Shown here: positions 1 to 64,000 of the stretch, in pieces | Numbering within the stretch: the stretch's first letter is position 1 | Layout of the letters: every line of letters begins with the position of its first letter | DNA from: a virus | Direction: 5' to 3' (one strand) | Length of the DNA stretch: 64,000 bases | Virus record (IMG/VR): IMGVR_UViG_3300048672_000475 | Location: 16,857-80,856 of that record | Notes under the pieces: generated by a model | Told to the model about the DNA's origin: nothing | What the model saw: only the letters and a program-made list of their open reading frames with translations | Database searches by the model: none | Made by a program: the position numbers and the translations under genes

Positions 1-151
1 CCACAACCTCTACTACTTTTGACTCGATGCCCATGTGTTCGAGCATATCGGAGACAAACTTGGCCGAATTGTAAAGACCCGAGGTAAACCCTATTGGGTA
101 AGAAGGCTCGCCGTAATTACATCTTCGTTTAAGGATAAAAAGTGTTTTCAT
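1..151 (-). CDS. Phage protein of unknown function, cut by window edge
   Basis: The first 50 residues are visible, starting MKTLFILKRRCNYGEPSYP. This opening, followed by a segment like GLYNSAKFVSDML and GIESKVVEVV, is a pattern I recognise from a widespread phage family with no settled function. The ATG overlaps the stop of the upstream gene as ATGA, so it is the last visible member of the minus-strand operon. The C-terminus lies outside the window. Confidence 0.75.
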   Translation of the reverse strand, partial: MKTLFILKRRCNYGEPSYPIGFTSGLYNSAKFVSDMLEHMGIESKVVEVV

Positions 152-405
152 CGTGTAGCCTTTATAAGTGGGGGTTGGCCTTCTTTCAAATTCCAATCGT
201 ACTGCTTGCCGCAGTCCGGACAGACTTTCTTGTTGAACGACCGGTAGTGGATGATGGGCGCTTTGCAGCACGGTGTTACTGATGCTAGTTCTTCTAGCTG
301 CGCCGCGCGAGCTTTAGCTTTTATTTCATCGGCATCGGGCCGGCCTAAATCTTCCCAAACATTTCCGCTACTGGCGTACACGGGTATTTCCTCGGTCATC
401 TCCAT
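148..405 (-). CDS. Small zinc-ribbon protein
   Basis: This 85-residue protein has a C-terminal four-cysteine zinc-ribbon pattern: CCKAPI near residue 46 and CPDCGKQYDW near residue 68. Zinc ribbons of this size usually bind nucleic acid or a protein partner; no specific role can be assigned. It overlaps its neighbours on both sides (ATGA with the downstream gene, 10 bases with the upstream one), so it is translationally coupled in the operon. Confidence 0.7.
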   Translation of the reverse strand: MEMTEEIPVYASSGNVWEDLGRPDADEIKAKARAAQLEELASVTPCCKAPIIHYRSFNKKVCPDCGKQYDWNLKEGQPPLIKATR

Positions 406-677
406 CCTCGGGCCTCTCTTCTGAGTTTCTTACATTTGCCGGTGTAGGGGGTATCGAATACCGGCTTACAAGGTTCTAGTTCTGGCACCGGCACCGGTTC
501 GATAACAAAGGTCGAACTCTCTTCCCAGTATACGAGTTCGCCTTCGCGTAACCCCACACCCTCGTAGTCAGAATCCTTGCCGCCGTACTCTAGTTCTAAA
601 GCTTGCGACGCCTCAAGTAATTCAAAGAATCTATTACTCCCCATAGGGGCCGCTATTAACGTAACTTTTGTAGTCAT
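396..677 (-). CDS. Hypothetical protein
   Basis: This 93-residue protein is not recognised. It is acidic in the first two thirds (runs of Glu and Asp around residues 20-55), has a central proline/valine/glutamate stretch (VPVPELEP) and a basic tail. It sits in the co-directional minus-strand operon and overlaps the next gene by 10 bases. The start ATG is preceded by CTGGATGACAA, a weak form of the operon's usual start signal. Confidence 0.6.
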   Translation of the reverse strand: MTTKVTLIAAPMGSNRFFELLEASQALELEYGGKDSDYEGVGLREGELVYWEESSTFVIEPVPVPELEPCKPVFDTPYTGKCKKLRREARGWR

Positions 678-688
678 TTGTCATCCAG

Positions 689-904
689 CTATACGGCCTT
701 GATAGGCACCGATACTTTTATACCGGTTATAACAATGGCTCGCCCTAGTCCTACTGGAGCCCCAAAGCTTTGGCTAAGCATAAATTCCCCGTCTCTATAG
801 AGGGAAAAGGTAAACCCATCTCCCACTTGGTTAGGTGCGATCCTTATCTCATCACCCTCTGCCACAACAGCGGGCATATTTGCGGTATTAAATCTTATGG
901 GCAT
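689..904 (-). CDS. Hypothetical protein
   Basis: A 71-residue protein with no recognised domain. The sequence looks like a small beta-rich fold (alternating hydrophobic residues, glycines). Its ATG shares a base with the stop of the VRR-NUC gene (TAATG) and is preceded by ACTGGAGAACGATA, the conserved start-associated sequence of this phage, which supports both the gene and this start. Confidence 0.6.
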   Translation of the reverse strand: MPIRFNTANMPAVVAEGDEIRIAPNQVGDGFTFSLYRDGEFMLSQSFGAPVGLGRAIVITGIKVSVPIKAV

Positions 905-1203
905 TATCGTTCTCCAGTTTTCAATAATTTAACTATCGCATCCACGTCAGCTTTGGTATTGGCGACGTAGCACTCGAAGCCTAATTCCAGCAACCGCCTC
1001 GCTGCGCGTTCTTGTTCTTCCCGCAAAGCTTTGCCGGGACGTTTCAACTCCACGAATACGCATCGACCACGGGGGAGTAGGCATATTCTATCGGGTTCCG
1101 AGCGGCGTATTTCGTATTTGTGAATCTGCGCTCCGGGGAACGCAGCTTCCATTTCTTTGACGAAATACTCTTCAATTTTGATTTCTTTTGGCGATCTACT
1201 CAT
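904..1203 (-). CDS. VRR-NUC domain nuclease
   Basis: This is a small stand-alone VRR-NUC nuclease, a branch of the PD-(D/E)xK nucleases found in many phage replication clusters, where it is thought to act on branched or flapped DNA. The signature is visible: an Asp in EPDRICLLPRG, then VFVELKRPG (the ExK pair) and a following LREEQ helix. About 99 residues, normal for the family. I chose the ATG at 1203; a GTG three codons upstream is possible. Its last codons (KTGER) are encoded by the next gene's ACTGGAGAACG start signal. Confidence 0.85.
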   Translation of the reverse strand: MSRSPKEIKIEEYFVKEMEAAFPGAQIHKYEIRRSEPDRICLLPRGRCVFVELKRPGKALREEQERAARRLLELGFECYVANTKADVDAIVKLLKTGER

Positions 1204-1423
1204 GCCTATCACAACGCGGTTTTGTTAATTCTACAGTACCGTCGTAATATTCGACGATTTTTCCAGTAAGTAGCAGGTAGTTAATCCCGCTATTGGCAAT
1301 CGTGCCGCTGTATGGGCGTAAGCGGGTGCGGATTTCGTGCTTGTGCAGCGGGCCTGATTCAGCCAGCATGCGTGTAACGAGCAGCATTACACGGCTTGAG
1401 TCCCTATGTTTGCTGCCAGTCAT
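1196..1423 (-). CDS. Hypothetical protein, possible winged-helix
   Basis: A 75-residue protein. The middle (GPLHKHEIRTRL, then INYLLLTGKIVEYYDGTVELT) resembles a small winged-helix unit, with a helix-turn-helix followed by a beta hairpin. It overlaps both the methyltransferase gene and the VRR-NUC gene by a few bases. A DNA-binding role is an inference only. Confidence 0.55.
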   Translation of the reverse strand: MTGSKHRDSSRVMLLVTRMLAESGPLHKHEIRTRLRPYSGTIANSGINYLLLTGKIVEYYDGTVELTKPRCDRHE

Positions 1424-2169
1424 ACCAAATCCCCCATCGCCGCGACAGCAATTCGCTGTTCTGCTATTTTGAAATAGGTTTCATCTTTCTCAATGCCTAT
1501 GAATTTCCGATTTGTATTAACGCAGGCTACTCCCGTAGTTCCGCTACCCATACAGTTATCCAGAACGACCTCACCTTCATTGGTGTAAGTACGAATCAGG
1601 TATTCGCATAATGTCACTGGCTTTTGTGTTGGGTGCAGCCCAACTTCTGTGTTGAATTTTTGTACGCTCCTGGGCGCACGTAAGTTGGGGTCGATAAAGC
1701 CTGTGTCGGTTCCTACTAACCCGTTCATGACCTCTCTTTTTCCAGTGTTCGAAGCGTTTATTTTGTACCCCGCTCTCGACTTGCCGCCTTCAGCACGCTC
1801 CTGCTTTATTGGATTGTATTGCGTGCGCCCCTCACAGAAAACAAGCACGTTCTCATGCTCTTTCATGGGCATGTATTTCGTTGTTGCGAAATTACTGCCG
1901 CGATTCTTCTCCCATATCCATTCGTACTTGAACCACCTTGGGTTACTTAACACCAGTGCAGAGGTGAACGGCTGAGAACCAAACAACACAACAGCGCCAT
2001 TTCGATTAAGGACCCGCTTATACTGCACCCACAACGACTCGAACGGTATTAAGGTATCCCATTTGCAGGCTGTAGTACCATAGGGCAAATCGCACAAAAT
2101 CATATCTACCGAACCATCTGGTATGGATTTCATTGCTTCTAGGCAGTCGCCATGCTGTAAATCAATCAT
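1420..2169 (-). CDS. Site-specific DNA methyltransferase (N6-adenine/N4-cytosine type)
   Basis: A 249-residue DNA methyltransferase that transfers a methyl group from S-adenosylmethionine to an exocyclic amino group. The catalytic motif IV appears early as LCDLPYGTT (about residues 25-33; a DPPY variant), and the SAM-binding motif I late as VLDNCMGSGTTG (about residues 203-214). This motif IV-before-I order is that of the beta class. No restriction endonuclease is next to it, so it is an orphan methyltransferase; protection of the phage DNA from host restriction is the usual role. The target sequence cannot be read from the sequence. It overlaps both neighbours by 4 bases. Confidence 0.92.
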   Translation of the reverse strand: MIDLQHGDCLEAMKSIPDGSVDMILCDLPYGTTACKWDTLIPFESLWVQYKRVLNRNGAVVLFGSQPFTSALVLSNPRWFKYEWIWEKNRGSNFATTKYMPMKEHENVLVFCEGRTQYNPIKQERAEGGKSRAGYKINASNTGKREVMNGLVGTDTGFIDPNLRAPRSVQKFNTEVGLHPTQKPVTLCEYLIRTYTNEGEVVLDNCMGSGTTGVACVNTNRKFIGIEKDETYFKIAEQRIAVAAMGDLV

Positions 2170-2399
2170 ACCTGGCCCTCAATCAAATGGTCGGCCATGC
2201 TACTAATTTGCCTCGGCGTCGCTTTCTCCATGCGCTCGTACATCTTCCGCATGCTGCCGACTTTACGGTGCTTAGCGCGGCGAAAAACTTCTTTGTAACT
2301 GCCGCCCAACTCCATCGCGACGCAAGCTTCGTACATGGTGTCGGCTAGCTCTTTGACTTGATCAGGCTTCAGCCTGAACACAGCGGCTTGTAAACTCAT
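2166..2399 (-). CDS. Hypothetical helical protein
   Basis: A 77-residue, mostly helical, basic protein (VKELADTMYEACVAMELGG, then a run of Arg/Lys around residues 40-60). Not recognised. ATGA overlaps at both ends tie it to the methyltransferase and the upstream cysteine-rich gene. Confidence 0.6.
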   Translation of the reverse strand: MSLQAAVFRLKPDQVKELADTMYEACVAMELGGSYKEVFRRAKHRKVGSMRKMYERMEKATPRQISSMADHLIEGQV

Positions 2400-2584
2400 T
2401 CTTTATCCTCCAAAAATCCTAAGCAGGTTTCGGCTTCGGGTAGCTTTAGCGACGACGTGTAGCTTCTTAAAGCGTAATCGTGCTCGTTATCTACGGCCAT
2501 CGTCAGATACCGCTGGCATTTATACTTGTCGCTACACTTCCAGCCCAAGCAGCGAGCTACGTCTAACGTTAAAGGTCGTTGCAT
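2396..2584 (-). CDS. Cysteine-rich small protein
   Basis: A 62-residue protein with cysteines spaced as CLGWKC, then C six residues on (KCQRYL) and a last Cys in ETCLGF. This spacing recurs in short phage proteins that probably bind one metal ion, but no function is established. It overlaps the DHFR gene end by 16 bases. Confidence 0.6.
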   Translation of the reverse strand: MQRPLTLDVARCLGWKCSDKYKCQRYLTMAVDNEHDYALRSYTSSLKLPEAETCLGFLEDKE

Positions 2585-3102
2585 ACCCTACTCCAAATTT
2601 CGGCTCTGTGGCCTCCGGCCAGATAATCTATCCGCTCTAAATCCCATTGATTCAATCGCATCGCGTCGCGTGGGAAATAAGCCACCTCGTCTGAATCGCT
2701 GATGCTCAAAGGCGGGTCTTGCAAAACCACGGTACGGTAGATGGTATCCGCCAGGGGGATAGCTTCTCGATACAGCCGTTCCCCGCCGATAACAAAGACT
2801 TCCTCGTATCGGCCTACTAACTGTAGCCAGCGTAAGGCAGTTGGCAATGAATCAGTCCACAATACACCTAGCTCCAGTTCGTACGCGTAGTTCTCCACCC
2901 TAGACGGGCTAATCACGACGTTCAATCGCCCTGGAAGCGGTTTGCTACCAAACGATTCAAAAGTTTTTCGGCCCATGATGATCGGTTTGCCCATCGTAAG
3001 CTGCTTAAAGCGTTTTAGGTCTTCGGGTATATCCCAAGGAATCTTGCCGTTGATGCCGATGATCCCTTGCAGGCTGTGCGCAACGATAATTGAGATTTTC
3101 AT
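2569..3102 (-). CDS. folA: Dihydrofolate reductase
   Basis: Reduces 7,8-dihydrofolate to tetrahydrofolate with NADPH, recycling the dihydrofolate made by thymidylate synthase encoded two genes upstream. The family signature is clear: ISIIVAHSLQGIIGINGKIPW at the N-terminus, the substrate-binding acid and helix in PEDLKRFK, the cofactor loop in PIIMGRKTFES, and VFVIGGERLYREAI near residue 107. At 177 residues it has the usual length. The pairing of DHFR with thymidylate synthase is common in large phages and boosts dTMP supply during infection. Confidence 0.95.
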   Translation of the reverse strand: MKISIIVAHSLQGIIGINGKIPWDIPEDLKRFKQLTMGKPIIMGRKTFESFGSKPLPGRLNVVISPSRVENYAYELELGVLWTDSLPTALRWLQLVGRYEEVFVIGGERLYREAIPLADTIYRTVVLQDPPLSISDSDEVAYFPRDAMRLNQWDLERIDYLAGGHRAEIWSRVCNDL

Positions 3103-3344
3103 TTAATCGCCTCGATATCAAAAGATTTCCAGAAATTAACGAGGTCCGGGTGTTCATCCTGCCACGGGGCCTTTAGCGCGTATACAATTCGCGTTAGGTC
3201 ATCAATTACCATATCCCGATGCGCTAGTTCGGCAGCGATATCCGACTTACTGTGCAGCTTTTCGGCGGTCATGGCCATTAAGTGCCGCATGTAATAATTT
3301 CCTTGGGCTATGATATCGCGTTCGGCGTAATGTTTTCTATTCAT
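3099..3344 (-). CDS. Hypothetical protein
   Basis: An 81-residue, mostly helical protein, not recognised. Its ATG overlaps the stop of the membrane-protein gene upstream by 8 bases, and its stop overlaps the DHFR start as ATGA, so it is embedded between the two folate genes and co-translated with them. Confidence 0.6.
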   Translation of the reverse strand: MNRKHYAERDIIAQGNYYMRHLMAMTAEKLHSKSDIAAELAHRDMVIDDLTRIVYALKAPWQDEHPDLVNFWKSFDIEAIK

Positions 3345-3507
3345 CCCGACCTCCTAAAAACGCCAGAGCCATCCCGATTCCTAAAAATGCAGCTATGACT
3401 ATCGGCGTGGTATTCGGAAAAGGCTCACAACTTGGGGTTGCCCCTACCTGAGCTATACTTATGACTACCCAAAACGTGTAGTAGCACGCGGCTAAAATTT
3501 TACTCAT
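3337..3507 (-). CDS. Small two-span membrane protein
   Basis: Fifty-six residues with two hydrophobic segments (about residues 4-24 and 35-52) separated by a short loop with Cys and Pro. A longer reading frame starts 15 codons upstream, but the ATG at 3507 is preceded by ACTGGAGAACACC, the phage's conserved start signal, so this start is preferred. The location in the membrane is inferred from hydrophobicity; the role is unknown. Confidence 0.65.
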   Translation of the reverse strand: MSKILAACYYTFWVVISIAQVGATPSCEPFPNTTPIVIAAFLGIGMALAFLGGRDE

Positions 3508-3520
3508 GGTGTTCTCCAGT

Positions 3521-4330
3521 TTATACCGCAACCGGCGCTTTGATAGCCGCATGGTGGTGGTAGTTGATAAGTTCGAAATCTTCGACTCGGTAATCGAAAA
3601 TAGAATCCGGCTTACGTTTAATCCGCAACTGCGGTAGCGGGTACGGGGTTCTAGTAAGCTGCAATTCAGCTTGTTCTAGGTGGTTTAGATAAAGATGTAC
3701 ATCAACGCCGGAGTAAACCAACTCGCCTACGCCAAGATCGCATTGCTGAGCAACCATGTGCGTCAACAACGCATAACCCGCCACATTAAAAGGATTGCCT
3801 AAAAACACATCATTCGAGCGCATCGTGAAATGGCAATTCAGTTTGCCGTTGGTTACGGTAAACTGAAACATTACGTGGCACGGCGGTAATGCGGCATCGT
3901 AGATGTCCATCGGGTTCCACGCTGATACCACTAACCGTCTTGAATCCGGGTTTTCTTTTATCTGCGCTATAACATCGGTTATCTGGTCTACCCCATCCGA
4001 ATACGCGCCGAAGGGTTCTCCGCCAAAATTGCGCCACTGATAGCCGTAGATCGGACCTAACTCTCCGTCTTCAGGGTCGGCCCACTCGTTCCAGATAGTC
4101 ACGCCGTTATCGGTAAGATATTTTACGTTCGTCTCTCCGGACAACATCCAGAGCAATTCGTGAACAACGGACTTAAAGTGTATTTTCTTCGTCGTTACCA
4201 GCGGAAAGCCTTTTGCTAAATCGAACCGCATTTGCCGGCCAAATACGCTGAGCGTACCCGTACCGGTGCGGTCGCCTTTCTGAACACCGTTCTGCATAAC
4301 GTCTTCGAGCAAATTGAGGTACTGTTTCAT
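3521..4330 (-). CDS. thyA: Thymidylate synthase (ThyA type)
   Basis: Methylates dUMP to dTMP using methylenetetrahydrofolate. The 269-residue protein has the expected length and motifs: DRTGTGT with the phosphate-binding Arg near residue 21, the paired arginines in [12 protein letters not shown], the catalytic Cys151 in [10 protein letters not shown], and [12 protein letters not shown], which corresponds to the conserved RSxDxxLGxPFN segment. The neighbouring DHFR regenerates its cofactor. The start overlaps the preceding stop as ATGA, and the TAA stop sits in the start signal of the next gene. Confidence 0.97.
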
Positions 4331-4713
4331 TTTTCCTCCTCCAGTAGATGTCCAAAATTGTCGCGTAGCTCTTTAATATAAGCGTCTGGCAATTCATTTT
4401 TGCGTATTCTGGTCCCTAGGCGATTTATAATTTCTACGGCCTCCTGGTGCCATTTACAAGCAAGTACTTCCGCCTCATGTTGCTCAAGTATTTCCGGTGT
4501 GGCTAATATGGCAATCGGGCGAATGCCGAAAGCAATGTCCCCTACCTGCAGTCCTGTATCTTTTCTGAACCTCTTAGTTTTTGTAACTACTTGGGTGCGC
4601 GTTACTTTAGTCACTATATGCAGCTCATAAGTAGGTCTTAGCCCTGTCCAATAGGTCCCCACCACCGGCGTTGCTATTTTGTCGCCCTCTTTTACGTCCG
4701 CTAGCCCCACCAT
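4327..4713 (-). CDS. Hypothetical protein
   Basis: A 128-residue protein, not recognised. The N-terminal half is beta-rich and begins with [13 protein letters not shown], reminiscent of small SH3-like barrels; the C-terminal half is a charged helix ending EEEK. Its end provides the GGAGG ribosome-binding site for thyA, and its ATG shares a base with the upstream stop (TAATG). Confidence 0.6.
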
Positions 4714-4940
4714 TAGAGTTTCACCTCAAAATATTCGGCACTTCCGACGTCTCGGTGCGTGGTAATCAGGTCATCGATAAGCGCGTCCCAGTAGATATTC
4801 GGCGCCTGTATCAGTAACATCGCATCCGCTTCATCCACAACTACTCGGCATAAATGCCCGTCTCTGACTTGGGATACCAGATAGCGTGAACCTTTGTGGT
4901 ACACGCGGCTTTTGTCTGTTCTGGCTAATATTTCGGGCAT
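4713..4940 (-). CDS. Hypothetical protein
   Basis: A 75-residue protein starting MPEILARTDKSRVYHKG. The reading frame is open further upstream, but the ATG at 4940 overlaps the previous stop (TAATG) and follows GGAGGTGTG, so this start fits best. No recognised domain. Confidence 0.6.
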   Translation of the reverse strand: MPEILARTDKSRVYHKGSRYLVSQVRDGHLCRVVVDEADAMLLIQAPNIYWDALIDDLITTHRDVGSAEYFEVKL

Positions 4941-5293
4941 TACACACCTCCCAAACGGCTGTATACCTGCACCCACAACATCGCGATTATGCTTAAGATG
5001 GCTACTATCCGCCATGCGTTCAGCTTTTTGGGGAGGTCGGTATTCGTATCGTATTCGGCAAAATACTTATCCTTCCAGCTTTCGGCTTCTGCGTACGCCC
5101 GGTCGCGGCTTCGCGCCGCTTTATTTTCCATTTCGATTGCCGTTTCTACCCGCAGCTCTGCGGCTTCCAAGAACGGTTCTACGTCATCCCACCGAACCCA
5201 CTCCCCGGAGTCGCATTGTTCCATGGGCCCGAATTTTAAGAAGCCCTGGTTGTACAGCTTTACGCCGTATTCTTTCGCATATGTAGTTTTCAT
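4940..5293 (-). CDS. Tail-anchored hypothetical protein
   Basis: A 117-residue protein with a long charged helix (about residues 45-85, rich in Glu, Arg and Ala; probable coiled coil) and one hydrophobic segment near the C-terminus (WRIVAILSIIAMLWVQVY), so probably anchored in the inner membrane by its tail. Family unknown. Translationally coupled to the next gene. Confidence 0.6.
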   Translation of the reverse strand: MKTTYAKEYGVKLYNQGFLKFGPMEQCDSGEWVRWDDVEPFLEAAELRVETAIEMENKAARSRDRAYAEAESWKDKYFAEYDTNTDLPKKLNAWRIVAILSIIAMLWVQVYSRLGGV

Positions 5294-5294
5294 T

Positions 5295-5537
5295 TTAGTA
5301 CTCGTCCAATTCTTCCAGTTTTTGATCGTACCCGGCTACCACGTCGCTAAGTTGGTCTAGCGGTAGGGAGAGGTGATTTAGCAAGCGGCCTATGATTTCC
5401 TCTAGCGCTTCGACTTTATATCGTAGGGTTTCTAAGCTACCCTCACCGTAAATCCGGTCCATATGATACGAGAAATACTGCTCTGGACTTTCAAAGGCGG
5501 GGCGACTTAAATACATTTCGCAAGACGTGAATTTCAT
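5295..5537 (-). CDS. Hypothetical protein, first gene of the thyA operon
   Basis: An 80-residue acidic protein with a likely coiled coil (LRYKVEALEEIIGRLLNHL). It is the first gene after the promoter at 5577-5605 and is preceded by CACCGAAGAGGAAACAAA, the second type of conserved start-associated sequence found in this phage. Confidence 0.65.
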   Translation of the reverse strand: MKFTSCEMYLSRPAFESPEQYFSYHMDRIYGEGSLETLRYKVEALEEIIGRLLNHLSLPLDQLSDVVAGYDQKLEELDEY

Positions 5538-5576
5538 TTTGTTTCCTCTTCGGTGATTGTTGATAGTTCGGAGCTG

Positions 5577-5605
5577 ATACTACAGCCCCGAAGACTATGT
5601 GTCAA
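5577..5605 (-). promoter_or_regulatory. Sigma-70-like promoter for the thyA operon
   Basis: On the minus strand TTGACA (5600-5605) is separated by 17 bases from TAGTAT (5577-5582). It lies between the end of the polymerase C-half and the 5537 gene, pointing into the thyA-folA operon. Confidence 0.7.
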
Positions 5606-5608
5606 GTG

Positions 5609-6964
5609 CTATTTATGGTATCTGTAAGATTCTTTTCCTTCCGCTGCGAGGGGCAGACCTTCCGCCCAATCCGGCACTACGGACATCAATTCGCAAAGCC
5701 TTTTTACTGAATAAGTGGGGGCGTCTGGAACTTCTGTTACCAGCTCATCGTGTACCTTCAAAACGATGTCGTAGTTCTCTTTCGAGGCCAGTACTTCACC
5801 GTGCTTGAATACATCCCTAGCGCCCGCCTGGGTGCAATTTTCAGCGATTTTTCCAGCCCCTGTCATAATATCGCCCCATTGTTTACTGAACTGGTTTATG
5901 CCTCTGAACACCAGTTTTCCTGACTGCGTGCTGTCGTCTTCTTCAACGATATCGCCGTTTTCGTCGAAATCACCTTTCTTTTTGGTTTTTCCTATTCGCA
6001 TGCCAGGGTATGGGATTACTCTCCCGCTTGGTAAAACAATTAGAACCCATTTCCCCTTGCGGACCGCTTTGCATTTTCCAAACGGGAACGGCACGTTAGG
6101 CACCTCCACCGCGTATCTCATCGCTTGTTCAGCGTCTTTCCAAAACTTACAGATCGCTGGGTGCTCTTTACGCCATTGTCGTTTCAAGCAGTCTATCGCT
6201 ACGAAAACGTCTTTCGACATCCCAAAAGTTTTCTTTGGCTCGTAGAAATCTTCCCAAGAGCAAAATGAGTCGTCACTTTTTTCTGCTTTGTTTTCCGCCT
6301 CTTTGCGATCCATTCCGTCTAACCACTCGTAAAACTTCTCGGCTTCGCTTATAATCTCTGGATTGGCGTACGGAAGAACCGTATCCGGAAGCGTATTCAG
6401 GTCTATCTTATTTGCGAAAGCAAGAAACGCGCCAACTCCACCTTGGAACCCGAAAGCCAATTCCATCACCTTGCCTATGGACCTCTCCTTATCCCCTATA
6501 GCGTCAATGGACATACGGAAAGCCTTTGCGAAAGCTGCGACGTATAAATCCGGCCCCTCACGTTTCGGTTTCCCTTTACTATCAAATACCCGATTTCCGT
6601 TTTCATCCAGAATGAAAGTGTCGTATTTCTTAAAGGCTTCTAACTTCCATTTTTCGCCGGCCAACCAAGCTAAAAAACGGCCTTCGATGTTGGCTAAATC
6701 AGCCACAACCAATTTCTTCCCCTCTGGTGCGCAGATAGCGTATCGCAGGGCGCTGCTGCACAATTCCATCGTGTCGTACCCCAATAAATCTTGTACGCCA
6801 TTCTTTACAGCGTCAATTCCGGGTATAATGTCGGCTTCTTCAAGGGTTGGTCTTGGAAAATTCTGTGGCTGTACGATTCGCCCACAATTAGATACCACGA
6901 CCCCATTGGCAGTGAATCGGTGCCTAGGCCCCGCGTTTATAATGTCATAGACCTTGGCCCTCAT
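5609..6964 (-). CDS. DNA polymerase A, C-terminal half with split-intein C-fragment
   Basis: The first 26 residues are a C-terminal intein fragment: VYDIINAGPRHRF (block F) and ANGVVVSN ending in the catalytic Asn26. Residue 27 is the Cys that becomes the first residue of the C-extein (CGRIVQPQNFPRP). The 425 extein residues hold the family A polymerase core: motif A in VADLANIEGR, motif B in RSIGKVMELAFGFQGG, motif C in KVHDELV. The N-half with its intein fragment lies two genes upstream, so active polymerase should need protein trans-splicing. The ATG overlaps the stop of the GIY-YIG gene (ATGA) and follows GGAGAGAGAA, so it is a real translation start and not a frameshift artefact. Confidence 0.93.
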   Translation of the reverse strand: MRAKVYDIINAGPRHRFTANGVVVSNCGRIVQPQNFPRPTLEEADIIPGIDAVKNGVQDLLGYDTMELCSSALRYAICAPEGKKLVVADLANIEGRFLAWLAGEKWKLEAFKKYDTFILDENGNRVFDSKGKPKREGPDLYVAAFAKAFRMSIDAIGDKERSIGKVMELAFGFQGGVGAFLAFANKIDLNTLPDTVLPYANPEIISEAEKFYEWLDGMDRKEAENKAEKSDDSFCSWEDFYEPKKTFGMSKDVFVAIDCLKRQWRKEHPAICKFWKDAEQAMRYAVEVPNVPFPFGKCKAVRKGKWVLIVLPSGRVIPYPGMRIGKTKKKGDFDENGDIVEEDDSTQSGKLVFRGINQFSKQWGDIMTGAGKIAENCTQAGARDVFKHGEVLASKENYDIVLKVHDELVTEVPDAPTYSVKRLCELMSVVPDWAEGLPLAAEGKESYRYHK

Positions 6965-7899
6965 TTCTCTCTCCGCTTCATGCCTTTAGCGTCTATCGTC
7001 TTCATAAGAGATTCCTTTCTAGCGTCTATGTGGGCCCGATACCGAATAGGGTCTTTTCTAAGTTCTTCCCAAAACTTTTTCACACCCTTGCTGGCCGCAG
7101 CTTTTTGAACCTCTCTATCTATTTTTTTCCTAGCGTTCGCGATAAGTTCCGCGTTTTTAGCTTTTAGCTCTGGGTCGTTCGCCAACGTATTCTTTAGGGA
7201 CTCGCCTATCTTCTTGCCTATTTCTTTTATTTCCTCTTCGGATCTACCCGCCCAGATTTTAGTAGTGGCTCTAGCATGGGATAAGTGTATGCCTTTGTGC
7301 TTGGCTAGTAATCTTTCCTTCAGAGGTCTAGCTGCCAATTCATCTCGTTTAGCCTGCTTCGCCCCCGTTGTTGTGTTTACCTTCATAGCGCAGCGCAAAG
7401 CACGCATCGCTATTTTGTACGCTTCTCTGGGGTTTTCTTTTTGCCATTTCTGTCCTCTTTTTGGCAAATGGGCATGTGCCTCTGGGCCTCTAGCTTGTTG
7501 AGCATCGCAAAGTCTTTGAATGTACGCAGCTCTAGCTTCAGGGTCTTCATCTAAACTACTCCAAAACAACCTAGCGGCTTCACTTTGAGCTATTTTTCCT
7601 AAACCACCGGATACCACGTTATACAAGTTATCTAGTCCGTGTTGTGCGATATGCTTTCTTTCCGCCTCACTAGCAATGCCCCTATCCGGGCACTCTTCTA
7701 AGATTTCTACTGTGAAAGCGTCTGGGCCAAAATGCAGTATAGCCTTATAAAAAGGCTTATCCGCGTATTTAGGAATTAGCGCCCTTCTCTTGTGATACCC
7801 CCACCTTTCAGCTATCGGCATAGATGTAACGCCTATATACGCGATGTTATCGGGCGCCGTTATTTTATAAATTAAGTGTTTTTTGGTGTAGATTCCCAT
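6961..7899 (-). CDS. GIY-YIG homing endonuclease inside the fractured polymerase
   Basis: A 312-residue free-standing endonuclease. The GIY-YIG catalytic domain fills the first ~95 residues: LIYKITA and AYIGVTS (the GIY/YIG strands), the Arg in AERWGYHKRR, and the metal-binding Glu in ASEAERKHI. The rest is a long basic DNA-binding tail with repeated helical units typical of NUMOD-like modules. It starts 28 bases inside the end of the polymerase N-half gene, with GGGGAG upstream of its ATG, and ends overlapping the C-half gene. This position, exactly between two intein halves, suggests that it spreads the broken polymerase allele by cutting intact ones. Confidence 0.9.
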   Translation of the reverse strand: MGIYTKKHLIYKITAPDNIAYIGVTSMPIAERWGYHKRRALIPKYADKPFYKAILHFGPDAFTVEILEECPDRGIASEAERKHIAQHGLDNLYNVVSGGLGKIAQSEAARLFWSSLDEDPEARAAYIQRLCDAQQARGPEAHAHLPKRGQKWQKENPREAYKIAMRALRCAMKVNTTTGAKQAKRDELAARPLKERLLAKHKGIHLSHARATTKIWAGRSEEEIKEIGKKIGESLKNTLANDPELKAKNAELIANARKKIDREVQKAAASKGVKKFWEELRKDPIRYRAHIDARKESLMKTIDAKGMKRREK

Positions 7900-9143
7900 A
7901 ACTTTAAACTCCCCAGTTTAGCTTCAAATAGATGGCAAGATTTTCCACCTTCTAAATATACCACATGATCTGGGGTGGCGCAAATCCCGCCGTACTCAAC
8001 GACATCTTGTTCGCCTTTACATACTACGCCTTCGTGCGGCACCCATTCGATGCCGTCCCATACGCTATCCGAGATAAGCACGCTCTCTATCGGCTTCTCG
8101 ATGACCTCCCCCGCTGCCGTTTTTACAGCAATCAATGTTCCTTCTGCGAGGCAGTCCCTAGAGGTTCTGGACGCGCCGGCGTATTGGATAGTCCCCTTTA
8201 CGCGGTCTCCAGCGCAGATCGCTTTTTGAAATCGCTTGTATTTGGCGGTAGATGAAGTGCAAGTGGATAGCCTGACCTCCAGTAGTTCTCTAAGATTCTC
8301 TGGGAGTTCGTCGTCTTTAATCAGCTTTTCTAACGTAGCTTTTTGTAGGTTTGGAAGTTCTATTCCAAAAGCCGAAAACACGTACTTGAGAACGGCATCG
8401 CGCTGGGACGCGGCTTTAACCTCGTTTTCCGTTATTTCCTGGGTACGCGCCGCCAGATGCTTTTTCTCGATTTCTATTTCCCGAACGGAGGCATCAACAA
8501 ACTCCATGTCGACATACAGGCCTCGGTCGTTAATCTCCTGATCCAGAAACCACAACTCCAGCTCGTTCTCGCGCGGGTAGTTCCACTTTGGCAGCTTCTT
8601 GGTAATCTCGCGCATGGCTGCGGTATCGGTAATGGCGTACTCTTTATACCGCTCCCACTCTTCGGGGTGTGTAAAAGGGGTTTTCCATTCGATAGAACCG
8701 TCTTTTTTCTTTTGCGGCTTGCAGAACAGCATCATTAGCCGCTTGCCGTCTTTGATCTTCCGCGCATCTTCACGGATGTTCAAAACTTCGCCACACTTTT
8801 CTAGGCTTCCTGGCAAGGCATGCGAGAGTGCTTGTGCCATCGAGCAGCGAAAACGCCGAATAGGCATATCCAGCTTGAGGCAATGGCGTAGGATTAGCCG
8901 GTCGAACTGAGCATTATGGAACGTCCAAATATACGAAGGGTTGTGAAGGTATTCATGTAAATCCTCCGGCATCGGTTCACCAGAATGCTTATCCCAAAGC
9001 TTCACTTCACCGTCGCCAAGTGCGTAGCTGAACAATTGCAGGTGGGTACTGGGATCTTCTGCGTACCTGTAGCCGCCACACGTTTTGAGGTCAATGAGTG
9101 AGCCGGTTTCGGTATCACCCCAGCACATAGGAAAATCGGTCAT
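7872..9143 (-). CDS. DNA polymerase A, N-terminal half with split-intein N-fragment
   Basis: The first 330 residues carry a 3'-5' exonuclease domain: DTETGS near residue 10, FHNAQFD near residue 75, YAITDTAAM near residue 169. They run into the polymerase domain up to YAGASRTSRD. Residue 331 starts an intein: CLAEGTLIAV (block A, Cys1) and ATPDHVVYLEGG (block B with its His), ending after 93 intein residues. No polymerase motif A, B or C is present in this half. With the 26-residue C-fragment the intein totals 119 residues, the size of a mini-intein. The extein junction SRD/CGR restores a normal polymerase sequence. Confidence 0.93.
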   Translation of the reverse strand: MTDFPMCWGDTETGSLIDLKTCGGYRYAEDPSTHLQLFSYALGDGEVKLWDKHSGEPMPEDLHEYLHNPSYIWTFHNAQFDRLILRHCLKLDMPIRRFRCSMAQALSHALPGSLEKCGEVLNIREDARKIKDGKRLMMLFCKPQKKKDGSIEWKTPFTHPEEWERYKEYAITDTAAMREITKKLPKWNYPRENELELWFLDQEINDRGLYVDMEFVDASVREIEIEKKHLAARTQEITENEVKAASQRDAVLKYVFSAFGIELPNLQKATLEKLIKDDELPENLRELLEVRLSTCTSSTAKYKRFQKAICAGDRVKGTIQYAGASRTSRDCLAEGTLIAVKTAAGEVIEKPIESVLISDSVWDGIEWVPHEGVVCKGEQDVVEYGGICATPDHVVYLEGGKSCHLFEAKLGSLKLWESTPKNT

Positions 9144-9370
9144 AATTCGCCGTTCTCCAGTACGCGTACCGAAATTGTTTTTTCGATATCAATCGGCCTA
9201 AGGTTTAGCGTCGAGAAATATTCCGGGAGGACCATTCGGGTCGTAGCCTCTTCTAAATTGGCTACAAAATTGATGTACGCGGGACGGTCCAGCTCATCTA
9301 CCCGGTACTGCAGGTACCGTCCTGTTAGGCTATCTTGCCATACCCGGCTGCGGTATTGGTACGTGCGCAT
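9140..9370 (-). CDS. Hypothetical protein
   Basis: A 76-residue protein, not recognised. It overlaps the start of the polymerase N-half by 4 bases and is preceded by TAGAGAACTAAA, a divergent form of the conserved start signal. Confidence 0.55.
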   Translation of the reverse strand: MRTYQYRSRVWQDSLTGRYLQYRVDELDRPAYINFVANLEEATTRMVLPEYFSTLNLRPIDIEKTISVRVLENGEL

Positions 9371-9403
9371 TTTAGTTCTCTAGTTCAAAATTAAAAGGCG
9401 CGG

Positions 9404-9604
9404 TTACTCGTCACCGGACTGTAAGAACCACCGTGTGCCCGTTCCGCCGCATAGCGAACACGTTTGCTTTGTTCTATTGCGGCACAGATCGCCGAAACCT
9501 AACTCCGACCAACGCCATCCTCTGCCGGAGCAGGTCTTACATAGCTGCGGCACTCGTGCCGCTTCACCCGGCTCAATTATTTCTTCTACGTTATCTACTC
9601 GCAT
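9404..9604 (-). CDS. Small double zinc-finger protein
   Basis: A 66-residue protein with two CxxC-x-G-x-G units: CKTCSGRGW near residue 22 and CSLCGGTGT near residue 51. This is the DnaJ-type zinc-finger pattern without a J domain. Such mini-proteins are common in phages and of unknown role. Start supported by ACTGGAGAAATGAA before the ATG. Confidence 0.65.
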   Translation of the reverse strand: MRVDNVEEIIEPGEAARVPQLCKTCSGRGWRWSELGFGDLCRNRTKQTCSLCGGTGTRWFLQSGDE

Positions 9605-9624
9605 TTCATTTCTCCAGTTAGTAT

Positions 9625-9744
9625 TGGTGCGCCTGCTGGGAATCGAACCCAGGTACTCGCCTGAAATAAGGAACCTATCCGCAATTTGCGGCTCCGAGTA
9701 GTTCTCTACTCACGTTTCGCGCTCTACCGTTGAGCTACAGGCGC
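9625..9744 (-). tRNA. Aberrant tRNA gene with a ~41-base insertion
   Basis: On the minus strand the ends form a proper tRNA: acceptor GCGCCTG pairs with CAGGCGC; discriminator A and an encoded CCA follow; the D arm is GCTC-AACGGTA-GAGC; the T arm is CTGGG-TTCGATT-CCCAG. Between D and T arms there are about 41 bases more than in a normal tRNA, and no 5-bp stem with a 7-base loop can be found. The insert folds instead as two hairpins, GAGTAG-AGAA-CTACTC and GGAGCC...GGTTCC. A GAAA/TTTC helix could close them. The anticodon is therefore unclear. It could be a tRNA carrying a removable insert, a decayed tRNA, or a tRNA-like RNA. Confidence 0.6.
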
Positions 9745-9751
9745 TATAAAA

Positions 9752-9779
9752 TACTCCCGACCCTAAAGCCGGGAGTAGC
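9752..9779 (-). terminator. Rho-independent terminator after the ssDNA-binding gene
   Basis: The minus strand has an 8-bp stem (TACTCCCG / CGGGAGTA) with a 10-base loop followed by TTTTATA. It lies 8 bases past the end of the ssDNA-binding protein gene and just before the tRNA, so the polymerase genes beyond depend on read-through or on an unseen promoter. Confidence 0.75.
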
Positions 9780-9786
9780 GTACCTA

Positions 9787-10347
9787 TTACAACAAATCGT
9801 CGTCGTCGAAATCCGATCCAAGATCGTCCAAGCCATCCGCAGTGGCTGGCGCCGCACCGCCGAAAGATTCTCCGTCTTTGACGAACTGGACGGTAACCAG
9901 TGTTGCTCGGATAGCGTTACCGTAGCTATTTGATTGCGCCCAGATTTCAACAATACCGTTAACCCAAGCCCCGGAATAGATTTTTCCATCTTTAGCCGAT
10001 AATGGGTTTCTGTTTCTGTCCACTACCATTGGTCGACCATCATCCTGATTACGTGTAGCCGTCAGCGCCCAATTACCGGCATAGCCGTTGTATGTACGGC
10101 GGTTACCGTCAATGAAGCAGCAGGCTTTTTTGTCGATGAGGATCTCAGGCAGCAATACGTCTGCCTTAGCGCCCCATTTAGCTTTCGCCACCTCTTTAAT
10201 CGCGGCATCGATTTCCGCTTTGCAAGGGTTGTCTGGCGCGATCAGAAACGTTGATCTGTACTGGAACGGGCCTTGGTTTTTGTACTGGGTAGCTTCAAAT
10301 ACGTCTGGAAATGCCAAACGCGCATTTTTGATAATGATTCTTGCCAT
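9787..10347 (-). CDS. ssDNA-binding protein (DUF2815 family)
   Basis: The 186-residue protein matches the phage DUF2815 family, which provides single-stranded DNA-binding proteins for replication. Visible features: the start MARIIIKNARLAFPDVFEA, YRSTFLIA, NWALTATR, and KIYSGAWVNGIVEIWAQ, followed by a flexible tail ending in an acidic cluster (GSDFDDDDLL). Such acidic tips recruit other replication proteins in SSB families. It follows the DUF2800 gene by 12 bases, the usual partnership in phage replication clusters. Confidence 0.88.
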   Translation of the reverse strand: MARIIIKNARLAFPDVFEATQYKNQGPFQYRSTFLIAPDNPCKAEIDAAIKEVAKAKWGAKADVLLPEILIDKKACCFIDGNRRTYNGYAGNWALTATRNQDDGRPMVVDRNRNPLSAKDGKIYSGAWVNGIVEIWAQSNSYGNAIRATLVTVQFVKDGESFGGAAPATADGLDDLGSDFDDDDLL

Positions 10348-10359
10348 TTTATTTCTCCG

Positions 10360-11739
10360 TTAAATTAAGTCGTCCAACGTGACGTTGGAATAATCAGGTA
10401 GTTTTGCGATTTGCTCCCCATAGGGATCAAAACTCTCTCGTTTGTCGCCCATCGGAGCGACGACCAGCTTGCCTTCTGGCCGCGTAATCAGTTCTTCTAA
10501 CTGCCTCCACTTCTTAGGACTTTGCGCCCTAATCAGCTTCTCGGCTGTAGGAACCGATATAACGGATTTGTCGTACATCTCATCGACTTTAAACTTCATC
10601 CGTTTTAAAGCGGCCTCAGCGTCTTGCTCGGACGTCCACTTCCGGTTTCCTTGCCGACCGCGCACGATTTTGTAATGCGGCGTTTTGTGCCCATTCAACA
10701 TATCGTGCATCATGCGGTCTTCGATACCTTCCGCCCACATCTTGATCTTCTTCGTTACGCCGTACAGCTTAACCAGCGTTTCAAAGTCCACCTCGGTAAT
10801 GCGTAGCAGCGCGGCATCCATTTCAGCATCCAGATTGGTCAACCCGTCCGCTGTTGCTGGCGCAATCTGCATGTCGGATAAACACTCATTTTGCAACGCG
10901 GGGCAGGCCGCCTTCGCCTTGCACCACGTACAGCCTTTTTCCGATGGTCTTAAATACATACCCGCCCATTCGTCAAAAGTGCCTGGATTATCTGACATCC
11001 AGTCGTGGTCGTTTAGCTTCGCTATCGCTTCCTCGGCCTTGGCGACCGCCGCCTTAGCTTCCTCCGCAAACTCAAACAATCTAGCCGGTGTGGTAATCCA
11101 CGGCGGGTCTTGTGTTGAAGTTCGCGGCTGGAGGATCTGCAAATCAATGTTTTCGAGTTCGCCCAGGTCTATCAGGTAGTCGAACTCGAACAGCGCGCCT
11201 AAGGCGTACAGCATCATTTGCATGTTTTCGACCGGGGATACCGGCTTGAATCCATACTTCAAATCCCGTACTTTGAGCGTTTTACCGTCATTGCTGACGA
11301 TAATCGCGTCGCCTGTACCGAACGCACCGGGGTCGCCGATATAGTCCCCGAAGCGCACCCGCTGTTCAACGAGCAGGGTGCCATCTTTAGCCGCTTCGCT
11401 AACCTGATCGATGTAGGTCTGTACGTAGCGCGCCATATCGCGAGTGACTTCCCACTCGCTCGATAGAACGCTATTTTCAGGTATCGGCGTAAACGAGAAT
11501 GCTTGATACGCTCGGCCTTCATAGGTATAGCAGACGATGGTTTTACCGATATGCTCATCGGCGTCTACTAGGCCAATTAAACACTCCGCCGCTAAAAAAT
11601 GTGCGGCGGAACCCTCGTCAGCATAAGGAGAATACTTTTCCTCCTTACCCTGTTCCATTGCTATTTTGCCGGGGCAGTTAAACCAGCCCTCCGCCCCGGA
11701 AGCCGAATAGCGATGATGCTGTTCGACTAGCTCGCTCAT
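10360..11739 (-). CDS. DUF2800 family protein, PD-(D/E)xK nuclease-like
   Basis: A 459-residue member of the DUF2800 family, related to the Cas4/RecB-type PD-(D/E)xK nucleases. Typical elements are HHRYSASGAEGWFNCPG at the N-terminus (the first family motif), DEGSAAHFLAAECL, then GTGDAIIVSNDG and KVRDLKYGFKPV (the D...DxK core, about residues 140-165), and a C-terminal Cys cluster (CTWCKAKAACPAL) that could hold an iron-sulphur cluster. It is normally found next to DUF2815, as here, and is thought to process DNA ends for replication or recombination. Confidence 0.85.
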   Translation of the reverse strand: MSELVEQHHRYSASGAEGWFNCPGKIAMEQGKEEKYSPYADEGSAAHFLAAECLIGLVDADEHIGKTIVCYTYEGRAYQAFSFTPIPENSVLSSEWEVTRDMARYVQTYIDQVSEAAKDGTLLVEQRVRFGDYIGDPGAFGTGDAIIVSNDGKTLKVRDLKYGFKPVSPVENMQMMLYALGALFEFDYLIDLGELENIDLQILQPRTSTQDPPWITTPARLFEFAEEAKAAVAKAEEAIAKLNDHDWMSDNPGTFDEWAGMYLRPSEKGCTWCKAKAACPALQNECLSDMQIAPATADGLTNLDAEMDAALLRITEVDFETLVKLYGVTKKIKMWAEGIEDRMMHDMLNGHKTPHYKIVRGRQGNRKWTSEQDAEAALKRMKFKVDEMYDKSVISVPTAEKLIRAQSPKKWRQLEELITRPEGKLVVAPMGDKRESFDPYGEQIAKLPDYSNVTLDDLI

Positions 11740-12263
11740 AACTTGCCAGCCGCTTTCAGCAGTTTGCAGCCTTTTTCAAACAGTTCGTCCCATTGATCAG
11801 TCGGGATATCTGAGATTTTGTTACCCGCGCCCAATAACTCGACCACTTGTTCGCGGCCCAGTTTAGACAGCACGGGCAGCAAATTGGCTTTTGCATACGC
11901 CGTATCGCGGGTACCGGCGGGCAACTTAGGCAAATCGTCTGCAGGTTCATCTTCGCCGCCCAGCAAATCATCATCGTCTTCGTCGACAGTCGAAGCCGCA
12001 TCTTCGGCCAGAACTTCGGCCATAAGCTCCTTGTCGGTTTTTTCGGCTACCGGTTTTTCGGCTTTCGGTTCTGGCTTGGTTCGGACTTCCGTTTTCGCCT
12101 TGGCTTCTGGCTTAACTTCGGCTTTTGTTTCAGCTACTGCAGGGACGGCTACCCCAGTAACGGCGGCAGCGGGATTCATCCCTCTTGCTACCAAAACGGC
12201 CAGCGAAGTGGCGATTGTTTGAAGGGCTTTGGTTTGGTCTTGTATCGCTTGTTCTAAAGACAT
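11736..12263 (-). CDS. Acidic hypothetical protein with Ala/Pro/Glu/Lys linker
   Basis: A 175-residue protein with a short helical start, a low-complexity Ala-Pro-Glu-Lys linker (about residues 45-80), an acidic patch (DEDDDDLLGG) and a C-terminal globular segment (ANLLPVLSKLGREQVVELL...). The linker suggests two tethered domains. It is the first gene of the left operon, overlaps the next gene by 4 bases and is preceded by ACTGGAGAACAGAA. Its place beside ssDNA-binding and nuclease-like proteins suggests a replication accessory role; this is inference. Confidence 0.65.
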   Translation of the reverse strand: MSLEQAIQDQTKALQTIATSLAVLVARGMNPAAAVTGVAVPAVAETKAEVKPEAKAKTEVRTKPEPKAEKPVAEKTDKELMAEVLAEDAASTVDEDDDDLLGGEDEPADDLPKLPAGTRDTAYAKANLLPVLSKLGREQVVELLGAGNKISDIPTDQWDELFEKGCKLLKAAGKL

Positions 12264-12325
12264 TTCTGTTCTCCAGTTGGTTGGTGTAAAAATAAAAAAG
12301 TGGGTATTCCCACTCGGCGTGAAGA

Positions 12326-12354
12326 TTTATACACGCTAAAAATCGGTGTGTCAA
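12326..12354 (-). promoter_or_regulatory. Strong sigma-70-like promoter of the left replication operon
   Basis: Minus strand TTGACA (12349-12354), 17-base spacer, TATAAA (12326-12331), about 60 bases upstream of the first gene. The 167-base gap with the divergent regulator gene also holds a weaker plus-strand candidate, TTGACT (12369-12374) with TAGCTT 17 bases on, so the two promoters lie back to back. Confidence 0.75.
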
Positions 12355-12430
12355 GTGATAATTTGTATTTGACTAGAGCGCAATATAGTGATAGCTTCTG
12401 CTCCATAATTCCATTCCTGAGGACACGACC

Positions 12431-12724
12431 TTGACAACTAAATACGCGCCTATTACCGCTTTATCCAACTGGCTTGCCGTTGCTACCCCGCAAATGAAAC
12501 AGAAACTAGCCACGCTTGCCGAATCCTCTGAGTGCATGTTTCGCCAATGGGTAGCGGGCCGAAGAGGCATGTCAGCCGAAAAAGCGGGGCTGGTCGCTGC
12601 CGCCACCAATGTTATAGAGGCCGAGTTTGATGCCGCACCTAAAGCCCTGAAGCGCGGCGAGCTGTGTGACGCATGCCGGAGCTGTGATTACTACAACCAG
12701 ATTGAGAATTCCGACTTGCTGTAA
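12431..12724 (+). CDS. Cro/YdaS-like helix-turn-helix regulator
   Basis: A 97-residue protein starting at a TTG codon (GAGG about 9 bases upstream). The segment WLAVATPQMKQKLATLAESS, then FRQWVAGRRGMSAEKAGLV, fits the helix-turn-helix of Cro-like or YdaS-like phage regulators, including the GRR...SAEKA stretch after the recognition helix. A Cys cluster follows (CDACRSCDYY), unusual for this family. It is transcribed away from the left operon and stands beside its promoter, so control of that promoter is plausible. Confidence 0.65.
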   Translation: MTTKYAPITALSNWLAVATPQMKQKLATLAESSECMFRQWVAGRRGMSAEKAGLVAAATNVIEAEFDAAPKALKRGELCDACRSCDYYNQIENSDLL

Positions 12725-12746
12725 CCGTTAGCTATTGTTGTATGGC

Positions 12747-12769
12747 TCCCGCGCATCGCGGGATTTTTT
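12747..12769 (+). terminator. Rho-independent terminator after the regulator gene
   Basis: TCCCGCG-CAT-CGCGGGA forms a 7-bp stem followed by six T residues. It ends the regulator transcript 25 bases before the primase-helicase gene, which may therefore be expressed by partial read-through. Confidence 0.8.
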
Positions 12770-12794
12770 GTCGGCTCAATAATAAAGACATCAC

Positions 12795-15416
12795 ATGGCA
12801 GACTTAATACCTGATTTGGAGCAAGCAAGGCGCTTCCTCGAAATCCTCGACCCCGGCGCAAATACGCGGTCATTACTGGAGGATAGGCCCGATGGCTTTA
12901 CGTTCCAGACATTCGATGACTCCAAGGATCGCAAGGACCGTACTTTAGCGCGAATTCTTACCGGTACGCTGGATGCGCTATCCGATACGCTGGTTCAGTT
13001 TAACGACCGAGGGGCCGGCATCTTCGTTACCGTTAACGAAACCGACGGGCGAGGTCGTAAATTGGCTAACCTGGAGCGCATACGTTGCTGTTGGGTCGAA
13101 GACGACGAGGGGCTGGGCATCGCTACGCCGGTCGAGCCTCATCTGGTTACCGAAACTAGCCCTGGAAAATACCATAAACTGTTTTTAGTTGATGGGCTGA
13201 CCATAGAGCAGCACGCGCAAATTCAGGATGTTCTGGTAGCCGAGTACGGTAGTGACCCCAATGCTAAGGACGCGGTGCGCGTACTACGACCCGCAGGATT
13301 CTACCACCGAAAAGGCGAGCCTTTTATGGTGCGGATTATCCATGAGTCCGGTAAACCACCGTATACGGCGGATGACTTGCTGGAGGCGTTTAAGCCCAAT
13401 CCCAACGCACCTCAGCGGGTATCGCCGGCCAAAAAGAAACGGGATTCTTCCGCTATTACCCGCACTCAACCTTCCGATGATGGGTATATCCCGCTATCGG
13501 AAGCGGACGGCGCGCTGCCTCTACCCGATATTAACGAGGATAACGCAGCCAAATACCTGCCTAAAGCGGGCGAGCAGTCATATTCCCAATGGCGGGATGT
13601 GGGCATGGCGCTGCACCACCAATTTGACGGATCTCTTGACGGGTTGCTGATATTTGACGAATGGTCGCAGAATGTTCGCAGTTACAAAGGGTTTGAGGAC
13701 GTATCGAACGCATGGGATAATTTTGGCAAACGCACCGATGGCCCGCTGGTTACGTTTCGCTCTTTAGTCAAAGAGTACAACATCCGGAACCAAAAAGACC
13801 GATCCGCGCAGGCAAACGCCAACGTAACTAAGGCTGAAAAGCTACTGAATAGCTGCACCGATTACAACATCCTGGTTACCGATATAGCCGCCAAACTGTG
13901 GCAGTTATCCCACGGCAACGTGTCGCTGGAAAAAGATTTTAAGGCTGCTTTGATCACAAAGTACGCAGAATTGCGTCCTGGGCACACGCTGACAGGCGCG
14001 GAGGCTTTGCGCGCTATGAAGTCCCGCAGGGCGGTCGCCGCAGCGCGTAGCGTAGACGAAATCGACGTTAATTATGCGGATGCACCAGAATGGTCAAAAA
14101 ACTGGGTCTGGATTTCGGAAGAAGAGATATTTTTCAACGTAGATACACGGGGCAAGCTGACAAACTCCGGTTTCCGAGCGATGTTTGATTGCCGGCTTCC
14201 TGTTGGTGAGGGCATGCCCACCGATGCTGCGAGGTACGTGCGCAACAACAACTATATCCCGAAAGTCATGCGCTCGATGTACGCGCCGAATTTGAATTCG
14301 CTGTTCGATTACCAAGGCGTATCCCACGTCAACACATACAGCCCCATAGGCCGAGCGGTAATACCCGAGGTCATCCAGCGACCGGATGCAGTAGCAACCT
14401 TCAAAAAGCATATCGAGCTGATATGCGGGGGTTGGAATCGGGAAGCCCAATTACTGTGCAATTACCTGACCGCCGTAACCGCCGAACGACCGTTGAAGGT
14501 ACGGTGGGCGCCCTTGATTATCGGTGAATACGGCGACGGTAAAAGCTTACTTTCGACATTCATCAAAGCGGCGGTCGGCGCGGCGAACGCTAGGACCATC
14601 CATGGGCAGTCCATCATGGCTAGTTCGGCCTCCGGGCAAACAGGCTGGGCCGAGGGTACTGTATTCTGCACCATCGAAGAAGTTAAATTCCATGGGCATA
14701 ACCGGCACGACGCGCTGAATCTTCTGAAGACCTACATCACAAATGACGATGTGGGCGTTAAAAAGATGTACCAGGAGATTCAGTCCATACCGAACACGCA
14801 GAACTATATGCTGTATTCTAACTACAAGGACGCAGCCCCAATCGATAAGGGCGACCGTCGGTATTACATTTTGTTTTCCAAGCTCGACCTGGACAAAATG
14901 AAAGAGGATAAAACCGACAATTCCTATTTCGACCGTTTAACGGATGCCGCTAAAAACGACGCCGGCGACATTATGCTTTGGTTGCGTACAGTACCGGTGC
15001 ATCCGGATTTCCATCCTAACGGCCACGCACCGATGACCGATGATAAACAAACCGTTTTGCGGATCGTAAAAGACGACATGATCGAAGAGGTCCATGAGAT
15101 GCTGGAGGATAGCAAAGAGCCGCTATATGGTTCTCAGGTTGTGTCCTTCACGCCGCTATTTAACGCCCTCATGGTGCGGTCAAATGGCGCGTTGAAACCA
15201 AACGAGAAGCATAAATTAACTCGGGCGCTACTGGAACTTGGGTTTACAAAACTTGACCGTTGCCGGTTGCCCATCAACTACGATGGTGATAACCGGCATG
15301 CCTTATGGGCAAAGGTCAAAGAGGTAGGCGAAAGCCTGGAAAAAGCTCGGGCTATTGTGATCGAGCGGCATAAACGAATCGAACATACCGGGTTAGGTAT
15401 GGAAGATTTACTATAA
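12795..15416 (+). CDS. Primase-helicase fusion
   Basis: An 873-residue replication protein. The N-terminal ~210 residues resemble the RepB/PrimPol-type primase fold (FVTVNETDGRG, then LERIRCCWVEDDEG and KYHKLFLVD). Residues about 250-330 match a PriCT-2 module (SYSQWRDVGMALHHQF...). The C-terminal half is a D5/SF3-like helicase of the DUF5906 type with Walker A GEYGDGKS near residue 580 and an acidic strand TVFCTIEEV as Walker B. It should open the DNA duplex and lay primers for the fractured polymerase. Start context is weak; it follows the terminator directly. Confidence 0.88.
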   Translation: MADLIPDLEQARRFLEILDPGANTRSLLEDRPDGFTFQTFDDSKDRKDRTLARILTGTLDALSDTLVQFNDRGAGIFVTVNETDGRGRKLANLERIRCCWVEDDEGLGIATPVEPHLVTETSPGKYHKLFLVDGLTIEQHAQIQDVLVAEYGSDPNAKDAVRVLRPAGFYHRKGEPFMVRIIHESGKPPYTADDLLEAFKPNPNAPQRVSPAKKKRDSSAITRTQPSDDGYIPLSEADGALPLPDINEDNAAKYLPKAGEQSYSQWRDVGMALHHQFDGSLDGLLIFDEWSQNVRSYKGFEDVSNAWDNFGKRTDGPLVTFRSLVKEYNIRNQKDRSAQANANVTKAEKLLNSCTDYNILVTDIAAKLWQLSHGNVSLEKDFKAALITKYAELRPGHTLTGAEALRAMKSRRAVAAARSVDEIDVNYADAPEWSKNWVWISEEEIFFNVDTRGKLTNSGFRAMFDCRLPVGEGMPTDAARYVRNNNYIPKVMRSMYAPNLNSLFDYQGVSHVNTYSPIGRAVIPEVIQRPDAVATFKKHIELICGGWNREAQLLCNYLTAVTAERPLKVRWAPLIIGEYGDGKSLLSTFIKAAVGAANARTIHGQSIMASSASGQTGWAEGTVFCTIEEVKFHGHNRHDALNLLKTYITNDDVGVKKMYQEIQSIPNTQNYMLYSNYKDAAPIDKGDRRYYILFSKLDLDKMKEDKTDNSYFDRLTDAAKNDAGDIMLWLRTVPVHPDFHPNGHAPMTDDKQTVLRIVKDDMIEEVHEMLEDSKEPLYGSQVVSFTPLFNALMVRSNGALKPNEKHKLTRALLELGFTKLDRCRLPINYDGDNRHALWAKVKEVGESLEKARAIVIERHKRIEHTGLGMEDLL

Positions 15417-15439
15417 TTTTTAAACTGGAGATTTCCAAT

Positions 15440-15835
15440 ATGAGTATTTTTAAAGACCAAGCTGATTTTATGACCCTGGCCAACCAATCATTAGGTGTTG
15501 GTCGTACTAATCAAGCGGATATGTATGCCACGCTGATTGGCGAAGAAAGCCTGGAATTCGCTGAAACACAGTACCACGATTACGTAGGCCATCTTACGGA
15601 TGATGTGAAAGAAGCCCTGGATAACATAGTCGTCGCTGCGGGTTTCTTGAACACCGTGCTCGGGCCTGATAAAGCGCAAATGGCTTGGAATCTGGTCCAC
15701 GAAACCAATCTGGCAAAGCTGAAGGGTAGCGTCGAAAAACGCGATGACGGCAAGGTGGTGGTGTCTAGGGAATGGAAAGAGGCGATGAAGAAAAAGCTGA
15801 AAGAAGATTTGCTGGCGCTGGAGAATGCCCCATGA
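15440..15835 (+). CDS. MazG-like nucleotide pyrophosphohydrolase
   Basis: A 131-residue all-helical protein of the MazG/HisE-like NTP pyrophosphatase superfamily. The metal-binding pattern is visible: GEESLEFAET (ExxE), then DDVKEALDNIVVAAGF (the second acidic helix), and VHETNLAKLKG, as in phage versions of the family. These enzymes hydrolyse nucleoside triphosphates to monophosphates, cleaning nucleotide pools or alarmones. The start is supported by ACTGGAGATTTCCAAT. Confidence 0.8.
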   Translation: MSIFKDQADFMTLANQSLGVGRTNQADMYATLIGEESLEFAETQYHDYVGHLTDDVKEALDNIVVAAGFLNTVLGPDKAQMAWNLVHETNLAKLKGSVEKRDDGKVVVSREWKEAMKKKLKEDLLALENAP

Positions 15836-16218
15836 TCGTCGTCACCGACATTCAATATTATGAAGTGATGGGTGACGAACACGCGATATATCGGGCTCCG
15901 GGTGGCCGCCCTTGCAGAACAAGAACCCCCGAGGGGTATTCTTGGAAACTACCTGAAGTAATCCGGGAGGATATTAAAGGGCGCCGCTTTATACGAGGGG
16001 ATAAAGAGATAATCGTAGGCCTATCAGACGAAGTAGCTGATGTGTTCCATATGCAAAAAGCTGCATGGGATTATATGGAGTCAACCATAACTGGCCTTTC
16101 GCAATTGCAGGCTGGTACCGCGCATCGGTTATCCCTGGCAACGGATAAGTTGGAGTCGCTCGGCTCCGCTTCCTGGCGACAGCGGTTAAAGTGGTTGTTT
16201 ACAGGTATTCCTACCTAA
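15832..16218 (+). CDS. Hypothetical protein
   Basis: A 128-residue protein starting MIVVTDIQYYEVMGDE, overlapping the MazG-like gene as ATGA. A helical C-terminal part ends in a basic-aromatic tail (RQRLKWLFTG). No family recognised. It is the last gene before a bidirectional terminator. Confidence 0.65.
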   Translation: MIVVTDIQYYEVMGDEHAIYRAPGGRPCRTRTPEGYSWKLPEVIREDIKGRRFIRGDKEIIVGLSDEVADVFHMQKAAWDYMESTITGLSQLQAGTAHRLSLATDKLESLGSASWRQRLKWLFTGIPT

Positions 16219-16250
16219 CAAAAAAGAAGCCCTCGAAAGAGGGCTTTTTA
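16219..16250. terminator. Bidirectional rho-independent terminator
   Basis: AAGCCCTC-GAAA-GAGGGCTT makes a perfect 8-bp stem with a stable GAAA tetraloop. It is followed by TTTTTA on the plus strand and by TTCTTTTTTG on the minus strand, so it can stop the two convergent operons that meet here. Confidence 0.88.
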
Positions 16251-16463
16251 TTACGCGTCTGAAAGGACAATATCAATTAGGAGGTCCAGGTACTTGATCT
16301 TTTCCTCCAGGAAATGTACTTCGGCTACATGTCGTTGGTAACTTGGACTCTCCTGGCAATGCTCGCACATCGAAAAAACGTCATGACTCATAAGTTCCGA
16401 TAACTTTATCTCCGCTCTGAACTTGTGACTATACATTTCGGCTATCAATCTTTTATTTACCAT
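16251..16463 (-). CDS. Hypothetical helical protein
   Basis: A 70-residue protein, probably two helices, with a CEHC pair near residue 33. It is the last gene of the long early minus-strand block, ending at the bidirectional terminator. Not recognised. Confidence 0.6.
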   Translation of the reverse strand: MVNKRLIAEMYSHKFRAEIKLSELMSHDVFSMCEHCQESPSYQRHVAEVHFLEEKIKYLDLLIDIVLSDA

Positions 16464-16919
16464 CTAAAAATCCTCCTCTGTTAACACGTAGGGCTTGGTA
16501 TCAATCACCTGATAAAAATCTATTTTAAGATACTTAGCGATCCACGCTTCTAGCATGTCTTCGAGTTCTTTTTCGGCGGCAGCGTCGACATTATCCAACA
16601 CAGACTCCGCATACTCACCGCCTAAATCCCAAGCCGCATTTTCAAATTGTTCTATTACCCATTCTACGTTAAACAAGTCCGAGGGTTTGTACTTACGATA
16701 CCTCCCGACGTAAACCGTATCCCCCGCCGACAAATAATCGTTGTTGTTTAGGAGGTCGCTCAATTCAATGCAGTTGTAGTCATCATCGTTAGCAGACCAA
16801 GCCTCCAAAATTTCCGGTTCTTTTTTCCCGAAAATCCGGTCCCAGTTTTCCCTAAACTTCTGCCTGTCTGTAATCGGCCTAGGGTACGACCCCTTACCGC
16901 CTTGCCATTTACCGCTCAT
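16464..16919 (-). CDS. Hypothetical protein, paralogous N-terminus (copy 1)
   Basis: A 151-residue protein. The first ~33 residues (MSGKWQGGKGSYPRPITDRQ, then ENWDRIFGKK) are nearly identical to those of the upstream neighbour, while the rest is different and acidic. The GKGxxPRP...FxxNxDxIFGKK segment is a recurring N-terminal tag on unrelated small phage proteins. The shared part is also conserved at DNA level, so it arose by recent duplication or gene conversion. Confidence 0.7.
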   Translation of the reverse strand: MSGKWQGGKGSYPRPITDRQKFRENWDRIFGKKEPEILEAWSANDDDYNCIELSDLLNNNDYLSAGDTVYVGRYRKYKPSDLFNVEWVIEQFENAAWDLGGEYAESVLDNVDAAAEKELEDMLEAWIAKYLKIDFYQVIDTKPYVLTEEDF

Positions 16920-17405
16920 TTTGCGCCTCCAATTTCGCTAAAAGTATAATTTTCGTTTCGTGATACTCGCCGGAGTACAGGGGATATAGTTTGATGACTT
17001 CTATCTCATCAGGGCGTACCTCACCTCTTCTAGTCGCTAAAAACTCTTCCTCAGTTAAAACGTAATCCAAATACTTCAGTTCGTACAGCTTCCTTAGCTG
17101 CCTAGCCGATATGTAGTGCGTCTGACCATCGTTTTTAGAGCGCACGTAACCGGGGCATAAAACCCACAATAAGATCTTTTTCTTTTCGGGTCTGAAAGAG
17201 TTTTTAACAACTACGTTATGGAACGGCGTATCCTCGCCTTCTTGGACGTGGTTTACTTCTACACTTAGTATGCTATCCAGTATTTTAGGCCCCGGCTTCT
17301 TGCCGAAAATCCGGTCCCAGTTTTCCCCGAACTTCTGCCTGTCTGTAATCGGCCTAGGGTCCGATCCCTTACCGCCTTGCCATTTACCGCTCATTTTGTG
17401 CCTCC
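16828..17405 (-). repeat. Direct repeat of ~103 bases at two gene starts
   Basis: Copies lie at 16828-16930 and 17303-17405, about 95% identical. Each covers the start signal (GGAGGCnCAAA), the ATG and the first ~31 codons of one of two neighbouring genes. Only the N-terminal tag is repeated; the downstream sequences are unrelated. Confidence 0.85.
16909..17394 (-). CDS. Hypothetical protein, paralogous N-terminus (copy 2)
   Basis: A 161-residue protein sharing its first ~33 residues with the next gene (see the 103-base repeat). The remainder is unrelated: beta-rich, with KKKILLWVLCPGYVRS and a C-terminal EYHETKIILLAKLEAQNER. The frame is open 35 codons further upstream, but the ATG at 17394 has the conserved ACTGGAGGCACAAA before it, identical in position to copy 1. 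Confidence 0.7.
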   Translation of the reverse strand: MSGKWQGGKGSDPRPITDRQKFGENWDRIFGKKPGPKILDSILSVEVNHVQEGEDTPFHNVVVKNSFRPEKKKILLWVLCPGYVRSKNDGQTHYISARQLRKLYELKYLDYVLTEEEFLATRRGEVRPDEIEVIKLYPLYSGEYHETKIILLAKLEAQNER

Positions 17406-17563
17406 AGTTTTCGTTTTCTCGTTTGTTCGGCCTTGCGTTTTCTCGCGCAGCTATTGTGGTATTCTTTGTTCGGTACGGTAGTATACAGAGGTCGGCCACA
17501 GTACCTGCAAGGGTCTGCGCGGCGCCATGGCCGTAGCGTTAATATGGCCTCCTGCGGTATCAC
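17384..17563 (-). CDS. Tiny zinc-finger protein with GTG start
   Basis: A 59-residue gene found by eye. A GTG at 17563 overlaps the upstream stop as GTGA. The product has CRYCGRPLYTTVPNKEYHNSC near residue 20 (a Cys2...His-Cys pattern typical of short zinc fingers) followed by a basic helix (ARKRKAEQTRKRKLEAQNER). The zinc site plus basic tail suggests nucleic-acid binding. The end overlaps the next gene's start signal. The start codon is inferred from the overlap; no strong ribosome-binding site is visible. Confidence 0.6.
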   Translation of the reverse strand: MIPQEAILTLRPWRRADPCRYCGRPLYTTVPNKEYHNSCARKRKAEQTRKRKLEAQNER

Positions 17564-17823
17564 TGCCTAGCTCTCAAAAGAGTTATTACGGCGGCTAGCG
17601 CTTCTGCGTAGCCATGCTTGTATCCCTCGTCATACTGCGCAGTGTTTTTGCTAATCGCGGTATCGACGCCCCGTATCCGGTAGTCAAATGCCGGGTTCCA
17701 CGATGGCGTCCCCGCTACCTCCAGCCACGGGTCATCGCCGTATTTAAACTCTAACGGAGGGCGACCACTGCGCTCCCAGTATAACTTCAGGGTGTCATGC
17801 TTGCTTTGCGTTGTGCGACTCAT
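17560..17823 (-). CDS. Hypothetical protein
   Basis: An 87-residue protein starting MSRTTQSKHDTLKLYWERSG. The middle, FKYGDDPWLEVAGTPSWNP followed by FDYRIRG, is a pattern seen in many small phage proteins of unknown function. AAGAGG lies 8 bases before the ATG. The frame stays open upstream into the IS element, but that part is transposon sequence. Confidence 0.7.
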   Translation of the reverse strand: MSRTTQSKHDTLKLYWERSGRPPLEFKYGDDPWLEVAGTPSWNPAFDYRIRGVDTAISKNTAQYDEGYKHGYAEALAAVITLLRARQ

Positions 17824-17895
17824 GTAGTACCTCTTATCAAATGCGTGCTGCCATGGTTTACTGTTTAAGTTGATTGGCGGGCAATAAATTTTGAT

Positions 17896-17940
17896 TTGAA
17901 CCTCCCCATGCCTGAAGGCAGGGGGATTCCTGACTACGCC
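17896..17940 (-). ncRNA. Probable omega-RNA 3' scaffold at the IS right end
   Basis: In IS605 elements the TnpB guide RNA (omegaRNA/reRNA) is made from the 3' end of tnpB and the right end, with the guide reading into flanking DNA. Here a stable hairpin (17903-17925) follows the tnpB stop and ends near TTCAA. The predicted guide would begin with ATCAAAATTTATTGCC outside the element. Expression is not shown by the sequence. Confidence 0.5.
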
Positions 17941-18986
17941 AGACATTGGCGTACCTCGTGGGCCGTTCCAGCCCCGGAAATTAGAGTGTTGATCGCTGCA
18001 TTTACGTCGCGATCATGATGCGTTCCACACGCCGAACACTCCCAATCCCTCACCGACAGTCCTGCTAATCCTGTAGGGCCTGTTAGGCTCCCGCAAGTTG
18101 AGCAAATCCTGGTGGAATTTTTGGAAGCAACCTCGACATATTGAGTACCGCCTGCACGGCTCTTGTACTCAAGCATTGACCGAAGTTGTGCGTGACCGCT
18201 TGAGGCCACGCTCTTCCCGAATTTCTTGGCAATCCCTTTGATATTATCTTTGGAAAAATAGATAACGGTATTTTCCTGTACCAAACGTAATGACAACTTA
18301 TGATTTCTGTCCTTGCGTTGGTTCCGAATGCGCTCATGCTGCCTTGCTACTAATTTCCTGTTAATGCCACGTTGCGCCTGAGCCAAGCGTTTTGCGGATT
18401 GATGCAATTCTTTTGGATGGTCAATCTTTTCGCCGTTTGAAGTCGTTAGCAAATCCTTGAAACCGGGATCAATGCCGATAACGCCCTCTGCCTTGCGCGC
18501 TATCGTCTTGCGCTCGGAATCAATAAACAGACACAAATACCAGCCGGATGCGCGCTTAACGATACGACCACATTTGATTTTGCCCACTGGAATATCTTGC
18601 TTATGGAACCGGACAGTTCCTATTCCAGGCAATTTGACATGATTGTTTTCCGGCGTACGGATAGGATCGGGAAACGGGATGCTGTTTAATTTGTTACGCA
18701 TTCCTTTTAACTTAGGTTTGCCGCCAATCTTTTTAAAACAACGCTTCCACGCTATATAGGCAGTTGCCAACATGCCTTGTACGGTATGGCTTGGAATACC
18801 GATTTTCTTGCCATGATCCGCCAACAGGTTTTGAAAACCATTCGGTGTGTAATAGATACCACCTTTTGAGTCATTCTCTATTTTACGGATAGCCCAATTC
18901 CAGACGCCCGTAAGCATAAATAACCATACGTCCAACAATGAAGACTGAACAACGTTGAGCCTAAGTTTTAATTGAGTCTGGATCAT
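17934..18986 (-). CDS. tnpB: TnpB (RNA-guided nuclease family), canonical RuvC-II Glu absent
   Basis: A 350-residue TnpB. RuvC-I is present (GIDPGFKD, Asp173), the zinc finger is intact (CSTCGS near 296 and CSACGT near 318), and RuvC-III is present (HHDRDVNAA, Asp327). In the RuvC-II strand, where most TnpBs read I-x-x-E-D-L-N-x-K-G, this one reads VIYFSKDNIKG, so the catalytic Glu position (residue 245) is Ser. The TGPxGLxGLxVRDWEC stretch puts it in a large proteobacterial branch; TnpBs with a relocated Glu are known, so loss of cleavage does not follow. It is otherwise full length. Confidence 0.9.
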   Translation of the reverse strand: MIQTQLKLRLNVVQSSLLDVWLFMLTGVWNWAIRKIENDSKGGIYYTPNGFQNLLADHGKKIGIPSHTVQGMLATAYIAWKRCFKKIGGKPKLKGMRNKLNSIPFPDPIRTPENNHVKLPGIGTVRFHKQDIPVGKIKCGRIVKRASGWYLCLFIDSERKTIARKAEGVIGIDPGFKDLLTTSNGEKIDHPKELHQSAKRLAQAQRGINRKLVARQHERIRNQRKDRNHKLSLRLVQENTVIYFSKDNIKGIAKKFGKSVASSGHAQLRSMLEYKSRAGGTQYVEVASKNSTRICSTCGSLTGPTGLAGLSVRDWECSACGTHHDRDVNAAINTLISGAGTAHEVRQCLA

Positions 18987-18989
18987 CGG

Positions 18990-19397
18990 TTAAACCTGCT
19001 TTTGGTTCTCAATATACTGTTTAATTATTTCCAACGGCGCACCGCCCACGGTGGAAACAAAATAAGAATTAGTCCAAAGCGTCGGCAGCCTGGATTTAAG
19101 CTGTTTAAACTCAAGCCGTAAAACGCGCGATGTCCTACCCTTAATGGTTTTAACCAGGCGATGAATGCCAAACTGTGGATCGACCTCAACCAACAAATGT
19201 ACGTGATCCGGCATAACCTCTAACTCAATCATCTCTGATTTAAACTCGATACATACGTCTTGTATAATTTCTTTAAGTCTGGTTTCTATAGTACCAATTA
19301 AAACTTTTCGTCGGTACTTGGGGCACCATACGACGTGGTACTTACACGAATAAACCACATTGCTGTTTGACTTATATTTTATGCTAAAATTGCTCAT
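18990..19397 (-). CDS. tnpA: IS200/IS605 Y1 transposase TnpA
   Basis: A 135-residue single-strand DNA transposase of the HUH family. The HUH motif is PDHVHLLVEV near residue 64 and the catalytic tyrosine is in IIKQYIENQ near residue 128; the N-terminal VVYSCKYHVVWCPKYRRKVL is diagnostic. Length is typical and nothing is broken, so the element may still be mobile. Its own promoter lies at 19404-19431. Confidence 0.95.
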   Translation of the reverse strand: MSNFSIKYKSNSNVVYSCKYHVVWCPKYRRKVLIGTIETRLKEIIQDVCIEFKSEMIELEVMPDHVHLLVEVDPQFGIHRLVKTIKGRTSRVLRLEFKQLKSRLPTLWTNSYFVSTVGGAPLEIIKQYIENQKQV

Positions 19398-19403
19398 GTA
19401 ATC

Positions 19404-19431
19404 AGTATACAGGTATTAGCTATATAGTCAA
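19404..19431 (-). promoter_or_regulatory. Promoter of tnpA
   Basis: Minus strand TTGACT (19426-19431), 16-base spacer, TATACT (19404-19409), ending a few bases before the tnpA start. It lies inside the IS and would make it independent of phage transcription. Confidence 0.55.
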
Positions 19432-19468
19432 TCAAAGATCAAAATCGCGCGACTTGACCCCATATCTA

Positions 19469-19528
19469 TAAGTTAGGGGGTTGCGCCGCGCTCTTGTTCA
19501 ATATTCTTTCTAGTAGTTGTCGGCTCAT
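19469..19528 (-). pseudogene. 5' remnant of a small gene cut by the IS
   Basis: An ATG at 19528, with GGGAGAACTAGG before it as in intact neighbours, opens MSRQLLERILNKSAAQPPN and stops within the IS left end after 20 codons. MSRxLLERxL is a common opening of small phage proteins. On the far side of the IS (about 17824-17895) the short stretch before the 17823 gene may hold its 3' end. How many codons were lost cannot be told. Confidence 0.4.
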
Positions 19529-19529
19529 C

Positions 19530-19703
19530 CTAGTTCTCCCGCTTTGCTTCACTATCCAACCCTAAAGCCCGTAGGTAACGTGAATACGCATCGAGCTTTG
19601 CCCTACATAACTGCATTTTCAGTTCTTCTACAATAAGCTGGCTCCTAGCGAGATCCGCGTAGGCGGCTAGCACTTCCGCGTTTATTTTTGCCTGGGCGGT
19701 CAT
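19530..19703 (-). CDS. Hypothetical helical protein
   Basis: A 57-residue helical protein (MTAQAKINAEVLAAYADLAR...). The start at 19703 is chosen because ACTGGAGAAAACAA stands directly before it; the frame is open 13 codons further up. It ends in KREN with its stop inside the next gene's ribosome-binding site. Confidence 0.65.
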   Translation of the reverse strand: MTAQAKINAEVLAAYADLARSQLIVEELKMQLCRAKLDAYSRYLRALGLDSEAKREN

Positions 19704-19738
19704 TTGTTTTCTCCAGTTTTTCGTCAAAATACGGGCGC

Positions 19739-19918
19739 TCACGCTCCGTCGTTATCCTCGCCCTCATAGACGGCTTGGTACGCGGCTATAAATGGCGCCA
19801 GCGTCATTTTTGGTTGGTATTTGGTAGCCGGTGGCAACTTGGCTGCTGCCGGTGAAATCATATCCGCGAACCGTTTTAAGATTTCCCGATATTTTTCTAT
19901 TTCATTCGCCATTGTCAT
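19739..19918 (-). CDS. Hypothetical protein
   Basis: About 59 residues: MTMANEIEKYREILKRFADM, then a Pro/Ala segment and APFIAAYQAVYEGEDN. Start among several ATGs (19921, 19918, 19912) is uncertain; AGGGG lies just upstream. It overlaps the end of the preceding membrane-protein gene. Confidence 0.55.
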   Translation of the reverse strand: MTMANEIEKYREILKRFADMISPAAAKLPPATKYQPKMTLAPFIAAYQAVYEGEDNDGA

Positions 19919-20018
19919 CATCACCCCTACGACAAGCGTATAAAAAAGCGACTAACAGTAAGCCGCCCACTATTTGTAATGTGATAAACATATCCAGCCA
20001 TTCAGTTTCTACTAACAT
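19902..20018 (-). CDS. Tiny single-span membrane protein
   Basis: A 38-residue gene found by eye: ATG at 20018 with GAGGAGCGATACA before it. One transmembrane helix (about residues 10-28, FITLQIVGGLLLVAFLYA) is followed by CRRGDDDNGE. It overlaps the TraR-like gene upstream by 17 bases and the next gene by 17. No function known. Confidence 0.55.
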   Translation of the reverse strand: MLVETEWLDMFITLQIVGGLLLVAFLYACRRGDDDNGE

Positions 20019-20232
20019 TGTATCGCTCCTCGATCACTTGGCAGTCTATACAGCGTACTACGCCGGTTATAGCCGCCCGCTTGTGGGGTATGTCGACACC
20101 GCAATCGATGCAGACTTTTTCGCCCTTATCGTTATACTCAGGGGCATGCTGCTCCCGGTGTACATGCTTGAGAATTGCGCGCGCTATGCTAGCAATCTCT
20201 AGGTCGGAGCTAAAATCTGCGTCGTCGGGCAT
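20002..20232 (-). CDS. TraR/DksA-type zinc-finger protein
   Basis: A 76-residue protein with the C4 zinc finger of the TraR/DksA family: CIDCGVDIPHKR then VVRCIDCQ. Members bind the RNA polymerase secondary channel and alter promoter use with or without ppGpp; phage versions are short like this. The N-terminus has DDADFSSDLEIA rather than a clear DxxDxA tip, so activity is uncertain. It has its own promoter at 20262-20291. Confidence 0.75.
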   Translation of the reverse strand: MPDDADFSSDLEIASIARAILKHVHREQHAPEYNDKGEKVCIDCGVDIPHKRAAITGVVRCIDCQVIEERYNVSRN

Positions 20233-20261
20233 CGGAGGTTTCCTCGGTATAAAAAGTTAAG

Positions 20262-20291
20262 TATCTAATCGGCATTTTAGGGATTAGTCAA
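20262..20291 (-). promoter_or_regulatory. Promoter before the TraR-like gene
   Basis: Minus strand TTGACT (20286-20291), 18-base spacer, TAGATA (20262-20267). The -35 box and spacer form a 24-base sequence repeated exactly at 20610-20633, before the next gene upstream. Confidence 0.55.
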
Positions 20292-20295
20292 GTAA

Positions 20296-20559
20296 TTACC
20301 ACGGCCTGTTAGCTACAAATACGCGGTATTGCCCAGCGCACCCATTTTGCGAAATTTCTCGTAGCTCACCCAGTTCCACCAGCCTATCTATACACGCTAG
20401 CATGTGCCAGCTATCGCCGGCTACGCCTCTTATAATCTCTTGCGCTCGCGCAGCCCCCGCTTCTGCTATTAAGGTTTTAGCCCTATCCCTAATAGCAAGA
20501 AACATTACTTGGCCCTGCTCGGTAAATACGATTTCTCTTTCGGTTTGGTAATCATACAT
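20296..20559 (-). CDS. Hypothetical protein, possible winged helix
   Basis: An 87-residue protein. The stretch ARAQEIIRGVAGDSWHMLACIDRLVELGELREI could be a helix-turn-helix with a following wing. Not assigned to a family. Preceded by AGTGGAGAATTGCT, a variant of the conserved start signal. Confidence 0.6.
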   Translation of the reverse strand: MYDYQTEREIVFTEQGQVMFLAIRDRAKTLIAEAGAARAQEIIRGVAGDSWHMLACIDRLVELGELREISQNGCAGQYRVFVANRPW

Positions 20560-20609
20560 AGCAATTCTCCACTATCAATTAGCCAAGTTGGCTGCCAAAA
20601 TAATCCTGC

Positions 20610-20633
20610 ATCGGCATTTTAGGGATTAGTCAA
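20610..20633 (-). repeat. Second copy of a 24-base promoter-like repeat
   Basis: Identical to 20268-20291. It contains TTGACT on the minus strand but is not followed by a good -10 box here, so it may be a binding site or a decayed promoter rather than an active one. Confidence 0.6.
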
Positions 20634-21224
20634 CAATATCTTGCGGTGCTTGTACAACGCAATTTTCCAGTCTGCGTTCGGCAGCGAACGTGAAATATTC
20701 TCTGTCCTCCCGTCTTCCGAATCTTCTCTCCAGGCTGCTCTGCCGCATGTCGGCTTCTTCTCGTAGGCATACCACATACCATCCTCATCCTGCGCCACCC
20801 AGTTGGTCCACTCAGGTAAATCGGATGGGTCGAAAGGCGCTGTGTGCGGGAAATACCGGGGGAACCGAGGGCCGTTAGAAGACTCGGTAACGTCCGATAG
20901 CGCTTGCGGGGTGCTCACCTCGTTTAGCCCTTGTAGCAAGAGAGTTATTTCGCCCTGCATGCCTTCTACGATGTCGCGAAGGCCTTGGTTCTCGGCCTGT
21001 ATGCGCTCCAGCTTTTTGGCTTTATATTGGAGATCCGCAATCGCTGTTGTTGCATCCGCCATCCCCCTATCGAATCGCGAACCGTCGAACATAGGGTCCA
21101 GGTCGTCCATATCGTACCCATACTTGAGTATTTGCGTTGCCGCGTAGCCATAGCCGTTGTCGTATTCTTCTTTCGCGGCCTCATCCGCTTTGCTTTCCAG
21201 CCATTTTTCGATTCGTTTAAACAT
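20619..21224 (-). CDS. Hypothetical coiled-coil protein
   Basis: A 201-residue protein. Residues about 60-105 form a probable coiled coil (AIADLQYKAKKLERIQAENQ...), and the C-terminal part has WTNWVAQDEDGMWYAYEKKP, an aromatic-rich beta segment seen in other phage proteins of unknown function. Preceded by ACTGGAGAATAGAAC. Confidence 0.65.
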   Translation of the reverse strand: MFKRIEKWLESKADEAAKEEYDNGYGYAATQILKYGYDMDDLDPMFDGSRFDRGMADATTAIADLQYKAKKLERIQAENQGLRDIVEGMQGEITLLLQGLNEVSTPQALSDVTESSNGPRFPRYFPHTAPFDPSDLPEWTNWVAQDEDGMWYAYEKKPTCGRAAWREDSEDGRTENISRSLPNADWKIALYKHRKILLTNP

Positions 21225-21227
21225 GTT

Positions 21228-21416
21228 CTATTCTCCAGTTTTAGGTATCGGCTCTTGACAGACAGGGCAATCGATAAACGCTACCCAGTCATCACCGTAC
21301 AGCATAGCTTTCGTTTCATCTATGGAAGCTCCATCATCGACCCAGATATTTTTGGGGAAAATAAGCTTATCCTTATTAAGTACCGTTCCGCAGTTATCAC
21401 AGCTAATTAAATTCAT
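21228..21416 (-). CDS. Small zinc-ribbon protein
   Basis: A 62-residue zinc-ribbon: CDNCGTVLNK near residue 6 and CPVCQEPI near residue 51. It ends in KTGE because its last codons are the ACTGGAGAA start signal of the next gene. Own start preceded by ACTGGAGAACGAC. Confidence 0.65.
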   Translation of the reverse strand: MNLISCDNCGTVLNKDKLIFPKNIWVDDGASIDETKAMLYGDDWVAFIDCPVCQEPIPKTGE

Positions 21417-21439
21417 GTCGTTCTCCAGTTTGTTCTTGT

Positions 21440-21700
21440 CTACCCGCCTATATGAGTCGTGGGTTCACCGTTCGGATTTCTCGGCACGCTTCCAACCCAC
21501 TCCGCACCGTCGTAGCAAACCGGAAAATACACGTAGTTTCGGGTCCACGCGGTAAACGGCCTACCTTCTTCGCTCCCATACCCACAATTAAATTCTTCTT
21601 CCAATTCATCCGCGTTAAGGGTTATGGATTCTACGTCCCCAAAAGTTTCGCCTCGTTCATCCAGTGCTTTGGTAATCGCTTTTGTCCAGTTAGTCATCAT
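21440..21700 (-). CDS. Hypothetical protein
   Basis: An 86-residue acidic protein with an aromatic middle (FTAWTRNYVYFPVCYDGAEW) that is probably a beta sheet. Two ATGs in a row; ACTGGAGAATAGATC stands before the first. Not recognised. Confidence 0.6.
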   Translation of the reverse strand: MMTNWTKAITKALDERGETFGDVESITLNADELEEEFNCGYGSEEGRPFTAWTRNYVYFPVCYDGAEWVGSVPRNPNGEPTTHIGG

Positions 21701-21732
21701 GATCTATTCTCCAGTTTGTTCTTGGTTATGGG

Positions 21733-22167
21733 TTACGGCGCGGTGAAACTTAGAACCGCCCGCCTGTGTAGAAGTGCGTCTTCCTTAGTGAGATGGATAA
21801 AGCCCATCGAGAGATATTTGTTGATGTGGTACCCTGGGTCCCACCCCGTACGGGCGAAGAAGCTTATTACGTCCGACTCATTAGGCCCGTTAAAATTGGG
21901 AGCCCAATAGCATTCGCAGCGCGTAGGGTCTACTTGTCGAACCGGTTCAGGCACCTCAAAGTCGTTTATCAGAATTGTTTTTGGCTTTACCTGCAACGCA
22001 TCAAAGGCTGGGACGCCGTTAGATTCAGTCCAGATAGACCCTTCATAGTTACTGTTTCTATATTCAATTCTACCGTCTTTTAGCCTATATTCGTTCATGC
22101 TTCCGTTAGTGGTTGTTAGCGTTTCTCCAGCTAACAAGGCCTCAAACATTTCGGTATAGTCTCTCAT
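21733..22167 (-). CDS. Hypothetical protein
   Basis: A 144-residue protein opening MRDYTEMFEALLAGETLTTT with a beta-rich continuation (YRLKDGRIEYRNSN...). The first part resembles small phage domains that begin with an amphipathic helix and then a KDGxIxY hairpin. It is first after the promoter at 22197-22226. Confidence 0.6.
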   Translation of the reverse strand: MRDYTEMFEALLAGETLTTTNGSMNEYRLKDGRIEYRNSNYEGSIWTESNGVPAFDALQVKPKTILINDFEVPEPVRQVDPTRCECYWAPNFNGPNESDVISFFARTGWDPGYHINKYLSMGFIHLTKEDALLHRRAVLSFTAP

Positions 22168-22196
22168 TTCTATTCTCCAGTTTGTATTCAGTAGGC

Positions 22197-22226
22197 ACTA
22201 TATCGTGTCATATGCTGTAGTGTCAA
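22197..22226 (-). promoter_or_regulatory. Internal sigma-70-like promoter
   Basis: Minus strand TTGACA (22221-22226), 18-base spacer, TATAGT (22197-22202), in the gap before the 22167 gene. One of several promoters that restart transcription inside the early block. Confidence 0.65.
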
Positions 22227-22227
22227 C

Positions 22228-22425
22228 CTAAAATAAGCCCGACCTCACAATGGCTTCTATCTGATCTAGCTGTAACGTCGGCATCACCAATCTTCGGCTG
22301 GGCCGACGCCAAAAATATTTGAGTTCCAGGGATCGTAAATCGCTACCGGACATCTTAATAGCGTAATCTTTTACGCCTCTAACGCGAATTACATTTCCGC
22401 TTTTCATGTATATTTCCAGTTTCAT
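22228..22425 (-). CDS. Hypothetical protein
   Basis: A 65-residue basic, beta-rich protein (KLEIYMKSGNVIRVRGVKDY). Not recognised. Its end lies just before the promoter at 22197-22226. Confidence 0.55.
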   Translation of the reverse strand: MKLEIYMKSGNVIRVRGVKDYAIKMSGSDLRSLELKYFWRRPSRRLVMPTLQLDQIEAIVRSGLF

Positions 22426-22429
22426 AGTC

Positions 22430-22627
22430 CTACCTATACGTGTTGGCCAGCCATTCTATATTGGCAGGCTTTAATTTTTTGGGTGCCTTATGCGCCAAAG
22501 TTCCTTTCTGCCTCCTACAATCGCACGCTACGCAGCAGGGTTTACCAGAAGGTGGCGTGTTCGGGCTTAGCAATTCGCCGCGCTTGTGCTGATTGCAATA
22601 GTAGCAATAGAAGTAGTGGTCGCTCAT
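22430..22627 (-). CDS. Cys/His-rich zinc-binding protein
   Basis: A 65-residue protein with CYYCNQHKRG near residue 8 and CCVACDCRRQ near residue 31, followed by a basic region. The spacing resembles small HNH-like or treble-clef zinc proteins, but no catalytic HNH motif is seen. The ATG at 22627 overlaps the preceding stop as ATGA. Confidence 0.6.
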   Translation of the reverse strand: MSDHYFYCYYCNQHKRGELLSPNTPPSGKPCCVACDCRRQKGTLAHKAPKKLKPANIEWLANTYR

Positions 22628-22764
22628 AGCGGCAACGACATTAGACTTGCCACGATAATGATGGCCCATACCTGCCAAGTGTCGGGGCCGAACCCCATCT
22701 GCGCCAAGATAGCTCCGATGACTGCAGATGATAAAATGTTGAGCATTAGCTTAAGCCTTTTCAT
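22624..22764 (-). CDS. Tiny two-span membrane protein
   Basis: A 46-residue gene found by eye, with ACTGGAGAATTGAAA directly before its ATG. Two hydrophobic stretches (LMLNILSSAVIGAILAQM and WQVWAIIIVASLMSLPL) are joined by a GFGPDT turn. ATGA overlap with the next gene. Function unknown. Confidence 0.6.
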   Translation of the reverse strand: MKRLKLMLNILSSAVIGAILAQMGFGPDTWQVWAIIIVASLMSLPL

Positions 22765-22778
22765 TTTCAATTCTCCAG

Positions 22779-22925
22779 TTAATGGTTCCGGCTATCCGGA
22801 CCTCGGCGAATAAATCCGAGGGCGTCTATTTGATCTTGGTCTTCGCCGGTACAAAATTCTTCGTACTGATCGCCGAACCAATACCAATACCAACGGCTTA
22901 AACGCTCTTTCAACCGCTTAATCAT
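22779..22925 (-). CDS. Tiny hypothetical protein
   Basis: A 48-residue gene found by eye, preceded by ACTGGAGAATTGAAA, the same leader as its downstream neighbour. The product starts MIKRLKERLSRWYWYWFGDQ and turns acidic. The aromatic amphipathic start could bind a membrane surface. Not recognised. Confidence 0.6.
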   Translation of the reverse strand: MIKRLKERLSRWYWYWFGDQYEEFCTGEDQDQIDALGFIRRGPDSRNH

Positions 22926-22963
22926 TTTCAATTCTCCAGTTATATGTTCGCCAGATGGTCGGG

Positions 22964-23233
22964 TTACTCAGGTTTGAACCGCGCGTTGTAAACGCGGGTT
23001 GCGTTCTCGTATTCCGCGTCAAACTCGCTCTGCGCTTGCTTGGTAACGATATAGTTCTGCAACTGTGCCTCTGTCATGCGCTTGAACTGGTTGGTTTCAA
23101 AGATGTAATCCTCGTATCCGTCCCGGTACTGCGCGGCGAACTCTGGGGGAGATGGCGGGTTATACCGGGCGCCGGCTTTAGAGTCGGAATACCCATCATA
23201 GTAAAAACTGTTTTGTTGGTCCTGGTTCATCAT
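22964..23233 (-). CDS. Hypothetical protein
   Basis: An 89-residue protein rich in Tyr, Gln and Asn at the N-terminus (NQDQQNSFYYDGYSDSKAGA) followed by a helix. Its TAA stop is the first base triplet of the TAACCCGACC gene-end repeat. Its ATG overlaps the preceding stop. Confidence 0.6.
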   Translation of the reverse strand: MMNQDQQNSFYYDGYSDSKAGARYNPPSPPEFAAQYRDGYEDYIFETNQFKRMTEAQLQNYIVTKQAQSEFDAEYENATRVYNARFKPE

Positions 23234-23397
23234 TGTAGTACCTCGGTTGTAGGGTGGTGTGGGGTAGTAGGATGCGGCATATGAAATGCTATGACATCCA
23301 TAATGTCTACCACTATATTTTTTACGACTATCGGATCTAAGTCCAGTGTCTCCAGTACTTTCTCGATGTCGTTTCTTAACTTTACGTTTACGGGCAT
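23230..23397 (-). CDS. Tiny hypothetical protein
   Basis: A 55-residue gene found by eye. ACTGGAGAAGAGAAA precedes the ATG, and the stop overlaps the next start as ATGA. It starts MPVNVKLRNDIEKVLETLD and looks like two helices. Family unknown. Confidence 0.6.
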   Translation of the reverse strand: MPVNVKLRNDIEKVLETLDLDPIVVKNIVVDIMDVIAFHMPHPTTPHHPTTEVLQ

Positions 23398-23436
23398 TTT
23401 CTCTTCTCCAGTTTTAAATTAGCAGTCGCAATCCAT

Positions 23437-23794
23437 GGTCGGGTTAGCCTAGTCCTTCCAGTGGGTCTAGCAAGGCGGATTGAATTTTCAAGGTTTACCC
23501 CCGTATGCCGCATCCACCGCTTGCATTAGCATAGCGACAAACTCATCCACTTCTAATTTGAAATTATTAATTTCTATCACGTACGGCGGCAGATTTTCTT
23601 GCGGGATGCCTCGATACCGCTCTATATACCCTTTGGTAACCGAGTTCGGCGGAGTTATACCCTTATTCATCTGGTCTATAGTATGTAATCGCATTGCCAC
23701 GATGCGTGTAAACTTCTCTGCTAATAGTCTTCTTGGTGACATGATTTACTCCCCTGTTTCGAGGGTCGGGTTAGTCTAGCCCTTCCAGTGGGTC
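23437..23794 (-). repeat. Duplicated 3' end of the AAA+ ATPase gene
   Basis: A 31-base sequence at 23764-23794 encodes the last residues of the ATPase (DPLEGLD, stop) plus the gene-end repeat. It recurs with two mismatches at 23437-23467, where it would encode LLDPLEGLG, stop, with no gene attached. The 23488-23742 gene lies between the copies. This looks like a relic of a duplicated ATPase gene or of a recombination event that inserted the small gene. Confidence 0.7.
23488..23742 (-). CDS. Hypothetical protein
   Basis: An 84-residue helical protein (MSPRRLLAEKFTRIVAMRLH...). GGGGAGTAAATC precedes the start. The segment FKLEVDEFVAMLMQAVDAAY near the end is a likely amphipathic helix. Not recognised; flanked by duplicated ATPase 3' ends. 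Confidence 0.6.
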   Translation of the reverse strand: MSPRRLLAEKFTRIVAMRLHTIDQMNKGITPPNSVTKGYIERYRGIPQENLPPYVIEINNFKLEVDEFVAMLMQAVDAAYGGKP

Positions 23795-24607
23795 GGCGGT
23801 TTCTTTTTTACCAAACGCCATGGTCGTTTGGAACGTCGACTGCTTGGCCTCTTCCTGGGTCAACTCGCCCTCGTTAATGAAGTACGAGTGGACCAAATTG
23901 GAAATGATCCGGGCGCCGATGGTATTGTTTTCGTAGTTTTCGACGATGTACTTGCCGATTACCGTGGTGCAGTCCTTCTTTTTGACCGCAGGAAATAACT
24001 TCAAGTAGTCATGCAACAGCGCGCTATCGTTCAGGATTTTAAGCAGTTCGTCAATGGTCAGCTTGCGCAAATTGAACACTAACCCTACTCGGCCCAAGAA
24101 TTCCGTCTTAACACCGAAGTCGCGTAACCGGTCCAGGGTGATCGACTGTTCACCGTTGAATGCGCCGGCAAATACGAACAATACATTGTCGACCGAGGCG
24201 TTAACATATTTGCCATAGTCGCCATACACCGAGGCTATGTTCGACTCTAACACTTTCAGAAATTCGTTCTGCACACCGTTGGTTGTTTCATGGGCTAATT
24301 GGCTATTGCTGTTGCCTGATATAAAGAGCTTGTCAAACTCGTCGACAAAGCATACGGTCATCCGGTTACCGCAAGTGATGAGTGGCGTTAACGCTTTGCT
24401 CAAGCTGTTGCCGCTGGTCCCTTCTTTGGTCAACTGCGCGGCGTTAACTTCCAGGTAGTTCAGATTCGCTTGGGCTGTGAGCTGCTGGATAGTGTAGCTC
24501 TTGCCCGCACCGCTGGCGCCAACGACGATAAAATGGGGTCGTATTTTGGCCTTGCTCGTTTTGAAAATGTTGATAACTCGTTGGATCTTTTCGATTTCGG
24601 TTTGCAT
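23771..24607 (-). CDS. AAA+ ATPase
   Basis: A 278-residue AAA+ ATPase. Walker A is GASGAGKS near residue 31, Walker B is VCFVDEFDKL near residue 84, and the sensor-1 region is VDNVLFVFAGAF. The order and the GRVGLVFNLRKLT segment after a long helix resemble ClpX/HslU-like or RarA-like modules without an N-terminal domain. It may remodel a DNA-protein complex; the target is unknown. The leader with ACTGGAGAACAAAAC and the first codons (MQTE) is nearly the same as at the 25064 gene. Confidence 0.8.
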   Translation of the reverse strand: MQTEIEKIQRVINIFKTSKAKIRPHFIVVGASGAGKSYTIQQLTAQANLNYLEVNAAQLTKEGTSGNSLSKALTPLITCGNRMTVCFVDEFDKLFISGNSNSQLAHETTNGVQNEFLKVLESNIASVYGDYGKYVNASVDNVLFVFAGAFNGEQSITLDRLRDFGVKTEFLGRVGLVFNLRKLTIDELLKILNDSALLHDYLKLFPAVKKKDCTTVIGKYIVENYENNTIGARIISNLVHSYFINEGELTQEEAKQSTFQTTMAFGKKETADPLEGLD

Positions 24608-24648
24608 GTTTTGTTCTCCAGTTTTAAAGGTTCGCCCAGGTGGTCGGG

Positions 24649-24882
24649 TTAAGCTATCCGCTCAATGCGCAATAGCAATTGCGTTTTGTTAGCCGTTTCT
24701 ACGGCCAGCACTATCCGGCAACTAAACTGCATGCCGGCCATTTTCTTGCCATACCGACAGTGGCAGGTTACGCGGCTGGCGCATCGCTTGGCAACGGATT
24801 CGTTAATCACTTCTTTGTATACCGCCTCGCCGGGTTGTAAGGCCGCTGCGAGGGTTAGAATGTTTTTGGTGTCGGTAATCAT
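24649..24882 (-). CDS. Hypothetical protein
   Basis: A 77-residue protein starting MITDTKNILTLAAALQPGEA. It contains RVTCHCRYGKKM, a short Cys/His cluster. Overlapping frames upstream are open but the start two bases after the preceding stop is the simplest. The TAA stop begins a TAACCCGACC gene-end repeat. Confidence 0.55.
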   Translation of the reverse strand: MITDTKNILTLAAALQPGEAVYKEVINESVAKRCASRVTCHCRYGKKMAGMQFSCRIVLAVETANKTQLLLRIERIA

Positions 24883-24884
24883 GG

Positions 24885-25064
24885 CTACTGTTCCCTGAAT
24901 GTCATCGGAAATACTACAATGCTGCCTTTCTTTACGGCTTGCATTGCAATACGGCCTTCCTGGTTGCGCCACATCGTTTCGCCTTTGTGGGTCAGTTTGA
25001 CGTACAGCCATTGTCCGCCACAGTCTTTTTGTAATTGTTTGATTACGCTCATTTCGGTTTGCAT
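24885..25064 (-). CDS. Hypothetical protein
   Basis: A 59-residue beta-rich protein: MQTEMSVIKQLQKDCGGQWL, then KLTHKGETMWRNQEGRIAM. The start is fixed by ACTGGAGAACAAAAC before the ATG; leader and first four codons are shared with the AAA+ ATPase gene. Not recognised. Confidence 0.6.
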   Translation of the reverse strand: MQTEMSVIKQLQKDCGGQWLYVKLTHKGETMWRNQEGRIAMQAVKKGSIVVFPMTFREQ

Positions 25065-25089
25065 GTTTTGTTCTCCAGTTTTGAGCCTT

Positions 25090-25332
25090 TTAAAGCATCT
25101 CTGTTTCAATTTCTGTGTACATTTTTGATATTTCCACTTTTATGACGCGGAAGCCTGTAAAACTTCGCCATTCTTCGGCTTCTTTTTTAGCGTATTTAAT
25201 GTCTATATAGGGATTACCGTATCTTACGGAGCCGTCCAGTCCTATAACATCTACTCTGTACAGAGTAGTTTCGTCGACCGCAAAAACACCGGCTTTTACC
25301 TTGTACTTAATGAGTTTGATTACACCGCTCAT
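25090..25332 (-). CDS. Hypothetical protein
   Basis: An 80-residue protein with a likely mixed alpha-beta fold (KVKAGVFAVDETTLYRVDVI..., then AKKEAEEWRSFTGFRVIKVE). ACTGGAGAATAGATC precedes the ATG. Family unknown. Confidence 0.6.
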   Translation of the reverse strand: MSGVIKLIKYKVKAGVFAVDETTLYRVDVIGLDGSVRYGNPYIDIKYAKKEAEEWRSFTGFRVIKVEISKMYTEIETEML

Positions 25333-25335
25333 GAT

Positions 25336-25599
25336 CTATTCTCCAGTTTTGTTTATTGTTTCGGTGGTCGGGTTAGGTGGTAGCGGTATCCAGCCTTTTA
25401 TGCTGTCGGTTACGGTCCAGTTTTCTGCGCAGTCTGTGTGCCAAGCCATTTTGCCCGTCTCGATATCTTTTGTCGCATACGCCACAAACCATTGGTCGTC
25501 ATCCCACGCTAGTACGGGGGTGGAAGCCTCAGCGTCTAAATAATAGTCCTGGTCTTCACTGAGCGGCGGCATTACGTCGGGTTTATTTAGGGTAGTCAT
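25336..25599 (-). CDS. DUF551-like protein (tandem copy 1)
   Basis: An 87-residue protein that resembles the DUF551 family of small phage proteins: MTTLNKPDVMPP, a VLAWDDDQWFVAY strand pair, a WHTD segment and the hallmark WIPLPPNP near the end. The next gene upstream is a paralogue. It ends NKTGE, encoded by the next gene's ACTGGAGAA signal. GAGGCACGAT stands before the start. Confidence 0.75.
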   Translation of the reverse strand: MTTLNKPDVMPPLSEDQDYYLDAEASTPVLAWDDDQWFVAYATKDIETGKMAWHTDCAENWTVTDSIKGWIPLPPNPTTETINKTGE

Positions 25600-25837
25600 A
25601 TCGTGCCTCAATGGCTGGGTTAGGTGGTAGCGGTATCCAGCCTTTTATGCTGTCGGTTACTATCCACTTCTCCGAGCAGTTGGTATACCAATTCATTTTG
25701 ACGGTTCCACAATCCCGCATGCAAAAAGCGACGTACCATTCCCCTCCCCAGGCTAATACCGGTACTGAGACTTCAGTACCAAACGCGTCTTGGTATTCGA
25801 TAGGCGGCATTACATCGGGTTTATTTAGGGTAGTCAT
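25583..25837 (-). CDS. DUF551-like protein (tandem copy 2)
   Basis: An 84-residue paralogue of the gene that follows: same opening MTTLNKPDVMPP, same VTDSIKGWIPLPPNP, with a diverged centre. Its last residues (RYDYPK, stop) overlap the start codons (MTTLNK) of copy 1 in another frame. The same overlapping junction exists at its own start, so the duplication unit begins and ends in this overlap. Confidence 0.75.
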   Translation of the reverse strand: MTTLNKPDVMPPIEYQDAFGTEVSVPVLAWGGEWYVAFCMRDCGTVKMNWYTNCSEKWIVTDSIKGWIPLPPNPAIEARYDYPK

Positions 25838-26051
25838 AGGGTGCTCCAATGGTCGGGTTGATAGCTTGGTACAAGGTCGAAAAATTATTCTTTTTTACTT
25901 CCGATACCACCGAGGATATCCGTTCTTCGGATATCCCTTTATCCCGGAGCAAAATAAAGATCGCGTGTTCTAGCCTCGCGCGGTCGTTTATAAATCTTTG
26001 AGCGTCCTTTATGCTCTTCTGATACATCCCTTCGTTGTTGTGGTATCCCAT
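25821..26051 (-). CDS. Hypothetical helical protein
   Basis: A 76-residue protein, mostly helical (SIKDAQRFINDRARLEHAIF...). Its end, APYDYPK, overlaps the start of DUF551-like copy 2, matching the RYDYPK/MTTLNK overlap between the two copies. The ATG shares a base with the upstream stop (TAATG). Confidence 0.6.
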   Translation of the reverse strand: MGYHNNEGMYQKSIKDAQRFINDRARLEHAIFILLRDKGISEERISSVVSEVKKNNFSTLYQAINPTIGAPYDYPK

Positions 26052-26260
26052 TAGTTAAAAGCCTTGTACCTACGCCACTCGGACCAAAATTGCTTTCCGG
26101 TTAATGGCTTTTCTATGTCGTGGTCTTTCCAACCCTGGCCGGATTTACCGTTGTAAAAGTAAAGAAAATAGGTTCCTCCAATTAAGTCGTTTACCTTGGC
26201 TGCGCCTACGCCTTTTACATAAACGCAGTCGCCTATTTTGTATCTCAATTTGCTGGGCAT
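26051..26260 (-). CDS. Hypothetical SH3-like protein
   Basis: A 69-residue protein starting MPSKLRYKIGDCVYVKGVGA, which looks like a small beta barrel (YKIGDxVYVKGxGxAKV). CAGGAGCAGACC precedes the start at 26260. A longer frame upstream overlaps the preceding gene and is not preferred. Confidence 0.6.
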   Translation of the reverse strand: MPSKLRYKIGDCVYVKGVGAAKVNDLIGGTYFLYFYNGKSGQGWKDHDIEKPLTGKQFWSEWRRYKAFN

Positions 26261-26280
26261 GGTCTGCTCCTGTGGTCGGG

Positions 26281-26454
26281 TTAGCAAATTTGGTCAACAT
26301 GACCAGTCCGGCGCATAGCAAAGCAAATACAGTCCCATATCTGCTCGAACGGTACGCTGATCGCGCTATAGCCATGGCTGTTGTATTGTTCGAGCCGATA
26401 GCCCGTGCCTTGCCAGTCGGACCCATAAAATATTCTGTTTTTGAGCGGTGGCAT
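26281..26454 (-). CDS. Tiny hypothetical protein
   Basis: A 57-residue gene found by eye. ACCGAAGAGGTAATCAAA before the ATG is the second-type conserved start signal, and the TAA stop starts a TAACCCGACC repeat. The product is MPPLKNRIFYGSDWQGTGYR onward, with several aromatic residues and three Cys. Not recognised. Confidence 0.6.
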   Translation of the reverse strand: MPPLKNRIFYGSDWQGTGYRLEQYNSHGYSAISVPFEQIWDCICFAMRRTGHVDQIC

Positions 26455-26494
26455 TTTGATTACCTCTTCGGTTTTGTTTGAAAGTTTCGGTCAG

Positions 26495-26522
26495 TCTATC
26501 TTGATTTTCGGCTATGTGTCAA
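26495..26522 (-). promoter_or_regulatory. Internal promoter candidate
   Basis: Minus strand TTGACA (26517-26522), 16-base spacer, GATAGA (26495-26500). The sequence AGCACTTGACACA is shared with other promoters of this phage (5600, 28516). Confidence 0.5.
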
Positions 26523-26538
26523 GTGCTAAATGGTCGGG

Positions 26539-26946
26539 TTAGGTGTTCCCGTTAATGCTGTACCGGGATCTCAAAATTTTAATCGCCTGGGCGTCTTGCG
26601 CGGGCGTCAGGTATAAGTGGTCGTATTCCACCTCTCGCCACGCAATTTCTGTTTTAGCCGATACCAGGAACCAATCTTTTGTCCTGCGTTCCAGCTTTAC
26701 ACGGGTTACTATCCGGCTGTTTCTGTACCTGTTGGGTAGCTTGGCCCCTGATCGGCTATCCAGGGTCGCACCGGACTTGTACTTATCGTATGCCAGCAAA
26801 GTGGTTAGCTCTTTCTCGGCTCTGTGGGCAAGCCCTCGCATTTCGCTATACCTTATGTACGTGTGGGCCTCGGCAGACCCGTTAGCGGCCCTTAAAGCCG
26901 CTTCGATTCCACTGGCGTTGTTGTCTGTAATTTTAATCGGTTTCAT
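26539..26946 (-). CDS. Hypothetical protein
   Basis: A 135-residue protein with a helical N-terminal half (ALRAANGSAEAHTYIRYSEM...), a basic middle and WREVEYDHLYLTPAQDAQAI near the end. Not recognised. CCGAAGAGGATTAGACC precedes the ATG; the TAA stop begins a TAACCCGACC-like repeat. Confidence 0.65.
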   Translation of the reverse strand: MKPIKITDNNASGIEAALRAANGSAEAHTYIRYSEMRGLAHRAEKELTTLLAYDKYKSGATLDSRSGAKLPNRYRNSRIVTRVKLERRTKDWFLVSAKTEIAWREVEYDHLYLTPAQDAQAIKILRSRYSINGNT

Positions 26947-27178
26947 GGTCTAATCCTCTTCGGTTTGGGTGATCGGCTTTTAAGATTTCTATCTGCCCGT
27001 ATGAAAATTCTACTTCCACTTCATACACCGCGAAAAACTCCGCGAGTATTGGATCGCTTTGCCGGTCGGCTTCCGCGTCTTCACGCGTAAAGTACAATTT
27101 TTCGGTTGATTTCTCCAACTCGACAAAAAGTCGGGCGTGTTTTGGCTTACGCTGGATGATATAAGCTACATAAGACAT
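26933..27178 (-). CDS. Hypothetical protein
   Basis: An 81-residue acidic protein: MSYVAYIIQRKPKHARLFVE, then FTREDAEADRQSDPI and a strand pair at the end. The start at 27178 follows GAGGAGCATGCCGC. It overlaps both neighbours by about 13 bases. Confidence 0.6.
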   Translation of the reverse strand: MSYVAYIIQRKPKHARLFVELEKSTEKLYFTREDAEADRQSDPILAEFFAVYEVEVEFSYGQIEILKADHPNRRGLDHETD

Positions 27179-27336
27179 GCGGCATGCTCCTCTGCTTGCC
27201 TCGGTGTGTAGAGTAAGCCCCATGCCGCGCCCGGACTTTTGCGCGCCATCACTGAGCCGTCAGCTTTGAATTTCAGGGTATAGGGCGCCCAGTGTAAGCG
27301 GATTGCTTGTTTTTGTTTTGCGGTTAGTGGTTTCAC
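27166..27336 (-). CDS. Tiny hypothetical protein with GTG start
   Basis: A 56-residue gene found by eye. It starts at GTG (27336) with CCGAAGAGGATCAGACC before it, the same spacing as at ATG-started neighbours. The product is basic: KPLTAKQKQAIRLHWAPYTL, and ends AEEHAACLM. The SD of the next gene lies in its 3' end. Function unknown. Confidence 0.6.
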   Translation of the reverse strand: MKPLTAKQKQAIRLHWAPYTLKFKADGSVMARKSPGAAWGLLYTPRQAEEHAACLM

Positions 27337-27380
27337 GGTCTGATCCTCTTCGGTTTTGATGGTCGGCTTTCCCGGTCGGG

Positions 27381-27668
27381 TTAGTCAAGTATCATGGTAT
27401 CTTCAAAAGGTAATTCTTGCCCTTTCCAGCTAACAAGCCACTCCCGTTTTCGGGCATAGACTTGGAATCCAAGATTGTCCTGGCTGCTGGCTTGGTTCAT
27501 TGCTAGTTTGGTCGTGTTGGTACGATAGCCGGCGCTATTCAACATGATTTTACCGTCCTGGAACACGCCGACAACGGGCGTTGAGTGGTAAAAATAGTTA
27601 CGGGTGCCGGTGTGTGGGTTGGTTTCGATTCTGCGGGCGGTGCCACGGAATATTTGAGATTGTGCCAT
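27381..27668 (-). CDS. Conserved phage protein of unknown function
   Basis: A 95-residue protein. The central GKIMLNSAGYRTNTTKLAMN followed by QASSQDNLGFQVYARK is a pattern I have seen in small conserved proteins of many phages; no role has been shown. CCGAAGAGGGCCAGAAC precedes the start. Confidence 0.7.
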   Translation of the reverse strand: MAQSQIFRGTARRIETNPHTGTRNYFYHSTPVVGVFQDGKIMLNSAGYRTNTTKLAMNQASSQDNLGFQVYARKREWLVSWKGQELPFEDTMILD

Positions 27669-27705
27669 GTTCTGGCCCTCTTCGGTTTGATGGTCGGTGT
27701 CTGGG

Positions 27706-28074
27706 TTATAGGCTGTTATAGCGTTTCATGCTGTCTTGGTACCGCTTTCCAGGGCACAGGGCTCGAAATAAGTTGTATTGCGCCGCAAATAGCATGTCCA
27801 TACCGCAGCCCGATATCCGACGGTTTTTATCGCACCCTGCCAGCTTATAGATAAAGCCGGGGGCGCCGTGTAGTTCGTTGTTTTTGATGATTGCAATGGC
27901 AATCGTGCGGCTCATACCGGACCGGCTAACGCTTTCGACGGCTGTATAATATCGGCCTTTTACCAGGGCTTCGGCAAAATTGGTCAGGTGTTTGATGGTC
28001 CAGTTTAGGTCCGCGTAGGGGTCGGCTTTGCAGATTTCAGCGGCTAATTTTTCGATGTGTTTGGTCGGTTTCAT
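27706..28074 (-). CDS. Conserved phage protein of unknown function
   Basis: A 122-residue protein with the recurring phage motif AVESVSRSGMSRTIAIA near residue 44 and RISGCGMDMLFAAQYNLF near residue 86. The family is widespread in phages of Gram-negative hosts and uncharacterised. CCGAAGAGGCCCGACC precedes the start. Confidence 0.75.
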   Translation of the reverse strand: MKPTKHIEKLAAEICKADPYADLNWTIKHLTNFAEALVKGRYYTAVESVSRSGMSRTIAIAIIKNNELHGAPGFIYKLAGCDKNRRISGCGMDMLFAAQYNLFRALCPGKRYQDSMKRYNSL

Positions 28075-28140
28075 GGTCGGGCCTCTTCGGTTTTGGTGGT
28101 CGGTGTCTGGGTTTTGCCATCCCTGGCTTGGGTAATCGGG

Positions 28141-28452
28141 TTAGCTAATATATTGGCCTACAACAACGGATTCGCCTGTGTCGTCTAGGCGGATCAATAA
28201 CCCGCTAAAAAACGAGTCGCCTTTATACCCGTGCCAATCACCGGGAAATGGGCTATTTTTATCCAGCCGCATAAAATCGCCTAATGTGTACACGTTGCCC
28301 TTGTACCGGAAAAACTCAATAGGGGCTGAGGTTTCCGTAAAATCCGAGTACCAATCGAATTCGGCTTTTTCTTTCTCGGTCAAATCGAACCATGAAAGCA
28401 ATTCGCGGGGTTGGTTGTTGGTGCGGATTTCTGGGGCGTTTTCGGTTGTCAT
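28141..28452 (-). CDS. Hypothetical protein
   Basis: A 103-residue acidic protein with many aromatic residues (SWFDLTEKEKAEFDWYSDF, then FFRYKGNVYTLGDFMRL). The pattern suggests a small beta-rich fold. CCGAAGAGGCCCGACC precedes the start; the same 16 bases precede the 28074 gene. Confidence 0.65.
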   Translation of the reverse strand: MTTENAPEIRTNNQPRELLSWFDLTEKEKAEFDWYSDFTETSAPIEFFRYKGNVYTLGDFMRLDKNSPFPGDWHGYKGDSFFSGLLIRLDDTGESVVVGQYIS

Positions 28453-28492
28453 GGTCGGGCCTCTTCGGTCTGTTGTTACTAAATTTTCGGTC

Positions 28493-28521
28493 AGCTTATC
28501 GCGGTTTTCTTACTGTGTCAA
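28493..28521 (-). promoter_or_regulatory. Internal promoter candidate
   Basis: Minus strand TTGACA (28516-28521), 17-base spacer, TAAGCT (28493-28498), just before the 28452 gene. The -10 box is weak. Confidence 0.45.
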
Positions 28522-28559
28522 GTGCTTTTGGCCTTTATTTATCGGCTTCGGTTGTCGGG

Positions 28560-28805
28560 TTAGTTCGCCCAGGGAAGGGCTAAACAGAGGATATGACCGC
28601 GCGTAAGTAGTCTACGTTTGCTTTGTTGGTGTAGCAAATATTCGGTTAGCTTGTCGCGGTCTGCTGTAAAGGAAATCTGGTTGACTTCGCGTAATAGCTC
28701 TTCGAAGTTTATGATTAATCCGCTACTCGCGGCGGCATAGGTGGCGGACCTTTGGCCACCGTGCCAGTCGTATAACATCGCTCTTGCTGTTTTTTGCTTA
28801 ATCAT
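28560..28805 (-). CDS. Conserved phage protein of unknown function
   Basis: An 81-residue protein. ARAMLYDWHGGQRSATYAAA near the N-terminus recurs in phage early proteins that are otherwise uncharacterised. CCGAAGAGGAACGAGCC precedes the ATG. Confidence 0.65.
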   Translation of the reverse strand: MIKQKTARAMLYDWHGGQRSATYAAASSGLIINFEELLREVNQISFTADRDKLTEYLLHQQSKRRLLTRGHILCLALPWAN

Positions 28806-28825
28806 GGCTCGTTCCTCTTCGGTGG

Positions 28826-29035
28826 TTAGTTAATAATTTTTGCGCGTTCGGTCGTTGTTAGCGCGGGTAAAATTTCCGTTATGGCCTGTACTTTGTCGGG
28901 TTCTATTCTCCAATGTTCGGCGGGTTCTAGCACTACTAAGCGGCGATTTAGGGTTTTTATTATGTAAAACAATCCCGGCGGTTCGTTTTCCTCGGGGAGA
29001 TAAACTTTATCTCCTGGTTCGTATCGAATTCGCAT
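28826..29035 (-). CDS. Hypothetical SH3-like protein
   Basis: A 69-residue protein, MRIRYEPGDKVYLPEENEPP onward, resembling a small beta barrel with a helical end. CCGGAGCCACACAAA precedes the start. Not assigned. Confidence 0.6.
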   Translation of the reverse strand: MRIRYEPGDKVYLPEENEPPGLFYIIKTLNRRLVVLEPAEHWRIEPDKVQAITEILPALTTTERAKIIN

Positions 29036-29058
29036 TTTGTGTGGCTCCGGTGGCTGGG

Positions 29059-29298
29059 TTATAAAATGATTTTTAATACTATCTGTTCGGCTTTGGCTGC
29101 GGTTCTCAGCTCCGGCAAGGTGAACATATATAGATTTTCGTCTCCGTCGATGCCATACGCGGCGCCGATGTCGGGATTGTGGCCTAGATAGTGCGCGGTA
29201 ACTTTTCTATTTTGTTGCGCGGCTCTTAACGTTTCGCGGGCTATGCGGGCCATCATTTCTGCGTGTTCGCGCAGTTCTTCGGGTGTGTAGTCGTCCAT
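29059..29298 (-). CDS. Hypothetical protein
   Basis: A 79-residue protein with a strong N-terminal helix (YTPEELREHAEMMARIARET) and a beta-like rest. CCGAAGAGGAAGCAT precedes the start. Not recognised. Confidence 0.6.
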   Translation of the reverse strand: MDDYTPEELREHAEMMARIARETLRAAQQNRKVTAHYLGHNPDIGAAYGIDGDENLYMFTLPELRTAAKAEQIVLKIIL

Positions 29299-29370
29299 AT
29301 GCTTCCTCTTCGGTTTTGGTTAGGTGTTTTTCATAGGCTCCCTGCTTGCGCTGGAAGCCTAAAAAATAGC

Positions 29371-29598
29371 CTAAATCGGACCGAGTATTTTAGCCACGGC
29401 GTACCAGCCGGCGGCAAGCGTTATCAGTACCGCCACGGCGGCGGAAAGCCGCAGGTCGAATTTTAAGCGGTTTATCGTTTCGCCTTGCTGTTCCTGCGTC
29501 ATCATGTAGCGGTTTATCGCCTCGGATCGTGTCGCGGCTTCCTGGGCGCGGATAGCTTGCCGTGCGTTTTCGATTTGTTGCTGTGTTTTGGTTTTCAT
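29371..29598 (-). CDS. Tail-anchored coiled-coil protein
   Basis: A 75-residue protein: a long Gln/Ala/Glu-rich helix followed by a hydrophobic segment (LSAAVAVLITLAAGWYAVAK), so probably inserted in the membrane by its C-terminus. It overlaps the next upstream gene as ATGA. Confidence 0.65.
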   Translation of the reverse strand: MKTKTQQQIENARQAIRAQEAATRSEAINRYMMTQEQQGETINRLKFDLRLSAAVAVLITLAAGWYAVAKILGPI

Positions 29599-29846
29599 TG
29601 TTTCGACTCCTGGTTAGGTAACATTACCTCGTAAAATTCAAACCCTCGCCAGCCGCCAGCTACGCGGGCTTCCTGTCTTTGTTCGTCTATCTTTTCAACT
29701 CTGCCAATCCACAGGGCTTGTGTGGTGGGGTTTTTCAAAAATTTATTCTCTACGAGTTGTGAGGGGGCGTATACGCACTCTCTTTTATAGTTGCGGCGTA
29801 GGTCGCCACGTATCGCCACTAAATCACCTATTTTTAACTTAGCCAT
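29595..29846 (-). CDS. Hypothetical protein
   Basis: An 83-residue protein starting MAKLKIGDLVAIRGDLRRNY, a probable small beta barrel (KIGDLVAIRG), with basic patches. The frame is open upstream, but the ATG at 29846 sits in the end of the preceding gene with normal spacing. Confidence 0.6.
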   Translation of the reverse strand: MAKLKIGDLVAIRGDLRRNYKRECVYAPSQLVENKFLKNPTTQALWIGRVEKIDEQRQEARVAGGWRGFEFYEVMLPNQESKQ

Positions 29847-30115
29847 TGTTCTGTGTCCTGTTTGGTTACTTTTGCGCATTTTGACAATATTTTTATTTTG
29901 CCCTTTTCGCGTTCTGCTATGCCGGCGGCGTTGTATGTTTGTCGCTTCGCGCCGGTGCGTGACGTATAGCCGTCGGGTGATTCGCCGTCTATCGCTACGA
30001 CTTCGACAACCTGGGCGCGCTTTACGCTTATCTGCTCGGCTTGTGCGGTTATCATGACGGACCGCCAGCCAGCCGGCACCATCACCGCCGTTTTGTATTT
30101 TATTTGCACGTTCAT
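29834..30115 (-). CDS. Hypothetical protein
   Basis: A 93-residue protein starting MNVQIKYKTAVMVPAGWRSV, beta-rich first and basic later (SRTGAKRQTYNAAGIAEREK). The frame is open 64 codons further upstream, but there it only shadows the neighbouring gene. Not recognised. Confidence 0.6.
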   Translation of the reverse strand: MNVQIKYKTAVMVPAGWRSVMITAQAEQISVKRAQVVEVVAIDGESPDGYTSRTGAKRQTYNAAGIAEREKGKIKILSKCAKVTKQDTEQWLS

Positions 30116-30129
30116 TGTTTGGGTCCTGG

Positions 30130-30594
30130 TTAGTCGTTTAGGTATTCCAGATAATCGCAATAGCTCCGGGCTACTTCCTCGCCCGCGTACCATGCAAGCG
30201 CGTTGTGTATCTGGGTATAGTCTGCGCTTCCGTCGTCGTCTTTGGGTTCTCGGCCTAGTGCTAGGGTAGCGATTCTGCCGGGGCTGAGGTCCAAACCTTT
30301 TAGACAATTAAAACCGGCGATCATTGCAAAAGCGTCCGCTTCGCCATAGTCGCGGGCCTGTTGTTCGGCAAGTTCTAAAATGTGTTTTTTGTGCTTTTTG
30401 GAAAAAGGCACTGTATCAGGATAATAATAGATAAATCCGCCTATTCCGCCAGCCATGCCATAACTGGTTATGTCGGGCGCTTTCTCTTGGAAGCTTTCCC
30501 AACCGCCAAGCTGCTTGATTACCGCGCGGATTAGCGGCGCGGGGATTGACGATTGTTTAATAAAATCGGTTTGTGTTGGTGTTTTTGCGGTCAT
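30130..30594 (-). CDS. Conserved phage protein (DUF7222-like)
   Basis: A 154-residue protein. The order LIRAVIKQLGGWESFQEKAP, GGIGGFIYYYPDTVPF, ILELAEQQARDYGE and NALAWYAGEEVARSYCDYL matches a conserved phage family that I associate with DUF7222; the family name is from memory. Function unknown. CCGAAGAGGCGACACC precedes the ATG. Confidence 0.7.
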   Translation of the reverse strand: MTAKTPTQTDFIKQSSIPAPLIRAVIKQLGGWESFQEKAPDITSYGMAGGIGGFIYYYPDTVPFSKKHKKHILELAEQQARDYGEADAFAMIAGFNCLKGLDLSPGRIATLALGREPKDDDGSADYTQIHNALAWYAGEEVARSYCDYLEYLND

Positions 30595-30653
30595 GGTGTC
30601 GCCTCTTCGGTTTGTGTTTGTGTTTGGGTTTTATTGGGTTTGGCTTTGGGTGT

Positions 30654-30983
30654 TTAAAAGTTAGCGTAAACCATTCCGCTCGATGTATGGCCGATAATGG
30701 CTGTTCTGTCTTCCATGTACTCAATAACGGCTCGCTCCTTTTCGTCGTCGTCTTCGCAATCGCTCAAGTCGATGCTGTAATCACTGGCTATTGTTTCGGC
30801 GTCGCTCTCTGTGTACTCACAGCAAATGGCGATTACATCCAGCTCTATTTCTTCGCCTGTGTCCTCTTCCAACTCTTCAAAGTAGTTGAATAACAAGCTT
30901 AATGCCTCGTAACTGAATTGTTCGCCGCGTCCGCATCGGTGGAAAGCTGCGGTAAATTCTGAATGATTGATTGTTTGTTTCAT
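30654..30983 (-). CDS. Acidic hypothetical protein
   Basis: A 109-residue, strongly acidic protein (EELEEDTGEEIELDVIAICC, then DLSDCEDDDEKERAV). Conserved order of helix, acidic loop, AICCEY is reminiscent of small phage proteins of unknown role. Acidity could mimic DNA; this is speculation. ACTGGAGCATAGAACC precedes the start. Confidence 0.65.
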   Translation of the reverse strand: MKQTINHSEFTAAFHRCGRGEQFSYEALSLLFNYFEELEEDTGEEIELDVIAICCEYTESDAETIASDYSIDLSDCEDDDEKERAVIEYMEDRTAIIGHTSSGMVYANF

Positions 30984-30987
30984 GGTT

Positions 30988-31677
30988 CTATGCTCCAGTT
31001 TTTATAGTTTGCAGTAGTTCGGCGCGGTCCGCCAAGTATGCGCGGATTGTCTGCCGCACGGCGGCGCAAATTGCGGGGCTGAGCGGTTGCGCGGCTTTTG
31101 TTTCGCGGATTAGCTCCAGCGTGGTTTTGTTGGTGCGGTGTAGCTCTTCGCGGGCTTCGATGATGCGTTGCTCTTGCTGATATATCGCGTCGGCTTCGCG
31201 TTGCTCTTCCGCGTCGATCCTGGCGCACTCGTCCGCGTATCGCGCGGCGTCTTCTGCGGTGTCGTGTACGCTATCTGTGTATACGGTTACACCATCCCAA
31301 TCGCTGTGCCGCGTTGCTGCGAGATAAAACAGGTGCGCGCCGGCGTCGTTTAGCTTGTGCGGGTTTCTGAAGGCTAAAACAAAGCCATGCAGGGTTTCGC
31401 CGGTCCAACCGTCGTCGGATGTATACCAGCCCTGCGGCAAGTGTCGGCAAATGTCGTGTGCCTCGCCGACTTGGATCAACGGCAAGTCGTTGAAACAATC
31501 CGCGTAAATCGTGCTTTCGTCAACTTTGCTGCGCGTATGCTGACCACGTTTTAAAATCGCGGGTTTTGGGTAGCGGTTGTTGCGCCAGTTTGAATAATGC
31601 GCTGATTCTGGGTAGCGTTCGGCCATTTTCGCGGTGTTTGCTTTATACGCGGCTAGGCGTCTTTGTAATGCGCTCAT
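30988..31677 (-). CDS. Conserved phage protein of unknown function
   Basis: A 229-residue protein. The middle part, GWYTSDDGWTGETLHGFVL, then HLFYLAATRHSDWDG, and the Asp-rich helix TAEDAARYADECARIDAEEQ, resembles a family found in early regions of many phages. The C-terminal ~80 residues form a long charged helix. No enzymatic motif is seen. Confidence 0.65.
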   Translation of the reverse strand: MSALQRRLAAYKANTAKMAERYPESAHYSNWRNNRYPKPAILKRGQHTRSKVDESTIYADCFNDLPLIQVGEAHDICRHLPQGWYTSDDGWTGETLHGFVLAFRNPHKLNDAGAHLFYLAATRHSDWDGVTVYTDSVHDTAEDAARYADECARIDAEEQREADAIYQQEQRIIEAREELHRTNKTTLELIRETKAAQPLSPAICAAVRQTIRAYLADRAELLQTIKTGA

Positions 31678-31680
31678 GGC

Positions 31681-31839
31681 TTAGGCTCCTTTTATTGCTT
31701 GGTAGATTGCTTCGGCTTGCGTCCAGTCGAGCGCCAGCATGGCGGCAAGCTGCATAATTGCGGCAACTGCGGCAAGGTGTGGCCAATCGCGTAAAAATGC
31801 GCGGGCTTGGTTTATGGTTTGCGTGTTTGGTGCTTTCAT
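31681..31839 (-). CDS. Tiny hypothetical protein
   Basis: A 52-residue gene found by eye, preceded by CCGAAGAGGAGCCGCAGCC, identical to the leader of the 32191 gene. The product is Ala-rich and helical: MKAPNTQTINQARAFLRDWP, then HLAAVAAIMQLAAMLALDW. A membrane-active role is possible but not shown. Confidence 0.6.
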   Translation of the reverse strand: MKAPNTQTINQARAFLRDWPHLAAVAAIMQLAAMLALDWTQAEAIYQAIKGA

Positions 31840-31894
31840 GGCTGCGGCTCCTCTTCGGTTAGCGGGTTTGTTTGCCGTCCGTGGCTTTGTGGGT

Positions 31895-32191
31895 TTAGTT
31901 TACGATTTCGCCGTGCCTATCCTGGCTGTACTCTTCAGGATCAAGCCAGTAGATAAAGGCGCAAACGTTCTCATCTTTAATATCGATGCGTGCCATGTCG
32001 CCGTAATCGCTTAGGGTGTGGCGGGGGATTGGGGCCCAGTAGCGGTGTTTTTTGGCCGCCGTGATGGCTTTTTTGGTATCGGCCGCGCGGACTGTAAGGC
32101 GCTCGATCCAGCAATAATTTGCCTCTCCGCCAAAGGTATCTGTAAATTCTACGGCGTAAAGGTTCGGGGTTTGGTCGTTTTTGGCGGTCAT
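31895..32191 (-). CDS. Hypothetical protein
   Basis: A 98-residue protein, NLYAVEFTDTFGGEANYCWI onward, with a beta-alpha-beta look and a Trp/Tyr-rich end (CAFIYWLDPEEYSQ). Its shape resembles conserved phage proteins carrying a YxVxFxDxFxGExNYxW motif. Not characterised. Confidence 0.65.
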   Translation of the reverse strand: MTAKNDQTPNLYAVEFTDTFGGEANYCWIERLTVRAADTKKAITAAKKHRYWAPIPRHTLSDYGDMARIDIKDENVCAFIYWLDPEEYSQDRHGEIVN

Positions 32192-32210
32192 GGCTGCGGC
32201 TCCTCTTCGG

Positions 32211-32345
32211 TTACTTCGGCAGGCGTGCTTTGGATGGTAGCACGCGAAAAAATCCGTTAAATTTAGCGGGTGACGCTTTCCAGCGCCGGCCAGCTACAAA
32301 AATTGAAGATATTCCGTTTCTCCAAATGTGGTTTTCAAGTTTCAT
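32211..32345 (-). CDS. Tiny basic protein, first gene of the early block
   Basis: A 44-residue gene found by eye: MKLENHIWRNGISSIFVAGR, then a basic tail. TGAAGAGGAGCCGCAGCC precedes the ATG. It is the first gene after the promoter at 32418-32447. Not recognised. Confidence 0.5.
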   Translation of the reverse strand: MKLENHIWRNGISSIFVAGRRWKASPAKFNGFFRVLPSKARLPK

Positions 32346-32417
32346 GGCTGCGGCTCCTCTTCAGATTGTCGCGGGTCCGGTGCGGGATTGCGCCGGCGTT
32401 TCCTTCAAGTTCGGTTC

Positions 32418-32447
32418 ATTGTATCGTGGTTTTTTGTTGTGGGTCAA
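32418..32447 (-). promoter_or_regulatory. Main promoter of the long early minus-strand block
   Basis: Minus strand TTGACC (32442-32447), 18-base spacer, TACAAT (32418-32423), 73 bases before the first gene. The AGCACTTGACxCA context is shared with the other promoters of the phage. Confidence 0.7.
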
Positions 32448-32509
32448 GTGCTTTCGTATCATCTGACGCGGTAATCCTCTAATAATGTGATGCTCATCAC
32501 GTTTTTATG

Positions 32510-32950
32510 GCTGCTGTCCGGGTGTAAGGTCGCGCGTCCGGTGTCCCGTCCGGCCGTGGACGTGTCCGGGACACAGGCAAGCTATTGATTTCTAACGGTT
32601 TTATTTTTTCTGGCCGGTTTGTCCGGTATGGCCGCCCGACCTGGGCAAAATCCCCTCAAAATTTCGTGGTGTCGTCCGGTGGCCGCGTGTCCGTGTCGCG
32701 TGGTAAATCCTAGCGTTCCTATTCTTCTCTTCTTCTTCTTCTTCTTCTTCTTCTATAAAGGGTATAGGACAGCAGGACAGACAGAGTAAAACGCCCGATA
32801 TTGCTGGGTTGGCGGGTGTCCAGCTAGCAGGTGCTGCTCCCTGGTCATCTGGGACAGCAGACCGGACAGCAGAGGGACAGCGGGTTTATGGCTGCGGTTG
32901 ACGGGGTGCGGATTTTTCCCGGTATCGGCAGGACAGCGGACAATTAAACA
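32510..32950. other. Non-coding region rich in TGTCC/GGACA repeats
   Basis: No credible gene is seen between 32346 and 33044. The left part has many GTCC/TGTCC boxes (GTCCGGTGTCC, ACGTGTCCGGGACAC, GTGTCCGTGTCG), and after a TTC microsatellite the right part has GGACAGCAGGACAGACAG, GGGACAGCAG, CCGGACAGCAGAGGGACAGC, and GGACAGCGGACAA. The same pentamer faces both ways on the two sides. Position between the divergent gene blocks and this repetition suggest an origin or partition-like site, or operators. Confidence 0.55.
32723..32754 (+). repeat. TTC trinucleotide microsatellite
   Basis: About ten TTC units in a row with one interruption near the left end, a pure pyrimidine tract on the plus strand. 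It divides the two halves of the TGTCC/GGACA region. Homopurine-homopyrimidine repeats can form triplex DNA and are prone to length change. Confidence 0.9.
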
Positions 32951-33044
32951 GTGTTAGGATAAAAACAAAATAGTTTGCTGCTTGTAGCTATATTGCAAAC
33001 TTTGGGTTTATAGTAGGGCGGACTATAAACTTTAGGTTTACGAT

Positions 33045-33503
33045 ATGCGAGTGATTTCGACCGGGGACGCAAGGAAAGTGGCGCTAATAGCGGCCACTAT
33101 TGACGAGCTGCGTAAGCTCAAATGGTTAGAACTGACTAAAGATTTTAACGATTCGATAAGTACAGAACCGCAAAAAAGCGATAAGTTTCAATGCTTTATG
33201 ATGGTTTATACTTTCGAGACGACAGCACGCGCGAAAGTCTTCCGGCTCGCGTATGCCATGGCCCGGAAAAACGGCAAGTTGAAGGCTGTTTGGAGGGTCA
33301 AATCACGCCCGCCGAGTTACTATAAGCGATTGAAAAATCGATATAAAGAGACCATAAAACGACGTACAAAACGAAAAGCCTGCAAACGGGAGCGCAAGCG
33401 GTACTATAAACTCGTTCCGCTGGTTCGAGCCGGGAATATAGCTACACTGGAAGCAAAAGCGCGGGCAATTGCACGCGAGGCACTAATCGCTGATCTTCTT
33501 TAG
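33045..33503 (+). CDS. Very basic hypothetical protein
   Basis: A 152-residue protein with a long run of Lys/Arg in the second half (KNRYKETIKRRTKRKACKR...), suggesting nucleic-acid binding. No family recognised. There is no good ribosome-binding site. Two direct repeats, AAACTTTGGGTTTA (32997-33010) and AAACTTTAGGTTTA (33028-33041), stand 30 bases apart directly before the start and could be binding sites for a regulator. Confidence 0.5.
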   Translation: MRVISTGDARKVALIAATIDELRKLKWLELTKDFNDSISTEPQKSDKFQCFMMVYTFETTARAKVFRLAYAMARKNGKLKAVWRVKSRPPSYYKRLKNRYKETIKRRTKRKACKRERKRYYKLVPLVRAGNIATLEAKARAIAREALIADLL

Positions 33504-33675
33504 AATCAAGCGGTTATCTGGGCAGGTAGCGGCTAGCAAACCGGATTTCGGGACCTGAAAAGCGGTTAATTAAACGCTGTTAGATAGCCGCGATCCGCGA
33601 ATCGCTCACCTTCCGGTTCGCTCCTGTAAGGTAGTTATTAGATATTGATTCGCGAGCTCATCGGAAAGGCAGAAA

Positions 33676-33858
33676 ATGAGCAATTCGCCGCCCGGCAAAT
33701 TGCAACTAACTGATTTTATTCGCTATTCGCTCATACGAAAAAGGAGTGCTAAAGCACGACCGATTAGATATGAGGGTATCGGGAGTCCCTACCTACACCC
33801 CTCTTTCACCCGGTGTCGAGCAGCTTCATACCCCACGCAATCCGCAGAAATATTTTAG
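33676..33858 (+). CDS. Doubtful small gene
   Basis: Sixty residues opening MSNSPPGKLQLTDFIRYSLI, with GGAAAGGCAGAAA before the ATG. The basic composition and lack of recognised pattern make it uncertain. The rest of the gap 33504-34537 holds repeats, hairpins and promoters described separately. Confidence 0.25.
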   Translation: MSNSPPGKLQLTDFIRYSLIRKRSAKARPIRYEGIGSPYLHPSFTRCRAASYPTQSAEIF

Positions 33859-33897
33859 AAACTTTTTCCCAGAAAGTAGCAATTGACACACCACCAG

Positions 33898-34006
33898 CCC
33901 CGATTAGCTCCCAATAACGCCCGATAACGCCCGATTAGCGCCCGATAACCCCCGATTAGCACCCAATAGCCCCCGATTAGCCCCCGATTAGCTCCCAATT
34001 AGCACC
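33898..34006. repeat. Ten iteron-like units of 10-11 bases
   Basis: A continuous tandem array with consensus CCCGATTAGCN and variants CCCAATAACG, CCCGATAACC, CCCAATTAGCA. Ten units fill 109 bases without a spacer. Helical-phase tandem units of this kind are typical of replication-initiator or partition binding sites. They lie in the 1.1 kb non-coding stretch before the Rha-type gene. They do not have the repeat-spacer form of a CRISPR. Confidence 0.75.
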
Positions 34007-34096
34007 TCCAGGCCAGTAAATCCGCCAAAAACACCCAAATCCGCGCCGACCAGCACCGTTGAAGGAGCATTTGGTACAAAAATTATAGAATAAAAA

Positions 34097-34346
34097 GTAG
34101 CATGTGGTAATTTCAGCCAGAAAGTCACGATCACGCTTTTGTAGCAGATGGTAAACCCCAAAAAATTTTGAAAAATTTTCCAGAAAAAGGTGTGTCATAT
34201 GGTAAAAACAGAAATCAATCGGCGCATCCTTGCGCCGATTGGCAGAAATGTAGCAGATGCTTTCGCTCAGCTTTTGAGCGAAACTAATATTCTAATATAC
34301 TAATATTACCAGTTGACACGCATAAATATCCCGTGTCATGTGGTAA
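34097..34346. other. Hairpin-rich control region with a recurring 14-base element
   Basis: The element GTAGCATGTGGTAA / GTAGCAGATGGTAA / GTGTCATATGGTAA / GTGTCATGTGGTAA occurs at 34097, 34141, 34192 and 34333, with a partial copy at 34250. Between them is a perfect 11-bp hairpin (CAATCGGCGCA-TCCT-TGCGCCGATTG, 34217-34242) and TTCGCTCA-GCTTT-TGAGCGAA near 34261. A further imperfect hairpin with the same ACTTT/GCTTT loop follows near 34355-34385. The set looks like operator sites, or origin structure. Confidence 0.6.
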
Positions 34347-34410
34347 AAGTGGATTCTCTCGCGCTCAACTTTTGAGCACGAGAGCGTATGCTACAAATTA
34401 ACTTTATCAG

Positions 34411-34439
34411 TTGACACGAGGAAAACCCTTCCGTATAAT
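34411..34439 (+). promoter_or_regulatory. Consensus sigma-70 promoter
   Basis: TTGACA (34411-34416), 17-base spacer, TATAAT (34434-34439): a perfect match to consensus. It drives transcription into the leader and the Rha-type gene. Confidence 0.85.
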
Positions 34440-34463
34440 CATCGTGTCTGTTGAAGATTTCAC

Positions 34464-34491
34464 TTGACGCGCGATACCGCAGGCGTATAAT
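34464..34491 (+). promoter_or_regulatory. Second promoter in tandem
   Basis: TTGACG (34464-34469), 16-base spacer, TATAAT (34486-34491), 52 bases after the consensus promoter. Transcripts from it would start about 40 bases before the structured leader. Confidence 0.75.
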
Positions 34492-34537
34492 TCACTCATC
34501 GGTCTGAAGCCGTCTAAGTAAACAGAAATTTTTATTT

Positions 34538-34609
34538 AAAAAAGGTCGATCTGACCGCGTTGGGCCTGTTTACGCCCTCTTCAGAACGCGTGTCACCTCG
34601 GCCTTTTTT
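34538..34609 (+). ncRNA. Structured leader RNA / attenuator before the Rha-type gene
   Basis: The sequence folds into one long hairpin: AAAAAAGGTCG pairs with CGGCCTTTTTT (11 bp with one G-U), then TGACCGCGTT pairs with AACGCGTGTCA (one bulge), capped by GGGC-CTGTTTAC-GCCC. The 3' arm ends in six T residues, as a terminator would. It could be an attenuator of the downstream gene or the 3' end of a ~100-base small RNA from the tandem promoters. Confidence 0.6.
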
Positions 34610-34625
34610 AATTGGAGAAATCCTC

Positions 34626-35222
34626 ATGCACCATCTAACTGTACCCGCACAATTCAAAGACCTGATCTTCGTATCTGGAGAACAGGCGCAAACCACTTCC
34701 CTTCTAGTCGCCGAAAGATTTGGCAAGAACCACAAAGATGTTCTACGAGCGATAGCTAATCTGGAATGCTCAGCAAAATTTAGGGCCTCTAATATTGAAG
34801 AGTCTTCGTACATCGACGATAAAGGTCGTGAGCAGAAAATGTACGTTCTTAACAAGGACGGGTTCTACAAGCTGGCAATGGGTTTTACCGGCGAAGCAGC
34901 GACGGCATGGCAGGAACTGTTCCTTGACGCGTTCAACTGGATGCAGGACGAACTCAAACGCTTACTCACGGAAGAGGCGAACCGTAAGTACAACCTTGGT
35001 TTGGTGGAAGGCGCGAGTAGAGGGATAACGGATACGCGAAGGGAAGCTGCGCTGATAGTAGAAGCCGGCGCGCAGGAAGCGAGTCGTGTTGAAGCTAAGA
35101 GTTACCACCGATGGGAACAGGAACGTGGCCGTAAAGAAGCTGCGCAAGCCGAGAATAGGGAACTCCGGAAAGAGAATCAAAGATTGCAAAAGGCGATTGA
35201 TAAGTTGAAGCAGCGGAAGTAG
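34626..35222 (+). CDS. Rha-family phage regulatory protein
   Basis: A 198-residue protein. The N-terminal ~100 residues match the phage Rha domain: TTSLLVAERFGKNHKDVLRAI, ASNIEESSYIDDKGREQKMY, and LNKDGFYKLAMGFTGEAA. Rha proteins interfere with growth of some phages in certain hosts and act as regulators or antirepressors. The C-terminal part is a long charged coiled coil. The start at 34626 follows TTGGAGAAATCCTC; the frame is open further upstream through the leader hairpin. Confidence 0.85.
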   Translation: MHHLTVPAQFKDLIFVSGEQAQTTSLLVAERFGKNHKDVLRAIANLECSAKFRASNIEESSYIDDKGREQKMYVLNKDGFYKLAMGFTGEAATAWQELFLDAFNWMQDELKRLLTEEANRKYNLGLVEGASRGITDTRREAALIVEAGAQEASRVEAKSYHRWEQERGRKEAAQAENRELRKENQRLQKAIDKLKQRK

Positions 35223-35239
35223 AAACCCTCATATAGCAG

Positions 35240-35268
35240 TTGACACACAACCCGCAAGACGCTATACT
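35240..35268 (+). promoter_or_regulatory. Sigma-70 promoter for the 35.3-36.8 kb genes
   Basis: TTGACA (35240-35245), 17-base spacer, TATACT (35263-35268), directly before the 35300 gene. Confidence 0.8.
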
Positions 35269-35299
35269 TTACCCCGCAACACAAAACTGGAGAACACTT

Positions 35300-35512
35300 A
35301 TGACCCACCCATACACCGACCAAACGCCCGATCAAGTTCCTTTTTCAAAGGTAGCCGATACGATTATTGAAGAGATAGCCAGCGACAATCCGAATGGTAC
35401 CGTGCTGCGTGTGTACGCGAGACAGTACTCAGATATGCGTTACGGGTGCGTGATAGGGCAAGAAGGTTTGCCGGCCAACGCGACTTTGATTTTCGACACA
35501 GTAGGGGATTAG
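35300..35512 (+). CDS. Hypothetical protein
   Basis: A 70-residue protein starting MTHPYTDQTPDQVPFSKVAD. The start is set by ACTGGAGAACACTT before the ATG. A helix-strand arrangement (VADTIIEEIASDNPN, then TVLRVYARQYSD) is likely; not recognised. Confidence 0.65.
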   Translation: MTHPYTDQTPDQVPFSKVADTIIEEIASDNPNGTVLRVYARQYSDMRYGCVIGQEGLPANATLIFDTVGD

Positions 35513-35514
35513 GG

Positions 35515-35877
35515 ATGAGCACATCACATTTTGAAGAGATGCTGGAAATACGTGATACAGGGGAGCGTCGCTCTGTCCGGGTCAAGTCCAGTTTAATAAG
35601 GGGAGAACCTGCGGATCATATTGAGGCACCCTCTTTTGACGTATCGCGCTTGTATAGACACGGTATTACGCTTACGAATAACTTTTCCGCGAAAGACGCG
35701 GAACTGCCTCAGGCTATGGCGATTTCTAAGCGAGTGCTGGCCAACTACCTATACAGTGATGTTATTAGGGAGTTGGATATTATCCTGCAAGCCGCATACG
35801 GGGATGATTTTCAAGGGGTAGTGGAAACTGCGGCAAAACTTCGCTCCAGTCTTATTAAGTCGTTTGATGAGGCATAG
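35515..35877 (+). CDS. Hypothetical protein
   Basis: A 120-residue protein starting MSTSHFEEMLEIRDTGERRS two bases after the preceding stop. The C-terminal half is helical and acidic (VIRELDIILQAAYGDDFQG). Not recognised. Confidence 0.65.
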   Translation: MSTSHFEEMLEIRDTGERRSVRVKSSLIRGEPADHIEAPSFDVSRLYRHGITLTNNFSAKDAELPQAMAISKRVLANYLYSDVIRELDIILQAAYGDDFQGVVETAAKLRSSLIKSFDEA

Positions 35878-35879
35878 CA

Positions 35880-36089
35880 GTGACGCATTACGTCATTGGG
35901 GTGCATCACGAACCTACGGACCAACGATACGTTAAGTTAAAACTAGCTACGGATCGTGTAGTCTGTGATACCGTCGAGTTACTAAAATATTGTGGGTACT
36001 GGAAAATGGGACTTGCTTGGAGATACGTTACCGAAGCCGAACTTGAACCGTTGAAGGCAGGCAAAAAGATTCCGGCGTGGCAACCATGA
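35880..36089 (+). CDS. Hypothetical protein with GTG start
   Basis: A 69-residue, beta-rich protein (VTHYVIGVHHEPTDQRYVKL...) starting at GTG two bases after the preceding stop. Its TGA stop overlaps the next start as ATGA. Not recognised. Confidence 0.55.
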   Translation: MTHYVIGVHHEPTDQRYVKLKLATDRVVCDTVELLKYCGYWKMGLAWRYVTEAELEPLKAGKKIPAWQP

Positions 36090-36262
36090 GAGCTAAAGAC
36101 GGGACACCCATGATGTCCGTATGGCAGTATCTGCATTACAACGGGGTGTTCGTAGTCGCCTATACGAGGGTCGAAGCAGCCAAATTATTGGCCTGTGATC
36201 CGGAAGATATATCGCGGGTTAAGGGTGTGTACGCAACCGGAGTTCCGAGGGAGCTAAAGTAA
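36086..36262 (+). CDS. Hypothetical protein
   Basis: A 58-residue protein, MRAKDGTPMMSVWQYLHYNG onward, with EAAKLLACDPEDISRVKGVY near the end. ATGA overlap in front, TAATG overlap behind. Not recognised. Confidence 0.6.
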   Translation: MRAKDGTPMMSVWQYLHYNGVFVVAYTRVEAAKLLACDPEDISRVKGVYATGVPRELK

Positions 36263-36525
36263 TGGCTAAATGCGATTTGTGTGGTGCGCACTGTACGCCC
36301 CTGGACATGAGACAATTGCTCCGGTCGTACCAGATACCCGGCGTTGTAGATTTGTGCCCAAGCTGCGCTAATTGGGTCGATAAAACCAAACTGGAACTGA
36401 TGAGTAAAGTTGCCGATGGTTTGAAGACCGCAATTATTAAAAAGAAAGCCTTACCGCCAAAAAGAACGATCCTTCAGAGGATGTTTAAACGCGACAAAAC
36501 CAGGAGAGTAGAACATGTTAGCTAG
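36262..36525 (+). CDS. Zinc-binding protein
   Basis: An 87-residue protein with a Cys4 site: CDLCGAHC near residue 4 and CPSCANW near residue 33. A basic helical tail follows (KKKALPPKRTILQRMFKRDK). Probably a nucleic-acid or protein adaptor; function unknown. Confidence 0.65.
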   Translation: MAKCDLCGAHCTPLDMRQLLRSYQIPGVVDLCPSCANWVDKTKLELMSKVADGLKTAIIKKKALPPKRTILQRMFKRDKTRRVEHVS

Positions 36526-36784
36526 ATTCGGATATGTCAAGAAGCGAGATATGGACGCCGCGATACGAAGAGTGACCCAGGATAAGGAGGTGCAGATTGA
36601 GGAACTTAAAACCCAGTTGACCACTTCGTACCGGAATGCGGCCTATCTGGACAAGCGGGTGCAGTCTTTGGTATGCGCAGTGGACGTACTGACCTCGAAA
36701 GTGATGGCGCTAAAAATGCTTTGCTGGGTGTCGGTTCCGCTATCGGTAGCGGCGATTGCGCAACTTGTTTGGCGTTTTTTGTAA
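36515..36784 (+). CDS. Tail-anchored hypothetical protein
   Basis: An 89-residue protein: an N-terminal charged helix and one hydrophobic segment at the end (LKMLCWVSVPLSVAAIAQLV). It overlaps the zinc protein gene by 11 bases. Membrane insertion by the C-terminus is inferred. Confidence 0.6.
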   Translation: MLARFGYVKKRDMDAAIRRVTQDKEVQIEELKTQLTTSYRNAAYLDKRVQSLVCAVDVLTSKVMALKMLCWVSVPLSVAAIAQLVWRFL

Positions 36785-36790
36785 TTACAG

Positions 36791-37139
36791 TTGACACACC
36801 CAACAACATCAAACTACACTATAGATACCCGCTAGCGTCTGGTCATGGACATAGTGGATAGCTCCGGCTAGGTTTCCTCCAGTTACCTACGCCGTGAGCG
36901 CCTTTATTACCCTCCGTAAGTCCCCAAGTCCACTCATCCGCACCTCCACCACCCAAGTCCACTCATTCCAGCCGCATACTATTATAGGGGCGCCGATTTG
37001 CGCGCCTGATTATTATCACGCTTCCCATCCAAAATCTTTTGTGGTATACAGGACGCATATACCAAGTAGGTTACTCGTATATCAATTTTTGGCATCAAGA
37101 CGCGCCCGCTTGTGGAGTTAAATCAATTTAGGAGCAGGT
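36791..37139 (+). promoter_or_regulatory. Promoter and gap before the lysis region
   Basis: TTGACA (36791-36796), 18-base spacer, TACACT (36815-36820) is a likely promoter. The rest of this 350-base gap has no credible gene. It holds a pair of direct repeats, CCCAAGTCCACTCAT at 36923 and 36952, that could be a binding site. Confidence 0.55.
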
Positions 37140-37388
37140 ATGGAGCGTATTGACATTAGGGCACCGGATGACTATATGGAGTTCGGTCGGGAAACCAGCG
37201 AGAGCACGAAAATGATCAACCGATTGGTGCTTGAGAAAGACCGCCTGATCCTGGAGATCCGTGTTGCGGGCATATTGAACCGCAGATTGCGGGACAAGAT
37301 GGCCTTGTACCGGTCGTATAGCATGATAAGTTCTACGCTGTTGTTCTGTATGGCAGCGTTATTTTGGCTGCAGTACACGCATAGGTGA
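37140..37388 (+). CDS. Tail-anchored coiled-coil protein
   Basis: An 82-residue protein with a charged helix (INRLVLEKDRLILEIRVAGI) and a C-terminal hydrophobic segment (MISSTLLFCMAALFWLQY). AGGAGCAGGT precedes the ATG. It stands first in the lysis region; direct involvement in lysis is unproven. Confidence 0.65.
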   Translation: MERIDIRAPDDYMEFGRETSESTKMINRLVLEKDRLILEIRVAGILNRRLRDKMALYRSYSMISSTLLFCMAALFWLQYTHR

Positions 37389-37392
37389 TGAT

Positions 37393-37554
37393 ATGAAGAT
37401 CAACTGGCAGGAAGAAAGCACAAAACGTGGGGCAGTTATCCTGCTCTTAGTGATACCCGGCCTGATCGGGTGGTTCATGGGTAAGGACGTGACCGGTTTG
37501 ATCACGCTAGCGATGGCGATATCCGGGTACATGAAGTTGACGAGGCCCGACTAA
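37393..37554 (+). CDS. Holin candidate
   Basis: A 53-residue gene found by eye: a charged N-terminus (MKINWQEESTKRG), two hydrophobic stretches (AVILLLVIPGLIGWFMG and GLITLAMAISGYMKL) and a basic tail. Size, two-span layout and position before the spanins and lysozyme fit a class II holin, which would open the inner membrane for the endolysin. Assignment rests on context. Confidence 0.6.
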   Translation: MKINWQEESTKRGAVILLLVIPGLIGWFMGKDVTGLITLAMAISGYMKLTRPD

Positions 37555-37643
37555 TGGAGTTTGCCTGGGGTGAGTTTATCGTCGGTATCAGCGTCGGCAT
37601 CCTGGGGATGTCCCTGGTCGGCGCATGGCTGTTGTTCCCGTGA
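37554..37643 (+). CDS. Tiny single-span membrane protein
   Basis: A 29-residue gene found by eye: MEFAWGEFIVGISVGILGMS then LVGAWLLFP. The ATG overlaps the holin candidate's stop (TAATG) and the end overlaps the Rz-like gene. It may be a lysis accessory (antiholin-like) or leader peptide; its reality rests on the tight overlaps. Confidence 0.45.
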   Translation: MEFAWGEFIVGISVGILGMSLVGAWLLFP

Positions 37644-38113
37644 TTTACGCCTTCATTGCCGCGTTCGTACTGGGCCTTGGCGTAGGTGCCGGCGGCATGC
37701 GCCACTGGGATAGCGTAGAGATACGCGATCTGGAGGCTGCGCTTACGGCAGTTAACGTCACGAGTGCGGCCACCCTGGCCAGCAAAACAGCAGAGGTAGC
37801 GCGAGCTACGGAAAAGGCCAAGCAGGCCAATGATCAGTTGGAGCAGAGTTATGACCAGAGTATTGCTACTGTCAACGCTTATTTTGACAGGGTGCGGGCC
37901 AGTGGTAAAACCCGTAGTCCTAACCCCGTGCCAAGCTGTGCAGGTGCCACAACATCTGAAGCAGCGACCGCCGAAACTTCCCCCGCTACCGACGATGCCT
38001 TTACCCCCCACACCCCAGACTTCGAGCGCAAAGCCTACGTCATAGACGAGTGGGCCAGTTCGTGCTGGAAATTTGTAAACGATAACTGCAGGATGCCACA
38101 GGATGGTCGTTGA
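37625..38113 (+). CDS. Rz-like inner-membrane spanin
   Basis: A 162-residue protein with one N-terminal transmembrane helix (VIYAFIAAFVLGLGVGAGG), then a long coiled coil (SKTAEVARATEKAKQANDQLEQ...) reaching into the periplasm. This is the layout of i-spanins (Rz, DUF2514-like). A lipoprotein gene is embedded in another frame inside it, as in lambda Rz/Rz1. Together they fuse inner and outer membranes at lysis. Confidence 0.85.
   Translation: MAVVPVIYAFIAAFVLGLGVGAGGMRHWDSVEIRDLEAALTAVNVTSAATLASKTAEVARATEKAKQANDQLEQSYDQSIATVNAYFDRVRASGKTRSPNPVPSCAGATTSEAATAETSPATDDAFTPHTPDFERKAYVIDEWASSCWKFVNDNCRMPQDGR
37851..38045 (+). CDS. Rz1-like outer-membrane spanin lipoprotein, embedded
   Basis: A 64-residue protein read in the +1 frame fully inside the Rz-like gene. 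It has a lipoprotein signal MTRVLLLSTLILTGC with lipobox LTGC, then a proline-rich mature part (HLKQRPPKLPPLPTMPLPP), the hallmark of Rz1. TTGGAGCAGAGTT stands before the ATG. The outer-membrane location follows from lipidation and the absence of Asp after Cys. Confidence 0.85.
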   Translation: MTRVLLLSTLILTGCGPVVKPVVLTPCQAVQVPQHLKQRPPKLPPLPTMPLPPTPQTSSAKPTS

Positions 38114-38507
38114 TGTTGATATTAACTTACTCGGAACAGCGACTATCGCGCTTATTGGCTGTGTCGCAACATTGTATACCAAAGCAATTAAGGCTGAGAA
38201 CAACCAGTTGAAGGAAACGCTTATGCAAAAAAGTGAATCCCATGACGCGACGATTGAGCGGATAGAAAGTAACCAGCACGATATCTGGGCAGAGATACGG
38301 CTGCAGCGCGACGCGCTACAGGTTGCCAGAGAAGCTTCCATCCAGCTCTCGGCGAACATATCCCGGTTGAATGAACTGCTCCCGCGCCTGGAGGTAGGTA
38401 TGGACGCGAGAGTTACACACGAACAATGTAGTTTTCGCAGACGGTCGACGGACACCTGCGTAGTGGATTTAAGGAAGAGCCGAAATGACGATCCGGGTGA
38501 CGCTTGA
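38103..38507 (+). CDS. Hypothetical membrane coiled-coil protein
   Basis: A 134-residue protein: one N-terminal transmembrane segment (LLGTATIALIGCVATLYTKA) then a coiled coil (NNQLKETLMQKSESHDATIE...). It overlaps the Rz-like gene by 11 bases. It could be a further lysis-zone membrane protein; no family assigned. Confidence 0.65.
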   Translation: MVVDVDINLLGTATIALIGCVATLYTKAIKAENNQLKETLMQKSESHDATIERIESNQHDIWAEIRLQRDALQVAREASIQLSANISRLNELLPRLEVGMDARVTHEQCSFRRRSTDTCVVDLRKSRNDDPGDA

Positions 38508-38778
38508 GAATTTAACACCGTGGGTGCCGGCATGGCTCCCGCTGCCGAAAACAGTGTTGGTCAGGATGTACTCCTGCGAGACTGAGCCGGTTGAACCACA
38601 CCAATATAAGTTTGCCGTAGTCGCGCTGATCTGGTGCGGCGTAGCGGAGATAAAGGGACTCTGTAAAGACGTAGACCTGAAGCATATGAAAGCCGGGTCC
38701 GCAGCACTGGGTGAACTCGGCGCACGTAAACTGGTGTGGACTCATAAAGGCCATTCCCGGTCATTAACAATAAGGTAG
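38485..38778 (+). CDS. Hypothetical protein
   Basis: A 97-residue protein, MTIRVTLENLTPWVPAWLPL onward, ending KLVWTHKGHSRSLTIR. The mix of VAEIKGLCKDVDLKHMKAG suggests an alpha-beta fold. AAGGAAGAGCCGAA precedes the ATG. Conserved position before the lysozyme, function unknown. Confidence 0.65.
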   Translation: MTIRVTLENLTPWVPAWLPLPKTVLVRMYSCETEPVEPHQYKFAVVALIWCGVAEIKGLCKDVDLKHMKAGSAALGELGARKLVWTHKGHSRSLTIR

Positions 38779-38785
38779 GTACTAG

Positions 38786-39223
38786 ATGGTCGCCATTGAT
38801 ATTATGATTGACCTGATAAAACGCTTCGAGGGCTGCAGGCTTGAGGCCTACAAGTGCCCCGCTGGCGTATGGACGATAGGGTACGGCTACACCCATGGGG
38901 TGAAAGAAGGGGACAAATGGACCCAGCAGCAGGCTGAATCGATGCTGTGGAAAGAAGCCGTCACCGTTATGGACCAGACGCTACAGACTAGCCCGAAACT
39001 GCGCAGCGCTACCCAAGGGCAGCAGGCTGCTATCGCGGATTTCGTCTACAACTGCGGGCTGGGGAACTACAAGACCTCGACCTTGCGACGTAACGTGGAT
39101 GCCGGCGACTTTAATGAGGCTAGATATAGCATCATGATGTGGGTGAAAGCGACGGTGGACGGAAAGAGGGTAAAACTGCCAGGGTTGGTGAAACGCAGGC
39201 AGGCTGAAGCCGATCTATTGTAA
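38786..39223 (+). CDS. Endolysin, GH24 lysozyme
   Basis: A 145-residue muramidase that cuts the peptidoglycan glycan chain. The catalytic Glu is in LIKRFEGCRLEAY (residue 15) and the Thr in GVWTIGYGYTHG. The usual Asp between them is Cys here (YKCPAG), a substitution common in one GH24 branch and compatible with activity. C-terminal GLVKRRQAEADLL is also typical. No signal peptide is seen, so release depends on a holin. Confidence 0.93.
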   Translation: MVAIDIMIDLIKRFEGCRLEAYKCPAGVWTIGYGYTHGVKEGDKWTQQQAESMLWKEAVTVMDQTLQTSPKLRSATQGQQAAIADFVYNCGLGNYKTSTLRRNVDAGDFNEARYSIMMWVKATVDGKRVKLPGLVKRRQAEADLL

Positions 39224-39246
39224 TTAACTAATTTAAAGGTAATACC

Positions 39247-39666
39247 ATGGCAACATATCAAAAGTTTGAACTCGGAATCGAGAAAATGATGGAGGCGGGC
39301 AACGCGCAGACCGACACTTGGGCAGTGATCCTGTCTAACACCGCGCCCAACTTGGCCACCGCGACTGATGCGACATCCGTTACTGAGTTGTCAACGGGCG
39401 GCGGGTATACCGCAGGCGGAAACGCTTGTTCGGTAACATCAGCAGCGGCTACCGGTGGAACTTATAAGCTTGTTCTAGGAAGCCCAGCTACCTGGACTGC
39501 ATCAGGTGCAGGCTTTACGTTCCGGTACGCTATTCTGTACAACGCGACACTGACGCAGTGTATCGGCATGTGGGACTACGGCTCGTCCGTCGTGATGAAC
39601 GGCACGAACGGTGATACGTTCACAGCTACCCTCGACGGCACAAACGGCGTATTCACTGTAGCGTAA
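39247..39666 (+). CDS. Hypothetical virion-like protein
   Basis: A 139-residue, Thr/Ser/Gly/Ala-rich beta protein (MATYQKFELGIEKMMEAGNA, then TDTWAVILSNTAPNLATAT). The TWxVxLSNTAP pattern resembles small phage structural proteins near tail genes. Likely a virion component; not proven. Confidence 0.65.
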   Translation: MATYQKFELGIEKMMEAGNAQTDTWAVILSNTAPNLATATDATSVTELSTGGGYTAGGNACSVTSAAATGGTYKLVLGSPATWTASGAGFTFRYAILYNATLTQCIGMWDYGSSVVMNGTNGDTFTATLDGTNGVFTVA

Positions 39667-39686
39667 TCGATATCGTTGGAGGGATT

Positions 39687-40121
39687 ATGTCCTTGATTGA
39701 AGAGATAACCGCTGGCCCCTTGGCTGCTGAGATAACGCCGTATATTGCTAGTGGTGACGACGCAGCTATCGCGGATACCCTGAACCGCAGGGATATACCG
39801 GCGAAGAAGTCCGTGTCAGCGCACGACATACGCAAGTATATGATGCTGAATGACCTGCTACTACAGATCGAGCTGTCTACCGAGTTCCCGTGCATCGCTA
39901 CCAAGCGGGCACTGGAGGTATTCGAGACGTTCGACCTGTCGGACGCCTTGGTGCTGAGCAAGTTCACAGGCATGCTGGACGCCCTCATGACCACAAGTAC
40001 CGGGTTCGCTACTACGCACAAGGCTGCGCTGCTTGAACTGGGGGATACCCTAGTCAGTAGGGCTGACCTGCTGGGGTTGACTGTAACCCCTACCGACGTA
40101 GCCCAAGCCCTTAGACCCTAG
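39687..40121 (+). CDS. Hypothetical protein
   Basis: A 144-residue helical protein (LNDLLLQIELSTEFPCIATK..., then DLSDALVLSKFTGMLDALMT). It resembles small helical proteins found in phage tail clusters. TTGGAGGGATT precedes the ATG. Role unknown. Confidence 0.65.
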   Translation: MSLIEEITAGPLAAEITPYIASGDDAAIADTLNRRDIPAKKSVSAHDIRKYMMLNDLLLQIELSTEFPCIATKRALEVFETFDLSDALVLSKFTGMLDALMTTSTGFATTHKAALLELGDTLVSRADLLGLTVTPTDVAQALRP

Positions 40122-40132
40122 GAGATAGTGAT

Positions 40133-40663
40133 ATGAAAAAGTTGTTATTGATATTGGCGTTATTACCCTCAGCGGCGTATGCGCAACTCGACCAGACACA
40201 GATTTCAGCGCTGCATACCGCAGCACTGGCCGATCCTACTGCCGTTGCGTGCATGAACGTAGGCGACGACGGGTGCCTGAATAACTACCTGAACAGCCCG
40301 ACGACTTTCGTAGTGTGGAGAACTTCGGTGCCGCAAGAGGAAATTACAGGCGTTGCGAGTTTTGACTGGACGCGGGTTGATAACCTGTCGGTCGGCAAGG
40401 CCCGTATTTGGGACTGGATGTTTAGAAACGGCCCGATTAACGCGGCTAATTCAAATGTTCGTGCGGGTATTGACGCTACCTGGACAGGCACTGCGGCTGA
40501 TCTGGCTGTTCGAGCGAGCGTGTATACTAAATGCAAACGGTTTGCGACGGTAGCCGAGAAGGTATTGGCGACGGGCACTGGCACGGATGCGGTTCCAGGC
40601 GTCACTACATTCGATGGGTCTGTACCGTTTCAAGATACAGTTAAGATCAGGTTGGGCCAATAA
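40133..40663 (+). CDS. Exported hypothetical protein
   Basis: A 176-residue protein with a clear signal peptide (MKKLLLILALLPSAAYA, cleavage expected after AYA) and two Cys near residue 40-48 that could form a disulphide. A Sec-exported protein in a late phage operon is unusual. It could modify the host envelope or exclude competitors. GGAGATAGTGAT precedes the start. Confidence 0.65.
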   Translation: MKKLLLILALLPSAAYAQLDQTQISALHTAALADPTAVACMNVGDDGCLNNYLNSPTTFVVWRTSVPQEEITGVASFDWTRVDNLSVGKARIWDWMFRNGPINAANSNVRAGIDATWTGTAADLAVRASVYTKCKRFATVAEKVLATGTGTDAVPGVTTFDGSVPFQDTVKIRLGQ

Positions 40664-40664
40664 C

Positions 40665-41114
40665 ATGGCTACGATCACTCAGGTACAAGCAACGAAAGCC
40701 TCGTTGACTGTTACGGGGTTAAGCACATTAGCCAACGCCACGTACGTAGCATCCTCTGCTTATGACGCCACCACCAACAAGCCGATGGACGTGGTGGTGG
40801 AGGTAGAGGTTGCTACGACGAATACGCCTTCGGGTAACAAGCAGGTTGTTGTGTTTGCGCAGGCGTCTTTGGACGGTACGAACTACCAGTCCGGTCCGAC
40901 GTCTGGCACCACGACCACCGACGAGCCAGACCTGACGTTATTGGGGACTGTGCCGGTAAACACGTCTACAACGACACATCGCAAAGCGTTCAGTCTGGCC
41001 GCTGCTTACGGGTTTCGCCCGCAGAAGTTTCAGATCGTACTTAAGAACGACCTCGGTGTAGCGTTGACATCCGGGGCTGTGTACACAGCAGAAATTAGTT
41101 ATGTGAGTGCGTAA
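40665..41114 (+). CDS. Hypothetical virion-like protein
   Basis: A 149-residue beta-rich protein starting MATITQVQATKASLTVTGLS. Thr/Ser/Ala-rich composition and a VVVFAQASLDGTNYQSGPTS segment resemble tail or decoration proteins with immunoglobulin-like folds. The start at 40665 directly follows the preceding stop. Confidence 0.65.
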   Translation: MATITQVQATKASLTVTGLSTLANATYVASSAYDATTNKPMDVVVEVEVATTNTPSGNKQVVVFAQASLDGTNYQSGPTSGTTTTDEPDLTLLGTVPVNTSTTTHRKAFSLAAAYGFRPQKFQIVLKNDLGVALTSGAVYTAEISYVSA

Positions 41115-41116
41115 GC

Positions 41117-42820
41117 ATGCCCGTACTGCTCAGGCCTAGCCTACTTACCAGCCAGCCGCAAGGTACGGTTGCGCTAAACCGGGCTAACCCGCTGACGGTT
41201 GGCCTTGGTAATTTGTGGGTTGCTACGTCTTTAGCGGACGTAGCGACGGGTCTTCTACCGCTCTCAATAGGAAGCAGCACTACTTTTGATATACGCGGCG
41301 ACAAGACCGGCGGGGCCATGCGCGCCTTGGTATCTACCGCTTCCACATCATCGACTTTCGGGCTACAGTATCCGCTAGGGATACCGCTGACGGGCAACTT
41401 TACGCTATTTGCGTACTCGAAGCTAGACTTCAATACCTTTTTAACATCATGCGCTATAGCTAACGACTACACGGGATCGGTAGGCACTACGGCGATTATT
41501 AAGAGCAGTGGCACCTATCATCCGAGGGGCTACGTAACTAACAGTGCCGGTACGGTAGTTCAGGCAAACTCGGCTACTACATTACCTACCGCGTTAATAC
41601 TACAGACTCTGGTGTATAACGGGTCGAACATCCTTTTCTATGAGAACGGGGTACAAGTAGCTAGCGCGTCAGTTACGTCAATCAAGCAGTATGCCAGCCA
41701 GAAATTTTTAGTGGGTCATGGCGCCTCCGCGACTATCGCGGGCTATATGGGTATGTGCGGCGCGTTCTCCCGTGCGCTGGCTCCCGCAGAGATTGCATCA
41801 CTGGCAGCTAACCCATGGCAGCTTCTCAAGTCAACAAACCCGGTTATATCGGCCCTCACCACTGCGGCGGGTGCTACAAACTACAGCCTTACCTGCTCAG
41901 CAGGTGCGTACGCCTACACCGGCGTAGCTGCTGGGCTGAAAGTAGCGCATACGCTAACCTGCTCAGCGGGTGCGTACGCCTACATCGGCGTAGCCGCTGG
42001 GCTGAAAGTAGCGCATATGCTAACCTGTTCAGCGGGTGCGTACGCCTACACCGGCGTAGCTGCTGGGCTGAAAGTAGCGCATGTGCTAACCTGTTCAGCG
42101 GGCTCGTACGCCTATACTGGAGTGGCGGCTACTCTAAATTACGGGGCCGGCTCGGTTAGCTACAGCCTGACCTGCTCGGCGGGCGCGTACTCCCTTACTG
42201 GCGTAGCCTCAACGCTACACCGCGCGGTGATGCTCCCAGCAAGTGCGGGTAGCTACGTGGTTACCGGCGTAAGCGGTGGCCTACAAGTATCTCGGTCGAT
42301 GCCGTGCGCCTCCGGCGCGTACACACTTACTGGAACTGCTGGCGCCCTAGGGGTCTCGCACACGCTTACATGTGCTACGGGTACGTATACGCATACCGGT
42401 GTTGCAGCGACGTTGATCTACTCCGGAGGCGCGGCGAGCTACGCGCTTACCTGCAGCCCTGGTAGTTACACGTACTCTGGTATAGCGTCTCTGCAACCGA
42501 TAACCCGTGTAATGCCATGCAGTGCCGGCGGATATACGGTTACCGGCGGGACGGTTAGCTTTATCCGTGGGATCAACCTGTTGTGCGAAGCCGGCGCGTA
42601 CTCACTTACCGGCGGTGCGGCGACACTTACGGCCTTCCAAGGCGCGGCTGTGTACGCATTGACCTGTAGTCCTGGCAGCTACGTGCTAACGGGCGGGGCC
42701 GGTATTCTGCAGTACCTAGCATCCGGAAAGATCATCGCTGACCAACTCCATTGCGTGAAGCGGCTAGATACCGACGTGATGATTAGAACGGCGAGGCACT
42801 ACCAGTTAATCCAGAGCTAG
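41117..42820 (+). CDS. Tail-like repeat protein with LamG-like domain
   Basis: A 567-residue protein. Residues about 20-235 look like a concanavalin/LamG-type domain (TALILQTLVYNGSNILFYEN, then GYMGMCGAFSRALAPAEIAS). From residue ~257 the sequence is a chain of ~22-residue repeats of the form LTCSAGAYAYTGVAAGLKVA; four are nearly identical, later ones diverged. Such arrays form elongated beta structures in tail fibres or host-binding proteins. Recombination between repeats could change length. Confidence 0.8.
   Translation: MPVLLRPSLLTSQPQGTVALNRANPLTVGLGNLWVATSLADVATGLLPLSIGSSTTFDIRGDKTGGAMRALVSTASTSSTFGLQYPLGIPLTGNFTLFAYSKLDFNTFLTSCAIANDYTGSVGTTAIIKSSGTYHPRGYVTNSAGTVVQANSATTLPTALILQTLVYNGSNILFYENGVQVASASVTSIKQYASQKFLVGHGASATIAGYMGMCGAFSRALAPAEIASLAANPWQLLKSTNPVISALTTAAGATNYSLTCSAGAYAYTGVAAGLKVAHTLTCSAGAYAYIGVAAGLKVAHMLTCSAGAYAYTGVAAGLKVAHVLTCSAGSYAYTGVAATLNYGAGSVSYSLTCSAGAYSLTGVASTLHRAVMLPASAGSYVVTGVSGGLQVSRSMPCASGAYTLTGTAGALGVSHTLTCATGTYTHTGVAATLIYSGGAASYALTCSPGSYTYSGIASLQPITRVMPCSAGGYTVTGGTVSFIRGINLLCEAGAYSLTGGAATLTAFQGAAVYALTCSPGSYVLTGGAGILQYLASGKIIADQLHCVKRLDTDVMIRTARHYQLIQS
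41887..42150 (+). repeat. Four near-identical 66-base coding repeats
   Basis: Units begin at 41887, 41953, 42019 and 42085, each 66 bases, encoding 22 residues (TCSAGAYAYTGVAAGLKVAH-x-L). They differ at only a few bases, so they are recent expansions inside the tail-like protein gene. Confidence 0.85.
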
Positions 42821-42854
42821 CCACACTCCATACTGATAAATTGAAGGCGACCAC

Positions 42855-42971
42855 ATGAAAGGTATCCACTTACTCCTGAATAACGGGGGAACTCCGCTAG
42901 CCATGGCCGGGGATACGGGTATTTTGTACCGCTATCAGGTTAAAAACAAAACTTGGTATCGGGTGCAATAA
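42855..42971 (+). CDS. Tiny hypothetical protein
   Basis: A 38-residue gene found by eye: MKGIHLLLNNGGTPLAMAGD, then TGILYRYQVKNKTWYRVQ. The stop overlaps the next ATG (TAATG). GAAGGCGACCAC precedes the start. It may be a short structural peptide; unknown. Confidence 0.5.
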   Translation: MKGIHLLLNNGGTPLAMAGDTGILYRYQVKNKTWYRVQ

Positions 42972-43552
42972 TGGCGATTACTCGCGCGTCGAGACGTTTT
43001 AGTATAATGGTAAAAGCAGCCGTAATACCCAACAACCCTATACCAACCATCAGTGGTTTCACCATGAATACATACTCCGCAACACAGAAGGGCCCATTGA
43101 AAATACCAGGGTATATCGACAAAGATGAGGTTACCATCATCAACGTGTACTGGGGCGCTCCGCCGTTCACCGCCAATGCAGTCTACCGCGAGGGTGACAT
43201 CTGCACCCCCTCCGTGGATAACGGCTATTACTATCAGTGCACTACCAACGGTGTGGCCGCTGCAACTGAGCCGACTGCATGGGGGCAAGTAACGCAGACC
43301 AGCGGTACGGCTAAATTCACTGCGATACCGTATGACTTGTTCGTGCTCCCCAGCGAGACTATCAGTACGTCTACCTGGGCGGCAACGACCGGGGTGACGC
43401 TTACAGGTTCCGCGCATACCGGTTTCGTAACGTCGGTCGAGGTTTCGATTACAGACGCTACGCTCACGACTTTCGAGCTTACCAATTCGATAACGAAGAG
43501 CAACGGCGAGAAGCGCGACCGGACGTTCATGTACAAGATAAATACGCAGTAG
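42971..43552 (+). CDS. Hypothetical virion-like protein
   Basis: A 193-residue protein, MAITRASRRFSIMVKAAVIP onward. A central segment (YREGDICTPSVDNGYYYQCT) resembles a carbohydrate-binding-like insert found in tail proteins (NTVYxxGDxxxP...GYYYxxT). Last gene before a terminator. Confidence 0.65.
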   Translation: MAITRASRRFSIMVKAAVIPNNPIPTISGFTMNTYSATQKGPLKIPGYIDKDEVTIINVYWGAPPFTANAVYREGDICTPSVDNGYYYQCTTNGVAAATEPTAWGQVTQTSGTAKFTAIPYDLFVLPSETISTSTWAATTGVTLTGSAHTGFVTSVEVSITDATLTTFELTNSITKSNGEKRDRTFMYKINTQ

Positions 43553-43576
43553 CGCGGCGAGAAATACCGAATACCG

Positions 43577-43604
43577 AATGCCGGAAACATATCCGGCATT
43601 TTTG
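43577..43604 (+). terminator. Rho-independent terminator
   Basis: AATGCCGGA-AACATA-TCCGGCATT forms a 9-bp stem followed by TTTG, between the 43552 gene and the head operon. It separates the lysis/tail-like block from the terminase block. Confidence 0.7.
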
Positions 43605-43661
43605 TGTTGTATCGTTTGACACTCCGTAGTAAACTTTAGGCATGTAATTTAAGGAGGGGAA

Positions 43662-43787
43662 ATGGACGCTACTGAAGCGAAAAGAGGCGATTTTAAATGC
43701 CGAAAAACGGCGGATGTATCGGGGTATCTTATTTTTATAACCACTGTTGCGGTACTTATGGCATGCCTTCACTTTATATTTTGCTGA
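43662..43787 (+). CDS. Tiny single-span membrane protein
   Basis: A 41-residue gene found by eye with an excellent ribosome-binding site (AAGGAGGGGAA). Charged start, then a hydrophobic segment (YLIFITTVAVLMACLHFIFC). It overlaps the next gene in another frame. TTGACA at 43617 may belong to a promoter, but no clear -10 is seen. Confidence 0.6.
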   Translation: MDATEAKRGDFKCRKTADVSGYLIFITTVAVLMACLHFIFC

Positions 43788-43951
43788 TAGCGATGAGCAT
43801 ACTCGCCGCTGTAGTGGTATACACCCTATTGGCGGTATCGGAAGTTAGATACCGAGCGTCGCAAGATAGGGCATATGTTGACGGGGAGCTACGGAGGCTT
43901 AGGGCTAACCTAAACCACCATATAACGGCTGAAATAGACGATGGAAAGTAA
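43763..43951 (+). CDS. Small membrane protein
   Basis: A 62-residue protein: an N-terminal hydrophobic helix (ILLIAMSILAAVVVYTLLAV) and a basic-acidic helical tail (RASQDRAYVDGELRRLRANL). The start is uncertain (ATG 43763 or 43794). It overlaps the small terminase gene by 11 bases. Confidence 0.5.
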   Translation: MPSLYILLIAMSILAAVVVYTLLAVSEVRYRASQDRAYVDGELRRLRANLNHHITAEIDDGK

Positions 43952-44657
43952 CATACCCGAGCAACTAAAACGGTACAAAAAAGACCCTCTCGATATCCTG
44001 GATGGGCGCGTATTGCCGCCCGCATACCCTAGAGACGTGAAGCTGAAAAAACTATCCCATATCGCAGGTACTATCAATAAAGGTCGACCGGCTAAGTATC
44101 CGTGCGCGGAGGCGCTTCAGTATGCGGTCGAGCTGTACATGGAGCGGTTCGATCAGACCATACCGAGGGACGAGGAGTGGCGTAAGCGGTATCCATCAAT
44201 CTACCCCACTATACCGGGGTTGGTGTACGCATTAGGCTTTGCGAGCAAAGACGAATTTAAGCGGCAAGCGCAACGTGACGAGGGGTTCAAATTCGTCGTC
44301 GAACAAGCGTTTACTCGTATCGAAGAATTCAAAAATGATTTGCTACTAAAAGGCGGTAACTCAACTACTGGCGCTATGCACGATCTTGTCAACCACCATG
44401 GGTGGACGACTAAAGTGGAGCAGAATACCACGCTAAACGCCGGCAGCGATTTAGCAGCCCTCGTCCAAGCATTACAGGGTAAAGTACTGCGCCCCGTACT
44501 ACCTATACAAGACAATGAAGAAATTGAAGACGCGGAATACGCGGAAACCGAGGCCAACGCTGAAGAGGTGGATGAGGTCTCTACTCAGGCTTTTCCGAAT
44601 TCGGAAGAGTATGCCGAAGACGGCGAAATAGAAGATAGTATGGAGGATTTATTATGA
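43941..44657 (+). CDS. Terminase small subunit
   Basis: A 238-residue protein. The centre (AQRDEGFKFVVEQAFTRIEE, KNDLLLKGGNSTTGAMHDLVNHHGW) matches the DNA-packaging small subunits of the P22 gp3-like kind, which bind the packaging site and regulate the large subunit. The N-terminal part contains KGRPAKYP, typical of the DNA-binding portion. The C-terminal 60 residues are very acidic. It overlaps the Tad2-like gene as ATGA. The large subunit lies 3.8 kb downstream, an unusually large separation caused by ligase and homing endonuclease genes. Confidence 0.8.
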   Translation: MESNIPEQLKRYKKDPLDILDGRVLPPAYPRDVKLKKLSHIAGTINKGRPAKYPCAEALQYAVELYMERFDQTIPRDEEWRKRYPSIYPTIPGLVYALGFASKDEFKRQAQRDEGFKFVVEQAFTRIEEFKNDLLLKGGNSTTGAMHDLVNHHGWTTKVEQNTTLNAGSDLAALVQALQGKVLRPVLPIQDNEEIEDAEYAETEANAEEVDEVSTQAFPNSEEYAEDGEIEDSMEDLL

Positions 44658-44899
44658 CCGAACTGCATGACTTTGGGTGGGCTGTAGCACAATTAAAAGT
44701 AGGGCATAAGGTATGCCGAGCAGGGTGGAATGGTAAGGGTATGTGGCTTGAACTTATCAGCGCAGGGGACTACGAGGTAACCGCTATGGGGTTTAGTCTT
44801 CTTCCGTGGATTGGTATGAAAACAGCGGATGATAAATTTGTACCCTGGCTCGCGTCTCATACGGATGTACTAACCGAAGATTGGGCGTATAAGGCGTGA
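44654..44899 (+). CDS. Tad2-like (DUF2829) anti-Thoeris protein
   Basis: An 81-residue protein with the DUF2829 signature: FGWAVAQLKVGHKVCRAGWN, GKGMWLELIS, and IGMKTADDKFVPWLASHTDV, then LTEDW. DUF2829 includes Tad2, a phage sponge that binds cyclic ADP-ribose signals of the Thoeris defence system. The conserved WNGKGM and PWxASxTDxLxxDW motifs are intact and the length is typical. It is coupled to the terminase small subunit gene. Which signal it binds cannot be read from the sequence. Confidence 0.85.
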   Translation: MTELHDFGWAVAQLKVGHKVCRAGWNGKGMWLELISAGDYEVTAMGFSLLPWIGMKTADDKFVPWLASHTDVLTEDWAYKA

Positions 44900-44991
44900 A
44901 TAAATCCGGAGGACGCGCGACAAGGGCTTAGTACGGATGCGGGACCGAACTTCCCGAAAGCTAAAAACGAAACACAAAACTGGAGAACAAA

Positions 44992-46833
44992 ATGATAAAC
45001 GTAAAAGAGTACAGTACTCCGGTACTGATAACGACCCTTCGCGCCTATAACGAGGCATACCGTAGCGGGACGCCTTTGGTACCCGATCACGCCTACGATG
45101 CCTTGGTGGAAGAACTTCGATTCCGCATGCCGAGTCACCCATTCCTGCAAGAACCCGAGCCCGAACCGGAAAACGTATTCGGCAAGACGGCACCCCTCCC
45201 AGAGCGTATGCTATCCACCCAAAAAGCGTATACAACCGAAGAGGTGCAAAAATGGTGTGCGGAAGTAGACCGCGTTTCTAAAATGATAGGCGTAGCGCCG
45301 CTCGTCAAAGTGATGCCTAAGTTAGATGGGTATGCAGCGTACTACGACGGCGAAAAGATGTATACGCGGGGCGACGGGCGGAACGGTACTGACATATCGC
45401 ACGTATTAGAGTGCATGACCTTTGATATGACCGTCAAAGGTAAAGGCGAAATCGTCGTAGATTCAGATTTCTTTAAAGAGTACCTAGCAGACGAATTTGA
45501 GAATACACGCAATGTTATCGCGGCGGCGTTGAAAGAAGGCGAAAAATCCGACGCTGTATTGGCGGGGCTACAATCAGGCCATATTCGATTTGAAGCGTTC
45601 AGCAATTTGAGTGTTTCGCCTACTATTAAAGCAACGGACGCGCCGGCTATAATCGACACGCTGTGGACAGACATAATTACTAACTGCCCGTACGACACGG
45701 ACGGCCTAGTATTTGAGGCGCTGGATGATGCTGTCAAAGACGAGATGGGCGCTACCAATCATCATCACCGTTGGCAGATGGCGTACAAACGCAATACCGA
45801 GTTCTATGATGTTCGGGTAACGGGATTAACATGGCAAACAGCCAAGTCGGGCCGTATTACGCCAGTTGTCGAGCTGGAACCTACGCGCATCTCCGGCGTA
45901 ACGGTGAGTCGCGCTACGGGACACCATGCGGGTAATGTGATTAACCAAGGTATCGACGACGGTGCTATCGTCCGGGTATGCCGAAGCGGTCAGGTTATCC
46001 CCTATATCTCAGAAGTGGTAGCCGAGGCACCTTTCGGATTGGTAGCGCACCCCGGAGAATGCCCATCGTGCGGAGCCCCAACGCATTTGGACGGCGATAA
46101 CTTGATGTGTACCAACGTCGCGGATTGCCCCGCACAGGTAGCGGGTAAAATTGAGCATTTTTTCAAAACGATTGGTAATTGTGACGGCTTCGGACCGGTT
46201 GTGTGTGAACAACTGGTTAAGTACGGAATAACTAGGGTATCTGAAGTGTACGGAATGTCTTCTCGGGAGTTTGGTACCGCCGGGTTCGGAGAGAAAACAG
46301 CGTTTAATTTATACAATGAGCTGCTTAATAGCACGCAACGGGAGATAGAGGACTGGCGATTCTTAGCCGCATTCGGGATTCCTAACTTTGGGCCCGCGAG
46401 TTGTGAAAAATTACTTCAAAAATACCCGATAGCTCTGCTGGATGAGCTGGAGCCAGACGACTTAACTACCGTAGAAGGCATAGGGGAGCTAACGGCTAAT
46501 TCTTTTTACCAGCAGTTCCAGAATTTAGATTATGACGGCGAATTTTGGGAGTTGCTAGATATGTTTAGGCTAAAACATACGCCAGTTTGCGGCCACAGGA
46601 CAGGAAGCCTAGCTGGAAAAACGATTTGCTTTACCGGCACGATGACTCAAGGTAGCCGCAAGGATATGGAAGCGTCGGCAAAAGCAAACGGCGCGACGGT
46701 GACTTCTAGCGTGAGTAGCAAGACGGATTATCTAGTCTGCGGCGAAAATGTAGGTGCGAACAAAACGGCTGCGGCGGCTAAGAATGGCGTTACGGTGTTG
46801 ACGGAGGACGAGTATTTGGGGATGATCGGGTAA
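44992..46833 (+). CDS. ligA: NAD-dependent DNA ligase
   Basis: A 613-residue ligase that seals nicks using NAD+. The adenylation lysine is in VKVMPKLDGYAAYY (KxDG, about residue 110); the Ia-like N-terminal helices, the OB region (RITPVVELEPTRISG), a C4 zinc finger (CPSCGAPTHLDGDNLMC...C), the HhH region and a C-terminal BRCT domain (LAGKTICFTGTMTQGSRKDM) follow in the normal order. Length is slightly below bacterial LigA. ACTGGAGAACAAA precedes the start. Confidence 0.95.
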   Translation: MINVKEYSTPVLITTLRAYNEAYRSGTPLVPDHAYDALVEELRFRMPSHPFLQEPEPEPENVFGKTAPLPERMLSTQKAYTTEEVQKWCAEVDRVSKMIGVAPLVKVMPKLDGYAAYYDGEKMYTRGDGRNGTDISHVLECMTFDMTVKGKGEIVVDSDFFKEYLADEFENTRNVIAAALKEGEKSDAVLAGLQSGHIRFEAFSNLSVSPTIKATDAPAIIDTLWTDIITNCPYDTDGLVFEALDDAVKDEMGATNHHHRWQMAYKRNTEFYDVRVTGLTWQTAKSGRITPVVELEPTRISGVTVSRATGHHAGNVINQGIDDGAIVRVCRSGQVIPYISEVVAEAPFGLVAHPGECPSCGAPTHLDGDNLMCTNVADCPAQVAGKIEHFFKTIGNCDGFGPVVCEQLVKYGITRVSEVYGMSSREFGTAGFGEKTAFNLYNELLNSTQREIEDWRFLAAFGIPNFGPASCEKLLQKYPIALLDELEPDDLTTVEGIGELTANSFYQQFQNLDYDGEFWELLDMFRLKHTPVCGHRTGSLAGKTICFTGTMTQGSRKDMEASAKANGATVTSSVSSKTDYLVCGENVGANKTAAAAKNGVTVLTEDEYLGMIG

Positions 46834-46834
46834 C

Positions 46835-46863
46835 TTGACAACAGATCTGCCTCCAATTATCAT
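46835..46863 (+). promoter_or_regulatory. Promoter before the homing endonuclease gene
   Basis: TTGACA (46835-46840), 17-base spacer, TATCAT (46858-46863), directly after the ligase stop. It would serve the endonuclease gene and the large terminase gene behind it. Confidence 0.65.
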
Positions 46864-46892
46864 ATATCGGAAATCTGATAACTGGAGGCAGT

Positions 46893-48431
46893 ATGAAAAG
46901 AGCGGTAACCGAAAAAACGGAGGCCCTTAAAGAAAAGTTACGTGGCGAGGGGAGAGTGATTTTCCTTAACCGAATGCAAGAGATGTACGGCGACAAGCTA
47001 GATCTTAGCTTGGTTCAATACGTGAATTCGCAGACCAAAGTAAAGGTACGATGTGTAGAGCACGACCATGTTTTTGAGGGTAAACCAAACAATTTAGGCA
47101 TGGGTAAGACAGGATGCCCTACTTGCACCACGGCTAAAAAGAAAGCGGCTAATCCGAATACGCTGTCTCAAGAAACTTTTCTTGCTAAGTGCAGAGAAGT
47201 ACACGGCGACAAATATGATTACTCAAAAACCGTATACGAATCCGCGCACAAAGAAGTCACAATAATCTGCCCGGAGCATGGCGAATTCACGCAGCTAGCT
47301 AGATCACACCACAAAGGGCAGGGGTGTAGGCGGTGCGCTCGCATAGCTATTACGAATAAGCAGTTGGGTAATTTAGAAGACTTTATCGCAATAGCAACAG
47401 AAGTTCATAAAGGCAAATACGACTATAGGCTAGCGGAGTACGCGGGAAATTTAACCGCTGTAAAAATACTCTGCAAGGACCACGGTATATTTGAGCAGAA
47501 TCCAAAAGACCATAAGCAAGGGAACGGATGTCCAAAATGCGGAGTTACAGGACCGTCTAAAGCTGAGGCCGAAATAGCGGAATATGTGAAGTCTTTAGTA
47601 GAAGGTGTACGGACCAGCGATAGGTCGGCCATAGCCCCGAATGAACTGGATATTTATGTACCGGATAAAAATTTGGCTATCGAATTCAATGGTGTTTACT
47701 ACCACTCCGAAAAATTCATATCCAAAGATTATCACCTAGAAAAACTAAAGAAATGCAATTCAGCAGGCATAGACCTGATACAAATATTTGAGGATGAGTG
47801 GGAGGATTTAGGAAAACGCGAAATCGTAAAATCCATGATTTCATCCAGATTAGGAGCTAACGGTACTCGTATTTATGCGAGAAATACCGCTTTAGAGGTA
47901 GTCCAGACTAAAGAAGCGCGGACGTTTCTTGACGCTAACCATATACAAGGATTTGCGGCCACAGGAACCTACTATGGCCTACGAACAAAAGACGGCGAAT
48001 TGGTATCCGTAATGGCGTTTTCTCCCCCAAGGCGGTCTATAACGCGGGCGAAAACGGAGTACGAGTTAGAGTTGGTTCGGTACGCACCCAAACTATTTAC
48101 CACTGTTGTAGGAGGGTTCTCCAAGTTACTTAGCCCGGTAAAAGGTAAGCGGATAGTGACGTATTGCGATAGGCGGCTATTTAACGGAAACGGATACAAA
48201 GCGGTAGGTTTCAGAGTGGTTAGGGAAAATCCACCTGAGTATTACTACCTACACCGAAAAACTCGAAATTTCAGGCATTCACGATTAGGGTTCCAACGAA
48301 AACACCTAGAGAAAAAACTTGAGAATTTTGATCCGGCCAAAACTGAACATCAAAACATGCTAGATCACGGATACCGCAGGATTTACGGATGCGGTACTAT
48401 AACGCTCGTACTGGACAAAGGTAATACATGA
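46893..48431 (+). CDS. Vsr-like (EDxHD) homing endonuclease with zinc-repeat DNA-binding arm
   Basis: A 512-residue protein. The first ~215 residues are three zinc-binding repeats of the DUF723 kind (KFxxxHGDKYDYSKTVY, ICPEHGEF, GCRRC; similar units near residues 30, 100 and 170). They are followed by a Vsr/PD-(D/E)xK-like nuclease core: NELDIYVPDKNLAIEFNGVY, YHSEKF, and IQIFEDEW. This is the layout of I-Bth0305I-type homing endonucleases. It lies between ligA and the large terminase gene and overlaps the latter by 4 bases, with its own promoter. The C-terminal ~200 residues are of unknown role. Confidence 0.85.
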   Translation: MKRAVTEKTEALKEKLRGEGRVIFLNRMQEMYGDKLDLSLVQYVNSQTKVKVRCVEHDHVFEGKPNNLGMGKTGCPTCTTAKKKAANPNTLSQETFLAKCREVHGDKYDYSKTVYESAHKEVTIICPEHGEFTQLARSHHKGQGCRRCARIAITNKQLGNLEDFIAIATEVHKGKYDYRLAEYAGNLTAVKILCKDHGIFEQNPKDHKQGNGCPKCGVTGPSKAEAEIAEYVKSLVEGVRTSDRSAIAPNELDIYVPDKNLAIEFNGVYYHSEKFISKDYHLEKLKKCNSAGIDLIQIFEDEWEDLGKREIVKSMISSRLGANGTRIYARNTALEVVQTKEARTFLDANHIQGFAATGTYYGLRTKDGELVSVMAFSPPRRSITRAKTEYELELVRYAPKLFTTVVGGFSKLLSPVKGKRIVTYCDRRLFNGNGYKAVGFRVVRENPPEYYYLHRKTRNFRHSRLGFQRKHLEKKLENFDPAKTEHQNMLDHGYRRIYGCGTITLVLDKGNT

Positions 48432-50050
48432 CACAACAAAAAATCCACGCTAAAAAACCAAAATTAGCGTTCCCTCCGAAGAAAACTGATTTGGTAACGT
48501 TTGAGTTTACGGAAGAAGAACTTATCGCGGGGTTAGCCGACCCGCGATGGAGGCTATCGAATCTGTACACGATCTATAATAAAAAGAACCGGCCAATTAT
48601 ATTCAGGCCGAACGCAATCCAGAATACCATTCTCACAGATATGTGGTTTCGGAACGCCATTCTCAAAGCGAGGCAGGGCGGGGTGTCTACGTTTGTGCAG
48701 ATTTTTATGCTGGATACTTGCCTATTTTCAGAACAGCAGCGGGGTAAGGTAATCTGCTCTGATCTTAATCTAGCTGAAGGTATTTTACGTGACGTATTTA
48801 AACGCGCGTACGATAACTTACCAGCACCGTTCAAAATTGCGTTACCTACGTCTGGCGAACCCTCAAAGAGTAAAATTGAATTTACCAACGGCTCTATCGT
48901 AGAAGTAACTACCAGCGCCAGGGGGCAGACGCCTTCAATCGTACACATCAGCGAATATGGTAAGATCGCGGCCAAAGACCCTCAAAAGGCAAGAGAAATT
49001 CAAACGGGTACGCTAACTGCGGCGGCGGCGGACGCTCTAGTATTCGTGGAATCTACTGCAGAGGGAAATTCAGGCGCTTTTTACGATTTGGTGCAGACTG
49101 CGGTTAAGTTACAAGAATCAGGAAAACCCTTATGGAAGTTAGACTTTAAGTTGTTTTTCTTTCCTTGGTACATAGACCCCTCCTACGTAGCTCCGGCGGA
49201 TTGTGTAACTATATCACCAAAAGACCATGAGTATTTCGACACCGTAGAGCAACGATGTAAAACCAAAATATCGCCAGAGCAACGCGCATGGTACGTCAAA
49301 CTCAGAGAGATGAACTACGCAGGCGATAGGGAAATGATGGCCCAGGAGATGCCGAGTTTCTGGCAAGAGCCTTTCCAACAATCTTTGGAAGGTGCGTACT
49401 TCACCGAGCAGTTCACGCGAATCCGAAAAGAAAACAGAATAACGGAAGTGCCCTACGACCCGCATTATCCGGTTAACCTTTTCTTCGACCTCGGTGCGAA
49501 TGACGAAACCTCCATTTGGTTTATCCAGGCCAAGAGAGGACAGTTCGCGGTTATCGACTTCTTTGAAGACAACGGCGAACCTTTATCCTATTTCGTAAAC
49601 GAAATCGATTCCCGAGGGTATACATTAGGCTTCGTCTACCTACCGCACGACGCCAACCACCGAAAGCAGGGCCAAGACAGAAACTTAACACCCGAAGAAA
49701 TGCTACAAGAATTGTGCCCTCATTGGCGATTTCAATTAGTGCCCAGAACGCCGGATAAATTGACCGCGATCATGCAGGCTAGAAACTTCTTACCACTTTG
49801 CGTGTTTGATGAGGCTAAGTGCAAAGAAGGTCTGGCCCATCTGCAAAGCTACCGCAAAATGTGGGACCCAAGAAGAGGTATGTGGAAATCTACGCCTAAC
49901 CACGATATACACTCGAACGCGGCGGACGCCTTCCTACAAGCGGGACAGGCGAAAGCGATGAACATGTTCGGCTACGGGAATGCGGGCACTGCTATGCAGA
50001 ACACCTCGTTTGACGCCAGTTTCGTACCTGAACCCGATCTAGGATATTAA
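48428..50050 (+). CDS. Terminase large subunit
   Basis: A 540-residue packaging motor. The ATPase has a Walker A variant LKARQGGVST (about residue 79), Walker B IVHISEYG and the coupling segment VFVESTAEGNSG. The RNase H-like nuclease has NLFFDLGANDETSIWF near residue 345 and DIHSNAADAF near the end. It cuts DNA concatemers and pumps DNA through the portal encoded downstream. The gene is intact despite the endonuclease gene fused in front by ATGA overlap. Confidence 0.93.
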   Translation: MTQQKIHAKKPKLAFPPKKTDLVTFEFTEEELIAGLADPRWRLSNLYTIYNKKNRPIIFRPNAIQNTILTDMWFRNAILKARQGGVSTFVQIFMLDTCLFSEQQRGKVICSDLNLAEGILRDVFKRAYDNLPAPFKIALPTSGEPSKSKIEFTNGSIVEVTTSARGQTPSIVHISEYGKIAAKDPQKAREIQTGTLTAAAADALVFVESTAEGNSGAFYDLVQTAVKLQESGKPLWKLDFKLFFFPWYIDPSYVAPADCVTISPKDHEYFDTVEQRCKTKISPEQRAWYVKLREMNYAGDREMMAQEMPSFWQEPFQQSLEGAYFTEQFTRIRKENRITEVPYDPHYPVNLFFDLGANDETSIWFIQAKRGQFAVIDFFEDNGEPLSYFVNEIDSRGYTLGFVYLPHDANHRKQGQDRNLTPEEMLQELCPHWRFQLVPRTPDKLTAIMQARNFLPLCVFDEAKCKEGLAHLQSYRKMWDPRRGMWKSTPNHDIHSNAADAFLQAGQAKAMNMFGYGNAGTAMQNTSFDASFVPEPDLGY

Positions 50051-50063
50051 CTGGAGAACTAAA

Positions 50064-50393
50064 ATGAAAGAACGAATTGGCGTTGCTATAACATTTACCA
50101 ACGAATGCTCAATCTGGGACGGAATAGCGGTAGCGATTCACGACCCGGTTTATGAAGACACTACGTACGAATTCTATAACGGGATTGGTACGGTAGACGT
50201 AGTTAAAAAATACCTAAAAGACGGACTTGAGATACGGAGCATATCGCTGTTCGTGCCAAAATTTATGACGGGTATGGAGGTAGATTATCTTACCGATGCG
50301 CTATCGGACGAGGGTATTACCGGGATACCGGTATTCTACTCTTATCCAGGTAGGCAACCATTCGCCAACGCGATCATACCTCCGAACCACTAG
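50064..50393 (+). CDS. Hypothetical protein
   Basis: A 109-residue alpha-beta protein (MKERIGVAITFTNECSIWDG, then DVVKKYLKDGLEIRSISLFV). ACTGGAGAACTAAA precedes the ATG. It lies between terminase and portal genes but carries an early-type start signal; function unknown. Confidence 0.65.
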   Translation: MKERIGVAITFTNECSIWDGIAVAIHDPVYEDTTYEFYNGIGTVDVVKKYLKDGLEIRSISLFVPKFMTGMEVDYLTDALSDEGITGIPVFYSYPGRQPFANAIIPPNH

Positions 50394-50466
50394 ACGAATA
50401 CCACCAATCCATGCTATACAGCTATGGCGTGGCGCTATACAGAAACATCATAACTGGAGATGAAAA

Positions 50467-50673
50467 ATGAAGATATCGATTCAATTAGAAGATACCGATA
50501 AAATAGAAGCCGGAGTATCCTGGGTATCCAGAGACGGCTTTACGACTAAATGGATGTCGACGGATGACGTCGGCGAAAAACTGCAAACCTTGCTACGTGG
50601 CAATAATGTGGTCCTTAGCCTTATACCAACGGAGACCAAACGCCACTGGTGGCGTAGGGTATTTAACAGGTAG
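50467..50673 (+). CDS. Hypothetical protein
   Basis: A 68-residue protein, MKISIQLEDTDKIEAGVSWV onward, with a basic end (TKRHWWRRVFNR). ACTGGAGATGAAAA precedes the start. Not recognised. Confidence 0.65.
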   Translation: MKISIQLEDTDKIEAGVSWVSRDGFTTKWMSTDDVGEKLQTLLRGNNVVLSLIPTETKRHWWRRVFNR

Positions 50674-50693
50674 CTTACTTTTAGGTGCATAGA

Positions 50694-50939
50694 ATGGCAC
50701 GATTAGAAATAGATCCCGATGTGGTAGTGACCGGAGTAGAGGTAGACTACATGGAGCTGTATCAGCGCGCGGGCGGAAACCCGGACGAACCTTATGTCGT
50801 CTACGAGTTTGCAAATGGGCGTAAGCAGTTCTGGTCGAACTTCCAAAGCGACGGCATATACGACAAGCCTTTCAGCATAGTAGGCGGCGAAATAGTCCAC
50901 TTACCGGACCCCGATGTAAGCAATAATACTAACCCATAA
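50694..50939 (+). CDS. Hypothetical protein
   Basis: An 81-residue acidic protein (MARLEIDPDVVVTGVEVDYM...). The frame is open three codons further upstream. Its stop lies in TAACTGGAGCAGAA, so a start signal for another gene follows, but only the HNH element comes next. Confidence 0.6.
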   Translation: MARLEIDPDVVVTGVEVDYMELYQRAGGNPDEPYVVYEFANGRKQFWSNFQSDGIYDKPFSIVGGEIVHLPDPDVSNNTNP

Positions 50940-50969
50940 CTGGAGCAGAATTTGATAGACTAGGATCAC

Positions 50970-51021
50970 CTAGCGGATAGGGATTGCAACCCGAAAACTC
51001 CTTCAGTAAGAGTTCCGCTAG
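50970..51021 (+). other. Three-way-junction RNA structure before the HNH gene
   Basis: CTAGCGGA (50970-50977) pairs with TCCGCTAG (51014-51021) and encloses two hairpins, GGG-ATTGCAA-CCC (50980-50992) and ACTC...GAGT (50997-51013). The layout resembles part of a self-splicing intron or a structured 5' leader; no full group I core was found. GGGATTGCA recurs at 51045, just before the HNH start. Confidence 0.45.
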
Positions 51022-51055
51022 TATTTATACTGAGAATCATACTGGGGATTGCACG

Positions 51056-51640
51056 ATGAATAAAGTACTAATGACGGTAAAAGAGCTACCAACACAGCGG
51101 TATTTGGTAGAGTGTTTTGATTACGAAGCAGATACAGGGAGACTGTATTGGCGCGATAGACCGATACACCATTTTAAAAAAGAATACGCAGCTAGAGCCA
51201 TGAACAAAAAGTATGCAGGGAAAGAGATAGCTCTGTTTATAAATAAAGGCCATGCGTACGTCGGCGTGGGCAATAAAACTTACGCGGTTCACAGGATAAT
51301 TTGGAAACTGGTCTACGGTACGGACCCCGGAGAATACATAGACCACGTAAACGGAGATAGGTCCGATAATAGGATCGCCAATTTGAGGGAAGCCACTAAC
51401 GCACAGAATCAGATGAATCAAAGGGGTCGGACTCAAGTTAGCAATACCGGAGTAGTAGGAGTTAACTACCATAAGAGGGATAGGTCGTATAGGGCGTACA
51501 TGAGAATAAATAACAAAAGCAAGCACCTAGGTAACTATAAAAATATAGAAGACGCCATTCGTGCTAGGTTAGAAGCCGAAAAATCTTACCAAGGTGAATA
51601 CTCACCAAAAATACATAGGGGCGAATATGCGCAAAGCTAA
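51056..51640 (+). CDS. HNH homing endonuclease with AP2-like domain
   Basis: A 194-residue protein. The HNH core is VHRIIWKLVYGTDPG then YIDHVNGDRSDNRIANLREA (residues ~75-115), followed by an AP2-like DNA-binding segment (TGVVGVNYHKRDRSYRAYM, then KHLGNYKN, EDAIRAR). This pairing is typical of free-standing phage HNH homing endonucleases. GGGGATTGCACG precedes the ATG. It overlaps the start of the next gene by 14 bases. Confidence 0.9.
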   Translation: MNKVLMTVKELPTQRYLVECFDYEADTGRLYWRDRPIHHFKKEYAARAMNKKYAGKEIALFINKGHAYVGVGNKTYAVHRIIWKLVYGTDPGEYIDHVNGDRSDNRIANLREATNAQNQMNQRGRTQVSNTGVVGVNYHKRDRSYRAYMRINNKSKHLGNYKNIEDAIRARLEAEKSYQGEYSPKIHRGEYAQS

Positions 51641-52070
51641 TACCATGATAGACCCGGTAACGGAAGATAATATGCCGGTAGAGTGGGGTCCGGAAAAATG
51701 CGTAATCGCTAAAGATGCGATGAAAACGCTACAAAAACACTACCCAAAATGGCTCTGGGGTATAGAATTCAATGACGACCCCGCAACCGGTGGTTTGGAT
51801 TCAATGGTTATCCGAATCCTCGACGTACCGACGGAAACGGCGTACTACATTCGCGCCCAAGATATTGACCGCGACCGCATGCACTGCGTCCTGATAGGAG
51901 GCGGCATGCTGTTGGAGGCACTCGGATTATCCCGTACACGCAACCGGCAGGACGAGGTGCATGGACTTAGACGAACGCCCGCAGGTCTTATAGTACCTGA
52001 CCCTAACGCTGTCATCGAAACCAATCCGGGGTACAGCAAAATCAAAACCCAAGCAGCACTGTTGAGATAA
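51627..52070 (+). CDS. Hypothetical protein before the portal gene
   Basis: A 147-residue protein starting MRKANTMIDPVTEDNMPVEW inside the end of the HNH gene. The core (LWGIEFNDDPATGGLDSMVI, then GGGMLLEALGL) looks alpha-beta and resembles small proteins that sit between terminase and portal genes in podovirus-like phages. Role unknown. Confidence 0.65.
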   Translation: MRKANTMIDPVTEDNMPVEWGPEKCVIAKDAMKTLQKHYPKWLWGIEFNDDPATGGLDSMVIRILDVPTETAYYIRAQDIDRDRMHCVLIGGGMLLEALGLSRTRNRQDEVHGLRRTPAGLIVPDPNAVIETNPGYSKIKTQAALLR

Positions 52071-52074
52071 TAGT

Positions 52075-54450
52075 ATGGCATTGACATCACCGATGGACCC
52101 ACAACCATCCCTTGAGGCTGGTAACTACAAACCGTCTAGCGCGGTAGCAGCGCCGATTGTAAATGCGGTAGATTCCGTCGGTATGTCAGAGCCAGCCGCT
52201 AAGAAGCCATCAGCCACTGGAATTGGTGGACGATACGTAGATTGGCTGCAGATGGCACGAAACGCCTACGAATCCAGCGAGTCATGGCTTCAGGTCAATC
52301 AACGGGCTATATGGGCACGCAATTTTGCGCATTACCGATCTGAACACGCGCCAGACTCCCCGGTACTGTCCGACGCGAACAAACATAGGCCAAAATATTT
52401 TTGGCCAAAAACGCGAACCTTGGTGCGGGATATCCAAGCATCATCGGCGGCTGCGTATTTCGCCAGTTCGGATGTCGTAGCCATTGAAGCGGAAGATTCG
52501 GATGACAAGGAGCAGGTAGAAGCTGCGACCCTGATGAAAGAGTTGGTAAATTACCGACTTGACCAAACGATCCCATGGTACCAATTAGTATTGGGTGGCA
52601 TCCAAGAAACTTCTGTACTCGGTTCCGTCGTATCCCATCAAGGGTGGGAATACGTAGAACGCGGTGGAAAAACCGTTATGGACGCGCCCAAAGTACGCGT
52701 CGTACCGATGGAGAATGTCCGTATTTCGCCCGCTGCCGATTGGATCGATCCCGCAAACTCGTCTCCCTATTTCATTGAGCTTATGCCGATGTACTTGGGC
52801 GACGTGCTAACCCGTATCGAAGAAGGCGAGAACCCTAGAAGCGGGGAGCCCGCTTGGCGTAATCTAGGTGAGGGCCAGCTACTGTCAGCGGGTAACCGCG
52901 ACAATCTGGATACTACTCGCAGAGCAAGGGCCGGGTCGCGCCGACTGGACCCTAAATCAAACATGATGGAGTCCGAAAACGCTTTTCGGATTATCTGGGT
53001 ACACCGCAATATCATTCGGCATGACGGGGAAGATTGGTTGTACTACACAGCAGGCGCTAACGTAATGCTTTCAGAACCGGTACGGTTGGCGAGTGTAATC
53101 CCCTGGGCGGATAACAAACGCGATTACGTTATCGGCAAAATGGAAATTGAAACCGATAGGCCTTACCCCAGCGGCCCGGTAGAACTGACCTCGGGCATGC
53201 AGCGCGCGTATAACGAGTTAAAGAACCAAAAATATGAAAATGTAAGGCAGGTATTAAACCGCAGATACCTATACCGAGCCGGGAGCCAAGTTGACGTTCG
53301 AGCACTGAGCCGCAACGTACCGGGCGGGTTGATCGGTATTAGCGCACCCGGCCCGTTGAGTAACCATGTAGAACCTCTGAATACGCCTGACGTAACCTCG
53401 TCTTCGTACCAAGAGGAAGACAGGCTTTCGCTGGCCATGGACGATCTGTCGGGGTCGACAACGGGCGCTACGGTTAACTCCAACCGCAAACTGAACGAAA
53501 CGGCTACGGGCATGAACCTGATGTCCGAGGCGGCAAATAAAATTCGGGAGATGGAGCTGCGCACGTTTACAGAAACGTGGATAGAACCGGTACTTCGCCA
53601 AATAGTCCAGCTCGAAGCGATGTACGAGACTGACGAAACAGCTCTACTTGTCGCGGCTAAGAAAGCCAAGCTACGCAAAGTTCTGCTGAGCTATTTTGAC
53701 CATAAGTTTTCGGTATCGGTCAATGTTGGTATGGGCGCAGTCAGCCCAACGCAACGTATGCAGAAAGTCCAAACCGCAATATCCACAGTCGTACAGTTGA
53801 TACCACGCGCAGCCGCCGCCGTGGACGAAGAAGAAGTCACTAAGGAAATCTTCGGCGCTGCGGGCTTCGACAACGGCGCGAGATTCTTCAATTTCGAGAA
53901 AGCGCGCCAAGAAGAGCAAGCGGCGAAAGAACAAGGCGACCCGATGCAGCAAGTCCAAATGCAGCAGTTGCAGTTGAAGAGCCAAATCGCACAGCAAGAT
54001 TTCCAAATCGCGCAAGGTAAACTTCAGCTCGAAAACCAAAAACTCGCCATGGAAGCCGAAAAGCAAGCAGCAATGCTGCAAGAGCTATCGGCAAAAATCG
54101 ACTATTTGGTGTCCAGAACTGCGCACGAAAAAACCAAATTAGCTACGCAAAACGTAACCTCGATATTCCAGGCTACGCAAGCTGCGGGTACTATTGCGCA
54201 GAACCCAGGCATCGCGCCGGCTACCGATACGATTCTTAAATCAGCAGGCTTTATCGATTACAATGAGGCGCCTATCGTGGAAGAGGTAAGCCCTCCCCTG
54301 GAGCAGCCTATGGTAGAACCCGCAGTAGAAAATACACACCCTCAATTTCCGGCCAATCCCCCCTCACCGGGTACAGGGAAAGCAGGTATTTTGAAGGGTA
54401 TCGAGACACCTGAAATTGATATCAGAATGGAACGGGATAGAAGCCAATGA
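52075..54450 (+). CDS. Portal protein (P22-like)
   Basis: A 791-residue portal. Features match P22-type portals: DKHRPKYFWPKTRTLVRDIQ-like KHRPKYFWPKTR near residue 105, IPWYQLVLGGIQETSVLGSV, PLSNHVEPLNTPDVTSSSYQ and the conserved SGSTTGATVNSNRKLNETAT near residue 462. The C-terminal ~180 residues are Gln/Glu/Lys-rich helices (barrel region). Twelve copies should form the ring through which the terminase pumps DNA. Confidence 0.88.
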   Translation: MALTSPMDPQPSLEAGNYKPSSAVAAPIVNAVDSVGMSEPAAKKPSATGIGGRYVDWLQMARNAYESSESWLQVNQRAIWARNFAHYRSEHAPDSPVLSDANKHRPKYFWPKTRTLVRDIQASSAAAYFASSDVVAIEAEDSDDKEQVEAATLMKELVNYRLDQTIPWYQLVLGGIQETSVLGSVVSHQGWEYVERGGKTVMDAPKVRVVPMENVRISPAADWIDPANSSPYFIELMPMYLGDVLTRIEEGENPRSGEPAWRNLGEGQLLSAGNRDNLDTTRRARAGSRRLDPKSNMMESENAFRIIWVHRNIIRHDGEDWLYYTAGANVMLSEPVRLASVIPWADNKRDYVIGKMEIETDRPYPSGPVELTSGMQRAYNELKNQKYENVRQVLNRRYLYRAGSQVDVRALSRNVPGGLIGISAPGPLSNHVEPLNTPDVTSSSYQEEDRLSLAMDDLSGSTTGATVNSNRKLNETATGMNLMSEAANKIREMELRTFTETWIEPVLRQIVQLEAMYETDETALLVAAKKAKLRKVLLSYFDHKFSVSVNVGMGAVSPTQRMQKVQTAISTVVQLIPRAAAAVDEEEVTKEIFGAAGFDNGARFFNFEKARQEEQAAKEQGDPMQQVQMQQLQLKSQIAQQDFQIAQGKLQLENQKLAMEAEKQAAMLQELSAKIDYLVSRTAHEKTKLATQNVTSIFQATQAAGTIAQNPGIAPATDTILKSAGFIDYNEAPIVEEVSPPLEQPMVEPAVENTHPQFPANPPSPGTGKAGILKGIETPEIDIRMERDRSQ

Positions 54451-54478
54451 TGGGCCCAATAACTAAACTGGAGACAAA

Positions 54479-54796
54479 ATGACCGATATAGCTGGAATTT
54501 ATGCCAACGACCCGCTGATGCGGGCTGTTTCACTCAGTGTGGAGGTTACACACTTCATCACGCAGGATAAGGTGGGACGCTATTTAATGGACCGCGCCCT
54601 GGAGTGTCGGGTTCAAGCGCTGGAAGAGTTGGCGATGACCGATCCTACTAACGCGGAAAATATTCGTGAACTACAATGGAAAGCGCGCGTTCCCGATTTA
54701 TTCACTGAGTGGTTGCAAGAAGCAATGGCGGCGGGCACCAGTGCCGAGGAAACCATACAACTTGAAGAGCAGGCTGGCTATGGCAATATGGTTTAA
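54479..54796 (+). CDS. Hypothetical protein
   Basis: A 105-residue acidic helical protein (DKVGRYLMDRALECRVQALE...). ACTGGAGACAAA precedes the start. It lies between portal and HU-like genes and overlaps the latter. Not recognised. Confidence 0.65.
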   Translation: MTDIAGIYANDPLMRAVSLSVEVTHFITQDKVGRYLMDRALECRVQALEELAMTDPTNAENIRELQWKARVPDLFTEWLQEAMAAGTSAEETIQLEEQAGYGNMV

Positions 54797-55271
54797 CTAT
54801 AAAGAGTTAGAGCCACATGAACCTAACCCACCATCGCGCCTAAAGCCAAAGGTAAAGATAAAGGGCCGGCCTAAAAAACCGGAGCAGCCGCATATAAAAG
54901 CGGACGCAGAGAAAAAACCGTATTTCAGCCGAACTGATTTGATTCGGAGAGTCGCGCAGATTACCGGCATCCGTATGCCGACATGTCGATTATTCGTCAA
55001 CGCTGCGCTAGCCGCCATTCTATCCGAAGTCGAACTAGGCCATGATGTCGATATTCCCGGAGTAGGTCGCTTCATGTTTGAAGACGTAGAGCCTATTCGG
55101 TATAAACACAAAGGGCTTTGGTATATTAGGCCCCTCCACAAGCGGTTAGTATTCTCCGTATACCCAGGCATGGAGATAGCACTGAAAAGGAATACTCGAA
55201 TAGTGGATTGGTCCGACTCATGCGATCCCAGGCTGAATAAGATATTCACATACTGGGATGCAAAATCATAA
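54780..55271 (+). CDS. HU/IHF-like DNA-binding protein
   Basis: A 163-residue protein with a basic Pro/Lys-rich N-terminal extension (residues ~15-45) and an HU-like domain: SRTDLIRRVAQITGIRMPTC, VNAALAAILSEVELGHDVDI, PGVGRFMFEDVEP. The GxGxF turn at the base of the DNA-binding arm is conserved. HU proteins bend DNA; phage versions are used in DNA condensation, replication or packaging. It sits oddly among head genes. The start at 54780 overlaps the preceding gene. Confidence 0.8.
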   Translation: MAIWFNYKELEPHEPNPPSRLKPKVKIKGRPKKPEQPHIKADAEKKPYFSRTDLIRRVAQITGIRMPTCRLFVNAALAAILSEVELGHDVDIPGVGRFMFEDVEPIRYKHKGLWYIRPLHKRLVFSVYPGMEIALKRNTRIVDWSDSCDPRLNKIFTYWDAKS

Positions 55272-55285
55272 TACTACAGAATTAT

Positions 55286-55314
55286 TTGACACCGCCGCGC
55301 CAATGTTGTATTGA
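55286..55314 (+). promoter_or_regulatory. Promoter of the head gene operon
   Basis: TTGACA (55286-55291), 17-base spacer, TATTGA (55309-55314), about 50 bases before the scaffold gene. This gives the abundant scaffold and capsid proteins their own promoter. Confidence 0.7.
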
Positions 55315-55363
55315 TGAGGCATCTTAACGTCGTGAGACGTAAACCCTCCCTTGAGGATTACTT

Positions 55364-56371
55364 ATGAATGAAGACGAGTTGAAAAACGGTGAAGGTGCGG
55401 CAGGGGATAAACCTCTGCCGAAACCCGATTACGACGCCGACCCGAACGTGAAAGCCCGCCGCAGAGCAGGTAAGCGCAGCGCCAATCAGAAAATGGGAAA
55501 AGACCTTGAAGAAGGTATTTCTAGTGCGCCAGCAGCTCCCGCCGAAGTTCCTACTGAGGAAGCACAAACCGAAGCCCCTGAAGGCGAAGGTATCGTAGGC
55601 GAGGCTAAGCACGAGGAAGAAGTGGTTATGGAATCTGCGGAAGAAAAAGCCGAAGAAACTAACCCAGAATCCCCGGAAGCTGAAGCCGCAGAAGGTGAAG
55701 TACCTGCGGAAGAATCCCCTTCAGAAAGCGAATCGCCAGCGGAAGAGCCGATGGTTGATTCGGGCGAATACCAAGCCCCTGAAGGCCCAGCGCATGACGA
55801 ACTGATAGACCAATACCACGATGCACTAGCCTTCGGGGATATGGAAACTGCCAAAGCTTTATACAAGCAATTGCAGGATCATCGCTTTCGTGAAAATACG
55901 CACCGCGCTAAAACGGAAGCTCAAGCCGAACAAGAAGTCAAAGCCTATGTTGCCGCTGCTACCGAGTTAGCCGCTAAACATCCTGAGTTAGCCGAAGACG
56001 GCTTGCCAGCATCGAAGGTGATGGCTTTATCCGATGTGTACCGCCAAGAAGGAATGAGCGCAGCCGACGCATTGCGTAAAGCTGTTGCTGACCTGTACCC
56101 TGAATCACCTGCCGAAGCGCCAGCACCGGAAGTGGCTCCTGAACCAGTAGCGGAAGAAATTCCGGCTGAACCAGAAGCACCTGCCGAAGAACCGGCTGCT
56201 CCTGCGGAAGAAGAAAGCGTACTTCCTGATATGGAGGAACGCAAAGCTGCAAAACGTAGTATTCCGGCAATGCCAAGTGCATCCGCCAGAAATGAACCGG
56301 CTCCGCCACCTAGACAGCCTACTCGCTCAGATGCTATCCAGCAAATGAAAGAGAAACGCGGTCAGGCGTAA
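55364..56371 (+). CDS. Scaffolding protein
   Basis: A 335-residue, extremely Glu/Ala/Pro-rich acidic protein with helical segments (LAFGDMETAKALYKQLQDHR, then EAQAEQEVKAYVAAATELAA) and a basic C-terminal end (SDAIQQMKEKRGQA). Composition, coiled-coil content and position directly before the capsid gene identify it as a scaffold that guides procapsid assembly. No protease gene is seen nearby. Confidence 0.78.
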   Translation: MNEDELKNGEGAAGDKPLPKPDYDADPNVKARRRAGKRSANQKMGKDLEEGISSAPAAPAEVPTEEAQTEAPEGEGIVGEAKHEEEVVMESAEEKAEETNPESPEAEAAEGEVPAEESPSESESPAEEPMVDSGEYQAPEGPAHDELIDQYHDALAFGDMETAKALYKQLQDHRFRENTHRAKTEAQAEQEVKAYVAAATELAAKHPELAEDGLPASKVMALSDVYRQEGMSAADALRKAVADLYPESPAEAPAPEVAPEPVAEEIPAEPEAPAEEPAAPAEEESVLPDMEERKAAKRSIPAMPSASARNEPAPPPRQPTRSDAIQQMKEKRGQA

Positions 56372-56432
56372 CGAAAAGCAGTAACAAACCATCGTTGAGA
56401 AACGATATTAACCCATTAGAAGGTGAAATTAT

Positions 56433-57446
56433 ATGAGTGGTCAAATCTGGTCTGTCGCTGATGAAGGCGGCTATTTGTGGGCACCTAACTTGTCCGAATA
56501 CCTGCGTATACAAAATCTGCCGGTTGTTAAATTCAGACAGTTATGTGATGTGAAAGAAAACGACGCCGATGGTAAACCATTGGTAGGCAAAGGTCGTGGC
56601 GACAAGTGGTACTGGAACGTATTCACCAAGTTGTCAACCAAAGGCCGCGCTATCGACGAGACCGAAAGAATGCCTTCTGGCTCTTTCAAAGTTACCCAAT
56701 ATTCTGGCACCATGACCGAGTTCGGTAACTCCGTTGACTACACCGGCAAATTGGACGACTTGTCCGAACAACCGATCAAAGAAATTATTCGCAAAGTCCT
56801 GAAACTCGACGTTGCCGAAGCATTCGACGTTGCTGCATGGCAGCAGTTTGACCAAACCCTGCTGGGTGTAACTCCGGTTTCCGGAACTAGCACAACTGCG
56901 GTTAACACTTTCACAACCGATGGTACAGCTAACGCTGTCACCAACAACGTTGCTTTGGGTAAAGGTCATATCGAGCCGATCAGCACCCAAATGAAAGAAC
57001 GCAATATCCCGGCATACGAAGGCGGCGACTATATGTGTATCGCTCGCCCCTCTACCTACATCACTTTGAAATCTGATTTGGAAGCCATCCAAACCTATAC
57101 CGAAACCGGTATCGTTCAGATCAAAAACGGTGAAATCGGTAGATATCGTGGGGTACGCTTTATCGAGCAAACCCATATCCCTGCCGGTGGCGCGGATGAC
57201 ACCACCACCTATAACCCACAAACCGGCACCGCCGATGCGTGGAACAACGGCAAATCTGACTGGGCCTACTTTATGGGCGCGGACACTGTTGCTGAAGGTG
57301 TGGCGGTTCCTGAAGAAATTCGCGGTAAAATTCCAGACGATTACGGTCGCGGTCGTGGTATCGCTTGGTACGCCTTGGAAGGTTTCGGTTTGAGCCATCC
57401 CGATGCTACGAATGGTCGCATAGTCAAATGGACTTCGGCAGCGTAA
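56433..57446 (+). CDS. Major capsid protein (N4-gp56 family)
   Basis: A 337-residue capsid protein of the HK97-like fold in the N4-gp56 family. Characteristic stretches: GDKWYWNVFTKLSTKG, then ERMPSGSFKVTQYSGTMTEF, GNSVDYTGKLDDLSEQP, and RGVRFIEQTHIP near residue 232. AGGTGAAATTAT precedes the ATG. Base composition is smoother and codons more uniform than in neighbours, as expected for a highly expressed gene. Confidence 0.92.
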   Translation: MSGQIWSVADEGGYLWAPNLSEYLRIQNLPVVKFRQLCDVKENDADGKPLVGKGRGDKWYWNVFTKLSTKGRAIDETERMPSGSFKVTQYSGTMTEFGNSVDYTGKLDDLSEQPIKEIIRKVLKLDVAEAFDVAAWQQFDQTLLGVTPVSGTSTTAVNTFTTDGTANAVTNNVALGKGHIEPISTQMKERNIPAYEGGDYMCIARPSTYITLKSDLEAIQTYTETGIVQIKNGEIGRYRGVRFIEQTHIPAGGADDTTTYNPQTGTADAWNNGKSDWAYFMGADTVAEGVAVPEEIRGKIPDDYGRGRGIAWYALEGFGLSHPDATNGRIVKWTSAA

Positions 57447-57456
57447 AGGCTTTAAT

Positions 57457-57480
57457 ACCCACGTAGCGATACGTGGGTTT
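57457..57480 (+). terminator. Hairpin after the capsid gene
   Basis: ACCCACGTA-GCGA-TACGTGGGT is a perfect 9-bp stem followed by only TTTG. It may be a weak terminator or a stabiliser of the 3' end of the capsid mRNA. Confidence 0.5.
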
Positions 57481-57511
57481 GACCAAACATCTAATTATTG
57501 AGGAAAGTACA

Positions 57512-57946
57512 ATGGCGTACACCAACCCAAAAACCGTTACTTATACTCGCTCCACTGCGGTAACGACTGCCACATGGGCGATTCAACCACCTCCAGGCTG
57601 CACTCAAGTTCGGGTAAAAGACATTAACGCGTCTGTTACCACGACCTATAATGCAACAACCACCTCTGCTAAAGTTGGCGTCGGCGTAGCCGGTAACGTG
57701 AACGTAGCGGGCGTATTGGATTTGGGTACCACTGCGGCTGGTGCTGCAGTAGGCTACGCATCCCAATTCGTAAAAGGTACTAACCCTACCTACGGTTCTC
57801 TGGACTTGACCGGCACCTCGAATACTATTTCGGGCACTCCGGTAACACCAGAAGTACTGGGCCCCGTATTGATCACTTTCACTGCGAATACAGGCGGTAC
57901 TCCGGCTGGCGCAGCGGTAGTTGACGTTACACTGGACTGGTTCTAA
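57512..57946 (+). CDS. Probable capsid decoration or head protein
   Basis: A 144-residue, Thr/Val/Gly-rich beta protein (MAYTNPKTVTYTRSTAVTTA...). It directly follows the capsid gene. Composition and place suggest a head decoration protein; this is inference. Start at 57512 follows GAGGAAAGTACA. Confidence 0.65.
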   Translation: MAYTNPKTVTYTRSTAVTTATWAIQPPPGCTQVRVKDINASVTTTYNATTTSAKVGVGVAGNVNVAGVLDLGTTAAGAAVGYASQFVKGTNPTYGSLDLTGTSNTISGTPVTPEVLGPVLITFTANTGGTPAGAAVVDVTLDWF

Positions 57947-57955
57947 CCTAATGCG

Positions 57956-57977
57956 AAGCCGGGTAACGCCGGCTTTA
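57956..57977 (+). terminator. Hairpin after the head protein gene
   Basis: AAGCCGG-GTAACG-CCGGCTT forms a 7-bp stem followed by TA; a weak terminator or processing site like the one after the capsid gene. Confidence 0.4.
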
Positions 57978-57999
57978 CCTAATATTCTAGGAGATTAAA

Positions 58000-58227
58000 A
58001 TGTCCGACTTTAACAAAGATTCAAGCAATTCAGCCCAAGATACCCGCGCTTTCGGCGGTGGATCAGGTTTGACTGCAGGTGTGGAATCCGGTTTGTCTTC
58101 CGTTGAAAAATTGTCACGCGGCTCTGTAGAAGCTGAGCAAAAAACACATGGCGACAATTTCATGCGTATCGAAACCGAAGAATCCGCCGGCAGCAAAGGT
58201 GGCAAAAACTTTACCTTTCGCGGTTAA
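58000..58227 (+). CDS. Hypothetical protein
   Basis: A 75-residue, Ser/Gly/Glu-rich and probably flexible protein (MSDFNKDSSNSAQDTRAFGG...). CTAGGAGATTAAA precedes the start. It lies in the head operon and may be a small virion protein. Confidence 0.65.
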   Translation: MSDFNKDSSNSAQDTRAFGGGSGLTAGVESGLSSVEKLSRGSVEAEQKTHGDNFMRIETEESAGSKGGKNFTFRG

Positions 58228-58230
58228 CCA

Positions 58231-58455
58231 ATGAGTATCCTGGCTATTTTTACAACGGATAGCTGCGACATGGACGCCGCCCAGGAGCCTTCTGTAAACC
58301 CGTTGGAAAGCGGGTTTATTGATGAGGGTAGCGCCTGCGACACTGGAAAAATGATGTGGAATGATACGTCGTATGGCGAATCTTACGGCTGCGGCAATCG
58401 GTACGCCCATGAAGAAACACCTTTCATGACGAAAGTTCCCTCACGACACAAATAA
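58231..58455 (+). CDS. Hypothetical protein
   Basis: A 74-residue protein, MSILAIFTTDSCDMDAAQEP onward, with four Cys. It begins three bases after the preceding stop. No family recognised. Confidence 0.55.
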   Translation: MSILAIFTTDSCDMDAAQEPSVNPLESGFIDEGSACDTGKMMWNDTSYGESYGCGNRYAHEETPFMTKVPSRHK

Positions 58456-58463
58456 GGAATCAC

Positions 58464-58736
58464 ATGTCCGAATTAGATAGAAGTAGAGCGTTTGACAGAG
58501 TATGGGGCATCGTTGGCGAAGGCGAACCTTATTTCTTTCAAGACGGTAAAGCGTTCAACTCAGACGGACTCGAAATTGTGTCTGACGAAACCATTGCCGA
58601 GGTAGAAACTGACGCTACCGAGCCGAAGAAAAAAGGGCGTAAAAAAGCAGCACCCGATGAAGCGTCTGAGGTAGCTACCGATGTAACTGCCGATGTAACT
58701 GCCGATTTGACTGGTGAAAATCACGATCTGCTGTAA
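58464..58736 (+). CDS. Hypothetical protein
   Basis: A 90-residue protein: globular start (FDRVWGIVGEGEPYFFQDGK) then a charged linker with KKKGRKKAAP and a Thr/Val/Asp repeat (ATDVTADVTADL). The linker suggests a tethered peptide. AAGGAATCAC precedes the ATG. Confidence 0.6.
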   Translation: MSELDRSRAFDRVWGIVGEGEPYFFQDGKAFNSDGLEIVSDETIAEVETDATEPKKKGRKKAAPDEASEVATDVTADVTADLTGENHDLL

Positions 58737-58800
58737 AATGCTCGTTTTAACGCCGGCCTTGCGTCGGGCCGAATAAAATAAGACTCACAGAGGGCGTCAA

Positions 58801-59496
58801 GTGTTAACTTTAGCCGATATCCGACGTAGGGCAAGGTCACGATTAGATGACCTTATGCCCACCTATCTGTGGTCAGACCAAGAACTCAACGACTACATCA
58901 ACGACGCGCTACGGGACGCCTGTATTCGGGCTAACCTAACCGTGGCTGATGACGTAGCGATACCCTTTACCCAAAAAGCAGATTTATCCTGGAACGCAAA
59001 ATATGCGTTACCCAGCGGGTACCTGGATGTGCAGTCCGTATATCTGGCCTCCCGGCCTACGACTACGTTGACCCGCACCAGTATTCGTCGTAGGGAGCAG
59101 TACTACGGAGGGCGGTCAAACTATACCAGCCGTCCTTATGCGTACGCGCTGGATAAAACGAAACCGGGTACCGGCGATGACGAAGGTATACAGGTTCGTA
59201 CGATTACTTTTATCGGCACGCCAAAAGCGGCTGATACAGCCTATCTTGATGTGGTTAGGCTACCCGTATTACTAGAATCAGATTCTGATGTTCCTGAAAT
59301 CGACGAGATATGGCACCCGGATTTAGTATTCGGAGTCACCGGATTAGCTTTTCTAAAACGTGACGCCGATACGTTCGACCCTAAAAAATCCGAGCGTGAT
59401 ATGGCGATATTCGAGGAAAAATTCGGACCCAGATTGCCCGCAGTTGTATTGAGGGAGCGGCAAACAGAAGTGCCTTACGAAATGTATGTGGGGTAG
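58801..59496 (+). CDS. Head-tail adaptor (P22 gp4-like)
   Basis: A 231-residue protein. The N-terminal DIRRRARSRLDDLMPTYLWS and DQELNDYINDALRDACIRAN are characteristic of gp4-type head-closure or adaptor proteins that attach below the portal, and the later YLDVQSVYLASRP and WHPDLVFGVTGLAFLKRDAD also fit. It starts at GTG with AGAGGGCGTCAA before it. Confidence 0.78.
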   Translation: MLTLADIRRRARSRLDDLMPTYLWSDQELNDYINDALRDACIRANLTVADDVAIPFTQKADLSWNAKYALPSGYLDVQSVYLASRPTTTLTRTSIRRREQYYGGRSNYTSRPYAYALDKTKPGTGDDEGIQVRTITFIGTPKAADTAYLDVVRLPVLLESDSDVPEIDEIWHPDLVFGVTGLAFLKRDADTFDPKKSERDMAIFEEKFGPRLPAVVLRERQTEVPYEMYVG

Positions 59497-59498
59497 GT

Positions 59499-59672
59499 AT
59501 GGCGGATATATTTGAACAGTGTTCAACAAGCTTCTGTAGGCAGGCGCACAGTTGCGCAAAAAAGGCCGAACCTGACTCTTTAAATATACGGGTGCAAAAA
59601 TGGTATCCGGAAACTATTCGAGGCCGTTTTCATTGCGTCGGATACGAAAAGATTTATGGGCACCGCAGATGA
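59499..59672 (+). CDS. Tiny cysteine-rich protein
   Basis: A 57-residue gene found by eye: GGGGTAGGT precedes the ATG two bases after the adaptor's stop, and the TGA overlaps the next ATG (ATGA). Four cysteines (FEQCSTSFCRQAHSCAKK, later FHCVGYEK) suggest a metal site. It bridges two virion genes without a gap, which supports its reality. Confidence 0.55.
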   Translation: MADIFEQCSTSFCRQAHSCAKKAEPDSLNIRVQKWYPETIRGRFHCVGYEKIYGHRR

Positions 59673-60766
59673 TAATTTCTAAGTTTAAAGGTATCCAGAA
59701 TACCTCATCAAACAGAGATATCGACGACGAGGCGCTACAAGATGCTGTTAACGTGGATATCACGAACGATGGCGGTATCGTTGCGCGTGAAGACACTGCG
59801 CTAATACTTAGTCTGCCAGTAACAACGGCCTACAGTACGTTCGGCGATACCTGTTACATCGTGTCAGGGGGGCGACTCCTTAGGGTTGACCCCGGATTAT
59901 CTACCGCTGACTTGGCCGCTTCAACGGCTACGGCGTTCGCCGACTACCAAGAGGTTCTGTTCACGAACGACGGACTTAAGGTACATGGCGGGCAGGTTGT
60001 CGATCTGAAGGTTCCAGTACCGTCACAGCCCGAAATCGTCATTACAGGCGGATCGTGGCCAGCCGGGCAGTACAGCATCATCACTACGTACACCAGCGTC
60101 GATGGTCTTGAGGGCGGAACGTCTCCCGTTGTTGTCGTCCGACTCGATGCCCCCGGCGCGATATTGATTACCCCTGCACCGCTCGACGGCTTCACGGCGA
60201 ACGTCTACATCACAGACCCTGACGGCGACGTGTTCTTCAACATGGCGACAGGGTACCGATTGGTGCCGGCGCAGTTGAACGCGAATCCGTTTCCAGAGCG
60301 GGCTAACAAGATTGAATACCACGAGTCCCGTTTGTACGTGACCGAGGACCATCCCGACCATACCGTTGTGTACTACAGCGATCCGTTACTGTTCCACCTG
60401 TATGGCGTCGACGACGCTTACTTCGTGATACCCGGACGCATCCTGGATATGCGCAGTACCCCGCAGGGGCTAGTGATTGGGACTTTGACTGGCATCTACG
60501 TGTACGAGTCCGAGGGCTTAGCGCTAGTCGCTGAGTACGGGGTTATCCCTGGACGGTCGATGGTACGGTTGCCGGATAGGTCACTTCTGATTCACACGGT
60601 TCGCGGGGTAGCGAAAGCACTTCCGTTCCAGGAGCTCACCGGCAGTCAGGTTTCCCTGCCAATGGGCGAGAACTGCAACACCCAGATCGTTTACTCGAAT
60701 GGGGTTATGAAATACGTGGCTACCCATGACGGGCTAGGCACAGCCTACAACAAGTTCACTAACTAA
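59669..60766 (+). CDS. Tail protein (P22 gp10-like or propeller-type)
   Basis: A 365-residue protein starting MIISKFKGIQNTSSNRDIDD, then LQDAVNVDITNDGGIVARED, an opening shared by podovirus tail accessory proteins. The body is repeated beta blades (DTCYIVSGGRLLRVDPG, then KIEYHESRLYVTEDHPD, GLVIGTLTGIYVYES), suggesting a beta-propeller. The frame is open upstream, but the ATGA overlap at 59669 sets the start. Confidence 0.75.
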   Translation: MIISKFKGIQNTSSNRDIDDEALQDAVNVDITNDGGIVAREDTALILSLPVTTAYSTFGDTCYIVSGGRLLRVDPGLSTADLAASTATAFADYQEVLFTNDGLKVHGGQVVDLKVPVPSQPEIVITGGSWPAGQYSIITTYTSVDGLEGGTSPVVVVRLDAPGAILITPAPLDGFTANVYITDPDGDVFFNMATGYRLVPAQLNANPFPERANKIEYHESRLYVTEDHPDHTVVYYSDPLLFHLYGVDDAYFVIPGRILDMRSTPQGLVIGTLTGIYVYESEGLALVAEYGVIPGRSMVRLPDRSLLIHTVRGVAKALPFQELTGSQVSLPMGENCNTQIVYSNGVMKYVATHDGLGTAYNKFTN

Positions 60767-60776
60767 GGAGGCCGAG

Positions 60777-61241
60777 ATGGCTTACAGATTTTCAACCGGG
60801 CAATTCAACAGCCTTCTGGCCACCATGAAGACGGATCTGGCAAACGGGGTCATCAAGTTTTATACAGGGTCGCAACCAGCGTCACCTGACGACGCGCCGA
60901 CTGGAACCTACATGGGCATGGTTACGCTATCGGCGGGCGCCTGGACGGCAGGCACCGTGACCAATGGTCTGGAGTTTGATGCTCCTGTGCTGGCGTCTAT
61001 GAACAAGGCCGCTGCCGAGGAATGGAAATTCAAGACTGTCGCCATTGGGACTATTGGATGGGGCCGATTTGTCAGTAACTCTGCATCAGACACTGGGCAG
61101 TCGTCAACCTCACTGGTTCGTCATGACTTCAGTGTTGGCGTAACATCCGGCGATTGTAAGTTGGAGAAAGTTACTTTTACCGCTATCGATCAAACTGCGG
61201 TGATCTCTGACTACACCATTCCGCTAGCCAATATTTCTTAA
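60777..61241 (+). CDS. Hypothetical virion protein
   Basis: A 154-residue protein, MAYRFSTGQFNSLLATMKTD onward, with GVIKFYTGSQPASPDDAPTG, a segment typical of small phage structural proteins. AAGGAGGCCGAG is a strong ribosome-binding site. Similar in type to the 39247 protein. Confidence 0.7.
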   Translation: MAYRFSTGQFNSLLATMKTDLANGVIKFYTGSQPASPDDAPTGTYMGMVTLSAGAWTAGTVTNGLEFDAPVLASMNKAAAEEWKFKTVAIGTIGWGRFVSNSASDTGQSSTSLVRHDFSVGVTSGDCKLEKVTFTAIDQTAVISDYTIPLANIS

Positions 61242-61251
61242 GGAGTAGCGC

Positions 61252-61734
61252 ATGCCTGTCGGTAGAGTTACAAAATACAACCAGTTGGAGTCCGTGATAT
61301 TCGGCACCGCTGGAAGGCAGTGGGACGATTCTGCGACGGGTAGCTGCATGTTCGTGCTCGCGAAGAGCACCTACACTCCGTCGACAGCGCACACAACCTT
61401 GGCGAATGTTGGGTCGGCGGGTGTGGACTACATTACTACCGGGGACGGCTCGCCTATCGCCCTGGCGACGCCCACTATCGATAAGACCACGACGTTAGGC
61501 ACTACGTACTTCAGGAGTGCCGACGCTGATTTTGGATCAGCCGTCACTATCGCGGCTAAGTACCTGCTGTGCGTGCAGCCCGTGGACGCGAACATTATAG
61601 CCACTACGGCCAAATTGATATTTTACGTCGACCTCAACACTATCGATACCGGGAGTTCAGCGAGCTCTAGTGCGGATGTGTTCAAGGTCAATACCCCATC
61701 ACTAGGATGGTTCCGTACGGGGCCTGGAGCATAA
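61252..61734 (+). CDS. Hypothetical virion protein
   Basis: A 160-residue Thr/Ser/Ala-rich beta protein, MPVGRVTKYNQLESVIFGTA onward. AAGGAGTAGCGC precedes the start. Part of the tail-like cluster; no known family. Confidence 0.65.
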   Translation: MPVGRVTKYNQLESVIFGTAGRQWDDSATGSCMFVLAKSTYTPSTAHTTLANVGSAGVDYITTGDGSPIALATPTIDKTTTLGTTYFRSADADFGSAVTIAAKYLLCVQPVDANIIATTAKLIFYVDLNTIDTGSSASSSADVFKVNTPSLGWFRTGPGA

Positions 61735-61735
61735 C

Positions 61736-62584
61736 ATGGCTATTACTTCTTTAGATGGCGCGATTGCCGGGGCGCAATGGCCCCGATTCATTACCAAAGC
61801 GACCGCATCGGTGATCCTTACCGCCGGTAAACCGTTCTCGCTATGGACTGCGGCGGGTAGTCCTGGAGCCGGGGCGGTCGATACCGCGACATCGGGCGGT
61901 GTTGCGCTATCTAGTACATCAGCGGAGGTCAACGGACAAATACCGTTTACCGATCCCGTCAGTGGCAATTCTTATCTGTCACGATTCCAGGGTTTAGCGC
62001 CACAAAGCGGCGTGTTAGTGCTGGCTGACAGACTATGGCAATGCGGTTATCAGACCTCTACCAACGGCGTCATCTCTGCTACTGTAACGACGGCACAGGT
62101 TATCAACTCAACTGCGTTTCCGGCGCGGGATAATAACGCATCGGTTAATGGCGAAGGCGTTCTGATTGGTGTAGAGATTAACGTAGCCACAACGACTAAC
62201 GCCCCTACGCTAACCATGTCATACACCAACTCAGCAGCTACTGCCGGCAGAACAGCGACTAATGCGGTTAGCACTATCGCGGCTAACCCAATCGGGAGTT
62301 TCTACCCTATGGGACTGCAGGCCGGTGATAAAGGGGTCAAGTCGGTTGAGTCCATAACAGTCGGCACAACCTGGGCGGCGGGGTCGCTCAATTTGGTTGC
62401 GTACCGCCCGATAGTAGCACTGGAACTTGTAGGCGCTTACGTCCCCACCGCAGTTGATGCCATTACTAGCGGATTCCCTCGCTTATTTAACGGCACGGTG
62501 CCATTCCTGATTTTCTACCCATCCACTACTACTGCGGCGGGCGTGTCAAACTTTGCTGGCCAAGTAGTCTGGACTCAGGGGTAA
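61736..62584 (+). CDS. Hypothetical virion protein
   Basis: A 282-residue beta-rich protein, MAITSLDGAIAGAQWPRFIT onward, with SYLSRFQGLAPQSGVLVLAD and PIGSFYPMGLQAGDKGVKSV. It resembles tail or adaptor proteins of podovirus-like phages. It follows the preceding stop by one base. Confidence 0.7.
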   Translation: MAITSLDGAIAGAQWPRFITKATASVILTAGKPFSLWTAAGSPGAGAVDTATSGGVALSSTSAEVNGQIPFTDPVSGNSYLSRFQGLAPQSGVLVLADRLWQCGYQTSTNGVISATVTTAQVINSTAFPARDNNASVNGEGVLIGVEINVATTTNAPTLTMSYTNSAATAGRTATNAVSTIAANPIGSFYPMGLQAGDKGVKSVESITVGTTWAAGSLNLVAYRPIVALELVGAYVPTAVDAITSGFPRLFNGTVPFLIFYPSTTTAAGVSNFAGQVVWTQG

Positions 62585-62587
62585 GCG

Positions 62588-63808
62588 ATGGCGATTAACG
62601 GACAGTTACGCTATTTTAATGCACTGCTTTCACGGCAGACGATTAAGCATGGCCTACTGCCGTTAGTACAGTCCACGTTCTCAGGGGACGTAAACCCCGC
62701 CGAATCGGATATGTTCAACAAAGCGTTTTGGGGCAATTACACGCCCCTTCCGCTGGACATGGCATTCTACGGCGGCGATCCGATCTTCCGTCAAAAATTT
62801 GACAAGGCCGCTACGCTACTGGATCTGCAGCTCATCGGCGGCGATCCTGTATTGGAGAGCACGCCCTACGGTACGGTTACCGCTGGTAGTTTTGCGGTAG
62901 CAGACCCTATCATACTAGGCGCTCCGGTAAATACCGGCGTGGTTACAGCGGGGTCGTTCAGGGTTGATGCGTCTATTTTCGGCGGCGGTATCGTCACCGG
63001 AGGTATGTTCGCTGCCGATGTAGTGATCACAGGTACTGCGGCGTTTTATGGCAGCGTAACTGCGCGGGGATTCAGGGCAGAGCCGAATATCGTCTCAACC
63101 GGGTCGTATACCGGCGTGGTCTTGGGACGCGGCTTCAAAGTAGACGCCAGTATTCTAGGCGGCGGGTCGGTCACTGCCCGTTCGTTCAAAGTTACGCCGG
63201 TAATAATCGGGACGGCACCCCCATTAGGGGTAATACAAGGTAGCGGCTTCGCTACTGCGGTACGTATATCCGCTACAGTTCCGGTGTTCGGCACGGTCAC
63301 AGGCGGGTCGTTCCTTGCAGGACTAGCCTACGGTCGAATCACTGCCCGTGGTTTCGCTGTTGAGCCGAGGATATCCTCCACGTTTAACGCTGCGTACGCT
63401 GAAGCCTACGTGATGAATGTACTGACTAACGAGGTCAGCCGGTACGATACGTTCCCGTTCATGCACGTCGCCCGTATCGGTGGAGTGAACTATTGCATCG
63501 GGGCCGACGGGTTCTATAGCCTGTCAGGGCAGGTTACTACTGGGTCGATCACTACCAAAGAAACCGACTTCGGCGACTTCCACAGTAAGAATGTACCGTT
63601 CATTTATACGGATACGGACGAAGTTTTCGATATAACTACCATCGTTGATGGGGCTGAAGCCCACACTTACACCGCGCAATTCGGCGGTCGCAAGCAGAAG
63701 CTGGGCCGTGGAAATAAAGGCCGTTACTGGGCATTTCGTCTGGACGGGATTACGAAACTACAAGGGCTTGAATACCTGCCCGAAGTCATCACCCGGAGGG
63801 TTAAATAA
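62588..63808 (+). CDS. Tail fibre-like protein with glycine repeats
   Basis: A 406-residue protein. Residues ~95-265 are degenerate repeats of ~17-20 residues built on VTAGSFxVxxxI (VTAGSFAVADPII, VVTAGSFRVDASIF, VTARGFRAEPNIV, VTARSFKVTPVII), which suggests a beta-helix shaft. The C-terminal domain (KNVPFIYTDTDEVFDITTIV, then GRYWAFRLDG) is globular and resembles the end of podovirus tail proteins. Confidence 0.72.
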   Translation: MAINGQLRYFNALLSRQTIKHGLLPLVQSTFSGDVNPAESDMFNKAFWGNYTPLPLDMAFYGGDPIFRQKFDKAATLLDLQLIGGDPVLESTPYGTVTAGSFAVADPIILGAPVNTGVVTAGSFRVDASIFGGGIVTGGMFAADVVITGTAAFYGSVTARGFRAEPNIVSTGSYTGVVLGRGFKVDASILGGGSVTARSFKVTPVIIGTAPPLGVIQGSGFATAVRISATVPVFGTVTGGSFLAGLAYGRITARGFAVEPRISSTFNAAYAEAYVMNVLTNEVSRYDTFPFMHVARIGGVNYCIGADGFYSLSGQVTTGSITTKETDFGDFHSKNVPFIYTDTDEVFDITTIVDGAEAHTYTAQFGGRKQKLGRGNKGRYWAFRLDGITKLQGLEYLPEVITRRVK

Positions 63809-64000
63809 TGGCCGTTGCAGAAGCCGTCATCAATGCCGCAGTCGATAGGGCCGCGTATTTCTCAGGGCAGGCGGGCACTGCCACTGCGGCTATCGCCCGT
63901 GCGACCCGTAGTATCTTCATCTCCCCGACCTACCTGGAGATACCGCAGACCAACCTGAACGCTGTACTGGAGCGCCCCGACAAGGACAACACGCCTATGC
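63808..64000 (+). CDS. Virion-like protein, cut by window edge
   Basis: Sixty-four codons are visible: MAVAEAVINAAVDRAAYFSG, an Ala/Thr-rich helical start, then a Pro/Leu segment. The ATG overlaps the preceding stop (TAATG). Codon use matches the tail genes before it. The end lies outside the window. Confidence 0.6.
   Translation, partial: MAVAEAVINAAVDRAAYFSGQAGTATAAIARATRSIFISPTYLEIPQTNLNAVLERPDKDNTPM

Follow-up and report, generated by a model that had tools for sequence, protein, structure and literature searches.

How a phage could obtain a working replication polymerase from a gene that is broken in two, with a nuclease gene lodged between the halves, is the question raised by a locus in the window, the 64,000-nt stretch of DNA analyzed here (positions 16,857-80,856 of the 80,856-base IMG/VR virus record IMGVR_UViG_3300048672_000475). 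The record also encodes a phage terminase and portal, a primase, and single-strand binding and exonuclease proteins. The polymerase locus consists of three overlapping genes on the minus strand (9143-7872, 7899-6961, and 6964-5609). A sequence-only reading had described a family A DNA polymerase encoded by two genes, the first ending in a 93-residue intein N-fragment (IntN) and the second starting with a 26-residue C-fragment (IntC), and a 312-residue GIY-YIG gene overlapping both. Coordinates, lengths, junction residues, and overlaps all proved exact on re-reading, and a Shine-Dalgarno-like stretch is indeed present before the nuclease gene and before the C-gene, as that reading had proposed. 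The features are:

7872-9143, minus strand: N-gene, 423 aa (330 aa of polymerase and the 93-aa IntN)
8154-9143, minus strand: N-extein, 3'-5' exonuclease and start of the polymerase domain, 330 aa (Pfam DNA_pol_A_exo1, 1.7e-6), ending GASRTSRD
7872-8153, minus strand: intein N-fragment, 93 aa and stop, starting CLAEG, with Cys1 and block B T60/H63
7909-7914, minus strand: Shine-Dalgarno-like GGGGAG of the nuclease gene, within the IntN coding sequence
7872-7899, minus strand: overlap of N-gene end and nuclease start, 28 nt
6961-7899, minus strand: GIY-YIG gene, 312 aa (Pfam PF01541, 7.4e-6)
7618-7881, minus strand: GIY-YIG catalytic domain, residues 7-94, from Pfam, the confident part of the predicted model
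6969-6974, minus strand: Shine-Dalgarno-like GGAGAG of the C-gene, within the nuclease coding sequence
6961-6964, minus strand: overlap of nuclease stop and C-gene start, 4 nt, ATGA
5609-6964, minus strand: C-gene, 451 aa (the 26-aa IntC and 425 aa of polymerase)
6887-6964, minus strand: intein C-fragment, 26 aa, MRAKVYDIINAGPRHRFTANGVVVSN before CGR, ending VSN ahead of Cys+1
5609-6886, minus strand: C-extein, palm and fingers of a family A polymerase, 425 aa and stop (Pfam DNA_pol_A, 5.9e-9), beginning CGR

We propose, with a probability of about 0.86, that this locus is a fractured polymerase gene, carrying a split intein that acts by trans-splicing and a cassette that spreads by nuclease-driven homing. 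A class-1-type intein in a family A polymerase would have been opened, at the point where a nuclease normally inserts, by a free-standing GIY-YIG gene, and the three overlapping genes would be translated separately, each from its own start. IntN and IntC would then associate and fold as a single intein, and splicing via Cys1, Asn119, and Cys+1 would join the exteins of 330 and 425 residues into a 755-residue polymerase. The nuclease, in turn, would cut intein-less polymerase genes, whose repair would copy in the IntN-nuclease-IntC cassette.

Related loci, labeled L below, were gathered from IMG/VR and bacterial MAG contigs by a two-sequence and then a nine-sequence intein alignment search, giving more than 100 loci. 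About 20 non-duplicate loci (some clipped by contig ends) have the polymerase split at the same position as in the window. Thirteen carry a full-length GIY-YIG gene between the halves (the window, L031, L054-L057, L066, L074, L123, L125, L140, L179, and L195, the last with a broken IntN reading frame); in some other split loci the nuclease genes are incomplete or broken. Recurrence of this layout at one polymerase site in many unrelated contigs places it far beyond chance. Divergent split loci agree in gene order, start positions, and catalytic residues, and wherever a split locus has a full nuclease, the nuclease start falls at IntN codon 83-89, whereas the frames vary: the offset from N to C is 0 or 1 (2 in L195) and that of the nuclease 1 or 2.

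These data bear on whether an assembly or sequencing error has disrupted what is in truth a single uninterrupted intein carrying its endonuclease in frame. Most related inteins elsewhere in the polymerase are contiguous, as such an error would imply, but the other two frames of 6961-7899 are crowded with stops, so the single continuous frame for which the sequence-only reading had suggested looking does not exist. A dozen independent contigs, moreover, share the split, with start codons of their own and, in most cases, Shine-Dalgarno-like sites. The fixed nuclease start combined with varying frames excludes a sequencing error, and we regard error of either kind as exceedingly improbable. The same combination disfavors a conserved frameshift mechanism, in which programmed frameshifting or bypass through the nuclease gene would produce one long cis-splicing intein. 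Gene overlaps of a few bases would suit such a mechanism, but it is at odds with the differing frame relations, with a start codon on each gene and a Shine-Dalgarno-like stretch on most, and with L128, in which the intein is split by just a 193-nt gap without a nuclease gene; we consider it very improbable. The 4-nt overlap of nuclease and C-gene recurs in L055, L056, L066, L140, and L179 (1 to 25 nt in other loci), and coupled re-initiation is probable at this ATGA in the window.

Judged from its sequence, the host protein is a family A DNA polymerase with exonuclease and polymerase domains and their catalytic motifs. The joined exteins align from end to end with intein-less phage polymerases, the closest being L002 (46% identity), in agreement with the earlier claim that joining restores SRD/CGR at a conserved polymerase site. 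The exonuclease and polymerase motifs DTET, NAQFD, VADLANIEGR, and VHDE are intact as read by eye. This intactness argues against a decaying polymerase in a phage that relies on another one, as do purifying selection on relatives with the same layout and the fact that the C-gene is the sole source of family A polymerase matches within the 80,856-base record. The record may be a fragment, with a second polymerase possibly encoded outside it; nevertheless, decay seems to us highly unlikely.

The insertion point lies between TGRW and (A/S)GR, and invaded relatives read around TGR(W/F/Y/D) followed by (S/C)GR; L054 and L123, for example, carry Trp or Phe at -1 and Ser at +1. In every one of the 19 invaded polymerases whose junction can be read, the +1 residue is Ser or Cys; it is Ala in 58 of the 70 rows scored as uninvaded (Fisher 5e-12, a p-value that is only a guide since the rows are related). 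Two of these 70 rows, L124 and L048, are misfiled, and the contrast is stronger without them. At this point the intein-less sister polymerase L002 reads RD/AGR and the window RD/CGR, suggesting that the odd Asp at position -1 probably comes from the polymerase lineage and the Cys from the intein.

All of the class 1 intein residues, namely Cys1, T60/H63 (in the block-B-like stretch ATPDHVVYL), Asn119, and Cys+1, are present in the window. Cys1 and the T60/H63 pair are invariant in nine split sequences, YDIINAG and the terminal SN of IntC are invariant among the aligned split relatives, and the terminal Asn and the Cys/Ser at +1 are invariant across the split set. The penultimate residue of the window intein is Ser instead of the usual His; together with Asp at -1, this unusual residue could result in slower splicing or side cleavage. 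In close pairs of relatives, dN/dS is 0.03-0.11 for IntN and 0-0.10 for IntC.

No significant intein match was obtained with the joined window intein in single-sequence searches of Pfam, NCBIfam, and PDB, and a DNA-level search among phages gave no match. Our intein profile A4 gave weak PDB matches, topped by Npu DnaE-type and NEQ068 split inteins, none of them significant. Since the single-sequence searches returned nothing significant, recognizing the intein needed alignment and fold. The cis mini-intein of L052, found at the same polymerase site, gives a confident predicted model (pTM 0.81), of which the best 27 PDB matches are inteins or related Hint-fold domains (RecA, gp41-1, Npu DnaE, DnaB, and others). 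Similarity to sequence profiles of known inteins did not reach significance, while a Hint fold at this polymerase site is seen in the predicted model of L052.

One further alternative is that the polymerase pieces act as non-covalent subunits and that the intein pieces are dead relics. Polymerase genes of T4-like phages are split without splicing, which counts in its favor, and Asp-1 and the penultimate Ser are atypical. Dead relics are, however, hard to reconcile with the strong purifying selection on the intein fragments of relatives, with the invariance of Cys1, block B, and Asn, or with a +1 nucleophile where uninvaded homologs mostly have Ala; as for non-covalent subunits, the break falls inside a conserved polymerase motif. 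We therefore consider this alternative improbable, and infer from the sequences that the polymerase halves of this phage are probably joined by intein splicing. Support for the earlier proposal of a fractured polymerase with a natural split intein comes from the independent loci, the matching folds, the purifying selection, and the distribution of +1 nucleophiles.

The catalytic residues of the nuclease (Y11, Y21, G23, R32, H36, E80, and N94) are invariant in 15 nuclease sequences. Its predicted model matches the I-TevI catalytic domain (1mk0, probability 1.00) and includes a long helical C-terminal region, and dN/dS in close pairs of relatives is 0.15-0.23. Independent loci, the I-TevI-like fold, and purifying selection in relatives all agree with its identification as a GIY-YIG homing gene, which would cleave intein-less polymerase genes. 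A two-sequence nuclease alignment search recovered just the L031 contig and one partial relative, L112. A group I intron around the nuclease gene was also considered and rejected, as no Rfam intron occurs within 4000-11000 of the window.

Movement of the cassette is best seen in L123 and L125, which come from different metagenomes. Their polymerases are 61% (left) and 73% (right) identical at the nucleotide level, and 93% identity is found over 4938-6269 (1.33 kb), an island that contains the element (5001-6233) and whose edges lie 63 nt before and 36 nt after the intein. A three-segment model beats a single rate by 158 log-likelihood units. Because short co-conversion tracts are predicted for homing, this island points to IntN, nuclease, and IntC homing as a whole, and we regard this sequence comparison as direct comparative evidence that the split element homes as one unit. 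Weaker islands in L055/L066 and L184/L185 go in the same direction, with their best breakpoints off the intein ends. Mapping the presence of this intein onto the polymerase tree requires 14 changes, and well-supported branches force at least 12 of these gains or losses. The same-site inteins form one group with a support of 93, which carries modest weight given the few columns. The window cassette has no close relative (intein 42-55% identity, nuclease 26-37%), so its own copy gives no sign of recent homing. The suggestion that the nuclease could mobilize the whole arrangement gains direct comparative support from the L123/L125 island in relatives, not from the window's own locus.

Several alleles occur at this polymerase site. 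L052 and L053 have contiguous mini-inteins, whereas L128 is split as described above, L058 has an unrelated 115-residue ORF between the polymerase halves, and L183 has about 1.1 kb between them without a recognizable nuclease. Since L128, L058, and L183 stay split, the split can outlive the nuclease. The linker of L052 retains KMRTYDIINAGP, and MRTYDIINAGP is the start of the split C-fragment; from this retained sequence, our guess is that L052 is a re-fused split ancestor. We tentatively suggest, at somewhat less than even odds, that the split intein of this site is a stable, self-standing mobile allele, with three-gene homing, a split that outlasts the nuclease, and maybe occasional re-fusion as in L052. 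The sequence-only reading had seen in the window a new split mini-intein with Cys1 and Cys+1; these residues are confirmed, but the intein is one allele of a widespread same-site family and does not stand alone.

Other arrangements of inteins were observed in these polymerases. L053 (6001-7190) and L058 (2213-4295) have two same-family inteins at two different sites. In L180 (1579-2987), the IntN of the TGRW site is joined via a broken nuclease to the IntC of the motif B site and the intervening polymerase is lost, which is explained either by a deletion from one intein into the other or by a chimeric assembly. Split inteins are also found at other polymerase sites, with a GIY-YIG gene in L104 (6001-7050) and, in L078/L086 (6001-6970), with an ORF that overlaps the C-fragment and, by eye, resembles HNH genes; these are apparently independent fractures. 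Finally, contiguous same-family inteins at other sites enclose a shifted-frame ORF in L040 (4146-4949), L042 (4431-4853), L113 (4078-4836), and L197 (6139-6957), the intein frame staying open in all four. Inspection by eye suggests an HNH-like ORF in both L040 and L197, that of L113, SO-1 gp39, is annotated as HNH, and no Pfam nuclease match was found for those of L040 and L042. Hidden out-of-frame HNH genes occur in a phage methylase, there without an intein (PMC11855218). The shifted-frame ORFs inside contiguous inteins could represent a step preceding the fractured gene.

Elsewhere in the window, 9628-9744 (minus strand) holds a gene resembling tRNA-Arg(CCT) whose anticodon arm is interrupted by a 41-nt insertion. 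The D and T arms and the acceptor, which has an encoded CCA, are intact (Rfam tRNA, 48 bits), and ARAGORN detects the gene only with introns allowed. A bacterial phage would not be expected to have short introns in its tRNA genes; among the sequences retrieved around related polymerases, the one similar feature is a 17-nt insertion in L067. Immediately ahead of the terminase lies a large HNH/homing endonuclease-like gene (46893-48428, plus strand), and a transposase gene is located at 17937-18986 (minus strand) with a small neighbor at 18990-19397.

A replication polymerase found in many phage lineages thus joins the short list of enzymes seemingly made by protein trans-splicing. The site offers natural replicates, i.e., empty, one-gene mini-intein, split with nuclease, and split without nuclease, so the origin, spread, and persistence of split inteins can be tested there, and the roughly 20 new natural split inteins are candidate ligation tools. 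If the stable mobile allele were confirmed, the site would display the full life cycle of split inteins, from birth to fate, with an essential polymerase dependent on trans-splicing.

Fractured genes, in which a split intein and a free-standing homing endonuclease interrupt conserved replication or repair enzymes, mainly of phages, were reportedly described by Dassa et al. in 2009. The split is said to fall at the usual endonuclease insertion point in eight enzyme types, reportedly with Vsr-like nucleases in half of the loci. The window shares with these genes the broken enzyme gene, the matching intein fragments, and the separate endonuclease ORF between the halves, and its family adds a series of alleles as well as an identity island that shows cassette movement. 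Gp41-1, NrdJ-1, IMPDH-1, and Npu DnaE are small split inteins with N parts similar in size to that of the window, but their host proteins differ from it; the L052 model matches the structures of gp41-1 and Npu DnaE, with about 16-18% identity in structural alignments. Contiguous inteins of the same sequence family are common, and partly annotated, in phage polymerases. Those of APSE-1 P45, Gardnerella phage AB1, Streptococcus Javan phages, and Caulobacter RW are in the same enzyme but, unlike the window, at other sites (motif B, near motif C) and in an uninterrupted frame. The window nuclease shares the catalytic fold and residues of I-TevI and other GIY-YIG homing endonucleases, whereas I-TevI is intron-encoded and the window nuclease lies between two gene halves and has its own long helical C-terminal region.

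The nearest parallel is AceL NrdHF, a fractured phage-like gene with a GIY-YIG gene between the parts of a 98+48 residue split intein, for which trans-splicing was demonstrated by experiment (PMC7891396). AceL NrdHF is a class 3 intein without Cys1 in a ribonucleotide reductase (PMC7891396), whereas the window intein has Cys1 and resides in a DNA polymerase. Assignment of the window to the known kind of fractured genes is thus borne out, and a GIY-YIG gene in such loci was already known from AceL NrdHF (PMC7891396). Our literature search, whose scope left aside the enzyme list of Dassa et al. 2009, returned no fractured family A polymerase. The fractured-gene kind is therefore already known, and what is new is the family A polymerase as host, within the literature searched, together with the allelic series and the evidence for mobility.
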